DNA of 64,000 nucleotides, taken from positions 28,680 through 92,679 of the forward strand of contig NVVD01000002.1 of assembly GCA_002402105.1 (NCBI GenBank), written 5' to 3'. Made by a program: the position numbers and the translations under genes. This DNA comes from Candidatus Cloacimonadota bacterium (lineage in GTDB: Bacteria > Muiribacteriota > UBA6191). How positions within the stretch are numbered: position 1 is the first letter of the stretch; each line of letters opens with the position of its first letter. Shown here in pieces: positions 1 through 64,000 of this stretch. The notes under the pieces were generated by a model. That model searched no databases and was not told the DNA's origin. It was given only the letters and a program-made list of their open reading frames with translations.

Positions 1-1
1 T

Positions 2-592
2 TCTATTCCTTATGAAAACAACTTAGAAAAGTTAAAAAAGTTTATTTCTTTGTTAGATGGAGTTGTATTAACAGGTGGATTTGATATCCCATCTGACTTT
101 TTTAATGAAAAAGTTTTAAAAGGGCCAAAATATACATTAGACCGAAATCGTGTTTCATATGAGTTGAAATTACTTGAGCTTTTAGAAGGTAAAAACCTAC
201 CAATTCTAGGCATTTGTATGGGAATACAAGTTTATAATATTTATAAGGGTGGTAGTTTGTACCAAGATCTTTACTCTCAGTTGGATACAAAAATTAATCA
301 TAGTCTTTCTAGTGCAGACGGTAGGTTAATTTCTCATACTGTGTCTATAAAAAAAAATACAAAATTACATAAAATATTTAAAAGTGATGAAATAGAGGTA
401 AATTCTTCTCATCATCAATCGATAAAAGATTTAGGTGATGGATTAGTGGTAAGTGCTTTCTCATTAGATGGAGTTGTTGAGGCTATTGAAAGCTTAGATA
501 ATTCGTTTATTGGAGTGCAATGGCATCCAGAAGCGCTTCAATCGAATAAGTTTTCAAAAGCTTTATTTGAAAGTTTTATTAGCGATTTATAG
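2..592 (+). CDS. Peptidase C26 / class I glutamine amidotransferase-like hydrolase (5' truncated)
   Basis: The reading frame is open to the left edge, so the N-terminus lies outside the window and 196 residues are visible. The protein resembles gamma-glutamyl-gamma-aminobutyrate hydrolases (PuuD, peptidase C26), which hydrolyse gamma-glutamyl amide bonds with a class I amidotransferase triad. Visible signs are the early LTGGFDI segment (family: PGG.D), the nucleophile elbow GICMGIQ with its Cys codon at 215-217, and the C-terminal VQWHPEAL carrying the catalytic His and Glu. Only the C-terminal four fifths of a typical ~240-residue protein is seen. A TTG codon at 50 could be mistaken for the start, but conserved sequence continues upstream. 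The substrate cannot be told from sequence. Confidence 0.85.
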   Translation, partial: SIPYENNLEKLKKFISLLDGVVLTGGFDIPSDFFNEKVLKGPKYTLDRNRVSYELKLLELLEGKNLPILGICMGIQVYNIYKGGSLYQDLYSQLDTKINHSLSSADGRLISHTVSIKKNTKLHKIFKSDEIEVNSSHHQSIKDLGDGLVVSAFSLDGVVEAIESLDNSFIGVQWHPEALQSNKFSKALFESFISDL

Positions 593-620
593 AGAATCCA
601 TAGGAATTAAAAAATGAATT

Positions 621-629
621 TGCTATACT
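621..629 (+). promoter_or_regulatory. Extended -10 promoter candidate for sppA
   Basis: TGCTATACT (TGn plus TATACT) lies 52 nt before the sppA ATG in the gap after the preceding gene. No convincing -35 is visible, so this would be an extended -10 promoter. The same TGCTATA core occurs upstream of secD. Confidence 0.4.
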
Positions 630-680
630 TTTGAAAATTTTAAAATTGACTATTAACAGATACAAATAAAGAGAGAAAAA

Positions 681-1835
681 ATGTCTGAAGAAAACAAGTC
701 TGACTTAGTAAATAACGAAGCTAAAGCTTCAAATGAGGTTTCAACTGAAAGTAGTGAAAACTCACAAACTGTAGAAAGTTCTGAAAAAAATCCAGTATTC
801 ACAGCTAGCGATGTTGTCTCTGAAGCTCAAAGCCTATCAACAATGTCTTTACCAGAAGTACCAACTATTGGAGTAATGCCTTTGGTTTCAACTATTTTTT
901 TGGTGTTTTCAATTTTACTTGGTTTGAGTATTTCTGGTTCAAGTAAAAATATTTCAACAGCTTCTACAACAACAGGTGTATCTATACCAGATTTATTTGG
1001 AAAAAATGATTCAGCTAAAGAAGGCATAGCAGTAGTAAGAGTTTATGGAGCAATTCAAACCTCCTCTGATGGCGGGATGTTTTCTCAGAAAAAGGGTGCT
1101 GATGCTATTGTTGAGAGATTAAAAAAAATAGGTAAAGATAAAAGAGTAAAAGCTGTTGTTATTAGACTAAATACCCCTGGTGGAACGGTCGGAGCCTCTC
1201 AAGAGATTCATAGTGAAATTTTAAAACTTAAAAAAATGGGTAAAAAAATTGTTGTATCTATGGCTGATGTTTGTGCATCGGGTGGTGTTTACATCGCTGT
1301 AGCAGCAGATAGAATTTTAGCAAACAGAGGCACAATTACTGGTTCAGTAGGAGTTGTATTTTCAGTACAAAACTTAAAAGAGTTGATGGCTAAAATTGGA
1401 GTAAAAGCAAATACTATTACAAGTGGCAAATTTAAAGATATTGGTTCTATGTGGAGAGATATGAGAACTGATGAAAAAGCATTGCTTCAAGGCATTGTTG
1501 ACTCTACATTTGATCAATTTTTAACAGCAGTAGCTGAGGGTAGAAACCTAAGTAAAGACGAAGTAAGAAAATGGGCTGACGGAAGAATCTTTAATGGCGA
1601 TAAAGCCTTAGAGCATAAATTAATTGATGAGCTAGGTACATTTGAAGATGCACTTAAAGTAGCACAAAAATTAGCCGGTTTAAAAGATGCACATATAGTA
1701 AAAGCTAAAACATCTCCTATGGAGCAATTTAAAATTATGTTTCAAGGAGTTTTAAACCCGTTTGGTTTTTTACAATCTTCTATGATTACTTCTAGTTCTC
1801 CTTTATTATTTCATTATCAACCAGGGCGAAACTAA
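681..1835 (+). CDS. sppA: Signal peptide peptidase SppA, S49 family
   Basis: A membrane-bound serine protease of 384 aa that degrades cleaved signal peptides. Residues 1-60 are a Ser/Glu-rich tail, then one membrane segment (about 66-86), then a single S49 protease domain from about 115. The nucleophile is Ser200 in DVCASGG, preceded by the RLNTPGG segment (162-168). A Lys in SGKFKDIG (249-256) sits where Bacillus SppA has its general base, so both catalytic residues appear present. The length fits the short single-domain SppA type, apart from the long N-terminal tail. The ATG has a GAGAG ribosome site. The stop overlaps the next start (TAATG), so it is co-translated with the following membrane protein. 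Confidence 0.93.
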   Translation: MSEENKSDLVNNEAKASNEVSTESSENSQTVESSEKNPVFTASDVVSEAQSLSTMSLPEVPTIGVMPLVSTIFLVFSILLGLSISGSSKNISTASTTTGVSIPDLFGKNDSAKEGIAVVRVYGAIQTSSDGGMFSQKKGADAIVERLKKIGKDKRVKAVVIRLNTPGGTVGASQEIHSEILKLKKMGKKIVVSMADVCASGGVYIAVAADRILANRGTITGSVGVVFSVQNLKELMAKIGVKANTITSGKFKDIGSMWRDMRTDEKALLQGIVDSTFDQFLTAVAEGRNLSKDEVRKWADGRIFNGDKALEHKLIDELGTFEDALKVAQKLAGLKDAHIVKAKTSPMEQFKIMFQGVLNPFGFLQSSMITSSSPLLFHYQPGRN

Positions 1836-2434
1836 TGAAAATACTTGATTTATTATATATTAGTTTGGTAAATCCAAGACGTGGTGTTTATGAAACTGTA
1901 TTTCGCTATGATAATGTTCATTTTGTCTGTGGTTTATTGATACTAGCTTTAGCAACTTTATCATCAATTGCTGGTCATGGGGTTATGGGTAATCCAATGT
2001 CTGGGGCTGGATACTACTTTCCTTTATGCATATCAGATGTAACTGTACACTTAGCGATATTGGTATTTTTAGCATTTTTATTACATGGCTTGTTTGGGGT
2101 ACTTGGTAAAAAAGGTAATGTATTATCTTTGATTACAGGTTTGATGATATCTAATGTTCCTTTTGCCTATTTGGCTTGTTTTTCGATGATTTCACAGGCT
2201 ATGGTAAAGTTATCTGATAATGATGTTTTGGGTAGTACTTTTTTCTTAGTTTCACAATTTACAGTGATTGTTTGTTTTATAACTATGATTGTAGACACAA
2301 TTAAACTAAATTATGACTTTGAAAATGCAACACAAGCATTTATTGTTTTATTAATTGGAGTATTTATTTCAATTTTTTCAGTAATGATGGTTTTTGGAGG
2401 AATGTTTTTCTCAGGCCTTTTACGAGTTTTATAG
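1835..2434 (+). CDS. Multi-spanning membrane protein, possibly Yip1-like
   Basis: 199 aa with about five hydrophobic segments. The first begins near residue 30 after a short N-terminal amphipathic stretch (LVNPRRGVYETVF). This N-terminal pattern followed by a five-helix bundle resembles Yip1-domain proteins, but the match is by general shape only. The start overlaps the sppA stop by one base, so the pair is almost certainly translated together. A role linked to membrane protein quality control is possible only by that association. There are no catalytic motifs. Confidence 0.6.
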   Translation: MKILDLLYISLVNPRRGVYETVFRYDNVHFVCGLLILALATLSSIAGHGVMGNPMSGAGYYFPLCISDVTVHLAILVFLAFLLHGLFGVLGKKGNVLSLITGLMISNVPFAYLACFSMISQAMVKLSDNDVLGSTFFLVSQFTVIVCFITMIVDTIKLNYDFENATQAFIVLLIGVFISIFSVMMVFGGMFFSGLLRVL

Positions 2435-2443
2435 TTTTAAATT

Positions 2444-2482
2444 GGTGTAGGTTAACTAGTTTACGCCTTTTGCTTACTTTTT
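2444..2482 (+). terminator. Weak hairpin followed by T-rich stretch
   Basis: GGTGTA (2444-2449) can pair with TACGCC (2462-2467), including one G-T pair. The stem is followed by a T-rich run ending in six Ts. It would terminate or attenuate transcription between the sppA pair and the gene at 2512. The stem is only 6 bp. Confidence 0.35.
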
Positions 2483-2511
2483 TAGTTTATTAAAATCAAT
2501 TTAACTATTTT

Positions 2512-3858
2512 ATGAATAATACTTCTTTGGACTCCTTGAAAAAGTCATCTTATGTGTTGATTTTTTTGTTTTTTATTTTTCCACCATTTGGATTGGTTTA
2601 CTATTTTTTATACGGAAGCCAATCTCTTAAAATACGGGCTATTTTTGGTATTTTTACCGTAGTAATTGTCTATTTTATGTCACCTTATGTGTCAGATGGT
2701 ATAAACTTATATCATAATAAGATGTGGCTTAAGATGTCTAAGAGGTTGCATAGCGCTTTTAGATATAATGAATCTACAGATTTTTATAAAAAGATCAATC
2801 CAAACAAAGGTCTAGAAAGCCTAAGTCATAAAATGACTTTATTTCAAAAGGAAATGGATTTAAGCCTTCCGCAAAAAGAGAAATATCCATTTCAAAGCTT
2901 ATTAGATATCTCTCTTATTTACTATAAAGAGATTCAATCAAAAAGTAATTTAAAGTCAGTTGTTTTATCAGAAGTTTTAGACCCATTTTTAATTGATCTT
3001 GAAATGTCAAAAACAGGCGCATCTGAAAAAAGTTTTTATCGTGGAATCTACCGAGATTATTCTTTATATTTAGATTTATTAGAGTTTAGTATTTTACTAA
3101 ATCAAGATGTAAAGTCAGTAGATACCCTGCTAAATCAAGTTTTGTCTTTAAGAGCAGAAATAGCATCTAGTTATGAGCTTTTTAGATTACAAAACTTATT
3201 GATGACTTATTTTTTATTGTATAATCCAAGTAAAATAAAAAGTCATTCAAAATTTATCTCAGAGATTGGAGATTATGCATCACAAAGTCAATATAATTTT
3301 TTAGCGTATTATACTCGTGCCAGTTTTTATTTTTTGAATAAAAACTATGAGTTGGCATTGAATGATTTTTTACAAATATTTAAGTATCAAACTAAATACT
3401 ATGATGTTTATCAAAAAATAAAATTATGTTTGACGGAGTTAAATAGGCTAAAAGAAATGCAAGTCATTGATGATTATAGTCTATCAGAAGATTTGCGATT
3501 TTCTTATGCAAAAATAGATGAGTCATTAAAGCTTTCTAAAAAAATATTAAAGAGCAAATTTAAAGTTTACTCTAAATTAATGGTAGAAAACTTACATAAT
3601 AGGGGACATATACTTAAAAACTTATCTAAAGATTATGTTCAAGCAAGAAAGCATTTTCAAAAAATTTTAAAAGTAGATGAAAAAGAAAGAAAAGAAGAAG
3701 CTTATTTCAATTTAATTATGATTGAGCTAAATACTAAAAACTTTAAAGCTTGTGAAAAGTATATTGCTCAATTAAATGAAGAGTATCCAATGACAAGCTA
3801 TAAAACAAAAACAAACTTCATTGATTTATATCTATCGATTATGAAAACAATTCAATAG
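2512..3858 (+). CDS. Membrane-anchored TPR-like helical protein
   Basis: 448 aa. Two hydrophobic segments near the N-terminus (about 14-33 and 40-58) are followed by a long, wholly helical region. Repeated Tyr/Phe/Ala spacing typical of degenerate tetratricopeptide repeats is clearest at about 265-300 and 370-430 (ARKHFQKILKVDEKERKEEAYFN). No enzymatic motif is seen, and it most likely acts as a membrane-tethered protein-interaction scaffold. The ATG lacks a strong Shine-Dalgarno and lies 77 nt after the previous gene. It is 14 nt upstream of an ABC transporter pair with which it may be co-transcribed. Confidence 0.65.
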   Translation: MNNTSLDSLKKSSYVLIFLFFIFPPFGLVYYFLYGSQSLKIRAIFGIFTVVIVYFMSPYVSDGINLYHNKMWLKMSKRLHSAFRYNESTDFYKKINPNKGLESLSHKMTLFQKEMDLSLPQKEKYPFQSLLDISLIYYKEIQSKSNLKSVVLSEVLDPFLIDLEMSKTGASEKSFYRGIYRDYSLYLDLLEFSILLNQDVKSVDTLLNQVLSLRAEIASSYELFRLQNLLMTYFLLYNPSKIKSHSKFISEIGDYASQSQYNFLAYYTRASFYFLNKNYELALNDFLQIFKYQTKYYDVYQKIKLCLTELNRLKEMQVIDDYSLSEDLRFSYAKIDESLKLSKKILKSKFKVYSKLMVENLHNRGHILKNLSKDYVQARKHFQKILKVDEKERKEEAYFNLIMIELNTKNFKACEKYIAQLNEEYPMTSYKTKTNFIDLYLSIMKTIQ

Positions 3859-3884
3859 CCTTTTGGCTAATTATGGGGTATGAA

Positions 3885-4607
3885 ATGCTAGCATTAGAAA
3901 CGATAAAATTAAATAGAACTTTTGGAGACTTACATGCAGTCAAAGATTTAAATCTTCAAGTCAAAAAAGGTGAAATCTTTGGTTTTTTGGGGCCTAATGG
4001 AGCAGGAAAGTCAACTAGTTTAAAAATGATTACTGGTCTTTTGAAACCGTGTTCAGGACAAATTAAAGTATTTGGGCAATGTCCTTTAAAAGATAGTGTT
4101 GAGGTAAAGCATTTGATGGGAGTGGTAGCAGAAGAACTACAAATGTATGATAGATTGACTGGTATTGAATTTGTAGAGTTTTCGGCAAGAATGTTTGGGG
4201 TTGAAAAATATATTTATGAATCTAGGATACAAAAATACTTTTCAATGCTAGATTTAGAAACAAGAAAAGATAGCTTTATTATGGATTATTCAACAGGAAT
4301 GAAAAAAAAGCTTTCATTGATTGTTGCTTTGATTCATGGGCCAAGATTACTGCTTTTAGATGAACCATTTACAGGAATGGACGCTTTAAGTGTTATTCGT
4401 GTAAAAGAGCTTTTAAACGAATTGAAAAATGAAGGTGTAGCAATTTTATTCTCTTCTCATATTTTAGAAATTGTTGAAAAAATTTGTGATCGTATTGGTA
4501 TTATCCAAGATGGAGAACTACAAGCAGTAGGTACTTCTAAAGATTTATTAAAAGAGTATGAAGTTTCTTCTTTAGATGAGTTTTTTACAAAAGAAAAAGT
4601 ACTTTAA
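3885..4607 (+). CDS. ABC transporter ATP-binding protein
   Basis: Cytoplasmic ATPase of an ABC-2 type exporter. It has Walker A GPNGAGKS near residue 35, the signature YSTGMKKKLSL, Walker B LLLLDEPF and the switch His in FSSHIL, all intact. I prefer ATG 3885 (240 aa, beginning MLALETIKL) because GGGG lies 6 nt upstream. An in-frame ATG at 3873 would add MGYE. It is followed 12 nt later by its membrane partner, so ATPase and permease form one unit. The cargo is unknown. Relatives in Firmicutes (EcsA/YxlF-like) export peptides or influence membrane proteins, but nothing here defines a substrate. Confidence 0.92.
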   Translation: MLALETIKLNRTFGDLHAVKDLNLQVKKGEIFGFLGPNGAGKSTSLKMITGLLKPCSGQIKVFGQCPLKDSVEVKHLMGVVAEELQMYDRLTGIEFVEFSARMFGVEKYIYESRIQKYFSMLDLETRKDSFIMDYSTGMKKKLSLIVALIHGPRLLLLDEPFTGMDALSVIRVKELLNELKNEGVAILFSSHILEIVEKICDRIGIIQDGELQAVGTSKDLLKEYEVSSLDEFFTKEKVL

Positions 4608-4619
4608 GGAGTATTGTAA

Positions 4620-6461
4620 GTGCAACAACTTGTTGAAATATTGAAATTAAAACTAATGATTTCAGAAAGAAAACTAGAAGATCAAATCGGTGTAAAAAAG
4701 GTTCCAATGGAGTTATTTTTTATTATTGGGATCGTTTTATTTTTTATTTTATTTTCTTTTGCTTATATGTTGATTACTTGGGTTCATTTTTCTTATCGTT
4801 TTGAGGTATTGGGTCTAATACTTGGGGTTTCTTTAATTAGTTTTGCTTTGACTCCGTTGCTTGGTGGCCGCTTGGGGGAGTTTTTAGACTTTAAAGCTCT
4901 ATACTTTTATCCTATAGATAATAAAAAAATGTTTTTGTCTTCAGTCCTATCTTCATTAATGGATATTGTGATGATGCCTTCTTATGCTTTTTGTTGGGGT
5001 GGTGTTGTTGGATTATGTGTTTTGTCTAGTTTTTTTAAACTACCTTTATATTTATTGTTTTTTCTATTTCAGATATTATTTTGTATAGCTATTTCACAAC
5101 AACTTTTTTTGTTCTATCAGTTTAAGTTAAGAAGAACACATTGGTATCAGTTTATAGTCACTTTTATTTTACCTGTAGGAGGGGTTTTAATTTTGTTTTA
5201 CTCCTATGGTGCAATTGCATTGCAAGCTCCTTTCATTGAGGAGTTTTCAAGGCCAGATTATCCTTTTTTATCCTACACTTATTTATTTCCTTCAAGTGCA
5301 ATAGCTTTAGCTTTAAAGTCTATTTATAATTCTAATTGGTTAGAGCTTATAATGTATTTTATATTGATATGCATACAATTTTCTGTTCTTATTTTTAGTG
5401 GCTCTTATTTGGTTTCTAGTATACAAATAGGTAACGAAACAAATTTAAACCAGTCTCAGACAAGCTCTAAGTGGATTAAAAAATTAAGAAGTCTAATTGA
5501 CTTGTTTTTTGGTGAAACGAATACTTTAATAGAGCTAATTTATAAAGATTTACTTTTATTTTTAAGAGAGCCCTATGTTAAAACGATGATTTTTATACCT
5601 TTGTTTATGAGTGGTCTAGCTTGGTGTATATCTTATTTGATTTTTAGTATAAAAAGCTCCTTAGTTGTTTTATTAAAAGATGTTGTAGAGATACTTCCAA
5701 GTGATGTTGGTATTTTTGAGTCTTTGATAATTTCGTTTATCGAGCTTACTTTATATGTTGTGCAATCTTTACCAGATAAGCAATGGGTTTTGATGATCTG
5801 GCCTTTTTATTTTTATGGAGCAATGCTTACAATAGCAACAGAAGCAAGTGTAAATATTTTTGGCTCAGAGAGGCAGGGGATAAATCATTTATTTTTACTA
5901 CCGATTGCCAAATGGAAAATACTATTGAGTAAAAATTTATCTATTTTTATAGTAGTTTTTTTCTTGTCTAGTCTTGTTACGATTTTAGCTTTTTTGTTTG
6001 GTATAGTCTCTTTTCATATTTTACACTCCCTGTGGTTTTTTTCAATCACTTGTGTTTTTTGGATTTTTATCCCTGGAAACTTTATTTCTATATTTTTTCC
6101 GATGAAAATAGATTCAGACCTTTCTAGTTCATTGCAAAGAGATGGTTTTGGAAGAACTCTTGTTTTATTGTTAGGGCGTATTTGTTTTGGTGTTTTTGGA
6201 ATGCTTGTAGTTGTCCCTGTTGTTGCAACTTGTGTATTGCCATTGATTCAAAGTCAAGATAGTTATTTTTTACCTTTTTCTTCGCAAAATATTCCTTTGA
6301 TAAAAAATACTTTTTACCTTGTTAGTAATTATTTATTTTCGTTTGTAACTTTCATGTCTTATGCTTTTGGGGCTTATATCTTAAGCTTAAATCTTTATGG
6401 TCATTTATTAAAAAGTCGAGAAGATAAGATTTTAAGAGAGCTTAATCGCTCTGTGATGTAG
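4620..6461 (+). CDS. ABC-2 type exporter permease
   Basis: 613 aa integral membrane protein with about a dozen hydrophobic segments in two groups, separated by a hydrophilic loop at about 270-300. The segment YKDLLLFLREP (about 307-317) resembles the conserved cytosolic element of large ABC exporter permeases (ABC_tran_2-like). The start is GTG with AAGGAG 8 nt upstream, and no ATG fits better. It is paired with the ATPase just upstream and is presumably the translocation pore of a homodimeric 2+2 transporter. The substrate is unknown. Confidence 0.82.
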   Translation: MQQLVEILKLKLMISERKLEDQIGVKKVPMELFFIIGIVLFFILFSFAYMLITWVHFSYRFEVLGLILGVSLISFALTPLLGGRLGEFLDFKALYFYPIDNKKMFLSSVLSSLMDIVMMPSYAFCWGGVVGLCVLSSFFKLPLYLLFFLFQILFCIAISQQLFLFYQFKLRRTHWYQFIVTFILPVGGVLILFYSYGAIALQAPFIEEFSRPDYPFLSYTYLFPSSAIALALKSIYNSNWLELIMYFILICIQFSVLIFSGSYLVSSIQIGNETNLNQSQTSSKWIKKLRSLIDLFFGETNTLIELIYKDLLLFLREPYVKTMIFIPLFMSGLAWCISYLIFSIKSSLVVLLKDVVEILPSDVGIFESLIISFIELTLYVVQSLPDKQWVLMIWPFYFYGAMLTIATEASVNIFGSERQGINHLFLLPIAKWKILLSKNLSIFIVVFFLSSLVTILAFLFGIVSFHILHSLWFFSITCVFWIFIPGNFISIFFPMKIDSDLSSSLQRDGFGRTLVLLLGRICFGVFGMLVVVPVVATCVLPLIQSQDSYFLPFSSQNIPLIKNTFYLVSNYLFSFVTFMSYAFGAYILSLNLYGHLLKSREDKILRELNRSVM

Positions 6462-6474
6462 TGGCGGGGTTTTA

Positions 6475-7065
6475 ATGAAATTGATTAGAAAATTATATGA
6501 TTATACCCTGTCTTGGGCAGAGAGGCCTCAAGCTTTATGGGCTTTGTTTTTTTTAGCATTTATTGAATCTTCTTTTTTTATAATACCTCCAGATGTATTG
6601 TTAATAGCCCTTTGTACGGGTAAGCCAAAAAGGAGTTTTATTTTTGTTGCAGTTTGTACGATAGGCTCAATTTTGGGTGGTCTTTTTGGTTACATGATTG
6701 GTGCTTTCTTTTTTGCTAGTGTGGGTCAATCTATTTTAAATTTTCTACACCTAAATTCAGCTTTTATACTTGTCCAAGAGAAGTACACTCAAAATGCATT
6801 TCTTGCTATATTTGCTGCTGCTTTTACTCCGATTCCATTTAAAGTTTTTACGATAACAGCTGGTGTTTGTAAAATTAAACTAAGTACTTTTATTTTGGCT
6901 TCTTTTTTAGGAAGAGGCTTAAGATTTACAATAGTAGGCTCTTTAATTTACATTTTTGGTGCAAAGATAGAAAAGTTAATAGATAAACATTTTAATTTAT
7001 TTACAATTGTGTTTACTATTTTATTGTTTTTAGGTTTTGCAGCAGTTAAATATTTAAAGCATTAA
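6475..7065 (+). CDS. VTT/DedA-family membrane protein (YqaA-like)
   Basis: 196 aa with four to five hydrophobic segments. Diagnostic VTT (SNARE-associated) features are FIESSFFIIPPDVLL near residue 30, FTPIPFKVFTITAGV near 118, and a conserved Arg in SFLGRGLRF near 147. DedA-family proteins are linked to lipid carrier or phospholipid flipping and membrane homeostasis. This short form, without a long first loop, matches the YqaA branch. It ends the plus-strand run; the next genes converge on it with a 37-nt gap that holds no terminator hairpin I can see. Confidence 0.82.
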   Translation: MKLIRKLYDYTLSWAERPQALWALFFLAFIESSFFIIPPDVLLIALCTGKPKRSFIFVAVCTIGSILGGLFGYMIGAFFFASVGQSILNFLHLNSAFILVQEKYTQNAFLAIFAAAFTPIPFKVFTITAGVCKIKLSTFILASFLGRGLRFTIVGSLIYIFGAKIEKLIDKHFNLFTIVFTILLFLGFAAVKYLKH

Positions 7066-7102
7066 TATAAATTTTAGCAAAAAAATACTTCTTACAAATC
7101 TT

Positions 7103-8194
7103 TTAAAAACTTTTATGCTTTGATTGCATATCTTTTGCAAGTGTAAAACTTGGGTTTATTATTAAAGCTTGTGATAAATAATGTTTCATTTGCTGTTTGT
7201 TTTCTGACTTTTCGTAAATAACAGCAAGATTATACATTAAATAATGCCTTACTTTTGATGAAGAGGCAGTCCGAATTGCAGAAGATAAAATTTTGGTACT
7301 TTTTTTCTGATTTTTTAAATTACACAAAGATCGAAGATTTTGTATTGCTAAAAAGAAATCATAATCGATGTTTTCTGATGTTAATAAAATTGAGGTTAGT
7401 TTTTGTAGCCATTGATCGGCATCATTAAATTTTTTGTTCTTAAGTTTTAAAAAAGATAATTGATAATAATCATAATAGTTTTCGTGAAGCATATTTTCAT
7501 ATTCTGTTGGATAACTTGTTTTATAGGCTTCAAAGGCTTGGGCATCAGCCATTAAGTGATTTAAATTTTCTTCAAATTGAGTAATTTTATTTAAGGTTTT
7601 TTTTGCATTTAATTTATTGTTTAAAGAGAACAAAATAAAAGGTGATAAATGGGAATTTTCTTGGTGGGTGCTTGAAAAAATAATTGGTGGAACCTCTTTA
7701 AATCCTTCTGTTTTTAAAATATAAAGTGGCTTTTGAAAGTGTAAATTACTGTTTTTACTCATTGTTTTTATTTTATTGATGAGTTGTTTTAGTTGATGCT
7801 TTTCTTGAGTGCCATAAAGAGACTGAACTTCAGTAATTATTTCTTTTTTAGGAAAGAGTAAACTTAGATTTAGTTGAAATGATAGGCCTGTAATCTCTTT
7901 GTCGCTTTTTAATAAAAAAGTTTTTTTAATTTCTTGGGCAGTTTTAATTTCATTGAGTGCAAAAGAATGTTTACCTTCTAGTAGGGTAATACCATCTGGA
8001 AGGGTTAAGTTAACATCTATATCTTTGAGTGGAGCATATGTACTACGAAAGGTAAATTCAACAATAAATGGTTTTTTAAACTCAGGGGTTGTTTTATAGT
8101 TGAGCTCCCATTGATACCATTGGGGTAGCTTTAACCCAGGTTGAAAACAAAAAGTTTGTGATAAAAATAATAAAGTTAGTATTAGCTGTTTCAT
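7103..8194 (-). CDS. Secreted protein with N-terminal beta domain and C-terminal TPR-like helices
   Basis: 363 aa with a signal peptide over about residues 1-17. Residues 40-125 alternate hydrophobic and polar residues, as in a beta-sandwich (DUF11-like pattern APLKDIDVNLTLPDGI). The second half is helical, with a recognisable TPR near 315-350 (YNLAVIYEKSENKQQMKHYLSQALIINPS). No catalytic motif is seen. It probably acts outside the inner membrane and may be a partner of the metalloprotease encoded 50 nt upstream on the same strand. Function unknown. Confidence 0.6.
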   Translation of the reverse strand: MKQLILTLLFLSQTFCFQPGLKLPQWYQWELNYKTTPEFKKPFIVEFTFRSTYAPLKDIDVNLTLPDGITLLEGKHSFALNEIKTAQEIKKTFLLKSDKEITGLSFQLNLSLLFPKKEIITEVQSLYGTQEKHQLKQLINKIKTMSKNSNLHFQKPLYILKTEGFKEVPPIIFSSTHQENSHLSPFILFSLNNKLNAKKTLNKITQFEENLNHLMADAQAFEAYKTSYPTEYENMLHENYYDYYQLSFLKLKNKKFNDADQWLQKLTSILLTSENIDYDFFLAIQNLRSLCNLKNQKKSTKILSSAIRTASSSKVRHYLMYNLAVIYEKSENKQQMKHYLSQALIINPSFTLAKDMQSKHKSF

Positions 8195-8244
8195 GTTGGG
8201 GCTTCCTTTGTACTTTATTGATTGAAATTTCTTTTAATACTGGC

Positions 8245-9558
8245 TTAGTATCTCAGTATTTTTCCAGAATTTCCATAGAAAGAAGAATCTAATTTATTAT
8301 TAGAGGGGCGAGAAAGGTTGAAATCTTGAATGCTCTCAAAATCTTCTATTTGTTGTTGCTCTTTTTTTCGTAGAGTATTAAGGTAGTTTTGATAGCTATT
8401 AAATTGTTGGTTTGCCCTGTAGATTAAAGATTGAGATCTATGAAGCAGTGATTTAAAAAAGCTACTATCATTATATTGAGAGATTAGGTTTTGCTTATAT
8501 AGATACATTCTTTCAAGGTATGAAGATAAGCTTTGAAGGTAGTTTTTGATTTCTATGATTTCTTTTTGAGATTGTTTGACTTTTTCTTTTTGTTGTTCTA
8601 GTTCGGAAGTGGTTTGAGGGTCTTTAGCTAGATAGATTCCTTTTTGATCTCCATCTAAATCTAGAATAAGTAGATTTCCTTGTTGGTAGTTGAGTATAAA
8701 TTGTTGATCTGGCCATTTGTTATTAGAATATTTTTTCATGATTTCAAATATTTTTTGAGATCTATTTGGATGGGCAGATAAATATTGTTCAAGAAAGTCG
8801 GCTGGACTTTGGGGATGGCTATCAGCTATCACAGTAAAAATATCTTCTTTAGAAAATGCTTGATCTAGCTCTAATAAGATAGATGCAATATAACCTTCGG
8901 ATGAGTTCAGCTCTTGTTTGCTTCTGTTGTTATAAGAGCGAGGAAACTTATCATCACCATAAGTTGAAGCAGCGTAATATTCACCAAAGCCTTCGATCCA
9001 AGCAAAGGAAGGTGATTTGATAGAGTCAATGGTGTGAGAGCCTCCTTGACTTTTGGGGAGGTCTTTACCAGAATAAAGGGCATTCATGACAGCGTGGCCA
9101 ATTTCATGCGAGAATGTTTCTCCCATAAAATGTTTATCATTACTATTTGGAATGTTTCGCCCTATTTTAATGATGGGGGCTTTGTTGACTCTAGTTATTT
9201 GTTTGTTTCTAATGATTTGTAGGTTTTTGCCTTCCATTATATTATAGGCCCAGTCACCATTATCTATTTCAATATATAGTGGCTTATTTTTTTTTGTTTT
9301 ACTTAAAAACTGTATACTAGGTTCAAGCACCCCTTGTTTTCTAAGGTTTTGTTGAAAGGCTATTTTTTGAGCTAAATCATAACCAGAAATAGCTCTTTGT
9401 ACTTCTTTTGTTTCGACAGGAATTTTATTGGTAAAGTCGTTATTTTGTATTTCTCTAAAATTACCAATGTTGTCAATTTTTTCGATAAAAATTATATTGG
9501 CGGATGTAAAAGAGATAGTAAATAGAAGTAAAAATGATTTTATAAATAAGTATTTCAT
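8245..9558 (-). CDS. Secreted zinc metalloprotease-like protein (HExxH)
   Basis: 437 aa. A signal peptide (1-20, cleavage likely after TSA) is followed by a catalytic-type domain. HEIGH at 151-155 is the zinc-binding helix, and WIEGFGE at 187-193 supplies a candidate third ligand (Glu189 or Glu193), an arrangement typical of gluzincins. Residues from about 310 to 410 are Gln/Lys/Glu-rich and predict a coiled coil. I do not recognise the family. The protein probably works in the periplasm or outside the cell. It is transcribed toward the secreted TPR-like gene 50 nt downstream. Confidence 0.7.
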   Translation of the reverse strand: MKYLFIKSFLLLFTISFTSANIIFIEKIDNIGNFREIQNNDFTNKIPVETKEVQRAISGYDLAQKIAFQQNLRKQGVLEPSIQFLSKTKKNKPLYIEIDNGDWAYNIMEGKNLQIIRNKQITRVNKAPIIKIGRNIPNSNDKHFMGETFSHEIGHAVMNALYSGKDLPKSQGGSHTIDSIKSPSFAWIEGFGEYYAASTYGDDKFPRSYNNRSKQELNSSEGYIASILLELDQAFSKEDIFTVIADSHPQSPADFLEQYLSAHPNRSQKIFEIMKKYSNNKWPDQQFILNYQQGNLLILDLDGDQKGIYLAKDPQTTSELEQQKEKVKQSQKEIIEIKNYLQSLSSYLERMYLYKQNLISQYNDSSFFKSLLHRSQSLIYRANQQFNSYQNYLNTLRKKEQQQIEDFESIQDFNLSRPSNNKLDSSFYGNSGKILRY

Positions 9559-9661
9559 ATGTTTAAAGGTATAAGTGTTTGAGTTTTATTATTTACATTA
9601 TACTCATAAAAAAAAGTTATGCAGCCCTAAAAAAATAAAAGAGCAAATAAATATAGTTTAC

Positions 9662-9690
9662 TTGACCTGTGTAAGATTATCAGGTAGTGT
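9662..9690 (+). promoter_or_regulatory. Sigma-70-like promoter for the leader and gene at 9827
   Basis: TTGACC (9662-9667), a 17-nt spacer and TAGTGT (9685-9690). Transcription from about 9697 would give a leader of about 130 nt before the ATG at 9827. Confidence 0.5.
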
Positions 9691-9696
9691 GGCGTC

Positions 9697-9826
9697 ACTC
9701 ACTTTAAACGGTGTAAAAAGGCCAATTTTTTGCACCATCCCTTAGAAGGATTTAAATATTGTGGTGAGATGTTAAAAATGTGGCGGTCCTTTCGGACTCT
9801 TTTTTTTTTATACGGGAGTTTTTTTC
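9697..9826 (+). promoter_or_regulatory. Structured 5' leader or small RNA ending in a terminator
   Basis: The stretch between the promoter and the start codon contains a 10-bp hairpin (GGTGTAAAAA at 9710-9719 with TTTTTGCACC at 9727-9736, one T-G pair). A smaller hairpin follows (ATCC/GGAT around 9737-9751), and then a terminator at 9785-9809. The structure suggests transcription attenuation, a cis-regulatory RNA or a separate small RNA. It matches no riboswitch class that I can recognise. Confidence 0.45.
9785..9809 (+). terminator. Intrinsic terminator just before a gene start
   Basis: GGTCC (9785-9789), TTTC loop, GGACT (9794-9798), then C and about ten Ts. It lies between the promoter at 9662-9690 and the ribosome site GGGAG (9814-9818), so reading into the 9827 gene must pass through it. 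Confidence 0.6.
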
Positions 9827-11851
9827 ATGGCAAAAGCAAAAAAAGATACAAAAGTTGTAGCAAAAAATTATAAATCAGTAATTCTAGAGGCATTGCAAAA
9901 AGGTGACTCCATTACAGGAATGGATTTAACTAAAATTGTCCAAGCAGAATTACCCTTTTTAAAACTAGAATCACCATATAAGGTAAAAGCTGAATATGTA
10001 ATGCCAACATTACAAACAAGTAAGTGTTTTGTTAAGGGTGAAGGAGACGTTTGGTCATTGTCAAATGTTTATGAAAATTTAGACTCCCATGCTTATACAA
10101 TTATAAAAGAGAATGAAACTCCAATGTTATATCAAGATATTGTAGAAGAAGTGTCAATAAAGGCTTCATTAAATATTTCAGATGTGCCTTTAAGTTTAGA
10201 TGAAAATGAGCTGTTTTATAAAAAAGAATTTGAAGAAAAATTTTATTATTATATTTCAGAGTGGATCTACGGAAATGAATTTGCTTTTGCAGTGTTTATT
10301 GATAACGGAAATAAGGCTTTAGAAAACGAAGAATTATTATTAGATGAGGTTGCAAATAAATTTAGACTAAAGAAAAAGGGACTTATCATTTTATTAAATG
10401 AAGACCCTAGGTTTAAAGTTTCTACTGAGGGTAGGGTGTCCTTATTACCAAAATTTTTCAAAAGATTAAAAAAAGTTGAAGTTCCAAAAACTTTGTTAAA
10501 CGAAATTTTTGAAAAACTAGATTCAGGAGAGATAAGTGCATACAATCTCCTAGATCTTGGAGATGAACATTTTGATATGCCTTTTCCATTAACAAAAATA
10601 AGAGAACACCTTGAAGAAGATCATCGTTTTATTGTTTTTGGTGATAAAGTAAAAAGATCAAAATTAAGCTTAGAAAAAATAAAAACCATAAAGAAAAAAG
10701 AAAGAGATCAAAAGAAAAAAGAAAAAGATCTTAAAGATAAGCTAAAAGCTCAAGAAAAAGAAAGAAGAGAAGCTATAAAAGAAGTTGAAGCAAAAGAGAC
10801 TATAGTAGCTCCTGTTGAAGAAGAAGCTGAAATAAACCTAAAAGAAGAGTTTATATGGGCTCAAGAAAGTGATCAGGATAGAACAAATGAAGAACTTAAA
10901 AAAATTGAAGCTCTAAGGGCAAGTCTTTTACATAGTGACTCACTAGGGGATGTGCCAGAAGTTATTGAGCTAGAAGCTCCAAAAGAGATGGATTCTTTAG
11001 CTTTTTTAAAGAAGAAGGTTTCTGTTATTAAAAAATCAACAAGTCCAGAAGATAAAAACTTTGATATAGATTCTTGTAAAGTAGATAAAGAAGAGTTATT
11101 GGCTCTTTTAGAAAAAATTGGTTCAGAAGACACAGATGTATCAAACTTAACTCCTTCTAAGTATGACTTGCTGTTAAGAAAATCCCTACCTTTTGTTGAA
11201 GATGATTATCGCTCAACAACTCCAGAAGTAGCAGAGTTCATGGTAAAACTAGCTAGGCCAAGATTAGATTTTTTAATCTTAGACATGGTTTGTGGTCGTG
11301 GAGACTTTTTATTGTATTCTTTAAGATACTTAAAGGCTTTATTAAGACCAGATAACTCACAAGATTTAGAAACTTTTGAAGAGTTTTGTGATGAGCAAAT
11401 TGTTGGTTTAGATCAATCAGGATTATTAGTTGAATCAGCAAAGTTAAATTTAGCTTTACATGGCTTTGAAATATCTTTATTAGAAGAATCAGATTCATTG
11501 ATTGATGCAGATATTTTGATTGACGAAATGTATGGTCTAAGTTTAGGTGACTTTAGTGGCTTTGATTCAAATAAGGTTCTAGCACATCTAAAGAAAACTA
11601 AATTAGTATTGAGTGATGGTGGGCAAGCCGTTTATGTTATAGACGACGACCTTTTAACAGGCAACTCAGAAATTGAAGCTTTTATTTCAAGTAATTTTGA
11701 ACTAAAACATCAAATATCTTTATCTGATGTTGACGGAATAAAAAAGAATATCATGCATTTGTTTAAGTCAGAGGTAAAGACCTCAAATACAAAGGTATAC
11801 AACCTTGATAACCTAGAGCAATTAAATAGGGTATTGGGTTTAATTTATTAG
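9827..11851 (+). CDS. Winged-helix (HARE-HTH-like) protein fused to a degenerate HsdM-like methyltransferase domain
   Basis: 674 aa. Residues about 14-80 form a HARE-HTH-like winged helix ending FVKGEGDVWSLS. Further winged-helix-like stretches occur at about 86-145, 165-207 and 218-275. Residues 278-330 are a Lys/Glu-rich coiled coil. The C-terminus (about 440-650) follows type I N6-adenine methyltransferases: TTPEVAEFMVKLARP (464-478), motif I ILDMVCGRGDFLL (484-496; HsdM has DPACGSGGFL), and GLDQSGLLVESAKLNLALHGF-like helix (527-547). Where the catalytic NPPF/Y should stand there is ADILIDEMYG (561-570), so methyl transfer is unlikely, although AdoMet may still bind. No hsdR or hsdS lies nearby. 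I infer a DNA- or RNA-polymerase-associated regulator. SD GGGAG lies 8 nt upstream. Confidence 0.7.
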   Translation: MAKAKKDTKVVAKNYKSVILEALQKGDSITGMDLTKIVQAELPFLKLESPYKVKAEYVMPTLQTSKCFVKGEGDVWSLSNVYENLDSHAYTIIKENETPMLYQDIVEEVSIKASLNISDVPLSLDENELFYKKEFEEKFYYYISEWIYGNEFAFAVFIDNGNKALENEELLLDEVANKFRLKKKGLIILLNEDPRFKVSTEGRVSLLPKFFKRLKKVEVPKTLLNEIFEKLDSGEISAYNLLDLGDEHFDMPFPLTKIREHLEEDHRFIVFGDKVKRSKLSLEKIKTIKKKERDQKKKEKDLKDKLKAQEKERREAIKEVEAKETIVAPVEEEAEINLKEEFIWAQESDQDRTNEELKKIEALRASLLHSDSLGDVPEVIELEAPKEMDSLAFLKKKVSVIKKSTSPEDKNFDIDSCKVDKEELLALLEKIGSEDTDVSNLTPSKYDLLLRKSLPFVEDDYRSTTPEVAEFMVKLARPRLDFLILDMVCGRGDFLLYSLRYLKALLRPDNSQDLETFEEFCDEQIVGLDQSGLLVESAKLNLALHGFEISLLEESDSLIDADILIDEMYGLSLGDFSGFDSNKVLAHLKKTKLVLSDGGQAVYVIDDDLLTGNSEIEAFISSNFELKHQISLSDVDGIKKNIMHLFKSEVKTSNTKVYNLDNLEQLNRVLGLIY

Positions 11852-11909
11852 TAAATTTTGCGGTTAAATATTTAAGACTTTTTGTAAAATGTTTTAAATT
11901 TGAAAGCCC

Positions 11910-11941
11910 TTGATTAAGTTGAGTATGGGGTATACTATACT
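11910..11941 (+). promoter_or_regulatory. Promoter candidate for rpmF-plsX-fab operon
   Basis: Two overlapping TATACT boxes (11931-11936 and 11936-11941) lie about 55 nt before the rpmF ATG. The best upstream element, TTGATT (11910-11915), is 15 nt from the first box. A CCCTTT/AAAGGG hairpin follows at 11944-11961. Confidence 0.4.
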
Positions 11942-11995
11942 CGCCCTTTTGATTTAAAGGGTTAATTATTAGTTTGTAAACATAAGGAGTGGCTC

Positions 11996-12154
11996 ATGCC
12001 AGCACCTAAAAGAAAAACATGTAAATGGAAAAGAGATCAAAGAAGATCTCATATTAAAATGACAGCATCAGATTTAATCGTTTGTGAAGAAGCAGGCGGA
12101 ATCAAAGTACCTCGTAAATTATTAAGAGCTTATAAAGAGGGCTTAATAAAGTAA
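11996..12154 (+). CDS. rpmF: Ribosomal protein bL32
   Basis: 52 aa, beginning MPAPKRKTCKWKRDQRRSH, the hallmark of L32, a small 50S subunit protein. The SD AAGGAG is well placed. The C-terminal half (CEEAGGIKVPRKLLRAY) has none of the paired Cys that form the L32 zinc ribbon. Only two isolated Cys remain in the whole protein, so it is a zinc-independent form. The gene is only 4 nt from plsX. The rpmF-plsX-fab order is widespread and links ribosome synthesis to lipid synthesis. Confidence 0.93.
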   Translation: MPAPKRKTCKWKRDQRRSHIKMTASDLIVCEEAGGIKVPRKLLRAYKEGLIK

Positions 12155-12158
12155 ATAT

Positions 12159-13124
12159 ATGGCAGTTGTACTTGATGCTATGGGTGGAGATAAAGCTCCA
12201 CATTTAATTGTTGAAGGGGCTATTCAAGCTGCTGACTTGGGGATGAAAATTCATCTGGTGGGCATTAGCGAAAAGATAGAACCTTTAGCAAAAAGCCATA
12301 AAAATATTTCAATAGTACATGCAAGCGATGTTGTTGGTATGTGTGATTCTCCTTCTTCTGTTCTTAGAAAGAAAAAGGAGTCATCTATTGCAGTTGGTGT
12401 TAGATTAGCAAAAGAGCTTAAAATACCTTTTGTTTCTGCTGGAAATACAGGGGCTTGCATGGCTGCGGCTCTATTTACTTTTGGCAGAATATCAGGGATA
12501 AAACGGCCTCCAATTGCATCAATTTTTCCTCAAACAACTTCAGGTAGTTGTATTGTTTTAGATGTTGGTGCAAATGTAGATTGTGATGTTGAAAACCTCT
12601 TACAATTTGCTTTGCTTGGTGTTTGTTACGCACAGACAGTTTTAGGGCTCGAAAGTCCTAGGGTTGGTTTGTTGTCTAATGGACAAGAAGATAAAAAGGG
12701 AAATATTTTAACACTTGAAGCAAATCAAGCGTTGAGAGAGAGCTCTCTAAATTTTATTGGAAATGTTGAAGGCTTTGATGTCCTGTCAGGTAACTGCGAT
12801 GTGGTCGTTTGTGATGGCTTTGTTGGTAATGTTTTGCTAAAGACCGCTGAGGGAATTTTGAAATTAACTCGTAGTTTGGTCAAAAAATCATTGTCAGCTA
12901 AAAGTCTACCAAGTGAAGATTTTTCTCGATTTATTCAAGAAATGTCAATTTTTGATCCTTATAAACCAATTCATTGTGGGGCTCCACTACTAGGAATAAA
13001 AGGACATTGTTCTATTGTTCACGGTGGTGCTGATGCAAAAACAATTTTAGGGGCATGTATTAGTGCGGAGCAATTTGGGCAAAGTAAAATTCTTGCAAAA
13101 ATTCAAGAAACAATCCAAGGATAA
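12159..13124 (+). CDS. plsX: Phosphate acyltransferase PlsX
   Basis: 321 aa. It converts acyl-ACP and phosphate to acyl-phosphate, the donor for glycerol-3-phosphate acylation in phospholipid synthesis. It begins VVLDAMGGDKAPHLIVEGA, the defining PlsX N-terminus, and keeps SAGNTGA near residue 91 and a Gly-rich end CGAPLLGIKGHCSIVHGGAD. The length is normal for the family. It sits between rpmF and fabH, the standard position. Its ATG is 4 nt after the rpmF stop, so translational coupling is likely. Confidence 0.96.
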   Translation: MAVVLDAMGGDKAPHLIVEGAIQAADLGMKIHLVGISEKIEPLAKSHKNISIVHASDVVGMCDSPSSVLRKKKESSIAVGVRLAKELKIPFVSAGNTGACMAAALFTFGRISGIKRPPIASIFPQTTSGSCIVLDVGANVDCDVENLLQFALLGVCYAQTVLGLESPRVGLLSNGQEDKKGNILTLEANQALRESSLNFIGNVEGFDVLSGNCDVVVCDGFVGNVLLKTAEGILKLTRSLVKKSLSAKSLPSEDFSRFIQEMSIFDPYKPIHCGAPLLGIKGHCSIVHGGADAKTILGACISAEQFGQSKILAKIQETIQG

Positions 13125-13127
13125 ATT

Positions 13128-14129
13128 ATGCCAAAAATATATGGTGCAGAAGTGGTTGGCCTAGGAAAATCCTTACCATCAAAATGCTTAACAAACCAAG
13201 ATCTTGAAAAAATGATAGATACAAATGACGAGTGGATACAATCTCGAACGGGTATCAAACAAAGATATATCATGGGTGAAGGTGAAGCTTTATCAGACCT
13301 TTGTGTAAATGCAGCAAAACAAGCTTTAGAGCAGGCAAAATTAGATGTTGATGACATTGATTTAATTATTTGTGGAACTTTTTCCGCAGATTATAGATTG
13401 CCGTCTTTGGCTGCTTTAGTGCAAGATAAATTGGGTGCAAAAAACACAGGTGCTTTTGATATAAATGCAGCTTGTACAGGTTTTATTTATACTCTTGTTA
13501 CTGGAGCTCAATTTATCCGCAGTGGGACATCTAAAAATGTTTTAGTTATTGGAGCAGACTGTTGCTCTTCTCAGATTGATTGGGAAGACAGAAGTACATG
13601 TGTGTTGTTTGGTGATGGAGCATCTGCATTAGTTCTAAGAAGAAATGAAGATCCTAATGTTGGGGTTCAATCAAGCTACTTTGGTAGTGATGGTGGCGGA
13701 AAAGAAAGTCTTTGGATAGAGGCTGGAGGTTCATTGATGCCAATTACCAAAGAAGTTCTTCAAGAAAAAAAACACAGAGTGAGTATGACAGGTAAAGATG
13801 TTTTTAAATTTGCTATTAATGCTTTGACTACCTCTGCTAAAATTGTTTTAAAACAAGAGGGTCTTGAAGCTAGTGATATTAAATTACTTGTTCCTCATCA
13901 AGCAAATAGCAGAATCATTAACGGTGCTGCAAAAAGATTAGACTTTAACAAAGAGCAAATATATATAAATATTGATAGATACGGAAATACTGTAGCAGCA
14001 TCGGTTGGCTTGGCTTTAAGAGATTCTTATGATGAGGGTTTAATGAAATCTGGTGATAAAATTCTTATCATTGGTTTTGGAGCTGGTTTATCTTGGGGCG
14101 GTACTGTAATAAACTGGAGTATTGATTAA
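13128..14129 (+). CDS. fabH: 3-oxoacyl-ACP synthase III (FabH)
   Basis: 333 aa. It condenses acetyl-CoA with malonyl-ACP to start fatty-acid synthesis. The Cys-His-Asn triad is present: Cys116 in DINAACTGF, His in LVPHQAN (about 256) and Asn in YGNTVAAS (about 286). It starts 3 nt after plsX and its stop overlaps the fabD start (TAATG). Length and motifs are those of an ordinary housekeeping FabH. Confidence 0.96.
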   Translation: MPKIYGAEVVGLGKSLPSKCLTNQDLEKMIDTNDEWIQSRTGIKQRYIMGEGEALSDLCVNAAKQALEQAKLDVDDIDLIICGTFSADYRLPSLAALVQDKLGAKNTGAFDINAACTGFIYTLVTGAQFIRSGTSKNVLVIGADCCSSQIDWEDRSTCVLFGDGASALVLRRNEDPNVGVQSSYFGSDGGGKESLWIEAGGSLMPITKEVLQEKKHRVSMTGKDVFKFAINALTTSAKIVLKQEGLEASDIKLLVPHQANSRIINGAAKRLDFNKEQIYINIDRYGNTVAASVGLALRDSYDEGLMKSGDKILIIGFGAGLSWGGTVINWSID

Positions 14130-15073
14130 TGGTTGAAAAAATTGCTTTTATTTTTCCTGGTCAAGGCTCTCAAACAGTCGGAATGGGAAAAGATTTATAT
14201 GATTCCTCTTCTTCTTGTAAAGAGCTATATAAAAAAATGGATGATACTCTTGGCTTTAAATTAAGTGAACTTTGTTTTTGTGGGCCAGAAGATCAACTGC
14301 AATTAACGTTTAATACCCAGCCTGCAATTGTAGGTACAAGTTATGCTTTGGCCCGAGAAATGATTCAAAAAGGTGTTGAACCTTATTGTGTCGCTGGTCA
14401 TAGTGTTGGTGAGTATACTGCTCTTGCAATTAGTGAGGCATTGCCTTTTGAGACTTTATTGCAATTGGTTCGTTTACGTGGACAACTAATGGATGAAGCG
14501 TGTCCAGCCGGAACAGGCTCTATGGCAGCCTTAATTGGTATGGACAAAGAAAAAGTAAAAAAAATGATTGTTGAATTAGATTTATCTTCTGATTTGGTTT
14601 TAGACTTAGCAGGGTTAAACTGTCCAGGGCAGGTTGTAGTTGCAGGGCATTTATCTAGTTTAGAAGAAGCAATAAAAAGAGTGAGAGAATTTGGTGGAAG
14701 AATGGGATTGATGCTTAATGTAAGTGGTCCATTTCATTCAAGTTTAATGAAGGCAGCCGAAGAAGGACTAGCATTAAAGTTAAGTGAATGTAATTTTGAT
14801 GAGCCTAAATATCCAATTTTACCAAATGTTTCTCCAAAAATGACGAAAGATAAAGAAATTATAAAAGATGCATTAATGAAACAATTAACAGCACCTGTAT
14901 TATGGGAAGAAACGATTCGGACTATGATTGATGAGGGTGTAACTAAATTTGTAGAATTTGGTGCGGGCAATGTTTTAGCAGGAATGATTAGAAAAATTGA
15001 TAGAAAAGTAAAGGTACTTGCTGTTAGTAATTTTGAATCTTTAAATAAAACATTAGAGGAGTTAGCAGGATAA
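14129..15073 (+). CDS. fabD: Malonyl-CoA:ACP transacylase (FabD)
   Basis: 314 aa. It transfers malonyl groups from CoA to acyl carrier protein. It begins IAFIFPGQGSQ and has the nucleophile elbow GHSVGEYTAL (Ser92), an Arg in RLRGQLMDEA and His in SGPFHSSLM (about 198). It overlaps fabH and fabG by one base at each end, so the middle of the fab operon is translationally coupled. Nothing unusual is seen. Confidence 0.96.
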   Translation: MVEKIAFIFPGQGSQTVGMGKDLYDSSSSCKELYKKMDDTLGFKLSELCFCGPEDQLQLTFNTQPAIVGTSYALAREMIQKGVEPYCVAGHSVGEYTALAISEALPFETLLQLVRLRGQLMDEACPAGTGSMAALIGMDKEKVKKMIVELDLSSDLVLDLAGLNCPGQVVVAGHLSSLEEAIKRVREFGGRMGLMLNVSGPFHSSLMKAAEEGLALKLSECNFDEPKYPILPNVSPKMTKDKEIIKDALMKQLTAPVLWEETIRTMIDEGVTKFVEFGAGNVLAGMIRKIDRKVKVLAVSNFESLNKTLEELAG

Positions 15074-15819
15074 TGAAAACTTTAAAAAATAAAGTTGCTA
15101 TTGTTACTGGGGCTTCTAGAGGTATAGGTTTAGCGATAGCAGAAAACTTAGCCCAATATGGGGTAAAGTTGGCTTTGATATCAACAAACTTAGATACAAT
15201 TACAAAAGTTGCTAAAGATATTAGTGAAAAATATGGAGTTGAAACTCTTGCTTTACAAATAGATGTAAAGTCAGCAGATGAAATTAATGCTGGTGTTAAA
15301 AAAGTTTTAGATTCATTTTCACAAATTGATATCATGGTGAATAATGCGGGTATTACTCGTGATAACTTAATCATTAGAATGAAAGAGGATGATTGGAGTC
15401 AAGTTATTGATACTAATTTAAAGGGTGCTTTTTCTTTTTGTAAGGCTGTAACAAGACCTATGATGAAAAAACGAACAGGTGTAATAATAAATATTTCTTC
15501 TGTAGTTGGAATCATGGGAAATGCTGGTCAATCAAATTATGCTGCTGCGAAAGCAGGCATGATTGGATTAACAAAGAGTTTAGCAAAGGAGCTTGGTGCA
15601 AGAAATATCCGAGTGAATGCGATTGCCCCTGGTTTTATAGTATCAAAAATGACAGAAGAGATTCCTGAAAAGTCTAAGGATGAGATGTTAAGTAGAATAC
15701 CCCTAGGAAATTTTGGTGAAGCTAAGAATATTGCAGATTGTGTAAGTTTTCTTAGCTCATCTATGGGAAATTATATAACAGGATCCGTTATCCAGGTGGA
15801 TGGCGGATTGAATATGTAG
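15073..15819 (+). CDS. fabG: 3-oxoacyl-ACP reductase (FabG)
   Basis: 248 aa short-chain dehydrogenase that reduces 3-oxoacyl-ACP with NADPH. It has the cofactor loop TGASRGIG (12-19), NNAGITRDN near 90, Ser in ISSVVG near 138, and the YAAAK catalytic Tyr/Lys near 151-155. It ends in [10 protein letters not shown], the usual FabG tail. It lies between fabD and acpP as expected, with 14 nt to acpP. Confidence 0.96.
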
Positions 15820-15833
15820 GAAGGTTAATAATA

Positions 15834-16067
15834 ATGTCAGATATCTACGAGAAAGTAAAAGAAATTGCCGTAGCGCAATTGGGTGTTAGTGCAGATGCAA
15901 TTACTCCAGACGCTACTTTTATTGATGATTTAGGAGCAGACTCCTTGGATACTGTTGAATTGATTATGGCTCTTGAAGAAGAGTTTGATGTTGAGATTCC
16001 AGATGACTCAGCTGAAACAATTACAACTGTAAAGGCTGCGGTCGATTTTATTGAACAAAACCTATAA
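15834..16067 (+). CDS. acpP: Acyl carrier protein
   Basis: 77 aa acidic protein carrying growing acyl chains. The phosphopantetheine site is Ser37 in [20 protein letters not shown]. It is the last gene before a strong terminator at 16076-16104, so it closes the rpmF-plsX-fabHDG-acpP transcript. AAGGTTAATAATA precedes the ATG. Confidence 0.97.
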
Positions 16068-16075
16068 GGTAAAAC

Positions 16076-16104
16076 AGCCGACTCTTTTGAGTCGGCTTTT
16101 TTTT
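16076..16104 (+). terminator. Strong intrinsic terminator after acpP
   Basis: AGCCGACTC (16076-16084), TTTT loop and GAGTCGGCT (16089-16097), a perfect 9-bp stem followed by a run of Ts to 16104. It separates acpP from fabF, which must therefore have its own promoter in 16105-16220 or depend on read-through. Confidence 0.93.
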
Positions 16105-16220
16105 ATTTATGCCCAAATATATTTGGTGCTATCCTTTTAGGTTTGCGGGCTTCTTTGAATCAATAAAATTTTGAATTAATGGGGTTTTATTTTTTTAGTT
16201 GAAGTAATTAAGGAATTATT

Positions 16221-17459
16221 ATGGAAAGAGTTGTAGTCACTGGTTTAGGTGTTGTATCAGCAATTGGAAATGATGTAGATACATTTTTTAATGGTTTACT
16301 CAATAAAAAGTCAGGTGTTTGTGAGATATCTTCATTTGATTGTAGTAAGCATTTAACAAAAATAGCGGCAGAAGTAAAAGACCTAGCAGTTGAGGATTAC
16401 TTTGATGTAAAATCATTAAAAAAGCATGATAGATTTTCTCAATTTGCAATTATTGCAGCTGATCAAGCAATTTCACAGTCAGGTTTTTTAGAATCTAATG
16501 TAGATAAAGAAAGATGTGGAGTTTTTGTAGGCTCAGGCATTGGTGGTTTACAAAGTCATGAAAAAACACAAAAAAACTTTGATAAGCGTGGTGTAAGAGG
16601 GGTTTCTCCTTTTTATATTTCTAATTTAATATCTAATCTTGGTGGTGGAAATATAGCCATTAGATATGGATTAAAAGGTATCAATTTTGGACTTGTTTCG
16701 GCTTGTTCAACAGGTACGCATAGTATTGGAGAAGCCTTTTTAAAGATTAGATATCAAGATCAAGACTTAATGGTTGCTGGTGGTTCAGAGGCTTCTATTA
16801 CTCCAATAACTATGGCTGGTTTTGCCAATATGAAAGCAATGTCAAGAAGAAATGAATCTCCACAAGAGGCCTCTCGTCCTTATGATAGAGACAGAGATGG
16901 TTTTGTCATGGGAGAAGGGGCAGGTATTTTAGTATTAGAGAGTCTAACGAGTGCAAAAAATCGTGGAGCTAATATTTTAGCCGAAATTGTGGGTTATGGT
17001 GCTAGTTGTGATGCTTATCATATTACAGCTGTTGCTCCAGGTGGCGAAGGAGTTGTTCGATCAACAAACTTAGCACTTAAACAAGCTAAAATAGAGCCAG
17101 AAGCTATTTCTTATATAAATACTCATGGCACATCTACACCATTAGGTGATCAGTATGAGGTAGAGTTTATAAAAAATGTTTTTTCAAACTCTTATAAAAA
17201 AATAGCTGTTAGCTCTTCTAAATCAATGATAGGACATCTTTTGGGTGCTGCTGGTGGAGTTGAATCTATTGTTTGCGTTAAGTCTTTGATGGAGCAAGCT
17301 GTTCATCCTACTCTCAATTTAGAAAATCCTGGAGAGGGTTTTGATTTAGACTTCGTTTTAGGCTCATCAAGAGATACTAAGTTAGATTATGTTTTAAAAA
17401 ACTCAATGGGCTTTGGTGGACATAATGCATCGTTAATTTTTAAAAAGTTTGAAAGTTAA
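16221..17459 (+). CDS. fabF: 3-oxoacyl-ACP synthase II (FabF)
   Basis: 412 aa. It elongates acyl-ACP with malonyl-ACP. It begins RVVVTGLGVVSAIGND. The active-site Cys is in SACSTGTHSIGE (about 164), and the two His are in NTHGTSTPLGD (about 303) and GHLLGAAGG (about 340). It is separated from acpP by a terminator, unlike the tight upstream operon, and is followed 5 nt later by rnc. SD AAGGAA precedes the ATG. Confidence 0.96.
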   Translation: MERVVVTGLGVVSAIGNDVDTFFNGLLNKKSGVCEISSFDCSKHLTKIAAEVKDLAVEDYFDVKSLKKHDRFSQFAIIAADQAISQSGFLESNVDKERCGVFVGSGIGGLQSHEKTQKNFDKRGVRGVSPFYISNLISNLGGGNIAIRYGLKGINFGLVSACSTGTHSIGEAFLKIRYQDQDLMVAGGSEASITPITMAGFANMKAMSRRNESPQEASRPYDRDRDGFVMGEGAGILVLESLTSAKNRGANILAEIVGYGASCDAYHITAVAPGGEGVVRSTNLALKQAKIEPEAISYINTHGTSTPLGDQYEVEFIKNVFSNSYKKIAVSSSKSMIGHLLGAAGGVESIVCVKSLMEQAVHPTLNLENPGEGFDLDFVLGSSRDTKLDYVLKNSMGFGGHNASLIFKKFES

Positions 17460-17464
17460 ACCTT

Positions 17465-18115
17465 GTGATTTTGAATGAAAAGATAATTAAGGTTGAGTCA
17501 AAAATTGGATATACCTTTAATAATAAGTGTTATTTATTAGAGGCAATTACTCATAAGTCATGTACGGTTGATTGTGGTTATGATTATGAGAGACTAGAGT
17601 TTTTGGGTGACGCTGTTTTACAATTATATGTTTCACAGTTTTTGTATAGAAATGAAAACTTAGACCAAGGTCAATTGACGGTTATTCGCTCTCAAATGGT
17701 ATCAAGAAAAACCCTAACTAAAGTGATTGAAAGACTAGACTTTGAAGAATGTTTTATTGTCGGAAAAAGTGTTAGAGATGAAGAGGGTAAAATAAAGGGC
17801 TCTTTTTTGGGCGATTTTTTTGAATCTATTTTAGCAGCAATTTATTTAGATTCAGATTTACAAAAAGTTTATAAGTTTTTACGAAAAATATATAAAATTA
17901 ATGGAGATTTAATAATTGATGAAGATTATAAATCAAAATTACAAGAAATCTTGTTAAAAACAACAAAAAAATTACCAAAGTATGATACTATACAAAATGA
18001 TGAGTATTATGAGTCAACTGTGCAATTGAACGAAGATGTTTTTCGTGGAATTGGAAACAGTAAAAAAGAAGCAGAACAAATCGCAGCTAAAAATGCTATT
18101 GAAGCATTAATTTAA
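17465..18115 (+). CDS. rnc: Ribonuclease III
   Basis: 216 aa double-strand-specific endoribonuclease that processes rRNA and structured RNAs. The signature YERLEFLGDAVLQLYVSQ lies at about 39-56, with the second metal site LGDFFESILAAIYLD near 115-130. A double-stranded RNA-binding domain ends the protein (GIGNSKKEAEQIAAKNAIEAL). The start is GTG at 17465, 5 nt after fabF. The fab-rnc neighbourhood is common in bacteria. Confidence 0.95.
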   Translation: MILNEKIIKVESKIGYTFNNKCYLLEAITHKSCTVDCGYDYERLEFLGDAVLQLYVSQFLYRNENLDQGQLTVIRSQMVSRKTLTKVIERLDFEECFIVGKSVRDEEGKIKGSFLGDFFESILAAIYLDSDLQKVYKFLRKIYKINGDLIIDEDYKSKLQEILLKTTKKLPKYDTIQNDEYYESTVQLNEDVFRGIGNSKKEAEQIAAKNAIEALI

Positions 18116-18141
18116 AGTAGTGAATAAGAAAGGGTGAGCAA

Positions 18142-18408
18142 GTGGATCTTTTGAAGGTATCTTCAAAATCTCAGTCAAAGGCTGTCGCTGGAGCGATGTC
18201 ATTGATTCTTGAAAAAGATCATTGTGTAGCTATGCAAGCAATCGGAGCAGGTGCAGTTAATCAAGCTGTAAAGGCTATTGCAATTGCAAGAGGGTTTCTT
18301 TCTCCAAAAGGTTTAGAAATTTATGTTCAGGTTTCTTTTGTAGAGCTAATTATAGACTCCAAAGAAAGAACCGGGATAAAATTTTCAATTCACGCTAAAT
18401 CTGAGTAA
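18142..18408 (+). CDS. spoVS: Stage V sporulation protein S-like (SpoVS)
   Basis: 88 aa. Nearly the whole protein is the conserved SpoVS core (KVSSKSQSKAVAGAMSLIL; MQAIGAGAVNQAVKAIAIARG), a small Alba-like fold expected to bind nucleic acid. In Bacillus it affects spore-coat assembly and septation. In non-sporulating lineages the role is unknown. It starts with GTG after AGGGTGA. No sporulation genes are seen nearby. It lies 26 nt after rnc and 3 nt before a large TPR gene. Confidence 0.93.
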   Translation: MDLLKVSSKSQSKAVAGAMSLILEKDHCVAMQAIGAGAVNQAVKAIAIARGFLSPKGLEIYVQVSFVELIIDSKERTGIKFSIHAKSE

Positions 18409-18411
18409 AAA

Positions 18412-20793
18412 TTGCAGATCTCTTTGTCTGACATAATTGAAGCAAATTTAAAAATAGTCAGACTAAAACCTGATGATTTTTTTTCGTATTATAATTTAGC
18501 AAGAGCCTATGAGTATGAAGGCATGACTAAAGAGGCTTTAGTTGCATATCATAGGGCAGCAAATTTAAACTCTGATGATCCTTATGTTCCTTATTCTTTA
18601 TCAAAACTATACCTAAAGCTTTCTCAATACGACGAAGCTGAATATCAAGCAAAAAAAACGATTATTAATAAACCGGATTTTACAGATGCTCATGTAATTT
18701 TAGGTAGGGTTTTAATCTTTAAAAATAAACTTGATGAAGCCATTTTAAGATTTAAAAAAGCTTCAATGATTTCTCCTGACGAACCTCAAATTTATTTATT
18801 TCTAGCAGAACTTTATTATAAAGTCGGGTTTTTGGTTGAAGCTTTAGATAAAATAAAAAAAGCTTTAAAATTAAATACTCAAAATTTTTATTTTCATCAT
18901 TTTCAAGGGATAATTTTTTATAAATTGAAAAACTATGAAGAAGCATCTAAGTCATTTAGAACCTCAAGTTTTTTGAGTGAAGATCATGTAGAATCTTTAT
19001 ATTATTTGTCTTTAAGTCAAAGAGAGCTAAAAAACTATAGAGAGGCTTTAAGTGCTGCAAAAATGGCTTTAAATATAGAGCCAAATCATTTAGGGGCTTA
19101 TTTAGCTTTAGGAAAAGTTTATTTAGAGCAATCAGAATTAGATGGAGCAGTTTCTTCTTTTCAACGAGTTTTGAGTATCAATCCATTTTTTGTAGATGTC
19201 CATAGAGATTTAGCAGAAGTATATTCAAAAAAGAAGCTTTGGGCTCAGTGCTTATTTCATTTAAAAAAAGTAAAAGTAGATCATCTTAAAAATGAAGATT
19301 ATATAACTTTAATTTTGAAGTCAAAAGCATTGTTTTTTTCTAACTTTATAAAAGGCTCACTAGAAATATTAAAAACACTTTTAGTGGCAGAGGTTTATCA
19401 CTGGGAGATTTATTATCTTCTTGGTAAAATATCGCTCGTTGAGCATAATGTTGAGCAAGCAAAAGAGTATTTTGTTTCATCTCTTGAAATTTTAGAAAAA
19501 AACCCTGTTGTTTATCAAGAATTAGCTGAAATTGAAGAGCGTTTAGGTAATCATATTGAGTCTTCTAAATATTTAGAGTTAGTTAATATATTTTCAAAAG
19601 AAGAAAATAATAATTTTGAAATAAAGGTAGAAAAAAAAGAAAACTCGCATCAACAACTCGAAAAACTAGAAAGTTTTTACGAAGAAATTATTCATAAGTC
19701 ACCTGAAAATATAGAAGCTTATTTAGACTTTGGTGATAAACTATTTGAAGTTGGAGAGATTGATAAAGCTTTAAATAGATGGGAAATGGCAAAAGCTCTT
19801 TCACAAAACTCAAGCGATTTATTATATCGCTTAAGTGAGGGTTATAGATTAAGAGGAGAGCTAGAAAAGGCTCTTAGCCTGTTAGAAGAGATTCGTACAA
19901 ATCATGGGGATATTTTAGAAGTAAATATTTCTATGGCTAAAATTTATCTTGAAAATGGAAAATGGGATGAATGTAAAGAGTTGCTTCTTAGGTTAGCTTA
20001 TAATGACGACAAAGAAATTTTACCTTTAGTAATGCTTTTAAAACTGGCAAAATATCAAAATGATTTTGAAGAAATGGAAACCCTTTGTTCTAAAATTTTA
20101 GAGCTCTCTTTAGATAATGTAATGGCGTTATCGACTTTAGGATATTTAAATTATTGTGAGGGAAAATTTGAAATTTCAGAGCAATGTTTTGCCAAAGTAA
20201 TTGAAAAGACTCAAGGTGCTGAATGGGAATCTATTTACTTTTTAGGTTTGATTAAAAAAGCAAAAGGAAACGATAGAGATGCTTACTCTTGTTTTGAGAG
20301 AGTCTTAAAATTACGACCAGATCACTTAAACTCAAGAAATCAATTAGCAAATTTATTAAAAAAATTGGGTAACTTGCATCTGGCGGTCAGAAATTTTTTG
20401 TTTGTATTGCAATTAGACCCAAAAAATATAGAATCTTTAAATCAATTAGGTCAGTTATTTTTTGAGAGTGGTGATTTTGAAAAATCATCAAAATATTATT
20501 TTGATTTAGTTAAAGTTGAGCCAACTCATTTTCAAGGCTTATATCAATTAGGCTTATCATTTTATGAATTGGGCGAATACCATAGAGCGAGCGACTATTT
20601 AATTGATGCTTTAAAATATGGTATTGATGAGTCTATTGTTTATTATAGTTTAGCCCAAACATATGAAAAACTAAACCAAACAGAAGAGGCCATTGTTATT
20701 TTAAAAAAAGGGCTACAATACGCCCCAAAAAAGTCCTCTACTCATGTTTATAGTCTACAATTGTTGAGAAAGCTTCAAGAAAATAATTTATAA
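18412..20793 (+). CDS. Large tetratricopeptide-repeat protein
   Basis: 793 aa made almost entirely of TPR units from residue 15 to the end. The units have the canonical W/L..G/Y..A/F..A....P pattern (for example NLARAYEYEGMTKEALVAYHRAANLNSDD split over two helices). A less regular, charged break (EEIHKSPENI and preceding residues) occurs at about 395-425. There is no signal peptide or membrane segment, so a cytoplasmic scaffold is likely. The start is TTG, 3 nt after spoVS, without a good SD, so translation may depend on spoVS. Function unknown. Confidence 0.82.
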   Translation: MQISLSDIIEANLKIVRLKPDDFFSYYNLARAYEYEGMTKEALVAYHRAANLNSDDPYVPYSLSKLYLKLSQYDEAEYQAKKTIINKPDFTDAHVILGRVLIFKNKLDEAILRFKKASMISPDEPQIYLFLAELYYKVGFLVEALDKIKKALKLNTQNFYFHHFQGIIFYKLKNYEEASKSFRTSSFLSEDHVESLYYLSLSQRELKNYREALSAAKMALNIEPNHLGAYLALGKVYLEQSELDGAVSSFQRVLSINPFFVDVHRDLAEVYSKKKLWAQCLFHLKKVKVDHLKNEDYITLILKSKALFFSNFIKGSLEILKTLLVAEVYHWEIYYLLGKISLVEHNVEQAKEYFVSSLEILEKNPVVYQELAEIEERLGNHIESSKYLELVNIFSKEENNNFEIKVEKKENSHQQLEKLESFYEEIIHKSPENIEAYLDFGDKLFEVGEIDKALNRWEMAKALSQNSSDLLYRLSEGYRLRGELEKALSLLEEIRTNHGDILEVNISMAKIYLENGKWDECKELLLRLAYNDDKEILPLVMLLKLAKYQNDFEEMETLCSKILELSLDNVMALSTLGYLNYCEGKFEISEQCFAKVIEKTQGAEWESIYFLGLIKKAKGNDRDAYSCFERVLKLRPDHLNSRNQLANLLKKLGNLHLAVRNFLFVLQLDPKNIESLNQLGQLFFESGDFEKSSKYYFDLVKVEPTHFQGLYQLGLSFYELGEYHRASDYLIDALKYGIDESIVYYSLAQTYEKLNQTEEAIVILKKGLQYAPKKSSTHVYSLQLLRKLQENNL

Positions 20794-20819
20794 GACTATA
20801 GATTTATAGAAGAGAAATC

Positions 20820-21272
20820 CTACTTTAACTTTAATCTGTCTTCAATCTGATCGAGGACTTTAAATAAATTAAGCATTTTTCGTGCGCTTTGGTTGAACTT
20901 ATTTAATTGATTAAAGTGAGCAGATTTAGTTAAATCATAAAATAAGCTTGATTGTTGATTTAATAAAAAAGAATATTTGTTTAACTCTTTTTGCATAGGA
21001 GCTTCAAGCTCTTTGTATTTTATTTGAATCATGTTAAAGCGGTTACTAGGTCTCACTTTTTTATGGAGTATTTCTTTTAAAGCAAGAGAGAAGGATATAT
21101 CCATTTTACTTGAATTTAAAAGAAGGTTTGCTTTTTCAATATTTTGTTTGTGTAAATATTTGTTTTTAGAAATTTGATCAAGAGGGCTAAAATTTAAGTC
21201 AATAGATTTTACCATTGCAGATGGTATTGTAATAAGGACTATTAGTGTTAAATATAAATTCAATATTTTCAT
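20820..21272 (-). CDS. Small secreted helical protein
   Basis: 150 aa with an N-terminal signal peptide (about 1-20, MKILNLYLTLIVLITIPSAM) and a helical, Lys/Leu/Asn-rich remainder. No cysteines or catalytic motif. It runs convergent with the large TPR gene, with a 26-nt gap. A GAGGAAAA ribosome site precedes the ATG. I do not recognise it; a periplasmic helical protein is the most that can be said. Confidence 0.5.
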   Translation of the reverse strand: MKILNLYLTLIVLITIPSAMVKSIDLNFSPLDQISKNKYLHKQNIEKANLLLNSSKMDISFSLALKEILHKKVRPSNRFNMIQIKYKELEAPMQKELNKYSFLLNQQSSLFYDLTKSAHFNQLNKFNQSARKMLNLFKVLDQIEDRLKLK

Positions 21273-21326
21273 TTTTTCCTCAAAATTTTTAATTTAAAGT
21301 GTAATAGTTACTTTTGTTATAAAAAT

Positions 21327-21346
21327 ATGGGTCAAATTTAGCCCAT
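21327..21346. promoter_or_regulatory. Inverted repeat between divergent genes
   Basis: ATGGG (21327-21331) and CCCAT (21342-21346) flank an AAATTT centre, a nearly symmetric 20-bp site. It lies in the 200-nt divergent gap between the secreted-protein gene and hinT, a position suited to an operator. It could also be a chance AT-rich palindrome. Confidence 0.3.
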
Positions 21347-21472
21347 TTAATATATTTTTTCGGTTTATTATGACAAAAAGTTATACCTTTTAATGATATT
21401 TGTTATTATATGTTTTAGAAATCATTTGATTCAAAGTAAGAAAATAAATAGATATTGATTAGGAGGCTTGTT

Positions 21473-21814
21473 ATGTCAGATTGTATTTTTTGCAAAATAG
21501 TAAAAAAAGATATTCCTTCAGAAATTCTTTATGAAGATGAATGGGTATTGGCTTTTAAAGACTTAAATCCTCAGGCTCCGACTCATTTATTATTTATTCC
21601 AAAAATTCATACTGAAAACTTTATTGAAGCCATTGAAGTACCTAATATTTACGATAAAATTTTTAATGCTATAGCTAATTTAGTAAAAGAAAAAAAGTGG
21701 GATACAAATGGTTTTAGGGTTGTCAGTAATTGTGGAGCAAAAGCAGGGCAATCAGTATTTCACTTACATTTTCATCTACTAGGTGGTAGAGAATTAACAT
21801 GGCCTTCAGGGTAA
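21473..21814 (+). CDS. hinT: HIT-family purine nucleotide hydrolase (HinT)
   Basis: 113 aa histidine-triad protein that hydrolyses purine phosphoramidates and acyl-adenylates. It has N-terminal CIFCKI, the NCGAKAGQSVFHLHFHLLGG segment with the HxHxH active site near residue 100, and the usual C-terminal Trp. ATG 21473 is chosen because AGGAGG lies 6 nt upstream; an upstream in-frame TTG at 21455 lacks a ribosome site. It is followed 4 nt later by rsmB. Confidence 0.93.
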   Translation: MSDCIFCKIVKKDIPSEILYEDEWVLAFKDLNPQAPTHLLFIPKIHTENFIEAIEVPNIYDKIFNAIANLVKEKKWDTNGFRVVSNCGAKAGQSVFHLHFHLLGGRELTWPSG

Positions 21815-21818
21815 AAAT

Positions 21819-23036
21819 ATGAGAAAAGAAATTTTTTATGCATCTAAAAAGGTGTTATTTGATGGAGTATCTAAAGAAGAGCAGTTAAACGAAATTCTAT
21901 CAAATAGTAAACCAAGTTCAGCAAAGACTATTACAAGTTTGTTTTACGGAACTTTAAGAATGTACTTTCCGTTTCAGGAGCATTTGAAAGAAATAAATGA
22001 AAATAGATCACTAAAAAAAGATGTTAAGCTATTATCAACTATGGCTTATGTCCAGTTTTTTCAAATGGACTCTATGCCTGATTATGCTGTTTTAGATGAA
22101 ATGATTAAAGTTCTTCCCCCTAAATTAAAAAATATAAAAAAACATTTCACATGGTTACTACATAAGATATTAAAAGTAGGTAAGTCAATCAAAATGGAAG
22201 GTTTTTTACCAGAATATATGAGAGATGAACTTAAAAAAAGTTTGGGTATAGATTTTTCAAGAGAATATGAAGAGTTTATATTAAAACCTTCTAAAAAATA
22301 TTTTTGTACTGAGTCTTTAGGCACTTTAGAAGATAAAAAACTTTTGCATAAAGATTATCCTTTTTATTCGTGTTCTGGTTTAAATGCTGATGAGCAAAAA
22401 AAAATAATAGAGCAAGATGGTGTAATTTGTGAACTAAACTCTATGTTGATTCCTTATTACTTTAAAGATAAAAAGGGTAAAGACTACTTAGATTTATGTT
22501 CAGCTCCAGGTAGTAAATTATTATGTGCAAAAATTCGTTATAAAGATGATCAAATTATTGGTATTGAAAAAGATAAAGCTAGGTATTTATCATTAGAAAA
22601 AAGAGTTGAAAATAGAGTAGAGTTGAAAAACATTGATGCATTGGCTTATTTAGAAGATTGTAAACTTTTTGATAAAATTGTTTTAGATGCTCCTTGTAGT
22701 GGACTTGGTACTTTAGTTTCAAACCCTGAATGGCTCGAGTTTAAAAATGAATCTATTCATCATAAAAAGTTACCAGGCCTTCAAAAAAAACTTCTTAAAA
22801 AAGCTTTGTTAAAACTAAATCCAAAAGGACAACTAATCTATAGTGTGTGTACTTATTCTTTAGCAGAAACTCAAATGGTCATAAAAGAGGTTATTGGAGA
22901 TAAATATAAAGTTAAAAAAATCTCAAATTTAGTGGGCGAAAAACAAATCAGAACAGATTATGGTACTTATTTATTGCCAAGTAAAAAAGTGGGGAACCAG
23001 ATTTTTTTTGTAGCACTCATTGAGGCGATTCATTGA
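21819..23036 (+). CDS. rsmB: 16S rRNA m5C methyltransferase RsmB-like (NOL1/NOP2/Sun)
   Basis: 405 aa. The N-terminal ~130 residues are a helical NusB-like RNA-binding domain. The rest is a Rossmann methyltransferase with AdoMet motif LDLCSAPGSKLLCAK (about 225), acidic IGIEKDKARY, motif IV DAPCSGLGT (about 290) and motif VI YSVCTYSLAETQ, which holds the second conserved Cys. It is expected to methylate C967 of 16S rRNA. The stop overlaps the next start (TTGA). rsmB (sun) heading a kinase/PASTA-rpe group matches Firmicute gene order. Confidence 0.88.
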   Translation: MRKEIFYASKKVLFDGVSKEEQLNEILSNSKPSSAKTITSLFYGTLRMYFPFQEHLKEINENRSLKKDVKLLSTMAYVQFFQMDSMPDYAVLDEMIKVLPPKLKNIKKHFTWLLHKILKVGKSIKMEGFLPEYMRDELKKSLGIDFSREYEEFILKPSKKYFCTESLGTLEDKKLLHKDYPFYSCSGLNADEQKKIIEQDGVICELNSMLIPYYFKDKKGKDYLDLCSAPGSKLLCAKIRYKDDQIIGIEKDKARYLSLEKRVENRVELKNIDALAYLEDCKLFDKIVLDAPCSGLGTLVSNPEWLEFKNESIHHKKLPGLQKKLLKKALLKLNPKGQLIYSVCTYSLAETQMVIKEVIGDKYKVKKISNLVGEKQIRTDYGTYLLPSKKVGNQIFFVALIEAIH

Positions 23037-24031
23037 GATTTATTAAGTTTGTAATAAAGTGGTTTTCAATTTTTTCTTTTTTGTTGGCAATACTGTTTGG
23101 CGGAATATGGTTTTTATTCCAGGGAGTGCAAAAGCTATTTCATAAAAGTTTAATAATAGTTCCAAACTTTAAGGGCCTATCTTTAGTAGAGGTTCTTGAA
23201 AATCGACCAAAGGGCTTACATCTTGAAATTTTAGAAAAGAAAAAAAGCTTAACCATTCCTAAAGGTTACATTATTGAACAAACTCCAAAATCGGGTGAAA
23301 GAGTGAAAGAGGGTAGACGTTTATTAATGACTATTTCTCTAGGATCAGATAGTATTTCTGTGCCAAGTTTTATTGGAAAATCATTTAGAAAAAGTAATTT
23401 AATTTTAAGAAACTTAGGTTTGAGCGTTGGTACAAAAGCTTTTATAAAGAGTAAGGATTCGGGGCAATCTAAAGTATTATCACAATCTCCAAAGTCTGGA
23501 GAATTAGCTTTAAAGGGTTCTGTTGTTTCTTTTTTATTGTCAAAACCAGTAAAGAGAGGTAGGAGACTACCTATGCTTGAAGAGCACTCTTTATCAAAAG
23601 CAAAAGAAATTTTATTAAAATCAAACTTAAGTTTGGGTAAAATACGAAAAAAATCTATACCAGGATTTAAGCATTTAGAGGTATTAGAGCAGTTTCCGCC
23701 AGCAGGAAATATTTTAAAAATTGATGAAAAAGTAGATTTAGTCATTAATAATATTGAGGAAACCAACGAAAATAAACAGATAAAGACTATAAAAGTCGAT
23801 ATTAAGCTGCCTCCGGGTTTGAAAAGACAATTTGTAAAAGTGGATAAAATGGATTTTTCAGGAAAAAAAACGATTTATGAAAAGAGTCATAGTCCAGCGA
23901 CTTCTTTTTCACTAAAGGTAAAGCTTAAAGGTAGTGGTTATTTAAATATATATTTAGACGATATTTTTTATAAGAAAATAAAATTATCAGGAGAGGTCAA
24001 TGGCATTAACCATAGAGCAAATGGCTATTGA
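23033..24031 (+). CDS. Membrane-anchored triple-PASTA protein
   Basis: 332 aa. A short cytosolic tail and one membrane helix (about 8-29) are followed by three PASTA domains (about 40-104, 108-170 and 177-239) and an unassigned beta-rich C-terminal domain. Each PASTA has the family's final run of QxPxxG (QTPKSGERV, QSPKSGELA, QFPPAGNIL). PASTA domains bind muropeptides or lipid II, usually as the outer part of PknB/PrkC kinases or class A PBPs. Here there is no kinase or transpeptidase in the chain. The pseudokinase-like protein is encoded by the next gene, overlapping by 32 nt. The start is TTG, overlapping the rsmB stop. Confidence 0.85.
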   Translation: MRFIKFVIKWFSIFSFLLAILFGGIWFLFQGVQKLFHKSLIIVPNFKGLSLVEVLENRPKGLHLEILEKKKSLTIPKGYIIEQTPKSGERVKEGRRLLMTISLGSDSISVPSFIGKSFRKSNLILRNLGLSVGTKAFIKSKDSGQSKVLSQSPKSGELALKGSVVSFLLSKPVKRGRRLPMLEEHSLSKAKEILLKSNLSLGKIRKKSIPGFKHLEVLEQFPPAGNILKIDEKVDLVINNIEETNENKQIKTIKVDIKLPPGLKRQFVKVDKMDFSGKKTIYEKSHSPATSFSLKVKLKGSGYLNIYLDDIFYKKIKLSGEVNGINHRANGY

Positions 24032-25082
24032 AACGGCTTTTAAAGTAGAGCCAGTTTTAAATCTTATAAATAAAAATCTTTTGATTAAGGACAGGTATAG
24101 AGTTCTTAACTTACTTTTTGAAACTTCTAAAACAAATGTTTTTAAAGGGATAGATGTAAAAAAGAAAAGGCATATCTTTATATATGTTACCAAGAATCAA
24201 TTTTTTCGTAGGAATAAAGATTTACGTAATTGGATTCAAGATATAAAAAGTTTAAAAAAATTAAGAAAAGATGCTCAAGTCTTTGAAGTTTTTGATATAG
24301 ATTTATGGAAGAAAAAACTTTTTTTAGTAACGAATGCATTTGAAGGCATTCCTATGATTGATTTAATACATCATAGACTAGAGTTACCAATTCCATTTGT
24401 TTTAAATACTATATTAAATTTAGCTGAATGTTTAAAAAAAGCTAAAAGATGTAGTTTGAGTACATCTTTAAGTAAAGAGGACTTATACTTATCAAAAGAT
24501 GGAAGTATACAATTATTAAAGTTTCAAAAAAGCCTATTTAATAATCATTTATTAAATAAATCAGATACAGAAGAAATCTATTTTTTATCATGTTTGTTAT
24601 ATGAGTTACTAATGAATAAAGCTCCTTTTGAGAAACAAGGGTCAACAGCACAACTAGAGTCAAATCATTTACTAGCAAGCTTAAGAGTTAGAAAAGACCA
24701 AGTTTCTTCTGACATTTTTACTGAATTATCAGAGATTTTTGTAACTTGTGCGGGCATGAGTGTCGAAAATAGTATTGATAGTTTAGATAAAATGATGGAA
24801 AAACTATCCACTTTGTTAAAAAAATCAAGCTTAATTCAAGAGGATCATGAAGAAAAAATAGAAAAAGAAGAGCTTAATTCTGCTTTTGATGTTGTAAATG
24901 CATTAAGAGGAGAAGATGAAATAGTAGAAGCTCTTTCTGACTCTAACTTTGGAAATGAATACTCTAGGATTTGGCGTGGATTAGATGTAGAAAATCATTC
25001 AAAGTTTGACTCTGATTTAATTTTTAAATCGTGTGCATTTCTTGTCATTTTATTGTCATTTGCTTATAAGTTATATTTTTAG
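24000..25082 (+). CDS. Membrane-tethered pseudokinase-like protein (PknB/PrkC-derived)
   Basis: 360 aa. Residues 28-215 follow a Ser/Thr kinase fold: RYRVLNLLFETSKTNVFKG in place of the Gly-rich loop, HIFIYVTK for beta-3, LVTNAFEGIPMIDLI for the hinge (109-123), then an HRD-loop equivalent LSKEDLYLSKDGSIQLLKF (157-175), and EIYFLSCLLYELLMNKAPF (192-210) matching DIYSLGvvLyELLtGkpPF. The Gly loop, HRD Asp and DFG Asp are all replaced, so catalysis is improbable. A single membrane helix closes the protein (about 343-359). The SD GGAGAGG lies inside the PASTA gene. Together the two genes look like a PrkC split in two, between rsmB and rpe as in Firmicutes. Confidence 0.7.
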   Translation: MALTIEQMAIETAFKVEPVLNLINKNLLIKDRYRVLNLLFETSKTNVFKGIDVKKKRHIFIYVTKNQFFRRNKDLRNWIQDIKSLKKLRKDAQVFEVFDIDLWKKKLFLVTNAFEGIPMIDLIHHRLELPIPFVLNTILNLAECLKKAKRCSLSTSLSKEDLYLSKDGSIQLLKFQKSLFNNHLLNKSDTEEIYFLSCLLYELLMNKAPFEKQGSTAQLESNHLLASLRVRKDQVSSDIFTELSEIFVTCAGMSVENSIDSLDKMMEKLSTLLKKSSLIQEDHEEKIEKEELNSAFDVVNALRGEDEIVEALSDSNFGNEYSRIWRGLDVENHSKFDSDLIFKSCAFLVILLSFAYKLYF

Positions 25083-25090
25083 GAATCAAT

Positions 25091-25747
25091 ATGAATAGAA
25101 TAGCTCCTTCGATATTATCAATGGATTTTTTAGACTTAAGAAAAGGTCTTGAAACATTAAATGAGTTTGGAGTTGATGTTCTTCATCTTGATATCATGGA
25201 TGGGGCTTTTGTGCCTAATATTAGTTTTGGTCCATGTGTTATTAAAAGTTTAAGCAAAGCTTTTGACGGCTTATTAGAGGCCCATCTAATGATAGAGACC
25301 CCCGAAAATTACATCGAAGATTTTGTTAAAGCTGGCTGTAACAGGATTATAGTTCATGCTGAATCAACTAAGCATTTACATCGACTTATTCAACAAATAA
25401 AATCTTTAGGTGTGCAAGCAGGAATTGCGATTAATCCAGCTACTCCATTATCTGTATTAGAAGAAATAGTTTCAGAAATAGATTTAATTTTATTTATGTC
25501 AGTAAACCCTGGTTTTGGTGGGCAATCGTTTATACAAAGTGTTGGCGAGAAAATAAAAAAAGCTCAAAACTTTAAAAAAATAAATAAAAACTTAATTTTT
25601 GAAGTAGATGGTGGAGTAAATCAATCAAATATAAAAGAGATTTTTTCTCTAGGAATTGATTTGGCAGTAATGGGGTCAGCCATTTTTAACAAAAATGATG
25701 TAGCTCAAAATTTAGAATTAATTCAAAAAGAAATAAAATGTCAGTGA
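25091..25747 (+). CDS. rpe: Ribulose-phosphate 3-epimerase
   Basis: 218 aa TIM-barrel enzyme interconverting ribulose-5-phosphate and xylulose-5-phosphate in the pentose phosphate and Calvin pathways. It has APSILSMDF, the metal site HLDIMDGAFVPNISFGP, HLMIETPENYI, FMSVNPGFGGQSF and the second Asp in VDGGVN, all intact. The last 10 nt overlap the following TPR gene. It lies directly after the pseudokinase, as rpe does after prkC-rsgA in Firmicutes; rsgA is missing here. Confidence 0.96.
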   Translation: MNRIAPSILSMDFLDLRKGLETLNEFGVDVLHLDIMDGAFVPNISFGPCVIKSLSKAFDGLLEAHLMIETPENYIEDFVKAGCNRIIVHAESTKHLHRLIQQIKSLGVQAGIAINPATPLSVLEEIVSEIDLILFMSVNPGFGGQSFIQSVGEKIKKAQNFKKINKNLIFEVDGGVNQSNIKEIFSLGIDLAVMGSAIFNKNDVAQNLELIQKEIKCQ

Positions 25748-27039
25748 AAAAAAAGTCTTTACATCAAATTTTAAAACCAAGAGGTCTTAAAAAATCTACT
25801 TTTTTACATCCTATGACTTTAGAGTCTTTACAGTTTGAATATAAGAAAGGAAACTCACACTCTTTATTGAAGCTAGCCTCTAATGTACAGATAGAAAATC
25901 CTAACTCAATTATAGCTAGGGTTTATACTGCACGAGCACTTTTTTTATCTAAAAATCCTTCTCAAGCAAGTGATTTACTTGAAACGGTTGTTATCCCTTT
26001 TCCTAAACTAAAAGCAATTTATTTAGAATACTTAACCTATTTGTATGAGGCAAAAAGCTATTCTATGTGGGAAGTTCAATGTAATCGCTTTTTTTCTTTT
26101 CATTATTCCAAGAAACTAGCTTTTTGTTTAGGAAAATATCTAGTTAAAGAAAAAAACTATAAACAAGCTTTAAGTCTATTTTTAAGATTGAAAATGGAGT
26201 GCATTGAAGAAAATGAAGCAGCTCAAAAAGTAGTAAATATACTAGGAGTAATTTATTTTAGGTTAGGTTACTTTAAAGAAGCAAAAATTTATTTAGATAA
26301 GAGCTCATCAGTATCTAGACACTATTATTTAGCTGAAATTACTAAAGACCAAGGGAAACTTGGTTTATCACTTTTACATATAGAAAAATTAAAAGGTTTT
26401 ACAAAATCTAAAAAGTTATTAAGTAAAGCAATTTCGTTAGCTAAGGGAATGAATAACTTTTCTCTTGAGATGAACTATCATTTTCAAATGTTAAAATTAT
26501 TAAAAGGTGCAGCAGAAAAAAGAAAATCTTTGCATAGAATGCTTTTTATTAGTAAAAAGCTAGGAGATTGTTCCTTACAAGAGCAGATTTTGAAATCTGT
26601 ATTAAAAATGTCTCCAACAAACATTAATGTTTTAAAAGATTTATCAAACTTATATAAATTAAGAAAAATGTTTAAAAAATCTTTCAACCTTGAATTAAAG
26701 ATTATAAAATTATCTCCATTAGATCAAGAAATTAGAGAAAGTATTGCTAAATATTATTATGACCAAGAAAGGTATGATAAATCATATCATTTTTTAAAAC
26801 TTGGGTATATTTCTTCGGAAAATAGTTTTGAAATGAATTTGTGGTATGGAGAAAGTGCCTATTATTTACAAAAATGGGTAGAAGCTAGAGAGGTGTTTTT
26901 ATCACTTGTTAGTGAAAAAAAATCATTAGCCCGAATTTATTTTTTATTAGCTAAGATTTACTCCGTTCAAGAAAAACCAAAATTATCTAAATATTATCAA
27001 GTCTTATTTGAAGAATATAATCTTAAAATTTGTGGGTAA
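25738..27039 (+). CDS. TPR-repeat protein
   Basis: 433 aa, Lys-rich, built of degenerate TPR units across most of its length (for example LGVIYFRLGYFKEAKIYLDKSS near 165 and AKYYYDQERYDKSYHFLKLGY near 340). No signal peptide or membrane segment. Its ATG lies inside rpe (10-nt overlap), implying coupled translation, and it ends the hinT-rpe operon. Function unknown. Confidence 0.72.
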   Translation: MSVKKKSLHQILKPRGLKKSTFLHPMTLESLQFEYKKGNSHSLLKLASNVQIENPNSIIARVYTARALFLSKNPSQASDLLETVVIPFPKLKAIYLEYLTYLYEAKSYSMWEVQCNRFFSFHYSKKLAFCLGKYLVKEKNYKQALSLFLRLKMECIEENEAAQKVVNILGVIYFRLGYFKEAKIYLDKSSSVSRHYYLAEITKDQGKLGLSLLHIEKLKGFTKSKKLLSKAISLAKGMNNFSLEMNYHFQMLKLLKGAAEKRKSLHRMLFISKKLGDCSLQEQILKSVLKMSPTNINVLKDLSNLYKLRKMFKKSFNLELKIIKLSPLDQEIRESIAKYYYDQERYDKSYHFLKLGYISSENSFEMNLWYGESAYYLQKWVEAREVFLSLVSEKKSLARIYFLLAKIYSVQEKPKLSKYYQVLFEEYNLKICG

Positions 27040-27145
27040 ACTGCTTTTTTTGAGTTAAGAAAAATAAAAAATTGACAAAAAACCCTTTAAAAATGGTGAT
27101 TTCCAAGTTTTTTTTTGAAATAAGTAATTTTTTTGAAAACTTACC

Positions 27146-27174
27146 TTGCAATCAAGAAGTGAATTTCATACACT
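27146..27174 (+). promoter_or_regulatory. Promoter candidate for HU
   Basis: TTGCAA (27146-27151), a 17-nt spacer and TACACT (27169-27174), giving a leader of about 135 nt. A TTGACA at 27072-27077 is also present but has no good -10 at 16-18 nt. The rest of the 279-nt gap before HU is AT-rich with no other structure I can name. Confidence 0.4.
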
Positions 27175-27318
27175 AAATAAAGTTTCAAGTCGTTCTATCG
27201 GCTATCATCCTGTGAAAGTATATTAAATAATAGCTTTGTAGGGTTGTTAAAAATAAATTATTTAAGAAATAATGGTTATATAGTTATTTAAACAGAAGTC
27301 TCAAAATTAGGAGGACTC

Positions 27319-27597
27319 ATGAACAAAGCAGAACTTATTAAAGCGGTAGCAGAAAAGACAAAATTATCACAAGCAGATGCACAGAAAGCATTAGATGTAT
27401 TTTTTGATACAGTAAAAGATGCTCTAAAAGCAGGAGAATCTGTTCAATTAGTAGGATTTGGTTCTTTTAAAGTTTCAGAAAGAAAAGAAAGAAAGGGTAT
27501 CAATCCTCAAACTAAAGAAGAAATTACTATTAAAGCTACTAAGGTACCAAAATTTGTTCCTGGTAAGCAATTTAAAGAGTTAGTAAAGCAAGCTTAA
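27319..27597 (+). CDS. hup: HU-family DNA-binding protein
   Basis: 92 aa nucleoid protein that bends DNA as a dimer. It begins MNKAELIKAVAEKTKLSQADAQ and has GFGSFKVSERKERKGINPQT (the start of the beta arm with its conserved intercalating Pro near 64) and a C-terminal KFVPGKQFKELV. SD AGGAGG lies close before the ATG. It is a single-gene transcript closed by the terminator at 27675-27706. Confidence 0.97.
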   Translation: MNKAELIKAVAEKTKLSQADAQKALDVFFDTVKDALKAGESVQLVGFGSFKVSERKERKGINPQTKEEITIKATKVPKFVPGKQFKELVKQA

Positions 27598-27674
27598 TTA
27601 AAAAAACTTACTGCTAAATATTTTTGGCTTCTTTTAAAAAGAAGCTCCAATGATGATTTAGAAGATACTTATTT

Positions 27675-27706
27675 AAGACCTGAAATTATTCAGGTCTTAT
27701 TTTTTT
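27675..27706 (+). terminator. Intrinsic terminator after HU
   Basis: AAGACCTGA (27675-27683) pairs with TCAGGTCTT (27690-27698) around a 6-nt loop, followed by A and seven or more Ts. A second, T-less hairpin (GGCTTCTTT/AAAGAAGC, about 27628-27648) precedes it. The T run merges into the TTGACA of the next promoter. Confidence 0.9.
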
Positions 27707-27731
27707 GACATTTAAAAAAAATTGCTATAAA
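27705..27731 (+). promoter_or_regulatory. Promoter for secD-secF
   Basis: TTGACA (27705-27710) and TATAAA (27726-27731), spaced by 15 nt, with TGC before the -10 making an extended -10. It overlaps the T run of the HU terminator and gives a leader of about 135 nt. Confidence 0.6.
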
Positions 27732-27776
27732 CTGACCGCCCGATTTTGGAGCATATTATACGCTATGTAAGAAATA

Positions 27777-27802
27777 GGTGTTTACTGATTTTGGTAAGCA
27801 CC
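27777..27802 (+). promoter_or_regulatory. Hairpin in the secDF leader
   Basis: GGTGTTTAC (27777-27785) pairs with GTAAGCACC (27794-27802) with one T-G pair around an 8-nt loop. A second small hairpin, CTCT/AGAG, overlaps the GAGG ribosome site before the secD ATG. This could support translational control of secDF, but no T run follows, so it is not a terminator. Confidence 0.4.
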
Positions 27803-27875
27803 TTGAGTAAATTTTAGGGTGTAATAGACAGTTGTTGTCAAAAAGTTATTAAACTCTATTTAGAGGTAATCGAAA

Positions 27876-29438
27876 ATGAAAGAAAATTTAAAACCCAAAC
27901 TAATTTTTATCCTTATAGTCTTTTTGGTGAGTCTATATGTAGCAATACCTTCTTTAGGTATTTTTCCTGATGTTAAAGATGTAAATAGAGACGGATTTAT
28001 CAATAGTCCAGATTATCATGCTTTTTATCGTGAAAAAATGTTATTAAACAAAGGATTTATGGATTCTTATGATAAAAATAAAAATGGAAAACTAAGTGAT
28101 GGTGAGTGGTCTATAGCTTACGAAAAAGAAAAAGATGTAAGAGGTTTTGATAAAGATCCAAGATTTTTAGAAAGATTTTTTTATCATAAAAGAATAACAA
28201 AAGGCTTAGATTTACAAGGTGGTATTGACTTAATTTATAAGGTTGAGTCTCCAGAAGAAATCAAAAATGCCAAAGAGATGTCAGCATTAGTAAAAAAAAC
28301 TATGACTGTTTTAAAAAACAGAATTGATATGCTTAAGATAACAGAGCCAAAAGTTCAAAGATATCGTTCAGATCATATTAGAGTTCAATTAGCTGGTAAC
28401 TTCAATGAGAAACAAGTAAAAGCTATTATTGGCCAAACTGATTTATTGAAGTTTATGGAAGTTGTAGATAGTAAAGCAAATCCTTTAGCTTTTGGGATAA
28501 AATCTCAAGCAAAGGATGTTGAGCTGATTAGAGCAATCCAAGAAAAGGGCAAAGATGGTAAACCTATAAATACTCCTTTATGGTATTTAGTTAAAAAGAA
28601 AGCCTTATTGACTGGAGATGAAGTTGATGGAGCATACCCACAATTTGATGAATTTGGTAAAGCTAGAATTGGTTTTAGCTTTAAACCCGTTGGAGCTAAA
28701 ATTTGGGGAAAAGAAACTGCAAGGTTAACAGGGCGACAAGTTGCTATTGTTATGGGTGGAGAAGTTTTTATGGCTCCAGTAGTTGAAGGTGCAATTAGAG
28801 ATGGACAAAGTACAATTACAGGGCAGTTTGATTTAAAATATGTTAAAAATATTGTAGATGTACTACGAGCAGGATCACTTCCTGCAAAGTTGATTCCTGT
28901 TCATGAAAACAGAATTGGTGCAACACTTGGTAAAGACTCTGTAGATAGAGGATTTAGAGCAGGTGTCTACGGATTTGCTTTAGTTTTTTTATTAATGTTT
29001 GTTTGGTATAAATCATCTGGTTTTATTGCCAACTTAGCATTATTGTTTAACCTATTATTAGTAATGGCAATTATGATTTTTTTAAATGCTACGTTAACTT
29101 TACCTGGTATCGCAGGTTTAATTTTAACAGTAGGTATGGCAGTTGATGCTAATGTGATTATTTTTGAAAGACTCAAAGAAGAGTTAAAAACAGGAAAATC
29201 AATTAGAGCTGCAATTGATGCAGGTTTTGCCAAAGCATTTTCAGCAATTATAGATTCAAATGTTACGTCATTGTTAACATGTATAATCTTGTTTAAGTAT
29301 GGTTCTGGGCCAATACAAGGTTTTGCTGTAACTTTGTCTATAGGTATTTTATCAAGTATGTTTACAGCAATCTTTGTTGTTAAGGTCTTATTAAAGGCTT
29401 GGTATGGAAATAGTGACGCTAGCACTATTAGCATTTAA
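27876..29438 (+). CDS. secD: Protein translocase subunit SecD with an inserted EF-hand pair
   Basis: 520 aa proton-driven Sec accessory subunit. The first membrane helix (about 9-29) is followed by an unusual insertion with two calcium-loop motifs: residues 35-46 (D-V-N-R-D-G-F-I-N-S-P-D, dockerin-type) and 66-77 (D-K-N-K-N-G-K-L-S-D-G-E, canonical EF-hand). The normal SecD begins at KGLDLQGGIDL (109-119), with the periplasmic P1 region to about 350, and the five remaining helices with GMAVDANVIIFERLKEE (about 421-437), intact. The loop residues at positions 1, 3, 5, 6, 8, 9 and 12 are all suitable for calcium. It is followed 13 nt later by secF. Confidence 0.93.
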   Translation: MKENLKPKLIFILIVFLVSLYVAIPSLGIFPDVKDVNRDGFINSPDYHAFYREKMLLNKGFMDSYDKNKNGKLSDGEWSIAYEKEKDVRGFDKDPRFLERFFYHKRITKGLDLQGGIDLIYKVESPEEIKNAKEMSALVKKTMTVLKNRIDMLKITEPKVQRYRSDHIRVQLAGNFNEKQVKAIIGQTDLLKFMEVVDSKANPLAFGIKSQAKDVELIRAIQEKGKDGKPINTPLWYLVKKKALLTGDEVDGAYPQFDEFGKARIGFSFKPVGAKIWGKETARLTGRQVAIVMGGEVFMAPVVEGAIRDGQSTITGQFDLKYVKNIVDVLRAGSLPAKLIPVHENRIGATLGKDSVDRGFRAGVYGFALVFLLMFVWYKSSGFIANLALLFNLLLVMAIMIFLNATLTLPGIAGLILTVGMAVDANVIIFERLKEELKTGKSIRAAIDAGFAKAFSAIIDSNVTSLLTCIILFKYGSGPIQGFAVTLSIGILSSMFTAIFVVKVLLKAWYGNSDASTISI

Positions 29439-29451
29439 TTAGGAGTATGCA

Positions 29452-30384
29452 ATGAATATAGATTTTATTAGTAAACGAGCTACATTTTTTACAGTATCAT
29501 TAGTGGCAGTTATTGTCTGTCTTGGTTTTGTATTTACTCAAGGGTTAAATCTTTCAATTGAGTTTAAATCAGGCTCTGTAATGAGATTAACTTTTGTTGA
29601 AAAAGTTAGTACAAGTGATGTTAAAAAGGTTTTGGCTTTAGATAAGTTTGGTGAGTTTTTCAAAAAAGTTGAAGTACAGCAAATTTCATCCGATAACATT
29701 ATTGCAAATTCAGGGTCAGAATTTTTTGTGACTTCTGATTTTATTGCAAAAACTGAAAATGCTCAAAATATTGAGGACAAACTGGTTGAAGAATTAGGTA
29801 AATCATTCCCTTCTGTAAGGGTTTCTGAGTTTGTAAATGTTGGGGCATCTATTGGAGATGACTTAAAAGAGTCTGCAATTTACTCTATAATATTTTCAAT
29901 CTTAGTAATCGTTATGTATATATCCTTTAGATTTGAATTTAAGTTTTCAATTGTAGCTATTATTGCATTGATTCATGATGTTACTATCGTACTTGGTTTG
30001 TTTGCTTTATTTCATAAAGAATTTTCGGCCTCAACTATTGCTGCTTTATTAACTATTATTGGTTATTCTTTGAATGATACGATTGTTGTTTTAGATAGAG
30101 TTAGAGAAAACATGAAACTACTTAGAAAAGAAAAGTTTGATTTTATTGTTAATAAATCAATAAATCAGTCTTTATCAAGAACTATAAACACATCTGTAAC
30201 AACACTTACCCCAATTGCAATCTTATTTATATTTGGTGGAACAGGTGTACACGAATTTAGCTTTGCTATGTTTATTGGTGTTTTAGTTGGTACTTACTCT
30301 TCTATATTTGTTGCTTCACCTTTATTAGTTACTTTACTTTCATCTTCTTCTAATCCAGAAGAAGCACAGAAGGTAGCGGCATAA
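29452..30384 (+). CDS. secF: Protein translocase subunit SecF
   Basis: 310 aa partner of SecD in the SecDF complex. N-terminal helix, GLNLSIEFKSGSVMRLTF (the SecF counterpart of the SecD signature), a periplasmic domain to about residue 140, then five helices including IGYSLNDTIVVLDRVRENMK (about 202-221), the conserved transmembrane motif with Asp. The short C-terminus ends just before a strong hairpin. No EF-hand is present in this partner. Confidence 0.95.
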   Translation: MNIDFISKRATFFTVSLVAVIVCLGFVFTQGLNLSIEFKSGSVMRLTFVEKVSTSDVKKVLALDKFGEFFKKVEVQQISSDNIIANSGSEFFVTSDFIAKTENAQNIEDKLVEELGKSFPSVRVSEFVNVGASIGDDLKESAIYSIIFSILVIVMYISFRFEFKFSIVAIIALIHDVTIVLGLFALFHKEFSASTIAALLTIIGYSLNDTIVVLDRVRENMKLLRKEKFDFIVNKSINQSLSRTINTSVTTLTPIAILFIFGGTGVHEFSFAMFIGVLVGTYSSIFVASPLLVTLLSSSSNPEEAQKVAA

Positions 30385-30411
30385 TTATAAACTTTAAATA
30401 GAGTTTTATAG

Positions 30412-30443
30412 AAAAACCTTTCATTTATATGAAAGGTTTTTTT
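30412..30443. terminator. Bidirectional terminator between secF and ecfT
   Basis: AAAAACCTTTCAT (30412-30424) and ATGAAAGGTTTTT (30429-30441), a perfect 13-bp stem with a TTAT loop, with Ts on the plus strand and As on the other side. It therefore serves secDF on the plus strand and the convergent ecfT gene on the minus strand. Confidence 0.92.
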
Positions 30444-30466
30444 GCGTAAATATATTAATTTTATAT

Positions 30467-31267
30467 TTAATGAACCAATGAATAATTTATATATGAGATG
30501 ACTGTAAAAACTATACAGAAGATAAAATCTTTTTTTGTCCAAAAGTATTGGTGTATTGACCCTCGTTCTATATTTGGGTCATAACCTCTGACATCCATTG
30601 CAATAGCAAGCTGGTCGGCTCTATCTAGTGATGAATGAAATAAAGGAACTAACAAGGATAGCCAAGCTTGAATTAATTTTTTTGGCTGCTTAGAGTAAAA
30701 ACTAGCACCTCGAGAAGTTTGAGCTAATTTTAATTTTTCTAGCTCTTCTATGAGTACGGGTACAAAGCGAAGAGAGATGCCTAACATTAAAGCAAACTCA
30801 GAAGCAGGAAACCCTACTTTTTTTAAGGGAGAAAGAATTTTATTAAGTGCATAAACAATTTGTACGGATGAGGTGCTGAGTGTTAAAAGAGACGAAGCTA
30901 AGACAACAGTTAGGATTCTTAAAAAGTAAAAGCTACCTTTTAAAAAGCCTTCAAAGCTGGCGACAAATCCAAAGCATTGAAATATTTTTGTACCCTCTGT
31001 TGAAAATAAATGTATACAAAAGGTGATAAATAGTAGAAATAGAAGTGGTGATAGGCCTTTAAAAAGAAGCCTTAGAGTTATTTTTAGGCTAAAAATAGAA
31101 GAAATTAATATAAAAATAAAGCATAAATATTGATTGATATGTTTCATTTGAAAAACAATTAAACAAAATAAAAATAGTAAAAATATCTTTAAAACTGGAT
31201 GTAGTTGGTGAAAGATAGAATTACTAGGTATGTATTGTCCTATGATAAGACGGCTCTCTGAGTTCAT
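30467..31267 (-). CDS. ecfT: Energy-coupling factor transporter transmembrane protein EcfT
   Basis: 266 aa CbiQ/EcfT-like membrane subunit of ECF vitamin or metal importers. Five or so hydrophobic segments are followed by the two cytosolic coupling motifs AQTSRGA (about 183-189) and AMDVRGY (about 224-230), which contact the EcfA ATPases. No ecfA or substrate-binding S component lies in the window, so the partners are elsewhere or shared. The gene stands alone on the minus strand, divergent from glgC. Confidence 0.87.
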   Translation of the reverse strand: MNSESRLIIGQYIPSNSIFHQLHPVLKIFLLFLFCLIVFQMKHINQYLCFIFILISSIFSLKITLRLLFKGLSPLLFLLFITFCIHLFSTEGTKIFQCFGFVASFEGFLKGSFYFLRILTVVLASSLLTLSTSSVQIVYALNKILSPLKKVGFPASEFALMLGISLRFVPVLIEELEKLKLAQTSRGASFYSKQPKKLIQAWLSLLVPLFHSSLDRADQLAIAMDVRGYDPNIERGSIHQYFWTKKDFIFCIVFTVISYINYSLVH

Positions 31268-31421
31268 GAACCCATGATATAAAAAAAATGCTATAAGGTC
31301 AAAATTTGTAGAGTCATACAGATATAAAAAAATATTTCATATAAATTCTAGTGGAGATCAAAAAAATGAGATACAATGTATTCGTTGAGGTAAGTACAAA
31401 TTAAATACGAGGAGCAAACTC

Positions 31422-32657
31422 ATGAGACCAGAAATATTGGGACTAATTTTAGCGGGTGGAAAAGGTACAAGACTAGAGCCGTTAACAAAATTTAGATCAA
31501 AGCCTGCTGTCCCTTTTGGTGGTAGATATAGAATCATTGATTTTGTATTAAGTAACTTTATTAATTCAGGGATTTATTCATTGTATGTATTGACCCAGTT
31601 TAAATCTCAGTCTTTGACTGAGCATATTTATTCAACCTATCAATTTGGCTCTTTGATTGAAAACCAATTTGTGACTTGTGTTCCTGCTCAAATGCAAGAA
31701 GGTGATCATTGGTATGAAGGTACAGCGGATGCTATTTTTCAAAATATTAATTTAATAAGAGAAAAAAATCCTTATCTAACAGCCATATTTGGAGGAGATC
31801 ACATTTATAGAATGGATGTTTCTGCTATGGCAAAATATCACAATGAAAAAGGAGCAGATTGTACAATAGCAGCTATTTCTGTTCCAATTGAAGAAGCTAC
31901 AGAATTTGGGGTTATTCAAGTTGATAGAGACTGGAAAATTATCGGTTTTCAAGAAAAACCTGCTGAGCCAAAGTCTTTACCAAATGACCCAACTAGAGCT
32001 TTAGTATCTATGGGTAATTATATTTTTAATACTCGTGAACTTATCAAAAACTTACAAGAAGATGCTATTAATAAAGATAGTAGCCATGATTTTGGTAAAG
32101 ATGTTCTACCTAAAATGATGTTAGAGGGGCATTTGTATGCTTATGACTTCAATAGAAATATGGTTCCTGGTGCAACTCAAATGGAAGAAGAAGCCTATTG
32201 GAGAGATGTTGGAACTATCGACTCATATTTTGAAGCAAATATGGATTTAAGGTCTGTATCTCCTGCTTTTAATTTATACAATGATGAATGGCCAATTAAA
32301 TCTAGAGTTACAAATCTGCCTCCTGCTAAATTTGTTCACTTAGGACCACATCGAACAGGACAAGCTATTAATTCTATTGTATGTGAAGGAGCTATTATAT
32401 CTGGGGCAACCATTAAGGATAGTATTATTTCTCCAAATGTCAGAATCAATAGCTATAGTACAGTTGATACTTGTATTATTATGGATAATGTTGAGATTGG
32501 TAGAGATTGTAAACTTAAAAATTGTATCATTGATAAAAATGTTGATATTCCGAGTGGAACAGAAATTGGCTATGATTTAGAAGAAGACAAAAAACATTAT
32601 ACTGTTACTGAATCTGGCTTTGTAATCTTAGAAAAAAATAGAAGGTTTTTAACTTAA
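31422..32657 (+). CDS. glgC: Glucose-1-phosphate adenylyltransferase
   Basis: 411 aa. It makes ADP-glucose for glycogen synthesis. It begins LGLILAGGKGTRLEPLTKFRSKP, continues with PFGGRYRIIDFVLSNF, AIFGGDHIYRMD (substrate and metal site) and FGVIQVDRDWKIIGFQEKP, and ends in a left-handed beta-helix with hexapeptide repeats (about 300-400). All the usual active-site motifs are present. SD GAGGAG precedes the ATG. It is transcribed alone and closed by the hairpin at 32685. No other glycogen genes are adjacent. Confidence 0.95.
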   Translation: MRPEILGLILAGGKGTRLEPLTKFRSKPAVPFGGRYRIIDFVLSNFINSGIYSLYVLTQFKSQSLTEHIYSTYQFGSLIENQFVTCVPAQMQEGDHWYEGTADAIFQNINLIREKNPYLTAIFGGDHIYRMDVSAMAKYHNEKGADCTIAAISVPIEEATEFGVIQVDRDWKIIGFQEKPAEPKSLPNDPTRALVSMGNYIFNTRELIKNLQEDAINKDSSHDFGKDVLPKMMLEGHLYAYDFNRNMVPGATQMEEEAYWRDVGTIDSYFEANMDLRSVSPAFNLYNDEWPIKSRVTNLPPAKFVHLGPHRTGQAINSIVCEGAIISGATIKDSIISPNVRINSYSTVDTCIIMDNVEIGRDCKLKNCIIDKNVDIPSGTEIGYDLEEDKKHYTVTESGFVILEKNRRFLT

Positions 32658-32684
32658 AACTCTCTTTAATATATATATTTTTGA

Positions 32685-32721
32685 AAGACCTCTTGTAATT
32701 TTAGAGGTCTTCCTTTATTTT
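32685..32721 (+). terminator. Terminator after glgC
   Basis: AAGACCTCT (32685-32693) pairs with AGAGGTCTT (32703-32711) around a 9-nt loop, then a T-rich but interrupted tail (CCTTTATTTT). Confidence 0.75.
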
Positions 32722-32786
32722 CGAGTGTTATTTTAAATGCATTCGTTTTATATTTAAGATAAAAATTAAAAATATAGGAAACCCTT

Positions 32787-33593
32787 ATGAAACCAGAGTA
32801 TCAAAAATTAGAAGCTTTTGTTGATGCAAAAAATGTCTTTGATGTCTTTTTTAAAAACTTTGAAAAAGATTTATATGATAAAAGTATTTGTAATGACGAG
32901 CTAGTTTGTGAAACTTTATACCACCTAGATATGGCTAAAAACTCATATAAAAAAGATTTAGAAATGGCAAAGAGTCAAAGTGATATGGCTATGATGCTAA
33001 AACTTTTATCTTATGACCCTAGGCAATCGGCACAAGAACCCGAATATTATGGTGATTTAGATCAAGAGAAATATAAGAAAAACAAGCCAATTCATTGGTT
33101 ATGGGCATTTTTTGATAAACTTCCAATCTCTAGAAACACTTTATTTGCTTTTCCCTTTAGAAGAATTATGGGGAAATTTATGTTTAAACACCTTGGGGAT
33201 AATGTAAAATTATTTCATAATATTGAGTTTTCATATGGATATAATTTAGTTATTGAAGATAATGTTGTGATTCATCGTGAAGTTTTATTAGATGATAGAG
33301 CTGGCATTATTATTAAAAAAAATGCCTCGGTTTCAGATTTTGTAAATATTTATTCTCATCACCATGATACTAATGACATCATGAAAATTAGTTTAAACCC
33401 TACTACTATTGGTGAGGGGGCTCGTGTAACCTATCATTCAACTGTATTAGCTGGTCAAAGTTTAGGTGATCATGCGGTTTTAGGGGCAATGAGCTTGGCT
33501 ACTAAACCATTAAATGATTTAGAGGTTAAAGGTGGGCTTCCGGCTAAAAAAATAGCAATGGTTCAAAGAAAAAACTTTAAGGTTCAAGATTAA
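32787..33593 (+). CDS. Hexapeptide-repeat (LbetaH) acetyltransferase
   Basis: 268 aa. The N-terminal 110 residues are helical and charged. From about 135 on there is a left-handed beta-helix acyltransferase domain resembling maltose/galactoside O-acetyltransferases (NIEFSYGYNLVIEDNVVIHREV; SDFVNIYSHHHD with candidate catalytic His; IGEGARVTYHST; VKGGLPAKKI). The substrate is not deducible; sugars of the cell surface are typical. The last 17 nt overlap the convergent membrane-protein gene. It lies 130 nt after glgC, past a terminator. Confidence 0.8.
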   Translation: MKPEYQKLEAFVDAKNVFDVFFKNFEKDLYDKSICNDELVCETLYHLDMAKNSYKKDLEMAKSQSDMAMMLKLLSYDPRQSAQEPEYYGDLDQEKYKKNKPIHWLWAFFDKLPISRNTLFAFPFRRIMGKFMFKHLGDNVKLFHNIEFSYGYNLVIEDNVVIHREVLLDDRAGIIIKKNASVSDFVNIYSHHHDTNDIMKISLNPTTIGEGARVTYHSTVLAGQSLGDHAVLGAMSLATKPLNDLEVKGGLPAKKIAMVQRKNFKVQD

Positions 33594-34806
33594 TTTGTAG
33601 AACAAAGTTTTTTGGAGCAAGTTGGATAATTCTTTTATGAGTTTGTTTTTGTAGAGGTACTTCAGGAACTAAAATTTTAGGGTACTTAAAATAACTATAA
33701 ACTCCGATTGTTAAAAACCAAAGTAGTATGAGTTGTTTAATTATTTTTGAGATATGGTTTGTCTGTAACAAGATTTCAAAAAAAGCTAGATAGAAAATAA
33801 AATTACTAGCATAAAAATATCTTCCTCCTCCGTGAAAAAATAAAAAACTTTCTGAGCCATTTTTGAGACTTAAAAATATAAAAATGATACTTAATATTAA
33901 AGAAGATAATAGGAGCTTGCTATTTTTTGATACACTTTTAACAGTACTTATAAAAAGGGTAACTCCTGAGATAAGTAATAGTACTTTCAGATAATCAATT
34001 TTAAGTATTTGACTAAAGACTAAAAGTTTTTTTTGTATCAATATATGTTTGATAAATATTATTCCATGGTATAGATCCTCAAGGGCGTAGCCAAAAAATG
34101 GTCCTATTATATGTTTTACAAATATGATTTGAAAATAATATTTGATTTGAAAGCTATATAATCTAGGGGTATAAGAAATAAAATAAAAGAATCCTTGAAG
34201 GCAAAAGCAAATTAATAAAATATAAAAAACCATTCTAAAGTTTTTGAGGTTTTCTTTTTTTATAAAAATAGAAAAAATAATGAAGGTGATGATTCCGACT
34301 CCACCAGACAAAAAGGCTAATAAATAAATGAATAGATGAGTTTTGGATATTTTTTCTTGATAAAAATAAATAAGTAAAAAAACACTGATTTGTAAATGAA
34401 ATTGGGAGCAAATTGTATTTAAAAAGACTTCTTCTGAAAAAGGTAAAAAGATTAAAGAAAAAAATAATATAGATTTATTGAATGTACTTTTCCAAAAATA
34501 ATGTTTGTTATTTAACACTAATGAAATATTAATTGATTGAATAAGTAAAGCAATGATTAAGCAAATATATGGCGCGGATTTTAGAGGAAATAAGCTTGCT
34601 AGAGATGTAGAAATATTAGGAATAATTGAAAAATATCCCATTTGTACTTGGCTTAGCCCGTTAAAAAAACCTTCATTATAGGCGGTTTGAAAATAGATAG
34701 AGCCTTCTTCAGCCCAAAATCTAGGGAAAAGAAATAAATCAGGGTTTCTTAGAATGCACAGAGCATAAAAAAGAAACCACATTATTTTATTTTTAGTAGC
34801 TGCCAT
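33577..34806 (-). CDS. Polytopic membrane protein, possible GT-C glycosyltransferase-like
   Basis: 409 aa, very hydrophobic, with roughly ten membrane segments. A short acidic motif after the first segment (RFWAEEGSIYF, about 29-39) is reminiscent of the first periplasmic loop of GT-C glycosyltransferases, which use lipid-linked sugars, but the resemblance is weak. It is preceded on its strand by the non-coding stretch 34807-35022 and overlaps the acetyltransferase gene tail to tail by 17 nt. A cell-surface polysaccharide role is only a guess. Confidence 0.55.
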   Translation of the reverse strand: MAATKNKIMWFLFYALCILRNPDLFLFPRFWAEEGSIYFQTAYNEGFFNGLSQVQMGYFSIIPNISTSLASLFPLKSAPYICLIIALLIQSINISLVLNNKHYFWKSTFNKSILFFSLIFLPFSEEVFLNTICSQFHLQISVFLLIYFYQEKISKTHLFIYLLAFLSGGVGIITFIIFSIFIKKENLKNFRMVFYILLICFCLQGFFYFISYTPRLYSFQIKYYFQIIFVKHIIGPFFGYALEDLYHGIIFIKHILIQKKLLVFSQILKIDYLKVLLLISGVTLFISTVKSVSKNSKLLLSSLILSIIFIFLSLKNGSESFLFFHGGGRYFYASNFIFYLAFFEILLQTNHISKIIKQLILLWFLTIGVYSYFKYPKILVPEVPLQKQTHKRIIQLAPKNFVLQINLEP

Positions 34807-35022
34807 TTTTGAGAGCTTAGCAAAAATTATTAAAAGTTAAAATAAATTTATGAAAAAGTACTTTTGAGGTTTAAAAAGCATGTTTTTTAATAAATACTTT
34901 AGACTTCTACAATAAATAGTTGTTGCTTTGACAAAGATTTGAGAGAATGTAATGTCCGTACTCGAATATTTAAGAAATTAAGAGTTTATGGATAAATTAT
35001 ATATTTAAACTAGGGGATACGT
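34807..35022. other. Divergent intergenic region
   Basis: 216 nt between the minus-strand membrane protein and the helicase gene (330 nt if the helicase starts at ATG 35137). It contains one promoter-like element (34929-34956) but no ORF of note, no terminator and no recognisable RNA. Confidence 0.5.
34929..34956 (+). promoter_or_regulatory. Promoter candidate for the helicase cluster
   Basis: A perfect TTGACA (34929-34934), 16-nt spacer and TAATGT preceded by TG (extended -10). It lies about 65 nt before the proposed ATT start at 35023. Confidence 0.45.
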
Positions 35023-37167
35023 ATTACTGTTCGATTAAAATTAGGTGGTGCAAAAAAAGCACCAGATTATATAGAAAAAGAGTTTTTTATAACAGATAAC
35101 TTCTTAGAAAATGGCTTTGTACAAATAGACTATACAATGAAAAAGTTTGTATCTTTTTTTAAAGACTTTGAAGAGGTTGTATTTATTGTAAATGGTCATG
35201 TATTACAAGGTACTTATCGAAAAGGAAACTCATACTTTATTTCTCTTGAACTAAAGGACTTGTGTTTATACTTAAACTTAAGTATTGGTGAAAAAATAGT
35301 TTTTAAGAAAAAAAACTCAAGCTTTCGTGATATAGAGGTTATTTTTCCTATTCAATATTTAGATAAGTTAAAAGGTTTAGAGTTTTTGGATAAAATGCGC
35401 TCTATTCCTCATTTAGAGCTAGATTTTCCATCTGTAACTTCTAAAGAAATTAACTATAGAATAAAAGAATCTTTTTTTAGAGAAAACCCACCACAAATTA
35501 GCAATGAAGACGTTTTAAACGGAATAAAAGAATACGAACTAATAGACTCTTTGCAAAAGACAGAGCTAATTTGTTTAAAAGATACTAAAAATGTAAATCA
35601 TTACCCACATCAAATTGAAACTGTTAGACGAGTATTATTTGAGTGTAGAGGTCGGGCAATTTTAGCTGATGAAGTAGGTATGGGAAAAACCATAGAAGCA
35701 GGTTTAACCATCAAAGAATATATTCTTAGAAATGAGGTTAAATCTGTTTTGATTTTGACTCCTGCTTCTTTGACGACCCAATGGCAAGAAGAAATGGAGA
35801 CAAAATTTGACTTTATTTTTCATACTGCCACTAGCCCTGACGAAATTAAAGAAACTGACTTTTTAATAATGAGCTTAGATACAGCTAAAAGCAGAAAATT
35901 TAGAGAAAGCTTTTTTAGTAGATACTTTGATATTGTAATTATTGATGAAGCCCATAAATTAAAAAATAGAAAAACCTTGAATCACAGATTTGTAAAGGGT
36001 ATTAATTCTAAGTATTTGTTGTTGTTAACTGCAACTCCGATTCAAAATGATTTAGTAGAATTATATAACTTGATTCATTTAATTGCACCAGGTGCTTTAG
36101 GTACATTACAAACCTTTAGAAAAGCTTATATTAATCCATTAAATAAACGTATGCCCATGAACTCTCAAGAGTTAAAAGATAAATTAGCTCCCTACTTGAT
36201 TAGACATACTCGTGCTGAAACAAAATTAAAACTTCCAGATAGAAAAGTAATATTAAAAGAAATATTTTTAGAGGGTCCAGAAAAAGAAGTTTATGCTTTA
36301 TTAACTCAATTTGTTCAAGAGTATTATTATCGTTTAGGTCAGCAACAAAGAGGTTTAAATCAATTGACTTTAATGCTTCTTCAAAAGTTAATAACTTCTT
36401 CTCCACTAGCTATGAAAGTTTCTGTAGAAAATTTATTAGAAAAGGGTGGTTTAGCTAAAGACATAGAAGACCGCTTTCACAAAATAATAAAACTTTGCGA
36501 TCAGGTTAAAGTTCCTGCCAAATTTAAAACAGTTTTGAATCTAGTTTTAAATGAGCTAAAGGGTGAAAAAATTGTTATTTTTACTCAATTTCGATCAACT
36601 CAAAATCAGTTGGCAAAAACATTAGAAAATAACGGAGTCGGTGTAGTTTGCTTTCATGGAGAAATGTCGTTAAAGCAAAAAAATAAAGCGATTATTAAAT
36701 TTAGAGATGAAGTAACAATTTTATTAAGTACAGATGCTGGTGCTGAAGGTAGAAACCTGCAATTTGCTCACTATATGATTAATTTTGACTTACCATGGAA
36801 TCCAATGAAGGTCGAACAAAGAATCGGTAGAATTCACAGAATGGGACAGACTCACGAAGTTTTTATTCTAAATCTTTGTACTGTTGGTACAATTGAAGAG
36901 CATATTGTAAATCTGTTATCTAGAAAAATTCGCCTGTTTGAAAGAATTGTTGGTGAATTAGAAATGATTGTGGGTTATTTATCAAGCGATCTAAAAGAGC
37001 TAGAGTCGCTAGATAGAAAAATTATGGACATTATTGTTAAGTATAAACATCCAGAAGAGCAAAGCCAGCAGATTGATCATCTAGGAAACTTTTTTACGAA
37101 TGCTGGAAATAAATACGAAGAAGCAAAAGAAGTTCAAGAATATGTTTTTGGAGGGGATAAATCATGA
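35023..37167 (+). CDS. SNF2/RapA-like helicase (probable ATT start)
   Basis: A Swi2/Snf2 ATPase like RapA/HepA. It has ADEVGMGKTIEAGL (Walker A), LILTPASL, IIDEAHKLKN (Walker B), LLTATPIQNDLVELYNLI, and in the second RecA lobe STDAGAEGRNLQ and QRIGRIHRMGQ (arginine fingers), all intact. It probably remodels RNA polymerase or DNA-protein complexes. ATG 35137 (676 aa) has no ribosome site, while the frame stays open and protein-like for 38 codons upstream (VRLKLGGAKKAPDY...) to ATT 35023, which has AGGGG 6 nt before it. No ATG, GTG or TTG exists in between. I therefore propose a 714-aa product with a rare ATT start. It overlaps the next gene by 4 nt. Confidence 0.8.
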   Translation: MTVRLKLGGAKKAPDYIEKEFFITDNFLENGFVQIDYTMKKFVSFFKDFEEVVFIVNGHVLQGTYRKGNSYFISLELKDLCLYLNLSIGEKIVFKKKNSSFRDIEVIFPIQYLDKLKGLEFLDKMRSIPHLELDFPSVTSKEINYRIKESFFRENPPQISNEDVLNGIKEYELIDSLQKTELICLKDTKNVNHYPHQIETVRRVLFECRGRAILADEVGMGKTIEAGLTIKEYILRNEVKSVLILTPASLTTQWQEEMETKFDFIFHTATSPDEIKETDFLIMSLDTAKSRKFRESFFSRYFDIVIIDEAHKLKNRKTLNHRFVKGINSKYLLLLTATPIQNDLVELYNLIHLIAPGALGTLQTFRKAYINPLNKRMPMNSQELKDKLAPYLIRHTRAETKLKLPDRKVILKEIFLEGPEKEVYALLTQFVQEYYYRLGQQQRGLNQLTLMLLQKLITSSPLAMKVSVENLLEKGGLAKDIEDRFHKIIKLCDQVKVPAKFKTVLNLVLNELKGEKIVIFTQFRSTQNQLAKTLENNGVGVVCFHGEMSLKQKNKAIIKFRDEVTILLSTDAGAEGRNLQFAHYMINFDLPWNPMKVEQRIGRIHRMGQTHEVFILNLCTVGTIEEHIVNLLSRKIRLFERIVGELEMIVGYLSSDLKELESLDRKIMDIIVKYKHPEEQSQQIDHLGNFFTNAGNKYEEAKEVQEYVFGGDKS

Positions 37168-37784
37168 GTTTAATTCAAGATTTATATAAAGATTATTCAG
37201 AAACAGGAGAGTTTTCTTGGCAAAAACTATGGAATGATTCTAGTGATTTGTATTTTCATAAACTCCAAGGGCAGATACTAAAGTATAAGGGTGATTTTGA
37301 GGGTTCATTTGTTGTTTGTTTACTTGAATATACTCAGCCAATAAGGTTGAAACAGATGATTTTGTTTGTTGAAAAAGATGGAGTCATAGAAACTTGCGAA
37401 AACCCTGTAAAATTTCTAGAAAACTTAGTTTTAGATGTCTCTATAAAAGAAAACTTTGATGATGCTTATTTTTTTTCAAAATTTAAAAAACCATTAGGTT
37501 CTTGGATTAACTTTCAGGTAGAAAGTAGAGAAGCCGAATTAAAAGTTAGGCTTGATGATGATATTGAAAGATTGAATATGTATTTCAAAGATACTTATCA
37601 AGAGCTAGATCAAAAAAGGCGTGCAGTATATTTTCATAACTATTACTTTGAAAAAGAGCAGCAGATTAAAGTTGAAATGGAGCGTATGGAGTCAGAGTTA
37701 AAGGCTCAAAAAGCATTATTATTGGCAAAATATCAAGCAATTTGGAAATTAGACTGTCTCATAAAAGGGATAATCAAAAAGTGA
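37164..37784 (+). CDS. Helicase-associated protein with C-terminal coiled coil
   Basis: 206 aa. The N-terminal 120 residues are mixed alpha/beta, and from about 125 to 195 there is a charged coiled coil. Start and stop overlap both neighbours by 4 nt (ATGA and GTGA), so it is tightly coupled to the RapA-like helicase. RapA and related Snf2 proteins carry C-terminal helical extensions, and this may be such a part encoded separately. That is inference from context only. No known motif. Confidence 0.6.
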   Translation: MSLIQDLYKDYSETGEFSWQKLWNDSSDLYFHKLQGQILKYKGDFEGSFVVCLLEYTQPIRLKQMILFVEKDGVIETCENPVKFLENLVLDVSIKENFDDAYFFSKFKKPLGSWINFQVESREAELKVRLDDDIERLNMYFKDTYQELDQKRRAVYFHNYYFEKEQQIKVEMERMESELKAQKALLLAKYQAIWKLDCLIKGIIKK

Positions 37785-38782
37785 AAAATATTGTAGTAGG
37801 AATTTTTTCTATTATTCTTGTTTTGGTTTGTGTTTATCTGTATTTGATTTCTCCTTCATCAATGGAAAAAAAAGCAGATAAATTTTATCAAGACTCAAAA
37901 TATGAAGATGCGGCTCACTTTTATCAATTAGCATTTACAGAAGGTAATATTTCTTTTAAAAAAGAAAGGATTTTATTTAAATTGGGGAACTCTTATCGCT
38001 TGTCTGGTGAAACAGATAGATCTTTTGATTTTTATTTTATGGTTTTACAGGAAAATAAGTCTTCTGTTTATAAATCTCGCATTCAAGAGTTTTTAAGAGG
38101 AGAAAATGAAGGCTCTTTTCAATTAGATGTAGCGAGTCAAAATATTGAGGTTGATTTAAGTTTTTTAAATTCTACGACTGAACTTTCTTTGAAGGGAACT
38201 TTAGATAAAAGAGACGAAATTTATAAAGTTTTACTGCTAGCTATTTCAAATGATAATGCTAACTTAAGCTATCAATTAAAGGATATATATCGTGCTTTTA
38301 AAAAACTTCAATTGAAAGTTAAAGAAAAAAAAATTGAGGCAGCAGTCAAGATTAGTATAAAGAAAAGTATCAAAGATAAAAGAGAAATGCTTTTGATCGG
38401 TTTAGAGGATACTTTAAAAGTAGAACTCAAACAGATGCGTTCAAATTACAAGTTAATTATACATCAACTAGAAAGTGGAAATGATATTGTTACTCTTAAA
38501 AATGATATATTTCCTCAAGCTATTTATGTGTCCTTTAGTCAGGAATATGCTTCTATGGGATCTGATAACTTTTTAACTTTTTTAGAACGTTTGTATGATT
38601 CTCATGAAAATGCCAAAATTTTTTTAATGATTGACGATAGTAATAAAGAAGGACTATCTGAAATATTAGATTCATGGGATAAAGACGGACTTTATACTTT
38701 AGTATTTCAGGATCAGGATGAACTGGTGTCCAAGATAAAAGAAAGTTTGAAGGCTCGGTTTATATGGCAATCGAATGGTTAA
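37781..38782 (+). CDS. Membrane-anchored TPR-like protein
   Basis: 333 aa from GTG 37781, which overlaps the previous stop as GTGA and has AAGGGA upstream. An in-frame TTG at 37742 is less likely because it would put 13 charged residues before the membrane helix. One N-terminal helix (about 3-22), a TPR pair at about 30-95 (ADKFYQDSKYEDAAHFYQLAF), then a largely alpha/beta domain ending FMVVLQ-type strands. It overlaps the next gene by 19 nt. Function unknown. Confidence 0.65.
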   Translation: MKNIVVGIFSIILVLVCVYLYLISPSSMEKKADKFYQDSKYEDAAHFYQLAFTEGNISFKKERILFKLGNSYRLSGETDRSFDFYFMVLQENKSSVYKSRIQEFLRGENEGSFQLDVASQNIEVDLSFLNSTTELSLKGTLDKRDEIYKVLLLAISNDNANLSYQLKDIYRAFKKLQLKVKEKKIEAAVKISIKKSIKDKREMLLIGLEDTLKVELKQMRSNYKLIIHQLESGNDIVTLKNDIFPQAIYVSFSQEYASMGSDNFLTFLERLYDSHENAKIFLMIDDSNKEGLSEILDSWDKDGLYTLVFQDQDELVSKIKESLKARFIWQSNG

Positions 38783-40005
38783 ATGACATTCCAAGTGTAA
38801 AAAAAGTGTGGGAAGAAGAAGAGACTTCTTTTCGTTTGCATGCAATTCACTCCTTATATATGATGTTGAGCAAAGAAGCGGCTTCTGAATTAGAGGTTAT
38901 GCATCCTACTGCAGTTCAGCATGAAAAATATTTTGTAGAAAAAGCTAAAGAGAATATCGAAAAATATTTACAACATGGTAAAGTTCCTCTGGAAATTGAA
39001 AGAAGTCGTAAGCGTATAAATCAATTAGCCGAAGTAAAAAAGCGTAGGGAAGAGATTCCTAGAGATCCGATGCTTGATAAGGCTAATTTAGATGGTTTAG
39101 AAGATTCATTGAAGAGGGAATCATCGTATAAAGATGATAGTGTACCTTCTTTAGTACATCATGAAGAAAAACTTAGTCCAGTTTCTGATGAATATAGTTT
39201 AGATGACTCATACGATGCTTCTATAGGTTCTTATGAAAAGTCAGAGCAAGAGGTTTTATACGACGACTCTAATGCATATGAAGAAATATTAACGCAAGAG
39301 CCTGAGGTACAAGCAGAATATGATGATTTGTTGTCACCTATGGATGATGCTTCTGGTGAATACGATGATTTGTTACCTCCTATGAATGATGTTTCTGGTG
39401 AATATGATGATTTGTTACCACCTATGAATGATGGTTATGATGATTTATTACCTCCTCTGAATGAAGTTTCTGATGGTTATGATGATTTATTACCCCCTGT
39501 GAATGAAGTTTCTGGTGGTTATGATGATTTGTTACCACCTATGAACGATGGTTATGATGATTTATTACCTCCTGTAAATGAAGTTTCTGATGGTTATGAT
39601 GATTTATTACCTCCTGTAAATGAAGTTTCTGATGATTATGATGATTTATTACCTCCTGTGAATGAAGTTTCTGATGGTTATGATGATTTGTTACCTCCTG
39701 TGAATGAAGCTTCTGATGGTTATGATGATTTATTACCTCCTGTGAGTGATGCTTCGAGTGAATATGATGATTTATTGCCTCCTATGAATGATGCTTCGAG
39801 TGAATATGATGATTTATTGCCTCCTATGAATGATGCTTCTAGTGGTTATGATGATTTATTACCTCCTATGAATAATACCTCTAGTGGTTATGATGACTTA
39901 TTACCTCCTATGAATAATACTTCTAGCGAATATGATGATTTATTGCCTCCACTATCTGGTGGTGACGAATTTGATGATTTACTTCCTCCATTAAAGAAAG
40001 ATTAG
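38764..40005 (+). CDS. Acidic disordered protein with ~17 tandem YDDLLPP repeats
   Basis: 413 aa. Residues 1-110 are helical and basic-acidic mixed, and 110-185 are Asp/Glu/Ser-rich. From 186 to the end there are 17 units of mostly 14 residues (consensus Y-D-D-L-L-P-P-M/V-N-D/E-x-S-x-G/E), two shortened to 11, the last beginning FDDLLPP. The tail is expected to be disordered with a regularly repeated acidic-aromatic short linear motif, suiting multivalent binding. No signal peptide or membrane helix. Start and end are tightly packed with neighbours (19-nt overlap upstream, 4-nt gap downstream). I know no family. Confidence 0.75.
   Translation: MAIEWLNDIPSVKKVWEEEETSFRLHAIHSLYMMLSKEAASELEVMHPTAVQHEKYFVEKAKENIEKYLQHGKVPLEIERSRKRINQLAEVKKRREEIPRDPMLDKANLDGLEDSLKRESSYKDDSVPSLVHHEEKLSPVSDEYSLDDSYDASIGSYEKSEQEVLYDDSNAYEEILTQEPEVQAEYDDLLSPMDDASGEYDDLLPPMNDVSGEYDDLLPPMNDGYDDLLPPLNEVSDGYDDLLPPVNEVSGGYDDLLPPMNDGYDDLLPPVNEVSDGYDDLLPPVNEVSDDYDDLLPPVNEVSDGYDDLLPPVNEASDGYDDLLPPVSDASSEYDDLLPPMNDASSEYDDLLPPMNDASSGYDDLLPPMNNTSSGYDDLLPPMNNTSSEYDDLLPPLSGGDEFDDLLPPLKKD
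39319..40002 (+). repeat. In-frame tandem repeats of 42 bp (two units of 33 bp)
   Basis: The DNA encoding the YDDLLPP units repeats the core tatgatgatttattacctcc with high identity. The nearly identical middle copies (about 39545-39760) suggest recent duplication. Because units are multiples of three, length changes keep the frame. It is coding, not a CRISPR array. Confidence 0.9.
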
Positions 40006-40009
40006 TTAA

Positions 40010-41191
40010 ATGCAGAATTCTATTTTTGTAATAATTTTATCTTTTATTTTAGTTACGAGTAGTTTTGGAGCTGACTTAAGTTTTTGGCTTGAGATGTCAA
40101 AGTCTCATAAAGACGCACGAGAATACAATTTAGAACAGGCTGCTTTGAAAAAAATTCAAGCTATAGACCCAAAAAATGAATATGCAATACGTCGCTTAAA
40201 ACTATTAAAAAAGAAGTTATCAGCGGACAACTATAAACAAAGTAGAAGAGAATCAGAGTTATCCGCTCTTTTAGAAGAAAATGATGAAGAAAAAGAAGTT
40301 GTAAAAAAAACTTCAAAAGTATTTAAAGATCCTCATGAAGAAGCTCGATTTCTAGAAAAGATGTTTCAAGAAGATAAATTATCAAATCAGCAAAGGAGGG
40401 ATATTAAAAAAAAACTTGGTAAATATTATTTTTATAGAGGAATTGAAGCTACAAAAAGTGAAAAAGTTAAAATAGCGATAGAATATTTAGAGAAGTCTAT
40501 TTACTATAATAGTGAGTATCAATTAGCTTATTATGAGTTGGGATATTTGTATTTTAAAATAAGAGAACTACAAGCAGGCATTCAAAACTTAGAAAAATTT
40601 GTAGAATTACAAGCTTATGGAATACTAACCAAGACCGTAAAAGGTACTTTATTAGATAAATATATGTCCATTGCTCGTAAAAAGTATTATAGAAAAGATT
40701 TCAAGGGTTGTTTACCTTATTTAGAAAAGATTATTAGGTTAAACAATAGAAGTCCAGATGCAAAACAGGCCTTATTTTATCTGATGAACTTATATTATTA
40801 TCGAGGGATGGATTTTTTAAAATTAGATGATTATGCGGGTGCTAGTGAAAACTTTTATCAAACATTAATGACAGTAAGAGAGCGTCCAAATTTAGATCCA
40901 AGTTTGTTTAAAAAATTGGCTAAAAATGCTGTTGACCCCTTTATAAAGTTAGCTCAAAGATATTTTATTAAAGATAAAAACTATGGTAAATCTTATCAAT
41001 ATTTTGAGTCGGTAACTTGGTTGGTTCCTGGGTCTGCTCAGAGTTTTTTATCAAAAGAATACCTAAAAGAAATTAGAAGATTGAATGGTACTGCTGAAAA
41101 CCCAATTGTATATTTTTCAAACTTCATTGAAGAAGAAAACCAGCGTTTTATGATGGAAGAAAAAAGATTTACTCAAAAAGGTAATAAATAG
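40010..41191 (+). CDS. Exported TPR-repeat protein
   Basis: 393 aa with a cleavable signal peptide (about 1-20, ending SSFGA). It is followed by helical repeats with clear TPRs near 135-195 (YFYRGIEATKSEKVKIAIEYLEKSIYYN; AYYELGYLYFKIRELQAGIQNLEKF, each as a pair of helices) and 225-290. Likely periplasmic or envelope scaffold. It is the fifth gene of the helicase-led run, 4 nt after the YDDLLPP gene and 8 nt before the next. Function unknown. Confidence 0.68.
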   Translation: MQNSIFVIILSFILVTSSFGADLSFWLEMSKSHKDAREYNLEQAALKKIQAIDPKNEYAIRRLKLLKKKLSADNYKQSRRESELSALLEENDEEKEVVKKTSKVFKDPHEEARFLEKMFQEDKLSNQQRRDIKKKLGKYYFYRGIEATKSEKVKIAIEYLEKSIYYNSEYQLAYYELGYLYFKIRELQAGIQNLEKFVELQAYGILTKTVKGTLLDKYMSIARKKYYRKDFKGCLPYLEKIIRLNNRSPDAKQALFYLMNLYYYRGMDFLKLDDYAGASENFYQTLMTVRERPNLDPSLFKKLAKNAVDPFIKLAQRYFIKDKNYGKSYQYFESVTWLVPGSAQSFLSKEYLKEIRRLNGTAENPIVYFSNFIEEENQRFMMEEKRFTQKGNK

Positions 41192-41199
41192 GATTATCT

Positions 41200-41706
41200 A
41201 TGATTAAAGAAAATCCTTCAATTTTTGTAATTGAAAAAAGTAATAAAAGGTTCACTCTTAAAAGAGGAGATTTTTCTGTATTAGAAATAGATAAACAATA
41301 TGGAGAAATACTTTTTGTTGAAAAGGGAATACTTGGTACAAATGATGTGACTCATGTTATTGGAAAAGTAAAAGATGTTATTGTTTTATTATTTGGTAGG
41401 TTTCAATTTTTAGAAATACATCATCATCATGATATGGTAAGTACTCCTATTGGTACGGGAATGGGTATAACTTTAAAAAATGGAAAAACTTTCCTTTTAT
41501 CTAAATGTAATCAATCTCAATTTGATGATATAAGGGTTGTACTATCAGAAACTCTTGGAGATGTAGAGGTTTTTTGTACTGATGATTTGATTATACCTCA
41601 ATCACCAAAAGTAATGATTCAGTATCACCTTCCTTTGGTAGTGCTTGGTATTATAGTAGCTTTTATATTTTTTATTTTCATTAATAAGATTTTACCAATG
41701 AATTAA
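41200..41706 (+). CDS. Tail-anchored protein of unknown function
   Basis: 168 aa. A beta-rich cytosolic domain (1-135) contains an unusual HHHH run (about 74-77). One C-terminal membrane helix follows (about 145-165, PLVVLGIIVAFIFFIFINKIL). The topology suggests a cytosolic domain tethered to the membrane by its C-terminus. It closes the helicase-led operon, as the hairpin at 41727 follows. I recognise no domain. Confidence 0.6.
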   Translation: MIKENPSIFVIEKSNKRFTLKRGDFSVLEIDKQYGEILFVEKGILGTNDVTHVIGKVKDVIVLLFGRFQFLEIHHHHDMVSTPIGTGMGITLKNGKTFLLSKCNQSQFDDIRVVLSETLGDVEVFCTDDLIIPQSPKVMIQYHLPLVVLGIIVAFIFFIFINKILPMN

Positions 41707-41726
41707 ACTTTGATGAAATCAAAATT

Positions 41727-41771
41727 AGAAAGGCTTCTATTTAGATATAAAAGAGGTCTTTCTTTGTTTTT
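41727..41771 (+). terminator. Terminator closing the helicase-led operon
   Basis: AGAAAGGCTTCT (41727-41738) pairs with AGAGGTCTTTCT (41752-41763) through 12 positions, two of them G-T, followed by TTTGTTTTT. The remaining gap to 41896 is AT-rich without other structure. Confidence 0.75.
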
Positions 41772-41896
41772 GAATTGAAAAGTTTTTCATCAAATATCTT
41801 CCTTATGTTTAGTATTAGTAATACAATAAGAAATTAGTTATTATTGGTGAAAAAGTGAACAGATTTTTCTTAATTAGAAATAAAAAAGGAATTTAA

Positions 41897-42859
41897 ATGA
41901 ACTCTAGACAACTTGAAGAAGAGTTTAAAAAAGAAGAAGATGCAATTAATAAAAAAGTTCATCTTGGAGAGCTATCTGCTGATGAAGGTGACTTTTTAGT
42001 TAAACAAGCAAAAGAAAAATCAAAAAGAAGGCTGGCTAGATTAAAAAGACCTAGTAGAACAATTTTCTTTGTGATAGCTCTAATTGCTACCTTATGTTTT
42101 TTATATTCATTTTTTAAACTTTATACAGAGCTTGATAGGTTGTCAATTTCTCATATAGAACTTTATGTTTTAGTATCATCTGTATTTGTATTTTTAATTT
42201 TAGGGCACTTAGAGTTAAACCGACTAGAAAGAATGTTTTCTCGCTTTTTTTCAAAAGCTTATTTAAAGCAAATTTTATATGCTCCTGAAATTGATTTTGA
42301 ATGGGATCAGCGTGAACTAGTACAAGTTAGATTAAATGTAAAAAATCAAATTAATTTATATGCAGGGCTATTAGATGAAGAAGTCTGTGAATTGAACTCT
42401 AATTTGTTAAGTGCTGTGACAACAGTTTTTGATGATGGAAGTGGCTTAATTGAAGAGGTTGCTCTTGGATATTATGTAATCAATTACAGAGGAAGTCATA
42501 ATGTAGAATTAGTGATAACGAAAATAGAAAAATTATTTAGCCTATTACGTATGCATGATGGAGATTGGTTTTCAAAATCGGTTAGAATGGGTGCTAGTGT
42601 TGTAAGTGGAAGACTTTGGTGTGGAACTTTAGGAACAGGTTTTCAAGTTTATCGGACGATGGGGCATAAGGTAAAAACATCTGAGGCTTTGGCCGAGGCA
42701 ACAGGCTGGGAAGAAATTTATTTAGACGAATATTCATTAAATACCATTGATAAAATAGCAATCACAAGTGATAAAGAACCTGTTTTTTTACGTTCTACTA
42801 GTGAGCTAATTTCTGTACATCAATTTATTACTTGGAGAGGTGGAAAAAGTGGCATTTGA
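41897..42859 (+). CDS. Membrane protein with degenerate class III nucleotidyl-cyclase domain
   Basis: 320 aa. A charged N-terminal helix is followed by two membrane helices (about 54-75 and 87-104), then a domain following class III adenylyl/guanylyl cyclases: FSRFFSKAYLKQIL (116-129), a central LLSAVTTVFDDGSGLIEEVALGYYV-like stretch (170-194), and VRMGASVVSGRLWCGTLGTGFQVYRTMGHKV (229-259), the equivalent of the Gly-rich IG..vN.AaRL region. The two metal-binding Asp are replaced (VRLNVKN and LGYYVIN), so it is probably inactive and may bind a nucleotide or partner. It overlaps the HEAT-repeat gene by about 10-20 nt. Confidence 0.65.
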   Translation: MNSRQLEEEFKKEEDAINKKVHLGELSADEGDFLVKQAKEKSKRRLARLKRPSRTIFFVIALIATLCFLYSFFKLYTELDRLSISHIELYVLVSSVFVFLILGHLELNRLERMFSRFFSKAYLKQILYAPEIDFEWDQRELVQVRLNVKNQINLYAGLLDEEVCELNSNLLSAVTTVFDDGSGLIEEVALGYYVINYRGSHNVELVITKIEKLFSLLRMHDGDWFSKSVRMGASVVSGRLWCGTLGTGFQVYRTMGHKVKTSEALAEATGWEEIYLDEYSLNTIDKIAITSDKEPVFLRSTSELISVHQFITWRGGKSGI

Positions 42860-44738
42860 ATTAAGTGAATCAGAACAGTATGACTTATTTTATGAATTAG
42901 CGAAGAGTTTATCCCATCCATCAAGAGAGGTTAGAGTTTCTACAGTTGCTGCTATTTCTCGTATAGCCAATAGAAGATGTACTAATTTATTATTAGATAA
43001 ATTAGATTTAGAAAAAGATATTTTTATTAAAGCTTCTTTAATTAGAATTTTAGGAGAAATTGGTACTCCAAATTTAATTGATGCATTAGAAAAGTATCAA
43101 ATTCATTCAGAACCTAGAATCAGAGCAAATGCTATTGAAAGCATGGTAAAGCTTCAAATTAAAAATAAGGAAGAATTAGTAAAAAGAATTATCCCTTGTG
43201 TACATGATGAAAATAATAGAGTTTCATCAACAGCTTTGAAAGAGCTATTATCTTTAGGAGAAACTCGTTTTGTGCCTTATTTAAAACTATTACTAAAAGG
43301 TACTGATACAAATAGAAAGTCATCAGCTATTTGGGTAGTGGGTGAATTAGGTTTAGTAGAGTTTGTAGAAGATGTTGTTTTTTCTTTATATTCTGAAAAT
43401 TATCAAGTGCATTCTATTGCTGAAAGAGTTCTGATAAAATTTAAGGATAAAGCCTTACCTATATTATTTGAAAATCTTTTTATGGGTGACTCAATGGTAA
43501 AAGTTTATACTTTTTTATTTTTATCTAAGCACTTAGATGAAATAAGTGAAGAGCAAAATGATATTTTATTTAACTTTGTAGAAACAGAAAATGATTTTAT
43601 TGTTTCATTTGTATTAAAAATATTATATAAATTTAAATCAGATAAAGCTTTTAATTTAATGAAATCTTACTTGTTTGCTGAAGATGAAGCCCTAAGAAAA
43701 GTATCAATAGAAGGAATATCAAACTTTGTAGATAGAGATGAAATTGATGCTTTATTGGTAAAAGCTATTCAATCTGAAAAAGAGCCAAGACTTTTGGCTA
43801 GTTTAATTAAGTGTTTAAGTGCCTTTCCTCAACAGATTTCAGAAGATTTATTAAAAGGTTTTTTAGATCATGAGGATGATCGAGTTTGTGCAAATGCTAT
43901 TGAGCTTTTTGGAAATAAAGGTGATGAAAAACTGTTATCCCTCATTACTCCACATGTAAAAAGTTCTAATAACAGGATTATGGCTAATGCTGCTATCGCT
44001 TGTTTTAGATTAGGCGAGAAAAAAGTATTGGGTCATTTAAAAGAAGCTTTAGTTTCATCAAATGTAAAGATGAGAGCTTCTGCTGCTTTTGCACTAGGAG
44101 AAATAGGTTCATCAGATGTAGTAGAAATTCTTATTGAGCGTTTATTAAAAGATGTTCAATCTGTAAGAAAACATATTATAAATGGTCTATTACAACAAGA
44201 TAAGGGTATTTATCAAAAGTTAATTGATATATTAAAAGAATCAAACTCGATGCAATCAAGAGAAGTATTAGCTGAAATATCTCATAAAGTTAAGACACCT
44301 CAAGAGCAAATACAAAAGTTACTTGAATACTATAGTGATGAAGTTACTGCATTTGAAATTCCAGAAAAAATGTCAGATCAAGAAATTGATGAAGTAATGG
44401 AGTTATTATTTTGTAATGATCAAAAATTAAAAACTTATGGCATCTATATTATGGGTGAGAAAAAGGTTTATAAAAGCGTTTCTAGGTTAATTTGTTTGCT
44501 GTATGAAAGAAATGATGACGTAGTTGGAGAGACTCTTTTGGCTCTTGAAAAATTAAATAAAGAAGAAACTTTAGTTTTTTTAAGAGATGTTTATCCTTGG
44601 ATGAACAATGAGAATATAGATTTATGTGCAAAGGTAATGCAACACTTTGCCAAAGGAAAATTAGACGACTCTTATTTTACAGGTCGTTTGAAAGAAAAAC
44701 ATTTAATTTGCTTAGAAACTTATAAAGTGGGTAAATAA
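42849..44738 (+). CDS. HEAT-repeat protein
   Basis: 629 aa of alpha-helical repeats of about 30 residues, PBS-lyase/HEAT type (SHPSREVRVSTVAAISRIANRRC; SSNVKMRASAAFALGEIGSSDVVEIL read as helix pairs) covering most of the chain. No signal or membrane segment, so a cytosolic binding scaffold. The start is GTG 42849 with GGAGAGG 8 nt upstream; a GTG at 42840 is also in frame but overlaps that ribosome site. It is translationally coupled to the cyclase-like gene and immediately followed by the pilin genes, so it may recruit regulators to the pilus machinery. Confidence 0.75.
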   Translation: MAFELSESEQYDLFYELAKSLSHPSREVRVSTVAAISRIANRRCTNLLLDKLDLEKDIFIKASLIRILGEIGTPNLIDALEKYQIHSEPRIRANAIESMVKLQIKNKEELVKRIIPCVHDENNRVSSTALKELLSLGETRFVPYLKLLLKGTDTNRKSSAIWVVGELGLVEFVEDVVFSLYSENYQVHSIAERVLIKFKDKALPILFENLFMGDSMVKVYTFLFLSKHLDEISEEQNDILFNFVETENDFIVSFVLKILYKFKSDKAFNLMKSYLFAEDEALRKVSIEGISNFVDRDEIDALLVKAIQSEKEPRLLASLIKCLSAFPQQISEDLLKGFLDHEDDRVCANAIELFGNKGDEKLLSLITPHVKSSNNRIMANAAIACFRLGEKKVLGHLKEALVSSNVKMRASAAFALGEIGSSDVVEILIERLLKDVQSVRKHIINGLLQQDKGIYQKLIDILKESNSMQSREVLAEISHKVKTPQEQIQKLLEYYSDEVTAFEIPEKMSDQEIDEVMELLFCNDQKLKTYGIYIMGEKKVYKSVSRLICLLYERNDDVVGETLLALEKLNKEETLVFLRDVYPWMNNENIDLCAKVMQHFAKGKLDDSYFTGRLKEKHLICLETYKVGK

Positions 44739-45791
44739 TTGAATGATTTATTTCTTCAAATATTAGAAATTCGCAGTAATTTATCTTTGTTGCCAACAGA
44801 GGTAATAGCTTTTGTAATAGCTTTATTGGCTGGTATGTCTGGTTCTTTTATTAATATGGCAGTTTGGAGAGTTCCTAGAAAAGAGTCAATTGTTTTTCCA
44901 AGGTCTCATTGTCCTGTTTGTAATCATGTACTTGGGCTAAGTGATTTGATACCCGTTTTGAGTTATATTTTCTTAAGAGGAAAATGCCAATATTGCAAAA
45001 CTCCTTATGGCCCAAGATATATGTATATCGAGTTAATACTAGTATCGATTGCTTTAATTTTATATTTTTCTTTGGGTTTATCTATATATTCTCTTTCTAT
45101 TTTTGTGATAATATCTATTAGTACTTTTTTAATTGGAATAAAAAATTCAAAAAAATTGGATCAAAATATTATTAGTTTAAGTGAAAATACTAAAGGTTTT
45201 ACTTTTTTAGAAGTAATGATGACAATGGTTATTGTTGGGGTGATTATTATTCCATTTGGTAATTTATTTATTAGTTCGTACGGGAGAGTAATTAAGAATA
45301 AAAACTATTTAATCGCCTATAATTTAGCAGAAGAAAAAATGGAAGAACTACTCTTAGTCGACTTTTCAAAACTTAAATCAGATTTTGAGCTTTATGCTCA
45401 TACTGCTGAAAATAAAGATTCTATTTTTGCTGATGAGCACAATGGTATTTATCAAAAAATGAAAGAAGACGAAGCTTTTTTTGAAAAAAACTTTTCTGAC
45501 ATATATACAAAAAAAATTCAACTACCAGTAACTATTATGAAATATTTTAAGAAAAGGTATAAGTTTTATTTTGAAAGAAGCTACGAACTTTACCCAAAGG
45601 GATACGAAAACTTTAAGCGAACGGTTAAAATTACCCCAGTGTATATTGAGCATAATAAAAAATTTAGAAAAGAGTATTTACAAAAACTAGATAAAGAGAT
45701 TACAAATCTTTTAAAAATGACAGTAACTGTTTGGATAAAAACAAAATCATTTGAAAGAAAAATAGTTTTATCAAGGTATAGAAAGCGTTGA
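44739..45791 (+). CDS. Prepilin-peptidase Cys4 domain fused to a type IV prepilin-like protein
   Basis: 350 aa in one uninterrupted frame. Residues 20-135 are the N-terminal DiS_P_DiS part of a PilD/GspO-type peptidase: GSFINMAVWRVP, SHCPVC (Cys58, 61), IPVLSYIFLRGKCQYC (Cys83, 86), YIELI, then two membrane helices. The catalytic Asp-bearing half is absent. Instead, residues 151-178 are a prepilin start: TKG-FTFLEVMMTMVIVG, with cleavage expected after Gly153 and Glu at +5, followed by a pilin-like body to 350. The prepilin leader is therefore about 150 residues of membrane domain instead of 6-30. The TTG start directly abuts the HEAT gene stop. A second prepilin follows after 1 nt. Confidence 0.8.
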   Translation: MNDLFLQILEIRSNLSLLPTEVIAFVIALLAGMSGSFINMAVWRVPRKESIVFPRSHCPVCNHVLGLSDLIPVLSYIFLRGKCQYCKTPYGPRYMYIELILVSIALILYFSLGLSIYSLSIFVIISISTFLIGIKNSKKLDQNIISLSENTKGFTFLEVMMTMVIVGVIIIPFGNLFISSYGRVIKNKNYLIAYNLAEEKMEELLLVDFSKLKSDFELYAHTAENKDSIFADEHNGIYQKMKEDEAFFEKNFSDIYTKKIQLPVTIMKYFKKRYKFYFERSYELYPKGYENFKRTVKITPVYIEHNKKFRKEYLQKLDKEITNLLKMTVTVWIKTKSFERKIVLSRYRKR

Positions 45792-45792
45792 T

Positions 45793-46401
45793 ATGAAACT
45801 ACTAAAATCTAAGGCTTTTACTTTATTAGAAACCATGATGGTGGCTTCTATTATGATTATGGTTTCTGGTATGATTTATACTTTTCATATCAATCTAGTA
45901 AGAACATATTATCGTGGTTCTGAGATGTTACTAGATGTGCAAGAAGCGCAAACAATTTTAGAAGTAATGACAAAAGAACTTCGTAGTGCTTCTGTATTAG
46001 TGAAGCTAACACCAGATTATTTAGAGTTTTTAAGGTTTTATGATGCTGATTTATTACAAGAAAATGATCCTGTTAAAGATCTCAACAGAATCCAGGTGAA
46101 AAAAATAGCTTACAGAATTAGAAAAGATGATGAAGACTTTTATATTGTTGAAAGACAAGAAGGTTCATCAGCCTTTTTACCACTATCTGGAGGGCTACGC
46201 TCTAAAGTGTTAAATCCTAATGTATTTAAAGGCTGGAAAAAAACAAGAAAAGGTTACTTTGTTTTTGATCCTAATCGTTCAGGGCCCGATAGAGTTCCAT
46301 TGATTCAAATCACTCTTGCCTTACAAAAAGAAAAAAATCCAATAACTTTGATTAAAAAAGTTTTTTTGCCTGTGCCTTATGGGGCGACTCCTAAATTATA
46401 A
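45793..46401 (+). CDS. Type IV prepilin-like protein (PulJ/ComGF type)
   Basis: 202 aa. A short leader MKLLKSKA is followed by FTLLETMMVASIMIMVSGM. The peptidase site is after Ala8 rather than the more common Gly (Ala is tolerated), with Glu at +5 and a single hydrophobic helix. The body (AQTILEVMTKELRSASVL, then beta-rich sequence with PDRVPLIQITLALQKE) is typical of minor pseudopilins such as PulJ/GspJ. It lies between the fusion prepilin and the PilB/GspE ATPase gene. Confidence 0.8.
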   Translation: MKLLKSKAFTLLETMMVASIMIMVSGMIYTFHINLVRTYYRGSEMLLDVQEAQTILEVMTKELRSASVLVKLTPDYLEFLRFYDADLLQENDPVKDLNRIQVKKIAYRIRKDDEDFYIVERQEGSSAFLPLSGGLRSKVLNPNVFKGWKKTRKGYFVFDPNRSGPDRVPLIQITLALQKEKNPITLIKKVFLPVPYGATPKL

Positions 46402-46441
46402 TAATTTTTTAAAGGTTTTTAACTCTTATAGACCCTTTCTT

Positions 46442-46459
46442 CATACAAAAAAATGTATG
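46442..46459 (+). promoter_or_regulatory. Short inverted repeat upstream of pilB
   Basis: CATACA (46442-46447) and TGTATG (46454-46459) around six As. It may be an RNA hairpin or a binding site related to the larger palindrome at 46553-46578, whose arms also contain TGTAT/ATACA. Confidence 0.3.
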
Positions 46460-46547
46460 TGCTTATCATTTTGTTTAGGCTTCAAAATATATCAATTTTC
46501 AAATAAATAGTCTTATTAAAGGCATATCTTATAACTCCGAAGACTAA

Positions 46548-46578
46548 TTGACATGTATAAATTAATTAATTTATACAT
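46548..46578 (+). promoter_or_regulatory. pilB promoter overlapped by a perfect 26-bp palindrome
   Basis: TTGACA (46548-46553), 18-nt spacer and TATACA (46572-46577). The spacer and -10 coincide with a perfect palindrome at 46553-46578 made of ATGTATAAATTAA followed by its exact reverse complement. This is a good operator position for a dimeric regulator, although an AT-rich palindrome of this length could also form a cruciform. Confidence 0.55.
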
Positions 46579-46613
46579 AAACTTTAATTTAGTTTATTTG
46601 GAGAAGTGTAATC

Positions 46614-48317
46614 ATGGCTGAAGCCGTTGATAAGTCAAAAATGAGAATTGGTGATGTGCTCGAATATAGAGGGTATGTTACTAAAGTTCAGATGGATGCT
46701 GCATTTAAGAAGCAAAAAGAAACAGGTCTTCGACTAGGAGAACAGTTAATTGCTTCTGGAGTGGTTTCTGAAGAAATCATGCTTGAATGTCTATGTTGGC
46801 AAAAAGATGTTGCTATGATGTCGGTTGTAGGTTTAGAGATTTCGCCAACTGCATATGGTATGTTGAGTGAAGATTACATCGAGCAAAACCTAGTTTTACC
46901 TATTGATATAAAAGGTAAAATAATTACTGTGGTACATAGTGACCCATTAAACTTGAGTTTTATTGCTGATGAAGTTGGTCATAAAACAAATTGTAAAGTA
47001 GAGATGTTTGCAGCTACAGAAGGTGGCATTAGAAAATGTATTGAAGAGTATCGAGAAAAAATGAGAGAGTTTCAACCTCTTATTGATGCTTTAGATGGTG
47101 AGTCTCCCGATAAACCAAATCCAATGACTGATTTAGTTTATGATCTTGATGATGCTGCTACTCCAATGATTTCTTTTTGTAATATGATTTTAAAGACTGG
47201 TATGCAAAAAGGTGCCACAGATATTTTTATTGAATTTCATGCAGATCAATTACAAATACGCTATAAGTTAGATGGTGAGGTACAAGAGCTATTAAAATTT
47301 CCATCTCTTTTTGATAAACATAAAGAAAAAGTAGTTGCTAGATTAAAAACTATGGCAAATATGGATATTTCGGAGAAACGTGTACCTCAAGATAGTAAGT
47401 TTAAAGCTGTTTATTTAAAGAAGTCGATGGATTGTAGAATCAGTACTTTACCAACTGTAGAAGGAGAAAGAGTTGTTTTGAGACTTTTACAAAAAGACCG
47501 TCTCAATGTGACTTTATCTAATGCTGGTTTTTCTAATTATTCTTTTAAAGTAATGACACAGCTTTTGGCAAAACCTTATGGACTACTTTTAGTAACAGGC
47601 CCAACGGGCTCTGGTAAAACTACAACTTTGTATGCATCATTGGCTCATGTTTGGACTCCTAAAAAATCTGTTGTTACTGTAGAAGACCCCGTTGAATATG
47701 AGATATTAAACTATGCACAGGTTCAAGTAAACACTGATGTTGGTTTAGGTTTTGCTGAAAGTTTAAGGGCAATTTTAAGACAGGCTCCAGATATTATTTT
47801 AGTGGGTGAAATTAGAGATGGTGAAACAGCAAAAATAGCCTGTGAAGCTGCTATGACTGGTCATATGGTCTTATCTACACTTCATGCGAATACTGCTGCT
47901 AGTTCTGTTATGCGTTTAACAGAAATTGGTGTAGACCATTATTTAATGTCATCTGTTTTAATAGGGGCTCTTTCACAAAGATTAGTAAGAAAACTTTGTG
48001 TTCGATGTAGAAAAAAGGTTCCTTTGGTAAAAGAGATTCAATTATTTGCAAATAGATATAAGCTTAAGTCGCAGTTTGTATATGATAGTAAAGGCTGTGA
48101 GTATTGCCGAGGTAGTGGTTATGTCGGTCGTTTAGGTATTCATGAGGTTTTAGTAAATACTCCTGAGGTTGGAGATGCTATTACTAGAAAAGTGCCTCCT
48201 ATGGACCTAGAAGCAGTAGCAAGAAAAAAGGGATTTATCTCTTTAAAAGATGATGCATATTTAAAAGTATTACAAGGTTTAACAGATTTAAAACAGGTAT
48301 TAAAAGCCGCAGGTTAA
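46614..48317 (+). CDS. pilB: Type IV pilus / type II secretion assembly ATPase (PilB/GspE)
   Basis: 567 aa secretion ATPase that powers pilus or pseudopilus extension. The N-terminal MshEN-type domain spans about 10-80 (IGDVLEYRGYVTKVQMDAAFKKQK). The ATPase core has GPTGSGKTTTLYA (Walker A, about 329), the Asp-box VVTVEDPVEYE, ILVGEIRDGETAKIACEAAMTGHMV and STLHANTAASSV with the His box. A tetra-Cys zinc site is present (CVRC, then CEYC), as in PilB/GspE. No pilC/gspF, pilT, pilM-Q or complete pilD lies in the window, so other components are elsewhere. It is followed 12 nt later by an outer-membrane protein gene. Confidence 0.9.
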   Translation: MAEAVDKSKMRIGDVLEYRGYVTKVQMDAAFKKQKETGLRLGEQLIASGVVSEEIMLECLCWQKDVAMMSVVGLEISPTAYGMLSEDYIEQNLVLPIDIKGKIITVVHSDPLNLSFIADEVGHKTNCKVEMFAATEGGIRKCIEEYREKMREFQPLIDALDGESPDKPNPMTDLVYDLDDAATPMISFCNMILKTGMQKGATDIFIEFHADQLQIRYKLDGEVQELLKFPSLFDKHKEKVVARLKTMANMDISEKRVPQDSKFKAVYLKKSMDCRISTLPTVEGERVVLRLLQKDRLNVTLSNAGFSNYSFKVMTQLLAKPYGLLLVTGPTGSGKTTTLYASLAHVWTPKKSVVTVEDPVEYEILNYAQVQVNTDVGLGFAESLRAILRQAPDIILVGEIRDGETAKIACEAAMTGHMVLSTLHANTAASSVMRLTEIGVDHYLMSSVLIGALSQRLVRKLCVRCRKKVPLVKEIQLFANRYKLKSQFVYDSKGCEYCRGSGYVGRLGIHEVLVNTPEVGDAITRKVPPMDLEAVARKKGFISLKDDAYLKVLQGLTDLKQVLKAAG

Positions 48318-48329
48318 AGGAGAGGGATT

Positions 48330-49784
48330 ATGAGATTCCGTTTAAATACAATGGCTATTTTATTGGCCCTAAGTCCAGGAATGTACACAACTTGGTCATC
48401 AAGTTCATTAGAAGAGGGTTTATCAGATAGACTGTTTGAAAAACATGTAAAATCGGATAAGCAAAGAATAGTAAGGCATAGCAAAGTTGATTTAGAAAAC
48501 TCTCCATTTGTTGTTAGTGATCAGATGAGGGGTGTTCGTACTCCTAAAATGATGCGAAGAACAATGCGAGGTGAAGTATCCCAATACCATACTGATTTTT
48601 ATGCAAAGCCAGTAGAAATTGGAGATGAAGTTTCTATTATGAGAACTAGTATGACTAGAAATCTTAGCATTAAAACGTCTTATGATAAAAAGGGTAATAT
48701 AGTTGCTATTCATGCTTGGAAAAGAGATTCAGGTCAGGCTTTACAAATGAGCTTAGATGTTTTGGCAGAGCCTATAGTAAAAGATGAAATTGAATCATCT
48801 GTAGCTAAACTAAGAATTGTTTATAATGCTTATGGAGAAGTAATTTCAAAAGCTGCGTGGAATAAGATTACTGGTGAAAAGATTGCCGTACCTGCTTCTG
48901 TGCCGTTTACTAATTATGTAAATGAAGATAAGTACTGGGCTCATGTTGAAAGACAAAAACTTTTTGATAGAAATTATGAAGATCTTTATGTAGATAGGGG
49001 TCATGTAGCAACAAGGCGTATGAAAAAGATTGTTCGACATGATAATCCTTTTGGAGTGCCAGAAGAGGTTGTAGTCTATGAAGAACGACCAATTATTGAG
49101 AGACACTATGAAGATGCTCATTATAGAGCAGATGCAAAAGTAGGAGTATTTAGTGCGACCATGAGTGGTGGGGCTTCTTCAAAAACAGGTAAAGCAACTT
49201 TTAAAGATTCTAGTGCAACTCACTTTGAGGTATCAGTTGATGCAGATATATTTGGTCAGCCAATAGAGGTTGGATATACTAATATGAGTAATAAAAGTAC
49301 TCTTTCAAGTGCTACTGGCTTTACTTTTGACAATAAGGCATATCTAGCAGGTTCATCTATTAACACTGACTTGTCTCAATTTGACTTTACTCTTAGAAGA
49401 GAGTTTAGAAGAAGTGAAGAAGGTGACTTTGGTATTAACTGGTTGTTTTCAATAAAGTACTTAGACATGGATTTAAGCATTGCTAATGCAGCAACAAAAT
49501 CAAGAATAAAAGGTCAAGCTATTTTACCTCAAATTGGTATTGAAGTTGTCAAAAATATGACAGATCATATTGACTTACATGGTTATGCTAAATACTTTTC
49601 TTTATCAGACACTACTTTATCAGAAGGGTATTTTGGAGGAAAGTATTACTTTCATCCAGAAAATGTAGATGAATGGAGAGCTAGTCTTGGTTATAAATTT
49701 TATGACTTAACTGCTAAGAATGGTACAGATGAGTTTAACTTAAAGCAATCTGGACTAAAGGTAGCACTAGAGCGTTCCTTCTAA
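48330..49784 (+). CDS. Outer-membrane beta-barrel-like protein
   Basis: 484 aa. A signal peptide (about 1-22) is followed by a soluble region of about 240 residues. The C-terminal part (about 260-484) alternates polar and hydrophobic residues in long strands (HFEVSVDADIFGQPIEVGYTNM; FDFTLRREFRR; WRASLGYKFYDLTA). It ends in LKVALERSF, a terminal Phe beta-signal recognised by BAM. It is transcribed with pilB, suggesting a surface component linked to the pilus or secretion ATPase. The family is not recognised. Confidence 0.68.
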   Translation: MRFRLNTMAILLALSPGMYTTWSSSSLEEGLSDRLFEKHVKSDKQRIVRHSKVDLENSPFVVSDQMRGVRTPKMMRRTMRGEVSQYHTDFYAKPVEIGDEVSIMRTSMTRNLSIKTSYDKKGNIVAIHAWKRDSGQALQMSLDVLAEPIVKDEIESSVAKLRIVYNAYGEVISKAAWNKITGEKIAVPASVPFTNYVNEDKYWAHVERQKLFDRNYEDLYVDRGHVATRRMKKIVRHDNPFGVPEEVVVYEERPIIERHYEDAHYRADAKVGVFSATMSGGASSKTGKATFKDSSATHFEVSVDADIFGQPIEVGYTNMSNKSTLSSATGFTFDNKAYLAGSSINTDLSQFDFTLRREFRRSEEGDFGINWLFSIKYLDMDLSIANAATKSRIKGQAILPQIGIEVVKNMTDHIDLHGYAKYFSLSDTTLSEGYFGGKYYFHPENVDEWRASLGYKFYDLTAKNGTDEFNLKQSGLKVALERSF

Positions 49785-49810
49785 GTTAAAATAAAAAACA
49801 AAATTATATG

Positions 49811-49851
49811 TACCCTGATTTATCTATTGACTAGATGAGTTGGGGTTTTTT
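49811..49851. terminator. Terminator between convergent genes
   Basis: Imperfect hairpin with ACCC (from 49812) pairing with GGGGT (49842-49846) and an inner ATCTA/TAGAT stem, followed by TTTTT on the plus strand. It separates the outer-membrane protein gene from the minus-strand lipoprotein gene. Confidence 0.6.
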
Positions 49852-50755
49852 AATTGTCTTGATTAACATCAGAGAAAGAGAGCTCAGCTTCTAAATCAGT
49901 AGTGCTTTGTTCATCTAAAATTTGATTGTCTGTATTAGAAGTTTCTTTTATAATAGATTTAACTCTATCGTATACTTTTTTATTTTTAGCTAAACCGACA
50001 TGTCCAGTATTTAGTATTTGTATATTTTCTGCTCCTTTAACGCCATATCCACGTAAGCCTCTTTTTTGCCAAAAATTAACAAAGAGATTAACGTGTTCAG
50101 GCTTTTGAAAGTGCATAAACTCACCACTAAAACCGCCATTAGAGCCTGTTCTTGGATCTAAGGTAATTACATTGTTTACTTGGATATCAGAAACTTTAAG
50201 TTTATCTAGCAATTTAAAGGTAGCAATGCCAGCTCCGAAACTATGCCCTATGATTGTAAGTTTTAGGGTTTCTTTCATGACTTTAGACCATTTAGTAATA
50301 CATTCGTGAGCAGCATTAGTGTCAGTCCATCCGTAACCTTTTGTGGCAAAACTATAGTTGAGTTCTTTTTGAATTTTTCTAGTGATATTTCTTTTTACAA
50401 AACCGGCAAATTTAGAGCCAAGTCCTTCAAAAGAAATAACTAAATGACTAACATTTGCTTTTTTTGAGTCGTAAGCTAAAACTTCGCAACTCGCTCTAGG
50501 AGATAAAATTTGTCTATTTGTATTGGGGGTAGATTCGGCTCTAGTTGTTTGCGGGGTAATTACGGGAGCTTTTATATTTTCGTTACTTGTTGGTAGGTTT
50601 GGGACAATAAAAGGAGTTTCTTGATCTTTTGCACTTAGAGTTGGTCTAGGAGACTTAGGGTCAAGACCTTGATTATTATTAGTCTCGCAACCGCAAAGAG
50701 CAAATAGAAAAAAGATTGAAAGGGTTCTTAAAATAGAGTTAAAAAATATTCTCAT
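49850..50755 (-). CDS. Lipase-like alpha/beta-hydrolase lipoprotein
   Basis: 301 aa. A hydrophobic signal ends in a lipobox-like LCGC, predicting lipidation at Cys23. A disordered Pro/Thr/Asn linker (25-85) follows, then an alpha/beta hydrolase core with nucleophile elbow TIIGHSFGAG (Ser about 169), a candidate acid in TLDPRTG and His in LNTGHVGLA. All three triad members are present, so an active esterase or lipase at the membrane surface is plausible. The product lies 47 nt downstream of the LptF/G gene. The substrate is unknown. Confidence 0.7.
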   Translation of the reverse strand: MRIFFNSILRTLSIFFLFALCGCETNNNQGLDPKSPRPTLSAKDQETPFIVPNLPTSNENIKAPVITPQTTRAESTPNTNRQILSPRASCEVLAYDSKKANVSHLVISFEGLGSKFAGFVKRNITRKIQKELNYSFATKGYGWTDTNAAHECITKWSKVMKETLKLTIIGHSFGAGIATFKLLDKLKVSDIQVNNVITLDPRTGSNGGFSGEFMHFQKPEHVNLFVNFWQKRGLRGYGVKGAENIQILNTGHVGLAKNKKVYDRVKSIIKETSNTDNQILDEQSTTDLEAELSFSDVNQDN

Positions 50756-50802
50756 ACAAGTGTATACGATAAAATCAGAAATTTGTTTCAGATCTTATTT
50801 AT

Positions 50803-51894
50803 TTAATATCTACTTTTATAAAGAAGTATCAAGCCAATAAAAAAACTGACAGTATTGGGAATCCAGTTAGCTATGAATGGGTCTAGTGTACCGTTACCAC
50901 CTAATGATTTACCCGTAGCTAAAAGTACGTAATATAAAATCATGATTAGTAATCCCATACCAAAACCGTTGGCTTTACCACTTCTTGTGGGTTTCATTGC
51001 TAATGGTGCTCCTACTAAAATCATAAAAATTGTGGCAAAGGGAAAGGAGCTTCTCCAATAATATTGAGTTTGAAACTCTTTGGCTGAAAGCTTATTTTGT
51101 TTTCTTATTAAAATCTGTTTTTTAAGCTCTTTCATGTTCATTTCAGAAGGAGATTTATTTTCAGGGTTTCTAACAATATTTTGAGCGTAGCGATCAGATA
51201 TTGGATAAATCCATTCTTCAAAGCGGATAATGTACTCGGTTTTACCTGTTTTATCAAAATAGATGGTTTTACCATTTTTAAATGTCCATAAACTACCATC
51301 TTTAATTTGAGCTGTTTTTGCTTTAGTAATTTGTGGATATATAGTGCCAAATTGAAAGAGTGTAACGTCTTTCATAACCTCAGCTTTAGCATCGTATTGT
51401 CTAATAAAGAGTTTAAACTTTTTACCACCATCAATAAAAATGTCTTTTACGATTTTAGGGAGAGGTTTTTTTAAGGTTATTTCGTTGATATAGACCTCTT
51501 GCATCAAAAATCGTCCTTGAGGAACAACGATTTCATTTAAGAAAAAAACACCTGTAGAAATAAATGCTCCACAAATTAATAGGGGTAGTATTAATCTAAA
51601 AGGAGAAATGCCAGCAGCTTTAATAGCGGTAAGCTCTGAATCATTATTGAGTCTTGTTATGCCAAGCATAGTACCCATTAAAACAGCCATAGGAACAGAT
51701 GTAACTATAATAGACGGTAGTTGATAGATAATAATTTTAAATAAGGCTTCTAGTCCGACACCTTTTTGTACAACAAGATTAAGAATATGAATTAGCAAAT
51801 TAACAATCCAAAGACTTGCAAAAATAAAAAAAGAAAAAATGACTGGTGATTTTACTTGTTGTAATACGTACCAATCAATTCGTTTTAAAAACAT
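50803..51894 (-). CDS. LPS export permease LptF/LptG family
   Basis: 363 aa. Six membrane helices, three at each end (about 15-110 and 280-360), enclose a beta-jellyroll periplasmic domain (about 130-260). The N-terminal YVLQQVKSPVIFSFFIF and VPMAVLMGTMLGITRLNNDSELTAIKAAGIS are family hallmarks. The protein forms the membrane part of the LptB2FG transporter that moves LPS toward the outer membrane. Only one such gene is here, and it cannot be assigned to F or G from sequence. It supports a diderm envelope. It lies 8 nt after the UPF0210 gene. Confidence 0.88.
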   Translation of the reverse strand: MFLKRIDWYVLQQVKSPVIFSFFIFASLWIVNLLIHILNLVVQKGVGLEALFKIIIYQLPSIIVTSVPMAVLMGTMLGITRLNNDSELTAIKAAGISPFRLILPLLICGAFISTGVFFLNEIVVPQGRFLMQEVYINEITLKKPLPKIVKDIFIDGGKKFKLFIRQYDAKAEVMKDVTLFQFGTIYPQITKAKTAQIKDGSLWTFKNGKTIYFDKTGKTEYIIRFEEWIYPISDRYAQNIVRNPENKSPSEMNMKELKKQILIRKQNKLSAKEFQTQYYWRSSFPFATIFMILVGAPLAMKPTRSGKANGFGMGLLIMILYYVLLATGKSLGGNGTLDPFIANWIPNTVSFFIGLILLYKSRY

Positions 51895-51902
51895 TTGTTT
51901 CC

Positions 51903-53267
51903 TTAGTTGCGAAAACCTTGTACAGGGGTTGGTATATAACCACCTCTGTTTAGAAGTCCTGTTGCTTGTTTGTCATGGACTGCAATAATTGGTGCTTCAC
52001 CTAGTAGGCCCCCAAAAACTGCAATATCTCCTGTTGTTTTACCAGGAACAGGAATAATACGAACGCCTGTAGTTTTGTTATTAACCATACCAAGAGCACA
52101 TTCATCAGCAATAATACCAACGAGTGTTGCTAAAGGTATGTCACCAGGAACTGCAACCATATCTAGCCCAACACTACAAACACAGGTCATTGCTTCTAGC
52201 TTGTCTAGTGTTAGTGTGCCTGCTTTTGCAGCTTCAATCATAGCTGCGTCTTCACTTAGGGGTATAAAAGCTCCACTAAGTCCACCAACTTTTGAAGTGG
52301 CCATAGTGCCACCTTTTTTGATTGCATCATTTAAAAGAGCTAACGCAGCAGTAGTACCATGAGTACCAACTTGGTCAACACCAATGAGTTCAAGTATTTC
52401 TCCTACACTATCTCCAGGTGTTGGTGTTGGTGCTAAAGAGATGTCTATGATACCTTGTTTACAAGAGAGTCTTTTGGCAGCTTCTGTTAAAAATAAATCT
52501 CCTACTCGAGTCATTTTGAAGCTAGTTTTTTTAATTAATGAGTAGATATCTTGAAGAGGTAAGTCTTTAGAGGCTTCTGCTAATACTTGTCGTACAACCC
52601 CAGGGCCAGAAATACCAACACTAACGGTCTTATCTCCAAGTGACATACCATGAAATGCCCCAGCCATAAAAGGGTTGTCTTCTACGGCATTAGCAAATAT
52701 AACTAGTTTTGCACATCCAATAGCATCTCTGTCTTTGGTCATTTCAGCTGTTTCTAAGATTTTTTTACTCAGTAATATAATAGCATCTAAGTTAAGACCT
52801 GTTCTTGTGGTTGCTACATTAAACGAAGCGCAAAGTCGATCAGTTTGTGCTAAAACTTCGGGTAATGCATCGATTAAATTTTGTTCACCTTGTGTAATGC
52901 CTTTATCAATTAAGGCTGAAAAGCCTCCAATAAAATCTAAGCCGAGTTCTTTTGCGGCTTTATCAATAGCTAGGGCAATTAGTAGCGGAGCTTTTGGAGA
53001 TTTACCATCACATAAAATAGAGACTGGAGTAATAGCCATTCGTTTGTTGGCGACAGGGATATTAAATTTTTGAGAAATATTATTGACTTCACTGACTAAA
53101 TCTTTAGCTTCAAAACATAATTTATCATAAACAGCATCAGCGGTTTCTTGGTCTGTTGAACGATGGCAATCTCTTAAGCTTAGACCCATAGTTACTGTGC
53201 GTATATCAAAATGATTTAAATAAGGAAATGAAATTGTTTCTAAAATTTCGTTGAGTTGAAAGGTCAT
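51903..53267 (-). CDS. UPF0210 / DUF711 family protein
   Basis: 454 aa, matching the conserved DUF711 (PFL-like) family throughout: FDIRTVTMGLSLRDC near 20, GFSALIDKG, GMSLGDKTVSVGISGPGVV, THGTTAALALLNDAIKKGG, a Gly-rich VGGLSGAFIPLSEDAAMI, and GDIAVFGGLLGEAPI. The biochemical role is not established. It is encoded 2 nt after the UPF0237 ACT protein, as in Firmicutes, where the pair is regularly linked, suggesting a regulator-enzyme couple. Confidence 0.92.
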   Translation of the reverse strand: MTFQLNEILETISFPYLNHFDIRTVTMGLSLRDCHRSTDQETADAVYDKLCFEAKDLVSEVNNISQKFNIPVANKRMAITPVSILCDGKSPKAPLLIALAIDKAAKELGLDFIGGFSALIDKGITQGEQNLIDALPEVLAQTDRLCASFNVATTRTGLNLDAIILLSKKILETAEMTKDRDAIGCAKLVIFANAVEDNPFMAGAFHGMSLGDKTVSVGISGPGVVRQVLAEASKDLPLQDIYSLIKKTSFKMTRVGDLFLTEAAKRLSCKQGIIDISLAPTPTPGDSVGEILELIGVDQVGTHGTTAALALLNDAIKKGGTMATSKVGGLSGAFIPLSEDAAMIEAAKAGTLTLDKLEAMTCVCSVGLDMVAVPGDIPLATLVGIIADECALGMVNNKTTGVRIIPVPGKTTGDIAVFGGLLGEAPIIAVHDKQATGLLNRGGYIPTPVQGFRN

Positions 53268-53269
53268 TT

Positions 53270-53542
53270 TTAAATCCTGTGCATGGCATTGAATAAGTTT
53301 TCATGGGCCAACATGATTTGTAGTCTAAAGTTTTTAGTATTTTGCTCTAAGTGAGTCTTTAAATGTTGTATGTCAAGACTTGTATTTGACTCAAGCTCCA
53401 TGAATAGGACAAACTTTTCATCTAAAATTTTTTGAGTAATATCATTAATTGAGAGCTGAAAAGTTTGGAGGTTATTTGCTAATGTAGCTATAATACCAGG
53501 TTCGTTTTTACCGATAACGGTTAAATAAATTTTTTCTTTCAT
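53270..53542 (-). CDS. ACT-domain protein, UPF0237
   Basis: 90 aa, a single ACT domain (KIYLTVIGKNEPGIIATLANNL; INDITQKILDEKFVLFMELE). ACT domains bind small ligands, commonly amino acids, to control a partner. Here the likely partner is the adjacent DUF711 protein, a known genomic pair. It is preceded by a 63-nt gap after the small membrane-protein gene. Confidence 0.9.
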   Translation of the reverse strand: MKEKIYLTVIGKNEPGIIATLANNLQTFQLSINDITQKILDEKFVLFMELESNTSLDIQHLKTHLEQNTKNFRLQIMLAHENLFNAMHRI

Positions 53543-53605
53543 ATGATTTTGGTTGATGTTTTTTGTAACAAAAAAAAGTAAAAAGATTAGTTTGAAATAT
53601 GGATT

Positions 53606-53800
53606 TTAGGCAAATATTTTTTGTAGGATATTAACAATGGCTCCACAGGCTAAAAGTCCAAAGAAAAATAAAAAAAAGTTTTTAAAAACTTCTGTTTTAA
53701 TTTCGTTTAGATGATGATTATCAACAAAAGAATAAACAGTAGAAAAGATAAAACACGCTATAAATAAGAAAATTAATTGAGCTATTTGAAGACTAAGCAT
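53606..53800 (-). CDS. Small membrane protein
   Basis: 64 aa with two hydrophobic segments (about 4-20 and 35-55). I take the ATG at 53800 because GAGGAG lies 7 nt upstream; ATG codons at 53839, 53836 and 53815 are in frame without as good a site. It overlaps the end of the 266-aa membrane protein gene by 8 nt, so the two are translated together. No motif recognised. Confidence 0.55.
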   Translation of the reverse strand: MLSLQIAQLIFLFIACFIFSTVYSFVDNHHLNEIKTEVFKNFFLFFFGLLACGAIVNILQKIFA

Positions 53801-54593
53801 TTTTAGACTCCTCATTGTGGGCAGTATCAAAACCATCAAATAATATGATTAAGTTGAGCATACAGGCCATAACTAAAAAGTAAAAACCAATATCTTTTAA
53901 TGGAGAAGGAATACTTTTATTATTTTTTGTTATAGGGAATTTATCCCACCAGTTAATAAAGATACTTTGGAAGGTCCCACCCGTAAAATGAAGAACAGGC
54001 GTTGATAAAATCGGAAAAATAACCAAATAGGTAAAGTGCCACATTTTTTCAAGAGTTCCGGGTCTATATCTAGCTTTAGCATCATCATAACTAGCGACGT
54101 TGATTTCTCTGTTAGCTGGTAGAGCAAAAAAATTATTTGCTGCTCCATAGATGATTTCGTTTTTACCTTCTTGAAGAGATAGGGGAGGAAAATTAAAAAA
54201 TCCTTTGTAATCTGATTGAGTTTGAACTTTTGTACCGAGAGTTTTATTTGAAATCTCAAGTGTTAATCCAGGCTTTGTATGACCTTTAAATGCAACTTTT
54301 GAAGATGAACTTATTTTATTTAAATTAAAAAAGTGTATGCTTTCGTTCCATTGGGGGTTTATTGAAGAAGATAGAGGAATTTCTTTTTTAGAATTTTGAT
54401 CAAATGATATGTCGATACTATTTGTTTTAATATCTTTGTACCAATAGTAGTGATCAAAGTCTAAGGATAAGCCTAAATAGAAACTAAAAGAGATAGTAAT
54501 AAAAAATACGACTGCTTTTAGTTTTTGTCCTAGATAATAGTGACCAAGACCAGGGGCACAAAGGTTGAATAATAATGAATAATACTTTTTCAT
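53793..54593 (-). CDS. Membrane protein with Ig-like extracytoplasmic insertion
   Basis: 266 aa. It starts with a TM2-like segment (LCAPGLGHYYLGQKLKAVVFF), two helices, then about 110 residues of beta-rich sequence (VAFKGHTKPGLTLEISNKTLG; ALPANREINVASYDDA) resembling an Ig-like or carboxypeptidase-regulatory fold. Two or three helices near the C-terminus (about 185-210 and 240-258) follow. The likely architecture is a membrane protein with a folded domain facing the periplasm. It lies about 155 nt after rpmA and overlaps the 64-aa gene. Function unknown. Confidence 0.62.
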   Translation of the reverse strand: MKKYYSLLFNLCAPGLGHYYLGQKLKAVVFFITISFSFYLGLSLDFDHYYWYKDIKTNSIDISFDQNSKKEIPLSSSINPQWNESIHFFNLNKISSSSKVAFKGHTKPGLTLEISNKTLGTKVQTQSDYKGFFNFPPLSLQEGKNEIIYGAANNFFALPANREINVASYDDAKARYRPGTLEKMWHFTYLVIFPILSTPVLHFTGGTFQSIFINWWDKFPITKNNKSIPSPLKDIGFYFLVMACMLNLIILFDGFDTAHNEESKNA

Positions 54594-54674
54594 GACTTTG
54601 TTAAACTCCGAGCATATAAGCGTTAAAATTACTTATAGTTAGTGTCTTGGGTAAAATCTAATAACATAACCCAA

Positions 54675-54680
54675 ATTATA
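54675..54680 (-). promoter_or_regulatory. Possible -10 box for the downstream minus-strand genes
   Basis: TATAAT on the minus strand about 80 nt before the 266-aa membrane-protein ATG, inside a small AACCCA/TGGGTT inverted repeat (54668-54690). No good -35 is visible. Confidence 0.3.
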
Positions 54681-54702
54681 AAAGTGGGTTTATGACTAGT
54701 TC

Positions 54703-54732
54703 AGTGGTTTTACATATAAGAGTAAAACCACT
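54703..54732 (-). terminator. Hairpin after rpmA, without T run
   Basis: AGTGGTTTTAC (54703-54713) and GTAAAACCACT (54722-54732), a perfect 11-bp stem with an 8-nt loop, 16 nt beyond the rpmA stop. No T run follows on the minus strand, so it may be a 3' stabiliser or Rho-type end rather than a classical terminator. Confidence 0.45.
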
Positions 54733-54748
54733 TTTGCTTGCTATATAT

Positions 54749-55006
54749 TTATGCTGCTGGATAGACAGAAACTTTTTTTCTGTTTTTTCCTAGTCTTTCA
54801 AATGTTACAACGCCTTCTGTTAAAGCGTACAATGTGTAATCTTTACCCATTCCAACATTTGCACCAGGATGGACTCTTGAACCTCGTTGACGAATAATAA
54901 TATTTCCGCCAACTACGCTTTGTCCACCACTCTTTTTAACGCCTAAATATTTTGGGTTTGAGTCACGACCGTTGGACGAACTTCCTACACCTTTTTTATG
55001 TGCCAT
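54749..55006 (-). CDS. rpmA: Ribosomal protein bL27
   Basis: 85 aa protein of the 50S subunit reaching the peptidyl-transferase centre. It begins [20 protein letters not shown] and has the full L27 core. AAGGAG lies 7 nt before this ATG, so the start is firm and there is no N-terminal extension of the Firmicute type that Prp removes. It is the last gene of rplU-prp-rpmA, 37 nt after prp. Confidence 0.97.
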
Positions 55007-55043
55007 CAGAAACTCCTTAGTTTCAAAGCGGTATTTACCACAT

Positions 55044-55373
55044 TTACGATGAAGTGCTTATGTTAAGCTTAATTTCATCTGTATGAATTCTTTTAATTTT
55101 TTCAACACCAATTAAAAAACTTTTTAACAAAATTTCACAAGTTAAAAAACTTTCTTTACTATGACTCAGAGCAGTAATTTCAAGAAGTCCTGAATTACTT
55201 TTTAAACTATACTTACTTTTTGGGGTTAATACCAATAAAGATTCAGCAAAGTTTTGTCCCAATATGGATACAGAGTTACAAACAAGAGCCAATTGACTTT
55301 TTTTTATTTCATGTCCAGATATTTTTAGACTATGAAAACGTGTGTTTCTGATATCCAAATGGATATGAATCAT
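55044..55373 (-). CDS. prp: Ribosomal-processing cysteine protease Prp-like (YsxB family)
   Basis: 109 aa. The catalytic pair of Prp is preserved: His in [10 protein letters not shown] (about residue 21) and Cys in LALVCNSVS (about 32), where the family has GHA and DIVCAAVS. The C-terminal helical region ([18 protein letters not shown]) matches the family's L..GL..I. The flanking residues are diverged ([11 protein letters not shown]). In Firmicutes and relatives Prp removes an N-terminal extension from L27, but L27 here has none. It overlaps rplU by 1 nt and sits between rplU and rpmA, the classical position. Confidence 0.82.
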
Positions 55374-55681
55374 TAGTTTATAGAGATACCAGTGATTTCA
55401 ACAGCAGTATAAGACTGTCTGTGACCTTTGATTCTTCTATATCTTTTTCTTCTTCTTTGCTTGAAAACTAGAATTTTTTTAGCTCTTTTTTGAATGATGA
55501 TTTTACCAGTTACGCTAACTTTAATGTCGCTACCTGTAACTAATTTGTCTCCATCAGATGCCATGATAACATCAGTAAAAGTAACTTCTTCGCCAGCTTC
55601 CTGGTCTAGTTTTTCAACTCTTATTTCTACACCTTCAGAAACTTTATATTGTTTTCCGCCAGTTCTAATAATTGCTAACAT
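55373..55681 (-). CDS. rplU: Ribosomal protein bL21
   Basis: 102 aa 50S protein, beginning [17 protein letters not shown], with [24 protein letters not shown] near the C-terminus. It is the first gene of rplU-prp-rpmA, behind a consensus promoter and a structured leader. AAGGAG precedes the ATG. Confidence 0.97.
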
Positions 55682-55826
55682 CTTAAATCTCCTTAATCAG
55701 ATCAGTATTATCTGACATATCAAATTGGACCCAGTGACTTAAGATAACTAGGATCCATCTATTTTATCGCTAACGATTTGCAGGATAAAACTCTCAAAAC
55801 ATCGGCTTGACCGAAGAGAGTGGGGA
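55682..55826 (-). promoter_or_regulatory. Structured 5' leader of rplU
   Basis: About 140 nt between the promoter and the rplU ATG. Reading the minus strand it contains TCGG-TCAAG-CCGA inside a CTCTC/GAGAG outer pair, then TTTTATC/GATAAAA enclosing a 15-nt loop. This layout suits autogenous control by a ribosomal protein, as with known L21 leaders in Firmicutes, but I cannot match a consensus. Confidence 0.45.
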
Positions 55827-55855
55827 ATTATATGCTTCTTACTCTAGAATGTCAA
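55827..55855 (-). promoter_or_regulatory. Consensus sigma-70 promoter of rplU
   Basis: On the minus strand TTGACA (55850-55855), a 17-nt spacer and TATAAT (55827-55832), matching the consensus at all twelve positions, the strongest promoter in the window. Confidence 0.88.
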
Positions 55856-55961
55856 AGATTTTTTCAATTTTTAATAAAAAAAACTATTCATGAAAAAATA
55901 CATACAAAAGTTTATAAAAATAAGAACTTTGTGTATTGAAAAACTAAAGACAAGAGCTGTT

Positions 55962-57485
55962 TTATGAAAATCTATATTTTTCGTAGTGAAAAGTGGCGTC
56001 TCCTCTAATAAAAATAGAGGTATTGGTTTCTTCTTCTAGTTGTTTAAATTTAGACTGATCTCTCTCTAATAAAATAGAGGCAACTTCTGGATGGCAAGTA
56101 GCAAGCACTACAGAAGAGTTTTTTCGAGATTTACAGAGTCTTCGTAGCTCAGAGTGTATTTTATTACAAATGTAGTCTTTAGAGGTGATACGACCTTTAC
56201 CTTTACAATAAGGACATGTTTCTAATAGATGATAACTGAGTGTACGCCCAATTCTTTGGCGAGTCATTTGTAAGATGCCAAGTTCACTAATTGGTTGGAT
56301 ATTATATTTTGTTTTATCAAATTTTACTTCATTAGAGAGGGTTTGGAAGACGGTGTCTTTGTGTTCTTGGCTAATCATATCAATGAAATCAATAATGATT
56401 ATACCCCCGAGGTTTCGCAGTTTTAATTGGCGTGCAATTTCAATTGCTGCTTCTAAATTTGTTTGGTAAACTGTTTCTTCTAGGTTGCTTGTACCTAAAA
56501 ATGAGCCTGTATTTACATCAATTGAAATTAAGGCTTCTGTTTCTTCGATAATGGCGTAACCACCAGATGGAAAAGGGACTCTTTTATCGATTGCTTTATG
56601 GATTTCTTCTTCGATTGAATATTTATTAAAGATGGGTTCAGTAGTATGTTGAATCACATCTTTTAAATTTTGAGGTAAAAATTTACAAACTGACATTATT
56701 TTTTCGTATTCTTCTTTAGAATCGATTAAAAAGGTGTCAACGCTGCTATTAAAATGATCTCTAATTACTTTTAGTAAAAGTGAAGATTCGCTGTGTATTA
56801 AAGAAGGGGTTGGAGAGCATATTTCTTCATTTTGAACGTTTTCCCAAAGATTGAGTAAAAAAAGTAAATCTTGTTCGATTTCTAGTTTGCTTTTACTTTC
56901 TGCTTCTGTTCGGATGATAAAACCGATGTTATTGGGTTTTATGCTTGTGCCGATTTCATGAAGTCTTGCAATTTCGATTGGGTCTTCAATTCTTCTTGAA
57001 ATACCTACATGATTGGAGGTTGGCATTAAAACTAGGTATCGTCCAGGTAATGTTAAAAATGTTGTCCCTCTTGGTCCTTTGTTGGCAATGGGCTCTTTTA
57101 TGACTTGTACAGTGATTTCTTGACCATTTTTTAAAACATCGGTGATTGATATTTTATTAAGAGTTTCTGGGTCAAGTTTAGAGATTTCTTGGAAGGGGTC
57201 GTCATCTTCTATTTCTTGACGACCTGAGTCGTCATCATTAGAAAAGTAGTCTTCGGGAGAATCTAATTGAATATCAGATAAGGGTAGAAATAAGTCTCTG
57301 TCTGTTCCGATGTCTACAAATGCACATTGCATTCCTGGGATAATGTTACTTACCCTTCCTTTTAAGATGCTTCCTATTAGTCGACGAGTGCTTTGTCTTT
57401 CTATGAAAATTCTTACTAATTTGTTATCTTCAAGGATTGCTACTCGGTTTTCAGAACTTGTACAGCTAACTAATATTTGTTTCAT
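55962..57485 (-). CDS. rng: Ribonuclease E/G family endoribonuclease
   Basis: 507 aa. The S1 RNA-binding domain (about 35-140, KGRVSNIIPGMQCAFVDIGTDRDLFL) carries an acidic insertion (about 75-110). The catalytic DNase-I-like core has ALISIDVNTGSF and GGIIIIDFIDM, giving the two metal-binding Asp. The zinc-link CPYCKGKG lies near 440. The length is close to RNase G (about 490) rather than RNase E, with no long degradosome tail. ATG 57485 is chosen, 1 nt after the hpt stop; a TTG at 57494 is in frame. It matures rRNA and starts mRNA decay. Confidence 0.92.
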   Translation of the reverse strand: MKQILVSCTSSENRVAILEDNKLVRIFIERQSTRRLIGSILKGRVSNIIPGMQCAFVDIGTDRDLFLPLSDIQLDSPEDYFSNDDDSGRQEIEDDDPFQEISKLDPETLNKISITDVLKNGQEITVQVIKEPIANKGPRGTTFLTLPGRYLVLMPTSNHVGISRRIEDPIEIARLHEIGTSIKPNNIGFIIRTEAESKSKLEIEQDLLFLLNLWENVQNEEICSPTPSLIHSESSLLLKVIRDHFNSSVDTFLIDSKEEYEKIMSVCKFLPQNLKDVIQHTTEPIFNKYSIEEEIHKAIDKRVPFPSGGYAIIEETEALISIDVNTGSFLGTSNLEETVYQTNLEAAIEIARQLKLRNLGGIIIIDFIDMISQEHKDTVFQTLSNEVKFDKTKYNIQPISELGILQMTRQRIGRTLSYHLLETCPYCKGKGRITSKDYICNKIHSELRRLCKSRKNSSVVLATCHPEVASILLERDQSKFKQLEEETNTSIFIRGDATFHYEKYRFS

Positions 57486-57486
57486 G

Positions 57487-58059
57487 CTACTCAAATTTTT
57501 CTAAGAATTTATCTAGTTCAGGTTGTTTACCATCAATTAATTTTCCAATAAATGGCATATTTCGATAAAACTGCTTATAATCTAAGCCATAGCCTACAAC
57601 AAAACAGTCATCAATATCAAAGGCACTAAATTTAACATCGACAAAAGATTCTCTTTTAGCTTTTTTATCAAGCATGGTACAAAACTCGATTGATTTAGGA
57701 TTTCTAGCTTGTAGCATTTCTTTGAGGTTTGCCAAAGTTTTACCAGTATCAATAATATCATCAATTAAAAGAACGTGTTTGTTTTTAATATTGGTTTCAA
57801 GATCTTTTTCTATTTTTACAACTCCACTAGAAACCATTTCATTGCCATAAGAACTTACAAACATAAAGTCAAAAACAAGGGGACAATGAATGTGCTTTAC
57901 AAGCTCGGTGTAAAAAAGGGTGCATCCTCTTAAGATTCCGACAGCTACGAGCCCATCTTCTTTATATTTTTCTGTGATGAGAGCACCTAACTCCTCACAT
58001 CTTTTTAATATCTCTTTTTCAGAAATTAAGGGTTCAAAAAAATTATCATAGATATCCAT
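57487..58059 (-). CDS. hpt: Hypoxanthine phosphoribosyltransferase
   Basis: 190 aa purine-salvage enzyme converting hypoxanthine or guanine plus PRPP to IMP or GMP. It has VGILRGCTLFYTELV, the PRPP-binding motif VLLIDDIIDTGKTLANL (about 97-113), and VDVKFSAFDIDDCFVVGYGLDYKQFYRN near the C-terminus. The ATG has a GGAT-type site. It precedes rng by 1 nt and is divergent from rnhB. Confidence 0.95.
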   Translation of the reverse strand: MDIYDNFFEPLISEKEILKRCEELGALITEKYKEDGLVAVGILRGCTLFYTELVKHIHCPLVFDFMFVSSYGNEMVSSGVVKIEKDLETNIKNKHVLLIDDIIDTGKTLANLKEMLQARNPKSIEFCTMLDKKAKRESFVDVKFSAFDIDDCFVVGYGLDYKQFYRNMPFIGKLIDGKQPELDKFLEKFE

Positions 58060-58138
58060 TGGATTTATCCTTTTTTATGCTATTGGGTATAAGTAAGATG
58101 GCATGATACAAAATGTAGAGAAATTTGGCACTTGTTTT

Positions 58139-58166
58139 TTGTTAAATTTTTGTTAGATGATATAAT
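58139..58166 (+). promoter_or_regulatory. Promoter for rnhB-ylqG-ylqH
   Basis: TTGTTA (58139-58144), a 16-nt spacer and a perfect TATAAT (58161-58166), about 40 nt before the rnhB ATG. Confidence 0.65.
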
Positions 58167-58207
58167 AAATGAAAAAAATGCTTTAATTATCCAAAAATGA
58201 GAAAAAA

Positions 58208-58963
58208 ATGATTGAATATGAAATTGGTATGAGACAAAAATTTCTTTTTAAAAAATATGCACTAATAGGCGGAATTGATGAGGTGGGTCGTGGCCCTTTA
58301 GCTGGTCCAGTAGTGGCAGCAATGGTAATTTTTGATAAAAATACTAAAATTGAGGGTTTAAAAGATTCAAAAAAATTATCGGCTAAAAAAAGAGCTTTTT
58401 TAAAACCCGAAATTATAGAAAAAGCTGTAGCTTATGAAGTGTGTTTTATTGATGAAATGACAATTGACCAAAGAAATATTCTACAAGCTTCTATTTTAGC
58501 CATGAAAACTTGCGTGGAAAAATGTAAAGTAACTCCTAATTATATGTTAGTTGATGCGGTTGATTTATCTTCAACTGGTATTGAATGTGAAGCTATCATA
58601 AAAGGGGATTCAAAAGAACCTACTATTATGGCAGCATCAATTTTAGCAAAAGAGTTTCGTGATGATTACATGAAAAAGCTAGCTTTAGAGTTTCCTTCTT
58701 ATGGCTTAGAAAAACATATGGGATATGGCACAAAACAGCATATGGAGGCTTTAAGCGAACATGGAGTTTTAGATTGTCATCGAAGAAGTTTTAGACCCGT
58801 AATGAAAACCATTGTTTCACATGAAGAAAGTTTGAAAAAAGAGATAAGTTATTTAAGTAGAGAGGGTGTAATACAATTTATGGCTCGATTAAAAAAAATG
58901 GACCTCATGGTTGAACTTGGAGAGAGAGTTTCAATTGTTAATGATGTTTTGAGGTCGTTTTGA
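58208..58963 (+). CDS. rnhB: Ribonuclease HII
   Basis: 251 aa enzyme that removes ribonucleotides from DNA. It has GGIDEVGRGPLAGPVVAAMVI (Asp/Glu of the DEDD site), LKDSKKLSAKKR, MLVDAVDL, and IMAASILAKEFRDDYM, with Asp. A C-terminal extension of about 40 residues follows RRSF. The stop overlaps the next start (TTGA). The order rnhB, FliK-like, FlhB-like is that of rnhB-ylqG-ylqH in Bacillus. Confidence 0.96.
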   Translation: MIEYEIGMRQKFLFKKYALIGGIDEVGRGPLAGPVVAAMVIFDKNTKIEGLKDSKKLSAKKRAFLKPEIIEKAVAYEVCFIDEMTIDQRNILQASILAMKTCVEKCKVTPNYMLVDAVDLSSTGIECEAIIKGDSKEPTIMAASILAKEFRDDYMKKLALEFPSYGLEKHMGYGTKQHMEALSEHGVLDCHRRSFRPVMKTIVSHEESLKKEISYLSREGVIQFMARLKKMDLMVELGERVSIVNDVLRSF

Positions 58964-60069
58964 GTGTTTCTTTAAACGCAAATATGTCTCCCTTGTTAAA
59001 AGCAAAAGTTTTGGGACAGGTAGGTAAAAAGGCAATTTTACTAGTTGGTGGAAAAACTCATAGTGTAAATGTTGATAAATCTTTGTTAGAGGGCTCAAGA
59101 GTACATGGACGATTTTCTAAACTAACGGGAAATTTTGAAATAACAAAGTTAGGGCAAACTGCTGCTGGTGGAAAAAACCACTTAAATTCATATTTTCAAA
59201 GTCAGGGTATAGCTATGACTGAGTTAAACTTTTTGACAGGATCAAAGTTGATGGAAATGGGTAAAGCTTTAGATCCTAAAATATTTAGTGATATGAGCCG
59301 TTTTGCTCATTTATTAGGCGATACAAGTGAGTTAAGTATAGAAGCGATGTTGATTGCTATGCAAAGAAAACTACCTATGTCTAAGGGTATCTTGTCTTTA
59401 TTGATGCAGTTTTTGCCTTTTACTAGTTTAAAAAAAGAATTATCTGATGGCGGAAAAGCTAAAATAAGCGATAAAGCTTTATTAAAGTTAAAATCATTAT
59501 TGCCAGAGTTGAGAGGCAAGGGAATAGACATAAAGTCTTTTTTATTAGATATAGGTATTGATGAAGAAATATTATTACAAAAAAATATATTTGAGTCAGA
59601 TATATTAAGGGGCTTAGAACTAAAAAATGAAAGTTCAATAAGTAAACTTTTAAAAGATTTATTTAGTTTTTATAAGATTTTTACAGAAAAAAAAGAGGAT
59701 TCTTTAGACCTATTTTTACAGGTCCCTTTTGTTGTAGACGAAGAATTAGAAGAGCTGTCGATTAGATATAAAAAAGAAAGCGTGAATAAAGCAGGTTCTA
59801 TAGAAGATAGGCATAGTTTAGAAGTTTTACTTGATATGTCAAAACTAGGGAAAACTTATATACAATTTATTTTGAGCAATAAAAACCTATCGGTTTTATT
59901 AAGGTTAGAAAATATGCCAAAAGAGGCTCATTTAGAAGAGCTTGAAAAAGAATTTTTAGAGATTGATGATATTGAGATTGTTCGTGTAAAAATGACGACG
60001 GGTATTGTTGAGAGTATTGGTCGTACAAAACAAAAAATAGAAGCAATCAATTTGGATGTAAAAGCATGA
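58960..60069 (+). CDS. FliK-like / YlqG-like protein
   Basis: 369 aa. The start is TTG overlapping the rnhB stop (ATG codons are further in). The N-terminal 60 residues are beta-rich, the middle is helical, and the C-terminal domain (about 278-350: EVLLDMSKLGKTYIQFILSN, NLSVLLRLENMPKEA) resembles the FliK hook-length control domain. It is the equivalent of YlqG, which lies between rnhB and the FlhB-like ylqH in Bacillus. The role outside flagella is unknown. It overlaps the next gene by 4 nt. Confidence 0.6.
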   Translation: MSVSLNANMSPLLKAKVLGQVGKKAILLVGGKTHSVNVDKSLLEGSRVHGRFSKLTGNFEITKLGQTAAGGKNHLNSYFQSQGIAMTELNFLTGSKLMEMGKALDPKIFSDMSRFAHLLGDTSELSIEAMLIAMQRKLPMSKGILSLLMQFLPFTSLKKELSDGGKAKISDKALLKLKSLLPELRGKGIDIKSFLLDIGIDEEILLQKNIFESDILRGLELKNESSISKLLKDLFSFYKIFTEKKEDSLDLFLQVPFVVDEELEELSIRYKKESVNKAGSIEDRHSLEVLLDMSKLGKTYIQFILSNKNLSVLLRLENMPKEAHLEELEKEFLEIDDIEIVRVKMTTGIVESIGRTKQKIEAINLDVKA

Positions 60070-60323
60070 GAAAAAAAAGTGTTGCTTTAACTTACGATTC
60101 AAAAAATAAAGAAAATATTGCTCCTACTATTGTTGCAAAAGGTTCTGGTTTAATAGCAGAAAAAATCAACGAAATTGCAAAAGAAAATGATGTATATATT
60201 CATGAAGACTCTGATTTAGTAGAAGTTTTAGTTAAGCTTGAGGTTGGGTCTGAAATTCCAGAAGAGTTATTTGCAGCAGTAGCAAAAGTTTTGGCTTTTA
60301 TTTACAAAATGAATAAAAAATAA
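60066..60323 (+). CDS. FlhB C-terminal-domain homologue (YlqH-like)
   Basis: 85 aa matching only the cytosolic C-terminal domain of FlhB/EscU (VALTYDSKNKENIAPTIVAKGSGLIAEKINEIAKENDVYI; GSEIPEELFAAVAKVLAFIYKMN read as two stretches). The autocleavage NPTH site is replaced by IAPTIVAKG, as in stand-alone FlhB2/YlqH proteins. FlhB switches flagellar export specificity, but the stand-alone form's role is not established. It overlaps the FliK-like gene. Confidence 0.9.
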   Translation: MRKKSVALTYDSKNKENIAPTIVAKGSGLIAEKINEIAKENDVYIHEDSDLVEVLVKLEVGSEIPEELFAAVAKVLAFIYKMNKK

Positions 60324-60324
60324 A

Positions 60325-60960
60325 TTATCCCATAAAATTAGAGATACTAAAATACTGAATGTAGTCCCAATTTAAAAGAATCTTAAATTGATTTTGGTCT
60401 TTATATTTTTTTAGGTAATTTAAAATGTTGGGCTGAGCTTTTATATTGCTATATTTTTTGTCTAGTTGAAATTTAATGGTTCTTTTAATCTTTCTTTTGT
60501 CGTTTAAATACAAAGATAAAAGAGGAACTTTTATTGAATTTTGAATGGGTGACTCTTGTTGTATGTTTAAATTTACTTTTTGTAACGAGGAGAGGTAAAT
60601 AGGGATTAAAATAGATTGTTTTTTATCTAGGTAAATGTTTGTTTGTAATTTATTTAAAAGAGTATGAAAAGTACTTTTTTGTTGAATAAATGTTTTGATT
60701 TTAGAGTTTATATTGATGCCAGATAATCTTAATAGTTTAATTTGAGGTATCCATGAATGATTTTGGATTAAAATATTAAACTTTTGTTTTCCTTGGTATT
60801 TATAACATTGAACTTTTTGTTCAATAGAGATTATTTGACTTTTACCTCTTGTCATGAGTAAAGATAAGGTGATTAAAAATAAAAGTAAAAAAGTACAAAT
60901 AGGTACAAATTTTGTCAAATTACTACGAAAAGTGAGATAAATCTTGTTTGTTTTGGTCAT
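60325..60960 (-). CDS. Single-pass membrane protein of unknown function
   Basis: 211 aa, Lys/Asn/Ile-rich. One hydrophobic segment (about 17-37, FVPICTFLLLFLITLSLLM) is followed by a beta-rich extracytoplasmic region (KFNILIQNHSWIP; ILIPIYLSSLQKVNLNIQ). It is convergent with the FlhB-like gene (1-nt gap) and divergent from the Ig-like giant gene. No relative recognised. Confidence 0.55.
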   Translation of the reverse strand: MTKTNKIYLTFRSNLTKFVPICTFLLLFLITLSLLMTRGKSQIISIEQKVQCYKYQGKQKFNILIQNHSWIPQIKLLRLSGININSKIKTFIQQKSTFHTLLNKLQTNIYLDKKQSILIPIYLSSLQKVNLNIQQESPIQNSIKVPLLSLYLNDKRKIKRTIKFQLDKKYSNIKAQPNILNYLKKYKDQNQFKILLNWDYIQYFSISNFMG

Positions 60961-60999
60961 TTTTTGTTAGTATTCCCGCATTAATTATATAAAAAAACT

Positions 61000-63900
61000 A
61001 TGAACAAATTTATTACTATTATTTTTTATACCCTGATTCTTGTTTTGATGCAAGCAAATTTGTCTATTTCTTACGCTATTTGTACTAAATCTGAGGGGTC
61101 AGCAGGTGCTTGTGATGCAACAGACAATGCAGACCCTGATTGTGCTTTAACAAAAGTTGCCGTTGGTACTAGCATAACAGGGGCAGAAGATATAGAACCA
61201 GATGGCAAAAGAACCTCTTTTGATAAGTATAACATTGACTATCGAAATGATGGAGGAGCTGAGCGTGGATACCAAGCCCAAATTATAGGTTTAAGTGGAA
61301 ACGATTTAGGTTCTACTGATAGTCAGCGAACTTGTGAGGGTAAATTAATTGCGTTTTTTAATGATCCTGGCGAAAAACAAGTTCGTGTTCAAGTAACTCA
61401 AACACCAAGTAATTTACAAGCTACGTCTTCAAATGCGTTTAAAGTTACTTATGATATAAGTCCTCCTGAACTACGAATCACTAGAGTGTTTGTAGGAGCT
61501 TCTAGTGAAGGAGAAGGGTTACCTTACTCTGCTGGTTCGATGTATTTTACATCAGGAGAAATAACAATTTTGGCGAATGTATCAGATGTTGCTCCTGCTC
61601 AAGATATTAAACTACTTGGTATGCAAGTAGTGAGTGGCTTGCCAGATACTCAGACGGTTCAAACCAGTGCAAACTTAGATGGTAAGTTTGATTTTGCATT
61701 AGGGCTTGGAGGCAAAGAAGAAGGTACGTTTCAAATACGAATTTCTGGCATTGATTCAGATAAAATAACATTTGGAGATGGTTCTCCAGCAAACTTTTCG
61801 TCTCCTCAATTGATTCAAGTGACTTTAGATCAAACCTCTCCAGTATTATTAAAATTAGAAATTATTACAAACCCTTCTAAACCAGAGCAAAAAACTCAAG
61901 ATGTGCCGGGGGTTTTTATCCCACCAGGAGAGTTTAGAGTTCGGGCAACTTTTTCAGAAGATTTAGCAAAACCACCCACTTTATTAATAACACAGCAGGG
62001 CTTGGGTATTGGTGACCCATCAGACCCCTATCCAGTTGGTTTTGATGCCGCTTTATTTGCATCCAGTAAATCAATCATTGAATATACTGTAACGCCATTA
62101 GTTGCAGATAAAGATATTGGGCCAATTGATTTCTCTTTTAGAGAAGATGGAACCGATAGAGCAGGAAACCCAATAGATGCAAATTCAGGTGTTTTTACGG
62201 GTAGCTCAGGGATGTCTATTGCAAGAGCTGTTATTTTAGATACAATACCACCAGACATCAATAGAGTTGCCGAAAATAGCGTGGGAGAAGTACAAAGTAT
62301 CCCTGCAAATAATGAAAAAATAGCAAAAGGCTTTTTTCCTGATAGAATCACCATTATTACAAGAGATTATGATTTACCAGAAAGAGTAGGAGAAGACTCT
62401 GGTGGTGATTTAGCAAGTACTGCAAACGCTTCTGGAGTAGACTTTAATAAAATTTTAGGAAGTGCTGAATCATCAGAAGATGGTATAAAAGTAGAGGTCA
62501 CTGACCCAAATGATAGAAAAATACCAGGTACTTTAGTAACTCAGCCTCCTAATGGCCTGCAATTGATATTGCCAGACCCCTTAATTTTTTATTCTGATTT
62601 AGGTGGTGTGCCTCCAGAAGGAGTATACACTGTAAAAACAACTTTAATTGATAAGGTTGGCAACTTAGGAATTGAAACTTTCTTTTTTACGATGGATAAT
62701 ACAAATATTAGAGGAGATACGATTCAAGTTTCTTTGTCTCCTCCATCAGATGGTACAGGTAATATAGGGACTCCCAACCCGTTTTTAGTAAACCCTATTA
62801 ATGATAATATTTTACCAGATAGCCCCGACTTGATATCGGATCTAAGTACTTTAAACTCAGTGAATACTTTAGATGGTTTCAAGGTTTGCTCGTCTGACCC
62901 AAGTTTTAATTTAACTCGTTCGACCTTTCTTTTAAAAGCAAGATTAAATGGACCCGATACCATTGGTAGAACGATGGTTGTTACTGGTGCGCCAAATATT
63001 AATGATGATGATAATAGCTGTAATGTACAGGGGGCAACAGAGATTAGAGTAGATAAAGATCAACGATCTATATTCCCTAATTTAAATTTTGACTTTCCAA
63101 ATCCTGATGGTGTTGGAGAAGCTGTTCCAGAAGGTGAAGTTGATCCAAGATTTGGACAGTTTGATGGGCCATATTTTGTTGAAATTGTTGCTGTTGATGA
63201 AGCAGGCAATTTTTCTGATCCAATAAGAAAAGAGTTTTTACTTGATACAACGGCCCCTTATACAGAGTCAACTTTTCCAAAAAATAATGGTAAAATTGGT
63301 GGAGCTCTAAGACATGTTTCTGCTGTTGTTGTTGATCCTCATCCACCCAGATTACATGTTTTTGATGCAGAAGGTCATATTAATTATGGCTCTGGAATTT
63401 CAAAAGACCATACAACGATTAAACTTTTTTTACAGACACAATATAAAAACGGTACCTTAGACCCAGATGTTTTTGGGGCAGAAAATGTGCTTAGAGGTGC
63501 TTTGAGGTTTGTACATAATCCAAACTCAAGTAATCCCGATTTACCAAGTTTTAACCCAAATGATGACTCGTTTAGAGTTTTATTAGAGTTTGTAGATAAA
63601 GATTCAACACCTGTTGAACTACCAAGTGATGGTAGTGCTGATGGTATTTATAAAATAGAAGTGGTACCAGCAGATAATGCAGGTAACTCTTTAACAGATG
63701 CTCTAGCAGAGACAACAGGTTATAAAGTACCAGCAGAAAATCCAAATAAAGTTTTAGAACTAAGAAAAGACTGGTTCTTTTTATACGACTCTGTTGCACC
63801 AAACTTAAAAGTAGATCCAATTGGTGGAAGAGACTTTGTTGATGAAATTAAAGTAAACGGAAATAAATTTGGATTGACAGGAAAAATTCAAGACCTTTCT

Positions 63901-64000
63901 GCAAAAGCTGCTGATCCGACTCAAGGTGGCTCTGGTATAGAAAGAGTAGAGTACTCCGTTGTTTATAAAACTACCGATGGTGCTTTGGTTCAAACTCAAA
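61000..64000 (+). CDS. Very large secreted protein with Ig-like repeats (3' truncated)
   Basis: Open from ATG 61000 to the window end, 1000 codons with no stop, so the protein exceeds 1000 aa. Residues 1-27 are a signal peptide (cleavage likely after ISYA). The rest is acidic and beta-rich with repeated interdomain marks of bacterial Ig-like domains: D-x-x-x-P-P/A-P strand starts (YDISPPELRI, LDQTSPVLLK, LDTIPPDINR, LDTTAPYTES, YDSVAPNLKV) spaced 80-330 residues, and D-x-A-G-N turns (DRAGNP, DKVGNLG, DEAGNFS, DNAGNS). Such proteins are surface adhesins or filament proteins. No repeats are identical. Confidence 0.85.
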   Translation, partial: MNKFITIIFYTLILVLMQANLSISYAICTKSEGSAGACDATDNADPDCALTKVAVGTSITGAEDIEPDGKRTSFDKYNIDYRNDGGAERGYQAQIIGLSGNDLGSTDSQRTCEGKLIAFFNDPGEKQVRVQVTQTPSNLQATSSNAFKVTYDISPPELRITRVFVGASSEGEGLPYSAGSMYFTSGEITILANVSDVAPAQDIKLLGMQVVSGLPDTQTVQTSANLDGKFDFALGLGGKEEGTFQIRISGIDSDKITFGDGSPANFSSPQLIQVTLDQTSPVLLKLEIITNPSKPEQKTQDVPGVFIPPGEFRVRATFSEDLAKPPTLLITQQGLGIGDPSDPYPVGFDAALFASSKSIIEYTVTPLVADKDIGPIDFSFREDGTDRAGNPIDANSGVFTGSSGMSIARAVILDTIPPDINRVAENSVGEVQSIPANNEKIAKGFFPDRITIITRDYDLPERVGEDSGGDLASTANASGVDFNKILGSAESSEDGIKVEVTDPNDRKIPGTLVTQPPNGLQLILPDPLIFYSDLGGVPPEGVYTVKTTLIDKVGNLGIETFFFTMDNTNIRGDTIQVSLSPPSDGTGNIGTPNPFLVNPINDNILPDSPDLISDLSTLNSVNTLDGFKVCSSDPSFNLTRSTFLLKARLNGPDTIGRTMVVTGAPNINDDDNSCNVQGATEIRVDKDQRSIFPNLNFDFPNPDGVGEAVPEGEVDPRFGQFDGPYFVEIVAVDEAGNFSDPIRKEFLLDTTAPYTESTFPKNNGKIGGALRHVSAVVVDPHPPRLHVFDAEGHINYGSGISKDHTTIKLFLQTQYKNGTLDPDVFGAENVLRGALRFVHNPNSSNPDLPSFNPNDDSFRVLLEFVDKDSTPVELPSDGSADGIYKIEVVPADNAGNSLTDALAETTGYKVPAENPNKVLELRKDWFFLYDSVAPNLKVDPIGGRDFVDEIKVNGNKFGLTGKIQDLSAKAADPTQGGSGIERVEYSVVYKTTDGALVQTQ

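Follow-up and report, generated by a model that had tools for sequence, protein, structure and literature searches.

A tandem winged-helix array fused to an HsdM-like methyltransferase fold that lacks the catalytic motif, encoded beside rpmF-plsX

A 64,000-nucleotide stretch of DNA from a Candidatus Cloacimonadota bacterium (hereafter, the window) encodes a protein in which an N6-methyltransferase fold of the HsdM type, without the catalytic (N/D)PP(F/Y) motif, is fused to an array of winged helices, and we show that this combination is conserved across several lineages. To our knowledge, a DNA-methyltransferase fold is assumed to serve restriction, modification or defence. The one described here has lost the catalytic motif in two or more lineages, is retained next to housekeeping genes and is joined to winged helices resembling that of RNA polymerase delta. 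The architecture of winged-helix array and HsdM-like domain is well supported; its function we infer, and we give about even chances to the view that the gene encodes a chromosomal, non-methylating regulator composed of a tandem winged-helix array and a pseudo-methyltransferase. What is new here is that other lineages have colinear homologues, one phylum in 10 of 10 genomes. Should the protein turn out to be a factor of RNA polymerase or of the nucleoid, annotation would have overlooked a core regulator. A 2026 BREX survey reports inactive enzyme domains and many winged-helix modules in defence proteins (PMC12839542), and neither its text nor that of PMC11037411, as far as drawn on here, mentions a chromosomal winged-helix/pseudo-methyltransferase architecture.

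The gene and its orthologues

The window belongs to a 4.63 Mb MAG (95.8% complete, 8.6% contaminated). The gene occupies positions 9827..11851 of the forward strand and specifies 674 residues, which run from the winged-helix array through a coil and an acidic linker to the HsdM-like pseudo-methyltransferase. These coordinates, given in a sequence-only reading of the window, and the ATG start are both borne out by the sequence. The start is backed by an N terminus (MAKAKK) conserved among orthologues and is preceded by a ribosome-binding site, GGGAG (9814..9818, +), which is kept in G001 and reads GAGGAG in the other genus. An N-terminal extension from an upstream GTG of G001 was rejected, as the same GTG is out of frame in the window.

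Four orthologues, the window's own included, fall in one GTDB family and two genera; identity to the window protein is 72% in G001 and 40 to 41% in G002 and G003. Among the 39 genomes searched in the window's phylum, the other 35 gave no full-length match.

The C-terminal domain has an HsdM-type fold

Residues 411 to 674 (11057..11848, +) are an HsdM-type N6-methyltransferase fold. Pfam N6_Mtase (PF02384) matches the window protein with E 1.2e-5, above its cut-off, a PDB sequence search retrieves the HsdM structures 2okc and 3ufb, and hhalign of the domain against 58 HsdM cores gives 98% probability. AlphaFold modeled the domain with pLDDT 89.3 and pTM 0.89 from a 62-row alignment that is HsdM-rich and favors the HsdM fold; the sequence matches are independent of this alignment. 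The model matches 2okc_B in Foldseek (E 4.4e-13) and 2okc_A in VIA-align (Z 22.8). Sequence and structure comparisons thus confirm the HsdM-type C terminus of the sequence-only reading, and modeling and structure searches, by which an unrelated fold could have emerged, returned HsdM.

Tested for a class I methyltransferase core, the window protein has motifs X, I and II. Motif X (TTPEVAEFMVKLARP; residues 464–478, 11216..11260, +) and the AdoMet-binding motif I (DMVCGRGDFLL; residues 486–496, 11282..11314, +) had both been recognized previously and are both present; motif I is intact, with D486, C489, G490, G492 and D493 invariant in all four orthologues. In motif II (VGLD; residues 526–529, 11402..11413, +), V526, G527 and the acidic D529 are likewise invariant (4/4), HsdM having E/D at this place. 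Motifs I and II therefore look intact in the window's lineage, where the C-terminal domain may bind AdoMet.

In HsdM (PF02384; PDB 2okc, 3ufb and 2ar0), the fold, motifs X, I and II and the strand order are those of residues 411–674. Unlike HsdM, the window protein has neither (N/D)PP(F/Y) nor an HsdS partner, is fused to winged helices and is strongly acidic. The C-terminal domain carries a net charge of −23 over 264 residues (pI 4.43). Expressed per 100 residues, the charge is −8.7 and −9.5 in the first genus and −5.3 in the second, whereas 58 HsdM cores average −0.9 (range, −4.7 to +3.8), so that all orthologue genera lie outside the HsdM range. Such acidity speaks against methylation of DNA and points to a role in protein contact or with a ligand.

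Both prolines of motif IV are lost

The sequence-only reading had the NPPF/Y motif replaced by DEMYG (residues 566–570, 11522..11536, +). That both prolines are lost stands; the register was about nine residues off, and DEMYG lies upstream of the true motif IV position, GDFSGF (residues 574–579, 11546..11563, +), which contains the invariant D575 and no prolines. BLAST, MAFFT and AlphaFold all place residues 574–579 at NPPF, where homologues carry YDIVLGDPPVHG, YDLVIGNPPSTG and FDLVIGNFTFEG; with the colinear homologue in G274, BLAST aligns YDIVLGDPPVHGD with YGLSLGDFSGFDS. The corresponding residues are GDPPVH in G274, GNPPST in G381, GNFTFT in G340, GNFTFE in G054 and SNLTFV in G201, and it is because homologues with DPPV, NPPS and NFTF align here that the register is fixed at 574–579. 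Both AlphaFold models have a strand at about 570–575, and the 19 residues counted from D556 to D575 equal the distance that separates motif III Asp and motif IV Asn in the HsdM protein encoded at C40 in the same genome. The DEMYG register had been backed by two HsdM-only alignments and was dropped once the DPPV and NPPS homologues were aligned. A set of viral HsdM sequences was chosen partly by the pattern ANPPF, and its uniformity is no evidence.

Across the four orthologues, the motif IV position reads GDFSGF, GDFGGF, ADMTNL and ADMTNL, with both prolines absent from each. The orthologue search proposed earlier thus found an intact NPPF/Y in none of the four, in either possible register; compared with HsdM, the catalytic (N/D)PP(F/Y/W) is absent, and DFSG, DFGG and DMTN stand in its stead. 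With both prolines gone in all four, it is very unlikely that the window protein performs N6-adenine methylation. METTL14, the catalytically dead partner of an m6A methyltransferase, likewise retains a methyltransferase fold after loss of a DPPW/NPPF-type motif. It belongs to a different clade and pairs with an active subunit, whereas no active partner was found next to the window gene.

Homologues in other lineages

In profile searches over up to 1,342 genomes, with repeat searches of some, the two-module protein came up in one family (G274 and G381), in G279 and in the phylum of G340, G054 and G201, where all 10 genomes searched have it. In G274, both modules match colinearly (BLAST, 1e-8 and 1e-7), as they do in G381, G340, G054, G201 and G279; in the last of these, the two lie on one 1154-residue ORF (N-terminal part, 7e-19; C-terminal part, 4e-27). 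A tree separates twelve of the methyltransferase-like domains from 32 HsdM cores by a branch with 100/99 support, to be read with caution for long branches.

All 10 genomes of the G340/G054/G201 phylum have N-x-x-F and no PP at motif IV, together with a degenerate motif I (HPSCMEGN, NPAAQAG and the like). The sequence-only reading had proposed that the protein may read AdoMet or DNA modification; with motif I degenerate in this phylum, AdoMet binding is unlikely as a function of the whole family. PP is retained in G274, G381 and G279, members that may be active, and its retention suggests that the catalytic motif was lost at least twice. The relatives, which range from near-intact (NPPS) to eroded (NFTF, DFSG), could illustrate a route from methyltransferase to regulator, and their presence in several phyla suggests an undescribed class of non-methylating regulator.

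The same evidence bears on whether the window protein is instead a working methyltransferase, altered at motif IV and directed by its winged helices to a protein, an RNA or another base. Class I methyltransferases of other chemistry do not require NPPF, motifs X, I and II are intact, relatives retain DPPV, NPPS and HPPS, and all four orthologues have D575; together with motifs I and II, this invariant residue makes methylation of another substrate possible. However, the residues after D575 vary by genus (FSG, FGG, MTN), unlike those of a conserved active site, and the gene persists in all 10 genomes of a parallel phylum despite the loss of motif I there. We consider an active enzyme unlikely.

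Winged-helix arrays also occur with other C termini, in G115, G257, G120, G261 and G392. By eye, the C-terminal end in G120 (ADFRGF...VDGG) resembles a methyltransferase remnant. The arrays of G115 (L211:4277-6934, −) and G257 (L177:6964-9579, +) share one non-methyltransferase C-terminal part, and in either genome fusA- and aroC-like ORFs lie close by, as does the gene of a small protein that contains cysteine.

The N-terminal winged-helix array

Four units with the secondary-structure pattern H-H-H-E-E make up the N-terminal half: winged helix 1 (residues 14–79, 9866..10063, +; AlphaFold pLDDT mostly 75–84), the HARE/RNAP-delta-like winged helix 2 (80–146, 10064..10264, +; about 56–84) and, at low model confidence, winged helices 3 (147–210, 10265..10456, +) and 4 (215–281, 10469..10669, +). 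The earlier expectation of one clear HARE-HTH-like domain and three more winged helices agrees with this count, whereas only units 1 and 2 reach a pLDDT of about 70 or more; the full-length model (pLDDT 47.5) is too poor for residues 206–575. A coiled coil expected after the winged helices is present as a Lys/Arg-rich helix or coiled coil (residues 282–323, 10670..10795, +; net charge +7), followed by an acidic, poorly conserved linker (residues 324–410, 10796..11056, +; net charge −10).

As to the HARE-HTH assignment itself, homologues match the RNAP delta model TIGR04567 and winged helix 1 matches the fold of RNAP delta, whereas the window protein has no PF05066 (HARE-HTH) match at E ≤ 10. 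TIGR04567 matches the window protein weakly (E 0.016, residues 89–113) and its homologues L209 (E 7.8e-7, best stretch 215–279) and L217 (E 1.7e-4). In VIA-align, winged helix 1 scores Z 8.5 to 9.7 with forkhead domains and Z 8.7 and 8.5 with RNAP delta (8x6g_E and 9a6y_A). Foldseek ranks SelB tandem winged helices first for the array (E 5e-3), and the SelB tandem winged-helix structure 2v9v covers model residues 83–208 with Z 9.0 (VIA-align). By sequence, a winged-helix profile found nothing significant in the PDB, and Pfam and NCBIfam hold no family that covers the array. The array profile also matches (E 5e-4) a protein of G238 that contains sigma-70 region 4 and HARE-HTH. The link of the array to HARE-HTH and RNA polymerase delta is thus indirect, and the HARE-HTH-like domain is less clear than the sequence-only reading had it. 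Aravind and Iyer 2012 is reportedly the founding HARE-HTH paper. For HARE-HTH domains, a role in reading DNA modification has been suggested but not firmly proven (PMC11037411). The N-terminal 290 residues have a net charge of −4, and winged-helix units that are not basic, as in the window's lineage, do not favor strong DNA binding.

The window protein resembles RNA polymerase delta (TIGR04567, PF05066) in its winged-helix fold (Z 8.7), in the sequence of its homologues and in the acidic region that follows; it differs in having four units, judged by secondary structure, rather than one, and a large folded C-terminal domain. With the SelB C terminus (1lva, 2v9v, 2uwm), it shares a tandem winged-helix array, but it has no EF-Tu-like GTPase domain, and the PDB sequence search found no sequence similarity.

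The G238 locus (L178:5800-6834, +) fuses sigma-70 region 4 (E 1.6e-13) to HARE-HTH (E 3.4e-9).

A proposed regulatory role

RNAP delta joins a winged-helix domain to an acidic tail. This analogy, together with the acidity of the C-terminal domain, leads us to favor a non-methylating regulator with nucleic acid or RNA polymerase as its binding partner. In such a regulator, the delta- and SelB-like winged helices would make the contact with nucleic acid or RNA polymerase, and the acidic C-terminal domain would not methylate DNA and would act as an interaction or ligand-sensing module.

Genomic neighborhood

In each of the four genomes, rpmF-plsX follows the gene directly, in keeping with the adjacency first seen in the window. 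There, rpmF spans 11996..12154 (+) and plsX, the first gene of a plsX-fabH-fabD-fabG run, spans 12159..13124 (+). From the sequence and a comparison of the four intergenic stretches, rpmF appears to have its own promoter. Other families of the window's phylum have different genes upstream of plsX, and by eye the neighbors of homologues look housekeeping-like (tatD, thiL, coaD, fusA and aroC-like ORFs).

This position raises the question of whether the protein is a specific transcription factor of the adjacent rpmF-plsX-fab operon, in the place that FapR holds in some Firmicutes. Synteny in four of four genomes is what such a factor would predict, but homologous lineages have other neighbors, rpmF apparently has its own promoter, and no operator-like palindrome common to both genera was found there; a palindrome considered as an operator at the rpmF promoter is not shared by the other genus. 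Moreover, the protein has no FapR hot-dog domain, Pfam finding only the methyltransferase domain. An operon-specific role is decidedly unlikely. YceD (DUF177) often precedes rpmF, and replacement of YceD by this gene alone was also rejected: YceD (PF02620) was found in none of the 39 genomes of the phylum, plsX being present in 34 of them, and other families have different genes at that place.

The neighborhood also speaks to a role as a restriction, modification or defence subunit, for example as a remnant of a type I or MADS methyltransferase or as its inactive partner. The nearest named domain models are indeed type I methyltransferases and MAD2 of MADS defence (NF047738), the latter ranking first in NCBIfam for the methyltransferase-like domain of several homologues, and G381 encodes a related array fused to MIT_C beside a DUF1156-type methylase-like ORF. 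The window protein, however, scores 20.5 bits with MAD2 against a cut-off of 720. As the sequence-only reading had stated for restriction subunits, no restriction or specificity gene is seen by eye among the window's ORFs, nor is any other defence gene seen nearby. The genome's three other, intact HsdM proteins, all with ANPPF, are encoded separately, and the HsdM genes at C40 and C55 are followed by HsdS-like ORFs. Synteny with rpmF-plsX across two genera, with no hsdS or hsdR recognized nearby, supports the chromosomal setting outside restriction–modification that had been proposed, and another phylum has the gene in 10 of 10 genomes. A defence subunit is very improbable. A mobile origin was discarded, as no plasmid match for the window protein was found and the only matches of the homologue L176 were two methylases of Mycoplasma phages, which align with its methyltransferase part.

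The G381 array with MIT_C, a phospholipase D-like domain (E 6.6e-51), is encoded at L210:6231-7751 (−) and adjoins an ORF resembling a DUF1156-type DNA methylase, possibly a defence system.

A conserved terminator precedes the start codon

The structured leader recognized earlier proved real: an intrinsic terminator precedes the ATG in all four orthologues. In the window, it consists of GGTCC-TTTC-GGACT and T10 (9785..9809, +), lies 18 nt before the ATG and is a putative attenuator. The terminator does not belong to the upstream gene, which is divergently oriented. The T tract measures T9 to T10 and the distance to the ATG 13 to 18 nt across the four; the copies in L022 and L023 lie just before the ATG, and that in L024 at about 7955-7985. 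Among 51, 13, 15 and 6 ORFs of at least 150 residues on the four stretches examined, this gene alone has such a terminator before its ATG. The stem sequence differs between the two genera while the arrangement is kept, and the part of the leader that precedes the terminator is not conserved from genus to genus. Rfam found nothing in the leader or in the window. A putative sigma-70-type promoter (TTGACC-17-TAGTGT, 9662..9690, +) was read by eye, and a TTGAC[CGT]-17-TA... arrangement was seen, also by eye, at the matching place in all four orthologues; a consensus scanner did not find the promoter at 9662..9690, which makes the assignment weak. We read the leader terminator as putative transcription attenuation, by which the gene would restrain its own expression. 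A broader proposal, which we hold only tentatively, is that of a multi-phylum transcription-machinery family with a delta-like array and a pseudo-DNA-methyltransferase, central to gene expression in at least the phylum with 10 of 10 genomes and self-attenuating via its leader.

An RNA-binding regulator whose targets are its own leader or structured RNAs, in the manner of the SelB tandem winged helices that bind SECIS RNA, would suit the array's top Foldseek matches and the conserved leader terminator, but it is scarcely probable: the likeness (E 5e-3) is confined to the fold, winged helix 1 matches forkhead DNA-binding domains and RNAP delta just as well, and the leader ahead of the terminator shows no conservation from one genus to the other.

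Other open reading frames of the window

A 437-residue, probably secreted protein with an HExxH motif (SHEIGH) and no Pfam peptidase match is encoded at 8245-9558 (−); it adjoins the gene in G001 as well and is absent at that place in the other genus. Farther along, at 38764-40005 (+), a 413-residue ORF contains many near-identical YDDLLPP(M/V)N repeats and is strongly acidic.

Follow-up and report, generated by a model that had tools for sequence, protein, structure and literature searches.

In well-studied bacteria the prepilin peptidase and pilin methylase activities are found together on one protein. For PilD of P. aeruginosa it has been shown that zinc at a CxxC-x21-CxxC site is required for methylation of the mature pilin and not for cleavage of the leader, and that a Gly and a basic residue beside the third Cys also matter (PMC3584216). 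Reviews describe the Cys4 half as the methylase domain and the remainder as the peptidase domain, and peptidases of the Tad type do without a Cys4 domain (PMC10191384). That PF06750, the Cys4 domain, acts as a methylase alone has been called 'very likely' but 'remains to be formally demonstrated' (PMC4471445); a co-evolution study has predicted an interaction between PF06750 and the prepilin family PF07963 (PMC6822775), and the reason for pilin N-methylation is described as a mystery of more than 40 years' standing (PMC10191384).

The 64,000-nucleotide stretch of DNA analysed here (the window) carries a gene of 350 aa (44739..45791, +) in which the prepilin-peptidase N-terminal (methylase) domain is followed in frame by a prepilin, the arrangement that a preliminary description of this DNA had put forward. 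Its TTG start codon (44739..44741, +; Shine-Dalgarno (SD) energy -6.1 kcal/mol) lies directly 3' of the stop of a gene for a HEAT-repeat protein (42840..44738, +), a neighbour that is conserved in family f1, and the same stop-then-TTG arrangement is present in the public contig JAGSHD010000004.1 (L010), which has a 75% identical fusion with the same neighbours. Next in the operon is a second prepilin (45793..46401, +), a homolog of which trails the same pilin in families f4, f5, f6, f7 and f8, and beyond it an assembly ATPase with T2SSE and MshEN domains (46614..48317, +; Pfam, 389 and 41.7 bits). A promoter scan gave sites no commoner than chance expectation. Elsewhere in the window, 38764-40005 codes for a protein of 413 aa, in whose gene a 42-bp repeat occurs about 15 times and specifies units of the YDDLLPP(M/V)N type; the gene is kept in the homologs of L010 and genome G035, and the repeats are kept in L010.

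The A24_N_bact domain (PF06750) occupies aa 31-110 of the fusion (44829..45068, +; Pfam, 97.4 bits). The first CxxC of its Cys4 zinc site (C58 and C61; 44910..44921, +) is invariant in all eight fusions sampled from the class, and the second lies in G81-K82-C83-x-x-C86 (44979..44996, +), which places a Gly and a basic residue beside Cys3 and gives the spacing CxxC-x21-CxxC; in the alignment the four cysteines, the x21 spacing and the Gly are kept in all eight, the basic residue being K, R or H. Hydropathy gives three membrane helices ahead of the pilin, at about aa 20-40, 97-117 and 116-134 (helices 2 and 3, about aa 97-134, at 45027..45140, +), rather than the two first counted, and the positive charge in the loops matches the expected cytoplasmic loops. 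The catalytic half is missing as had been supposed, with no Pfam match to Peptidase_A24 (PF01478) in the ORF, the region missing from all eight fusions, and no Asp in the helix 2-3 region where the first catalytic Asp would fall when the fusion is aligned to full PilDs. The Cys4 domain had also been taken for the substrate-contacting part of the peptidase, a role at odds with the literature, which ties it and its zinc to N-methylation and not to cleavage (PMC3584216, PMC10191384). Given this published work, and since all known methylation residues are kept in every fusion, the protein is better described as a methylase half plus a pilin.

A short, positively charged linker of variable sequence and length (aa 135-152; 45141..45194, +) leads to the predicted prepilin cleavage site between G153 and F154 (45195..45200, +) in K152-G153/F154-T-F-L-E158, so that the leader would be 153 aa long; both the class III site KG-FTFLE and the leader of about 150 residues are thus borne out. 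The GFTF is invariant in all eight fusions. PF07963 (N_methyl) matches aa 151-171 with 22.3 bits in Pfam (cut-off 21.2), and the NCBIfam model TIGR02532 also matches the GFxxxE motif, with 20.1 bits. The predicted mature pilin of 197 aa (45198..45788, +) can be aligned along its length to pilins that five other families encode separately, all with ordinary short leaders. The fusion has the signals of a type IV prepilin, with Gly at -1, a hydrophobic helix and, in five of the eight, Glu at +5 (E158 here; 45210-45212, +); position 5 is Ser in G029 (L017/L120), G031 (L018) and G032 (L108). The f7 homolog scores 22.6 bits against the PilV model TIGR02523, under its cut-off of 52.2. Sequence searches of the PDB gave no useful match to the fusion and no relative past the N-terminal helix, AlphaFold reached a pLDDT of 38 for the whole fusion with two sequences as input and of 69 for the N-domain alone, and a fold search with the latter found no match in the PDB.

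A conservation search of 40 genomes of the phylum, in which the class is represented by eight genomes (eight species in the three families f1, f2 and f3), found the fusion at full length or nearly so in all eight class genomes and in none of the others. In all eight species the Cys4 domain and the pilin share one frame that neither a stop nor a frameshift interrupts, including at residues 135-150 where the preliminary description would have looked for one as evidence against a fusion. The collection beyond the phylum was scanned with short peptide patterns only, and fusions could exist in other phyla; among plasmid records there were 490 matches, none covering more than 80% of the query and hence no fusion, and neither a PF06750-pilin fusion nor a stand-alone PF06750 protein was found reported in the open-licence literature. 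The fusion is a real, conserved and new domain arrangement assembled from known families.

Purifying selection on the Cys4 domain is strong. Values of dN/dS by the Nei-Gojobori method lie at 0.03-0.09 in the N-domain and at 0.14-0.63 in the third helix plus linker, and for the pilin they are 0.10-0.24 in three pairs within family f2, the other two pairs being saturated at synonymous sites. Across the eight fusions aa 30-118 contain 30 invariant columns and aa 119-150 a single one, G133, where the third helix ends. As GFTF is invariant whilst the linker around it varies, it would seem that selection keeps cleavage at this site.

In families f4, f5, f6 and f8 the operon has the order full pilD, homolog of the fused pilin (pilin I), homolog of the second pilin (pilin J), where the window has the fusion and then the second pilin. 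In the tree the fused N-domains form one clade (support 99/97) that adjoins the full PilDs of f4, f5, f6 and f8 and lies apart from the f7 proteins. The simplest history would be a single event in which pilD lost its peptidase half and the leftover N-half became joined to the next gene. An RpoB tree gives three well-supported groups, namely the class, f7, and f4, f5, f6 and f8 together; it is midpoint-rooted, and as the class and f7 are sisters under that root there may have been one or two uncouplings of methylase from peptidase. The RpoB proteins themselves (loci L130-L136) are about 1510-1615 aa long in f4, f5, f6 and f8, where complete, against about 1290-1380 aa in the class and f7, the extra length being an insertion in the Rpb2_6 domain region.

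The window genome (G000) has exactly one A24_N_bact domain, that of the fusion, and exactly one Peptidase_A24 protein, of 306 aa and on another contig (G000:C23), and G033, G034 and G035 likewise have one gene of each kind; the genomes are mostly drafts, and the absence of a second peptidase from a single draft would be weak, but the four f1 genomes are concordant. For the catalytic proteins of G000, G033 and G034 the sole match is to Peptidase_A24, and even at E 0.05 none of them matches A24_N_bact. We dropped the idea that the catalytic PilD simply does without its N-terminal region, as the region is present in f1 with its cysteines reordered and has an intact Cys4 in f2 and f3. The f1 version has four cysteines in a different arrangement, without the Gly-basic-Cys-x-x-Cys motif, and with four cysteines still there it may bind zinc. 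The catalytic PilDs of f2 and f3 retain a Cys4 domain of their own, which has an insertion; the Gly before Cys3 is lost in f2, and f3 keeps Gly-Arg. Because of these f2 and f3 proteins the separation across the class is graded and not clean.

Family f7, a sister family, carries the methylase and peptidase halves on separate proteins, neither fused to a pilin. All 22 of its A24_N_bact proteins examined keep the Cys4 and have no GxGD, and the separate catalytic protein has no recognisable A24_N_bact domain but a conserved CxxC-x7-C in its place. The stand-alone proteins retain a long multi-helix C-terminal half, and for this reason methylation may need more than the N-domain. Examples of these PilD-like proteins are found at L102:5551-6279 (-) and L103:4920-5729 (+), and in several cases a major pilin gene adjoins.

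The reading that we favour, and which we regard as probable though well short of secure, is that the fusion is a precursor, which PilD would process into a minor pilin and a membrane methylase. The first 153 residues, with their three membrane helices and a Cys4 zinc domain on the cytoplasmic side, would correspond to the half of a bifunctional prepilin peptidase that acts as methylase, and the remainder would be a minor pilin. The catalytic peptidase from the other contig would cut between Gly153 and Phe154 on the cytoplasmic side of the membrane, the released pilin would join the filament, and the leader, still in the membrane, would act as an N-methyltransferase or as a subunit of a methylase, methylating the new N-terminus in cis and serving other prepilins in trans; there are about 36 N_methyl matches in the window genome, so that a single methylase domain would have many pilins to deal with. 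That a peptidase from elsewhere in the genome cuts the protein and the leader remains in the membrane had already been suggested, and of that proposal the separate Peptidase_A24 protein and the site conserved in all eight fusions fit well, whilst cleavage and retention are steps that we infer. The features proposed for a stand-alone pilin N-methylase are all present: a Cys4 domain, no peptidase catalytic residues and a separate peptidase in the genome. In favour of a methylase leader are the occurrence of the fusion in all eight class genomes, the single clade of N-domains, the ancestral pilD-pilin-pilin operon, the retained methylation residues, the f1 peptidase with no A24_N_bact match, the invariant GFTF, the split in f7 and the interaction of PF06750 with PF07963 predicted from co-evolution; against it count the Cys4 of the f2 and f3 PilDs, the four cysteines of the f1 PilD, the C-terminal half of the f7 proteins, the formal proof still pending for PF06750 and the low pLDDT.

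An unlikely alternative is that the N-domain is not an enzyme but a docking module, which would bind the catalytic peptidase in trans in place of the altered N-half of the latter and guide this pilin, or every pilin, to the active site. The strong selection on the N-domain would suit such a role, as would the catalytic proteins of f1 and f7, whose A24_N_bact domain is no longer recognisable and might be replaceable by a separate partner, but leader cleavage by the P. aeruginosa PilD needs no zinc and Tad-type peptidases have no such domain (PMC3584216, PMC10191384), and it is the methylation-linked Gly-basic-Cys3 motif that has been kept.

It seems less probable again that the leader stays uncleaved, the pilin being anchored through its N-domain and serving pilus assembly as a platform in the membrane or as a priming subunit. 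Minor-pilin complexes are known to start assembly (PMC10191384), and the sole link to priming is that the fused pilin and its neighbour weakly resemble minor pilins; furthermore the Ser in place of Glu5 in three of the species is as in some tip subunits. An uncleaved leader sits poorly with a GFTF that is invariant in all eight fusions beside a freely diverging linker, and with homologs in five other families that are ordinary short-leader prepilins.

It would seem very unlikely that two proteins are made, a stand-alone N-domain and an ordinary prepilin whose translation would begin at an internal start codon some 13 codons ahead of the cleavage site. There is an in-frame ATG or TTG 10-18 codons ahead of the site in all eight species (TTG only in G000 and G035), but the sole candidate in the window, the TTG at 45156, has an SD energy of +0.4 kcal/mol and so no ribosome-binding site, against -6.1 for the annotated start, a median of -5.1 for genes of the window and of -1.2 for internal in-frame start-type codons. 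In six of the other seven species the internal site is weak (-1.1 to -3.3), G031 being the exception at -5.6, and in no species does a stop codon separate the halves. Internal initiation giving two products, which the preliminary description had named as grounds against a single protein, is not supported by these predicted sites.

Scarcely any more credible is that the N-domain is a leftover whose sole use is as a leader for membrane insertion; fast evolution is indeed seen in the third helix and linker, but a relic was rejected on the dN/dS values, which together with the 30 invariant columns, the Cys4 among them, mark the N-domain as a working part. Finally, a sequencing, assembly or binning artefact can practically be dismissed, for although the genomes all look like drafts in many contigs and the window genome has an estimated contamination of 8.6%, the intact fused frame recurs in independent assemblies of eight species, JAGSHD010000004.1 included, with the same neighbours in f1, and a frame at full length in every class genome is neither chance nor sequencing error.

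The wider picture that follows from a methylase leader is of a prepilin whose leader would itself be an enzyme, in a phylum that has split the activities of PilD, by fusion in the class and with a stand-alone protein in the sister family, and we put this at even chances. A lineage with split activities would offer natural single-function versions in which methylation could be tested without touching cleavage. Within one gene the fusion also ties the methylase domain to the pilin methylation motif, two elements that have been predicted to interact (PMC6822775), and a natural split of activities that are usually joined bears on the poorly understood methylation step and on the role of PF06750 (PMC4471445).

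Amongst known systems, PilD/GspO (PF06750 plus PF01478) shares with the fusion the Cys4 CxxC-x21-CxxC, the Gly-basic pair before Cys3, the flanking membrane helices and the placement on the cytoplasmic side, whereas the fusion is without both catalytic aspartates and the GxGD half and has a pilin in their place. The stand-alone PilD-like proteins of f7 are alike in their intact Cys4, the absence of GxGD and a catalytic peptidase elsewhere, but they are unfused to a pilin, have the multi-helix C-terminal half and form a separate clade. The partner G000:C23 resembles peptidases of the TadV/FppA type in that Peptidase_A24 alone is recognisable, but it has an odd cysteine-containing N-terminal region and its 306 aa make it much longer than TadV-type proteins. 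With minor type IV prepilins (PilV/GspI-like, PF07963) the fusion has in common the Gly at -1, Phe at +1, Glu at +5 (in five of the eight fusions), the hydrophobic helix and a second prepilin gene that comes next, but where those have a short hydrophilic peptide as their leader, that of the fusion is 153 aa long and contains a three-helix membrane domain.
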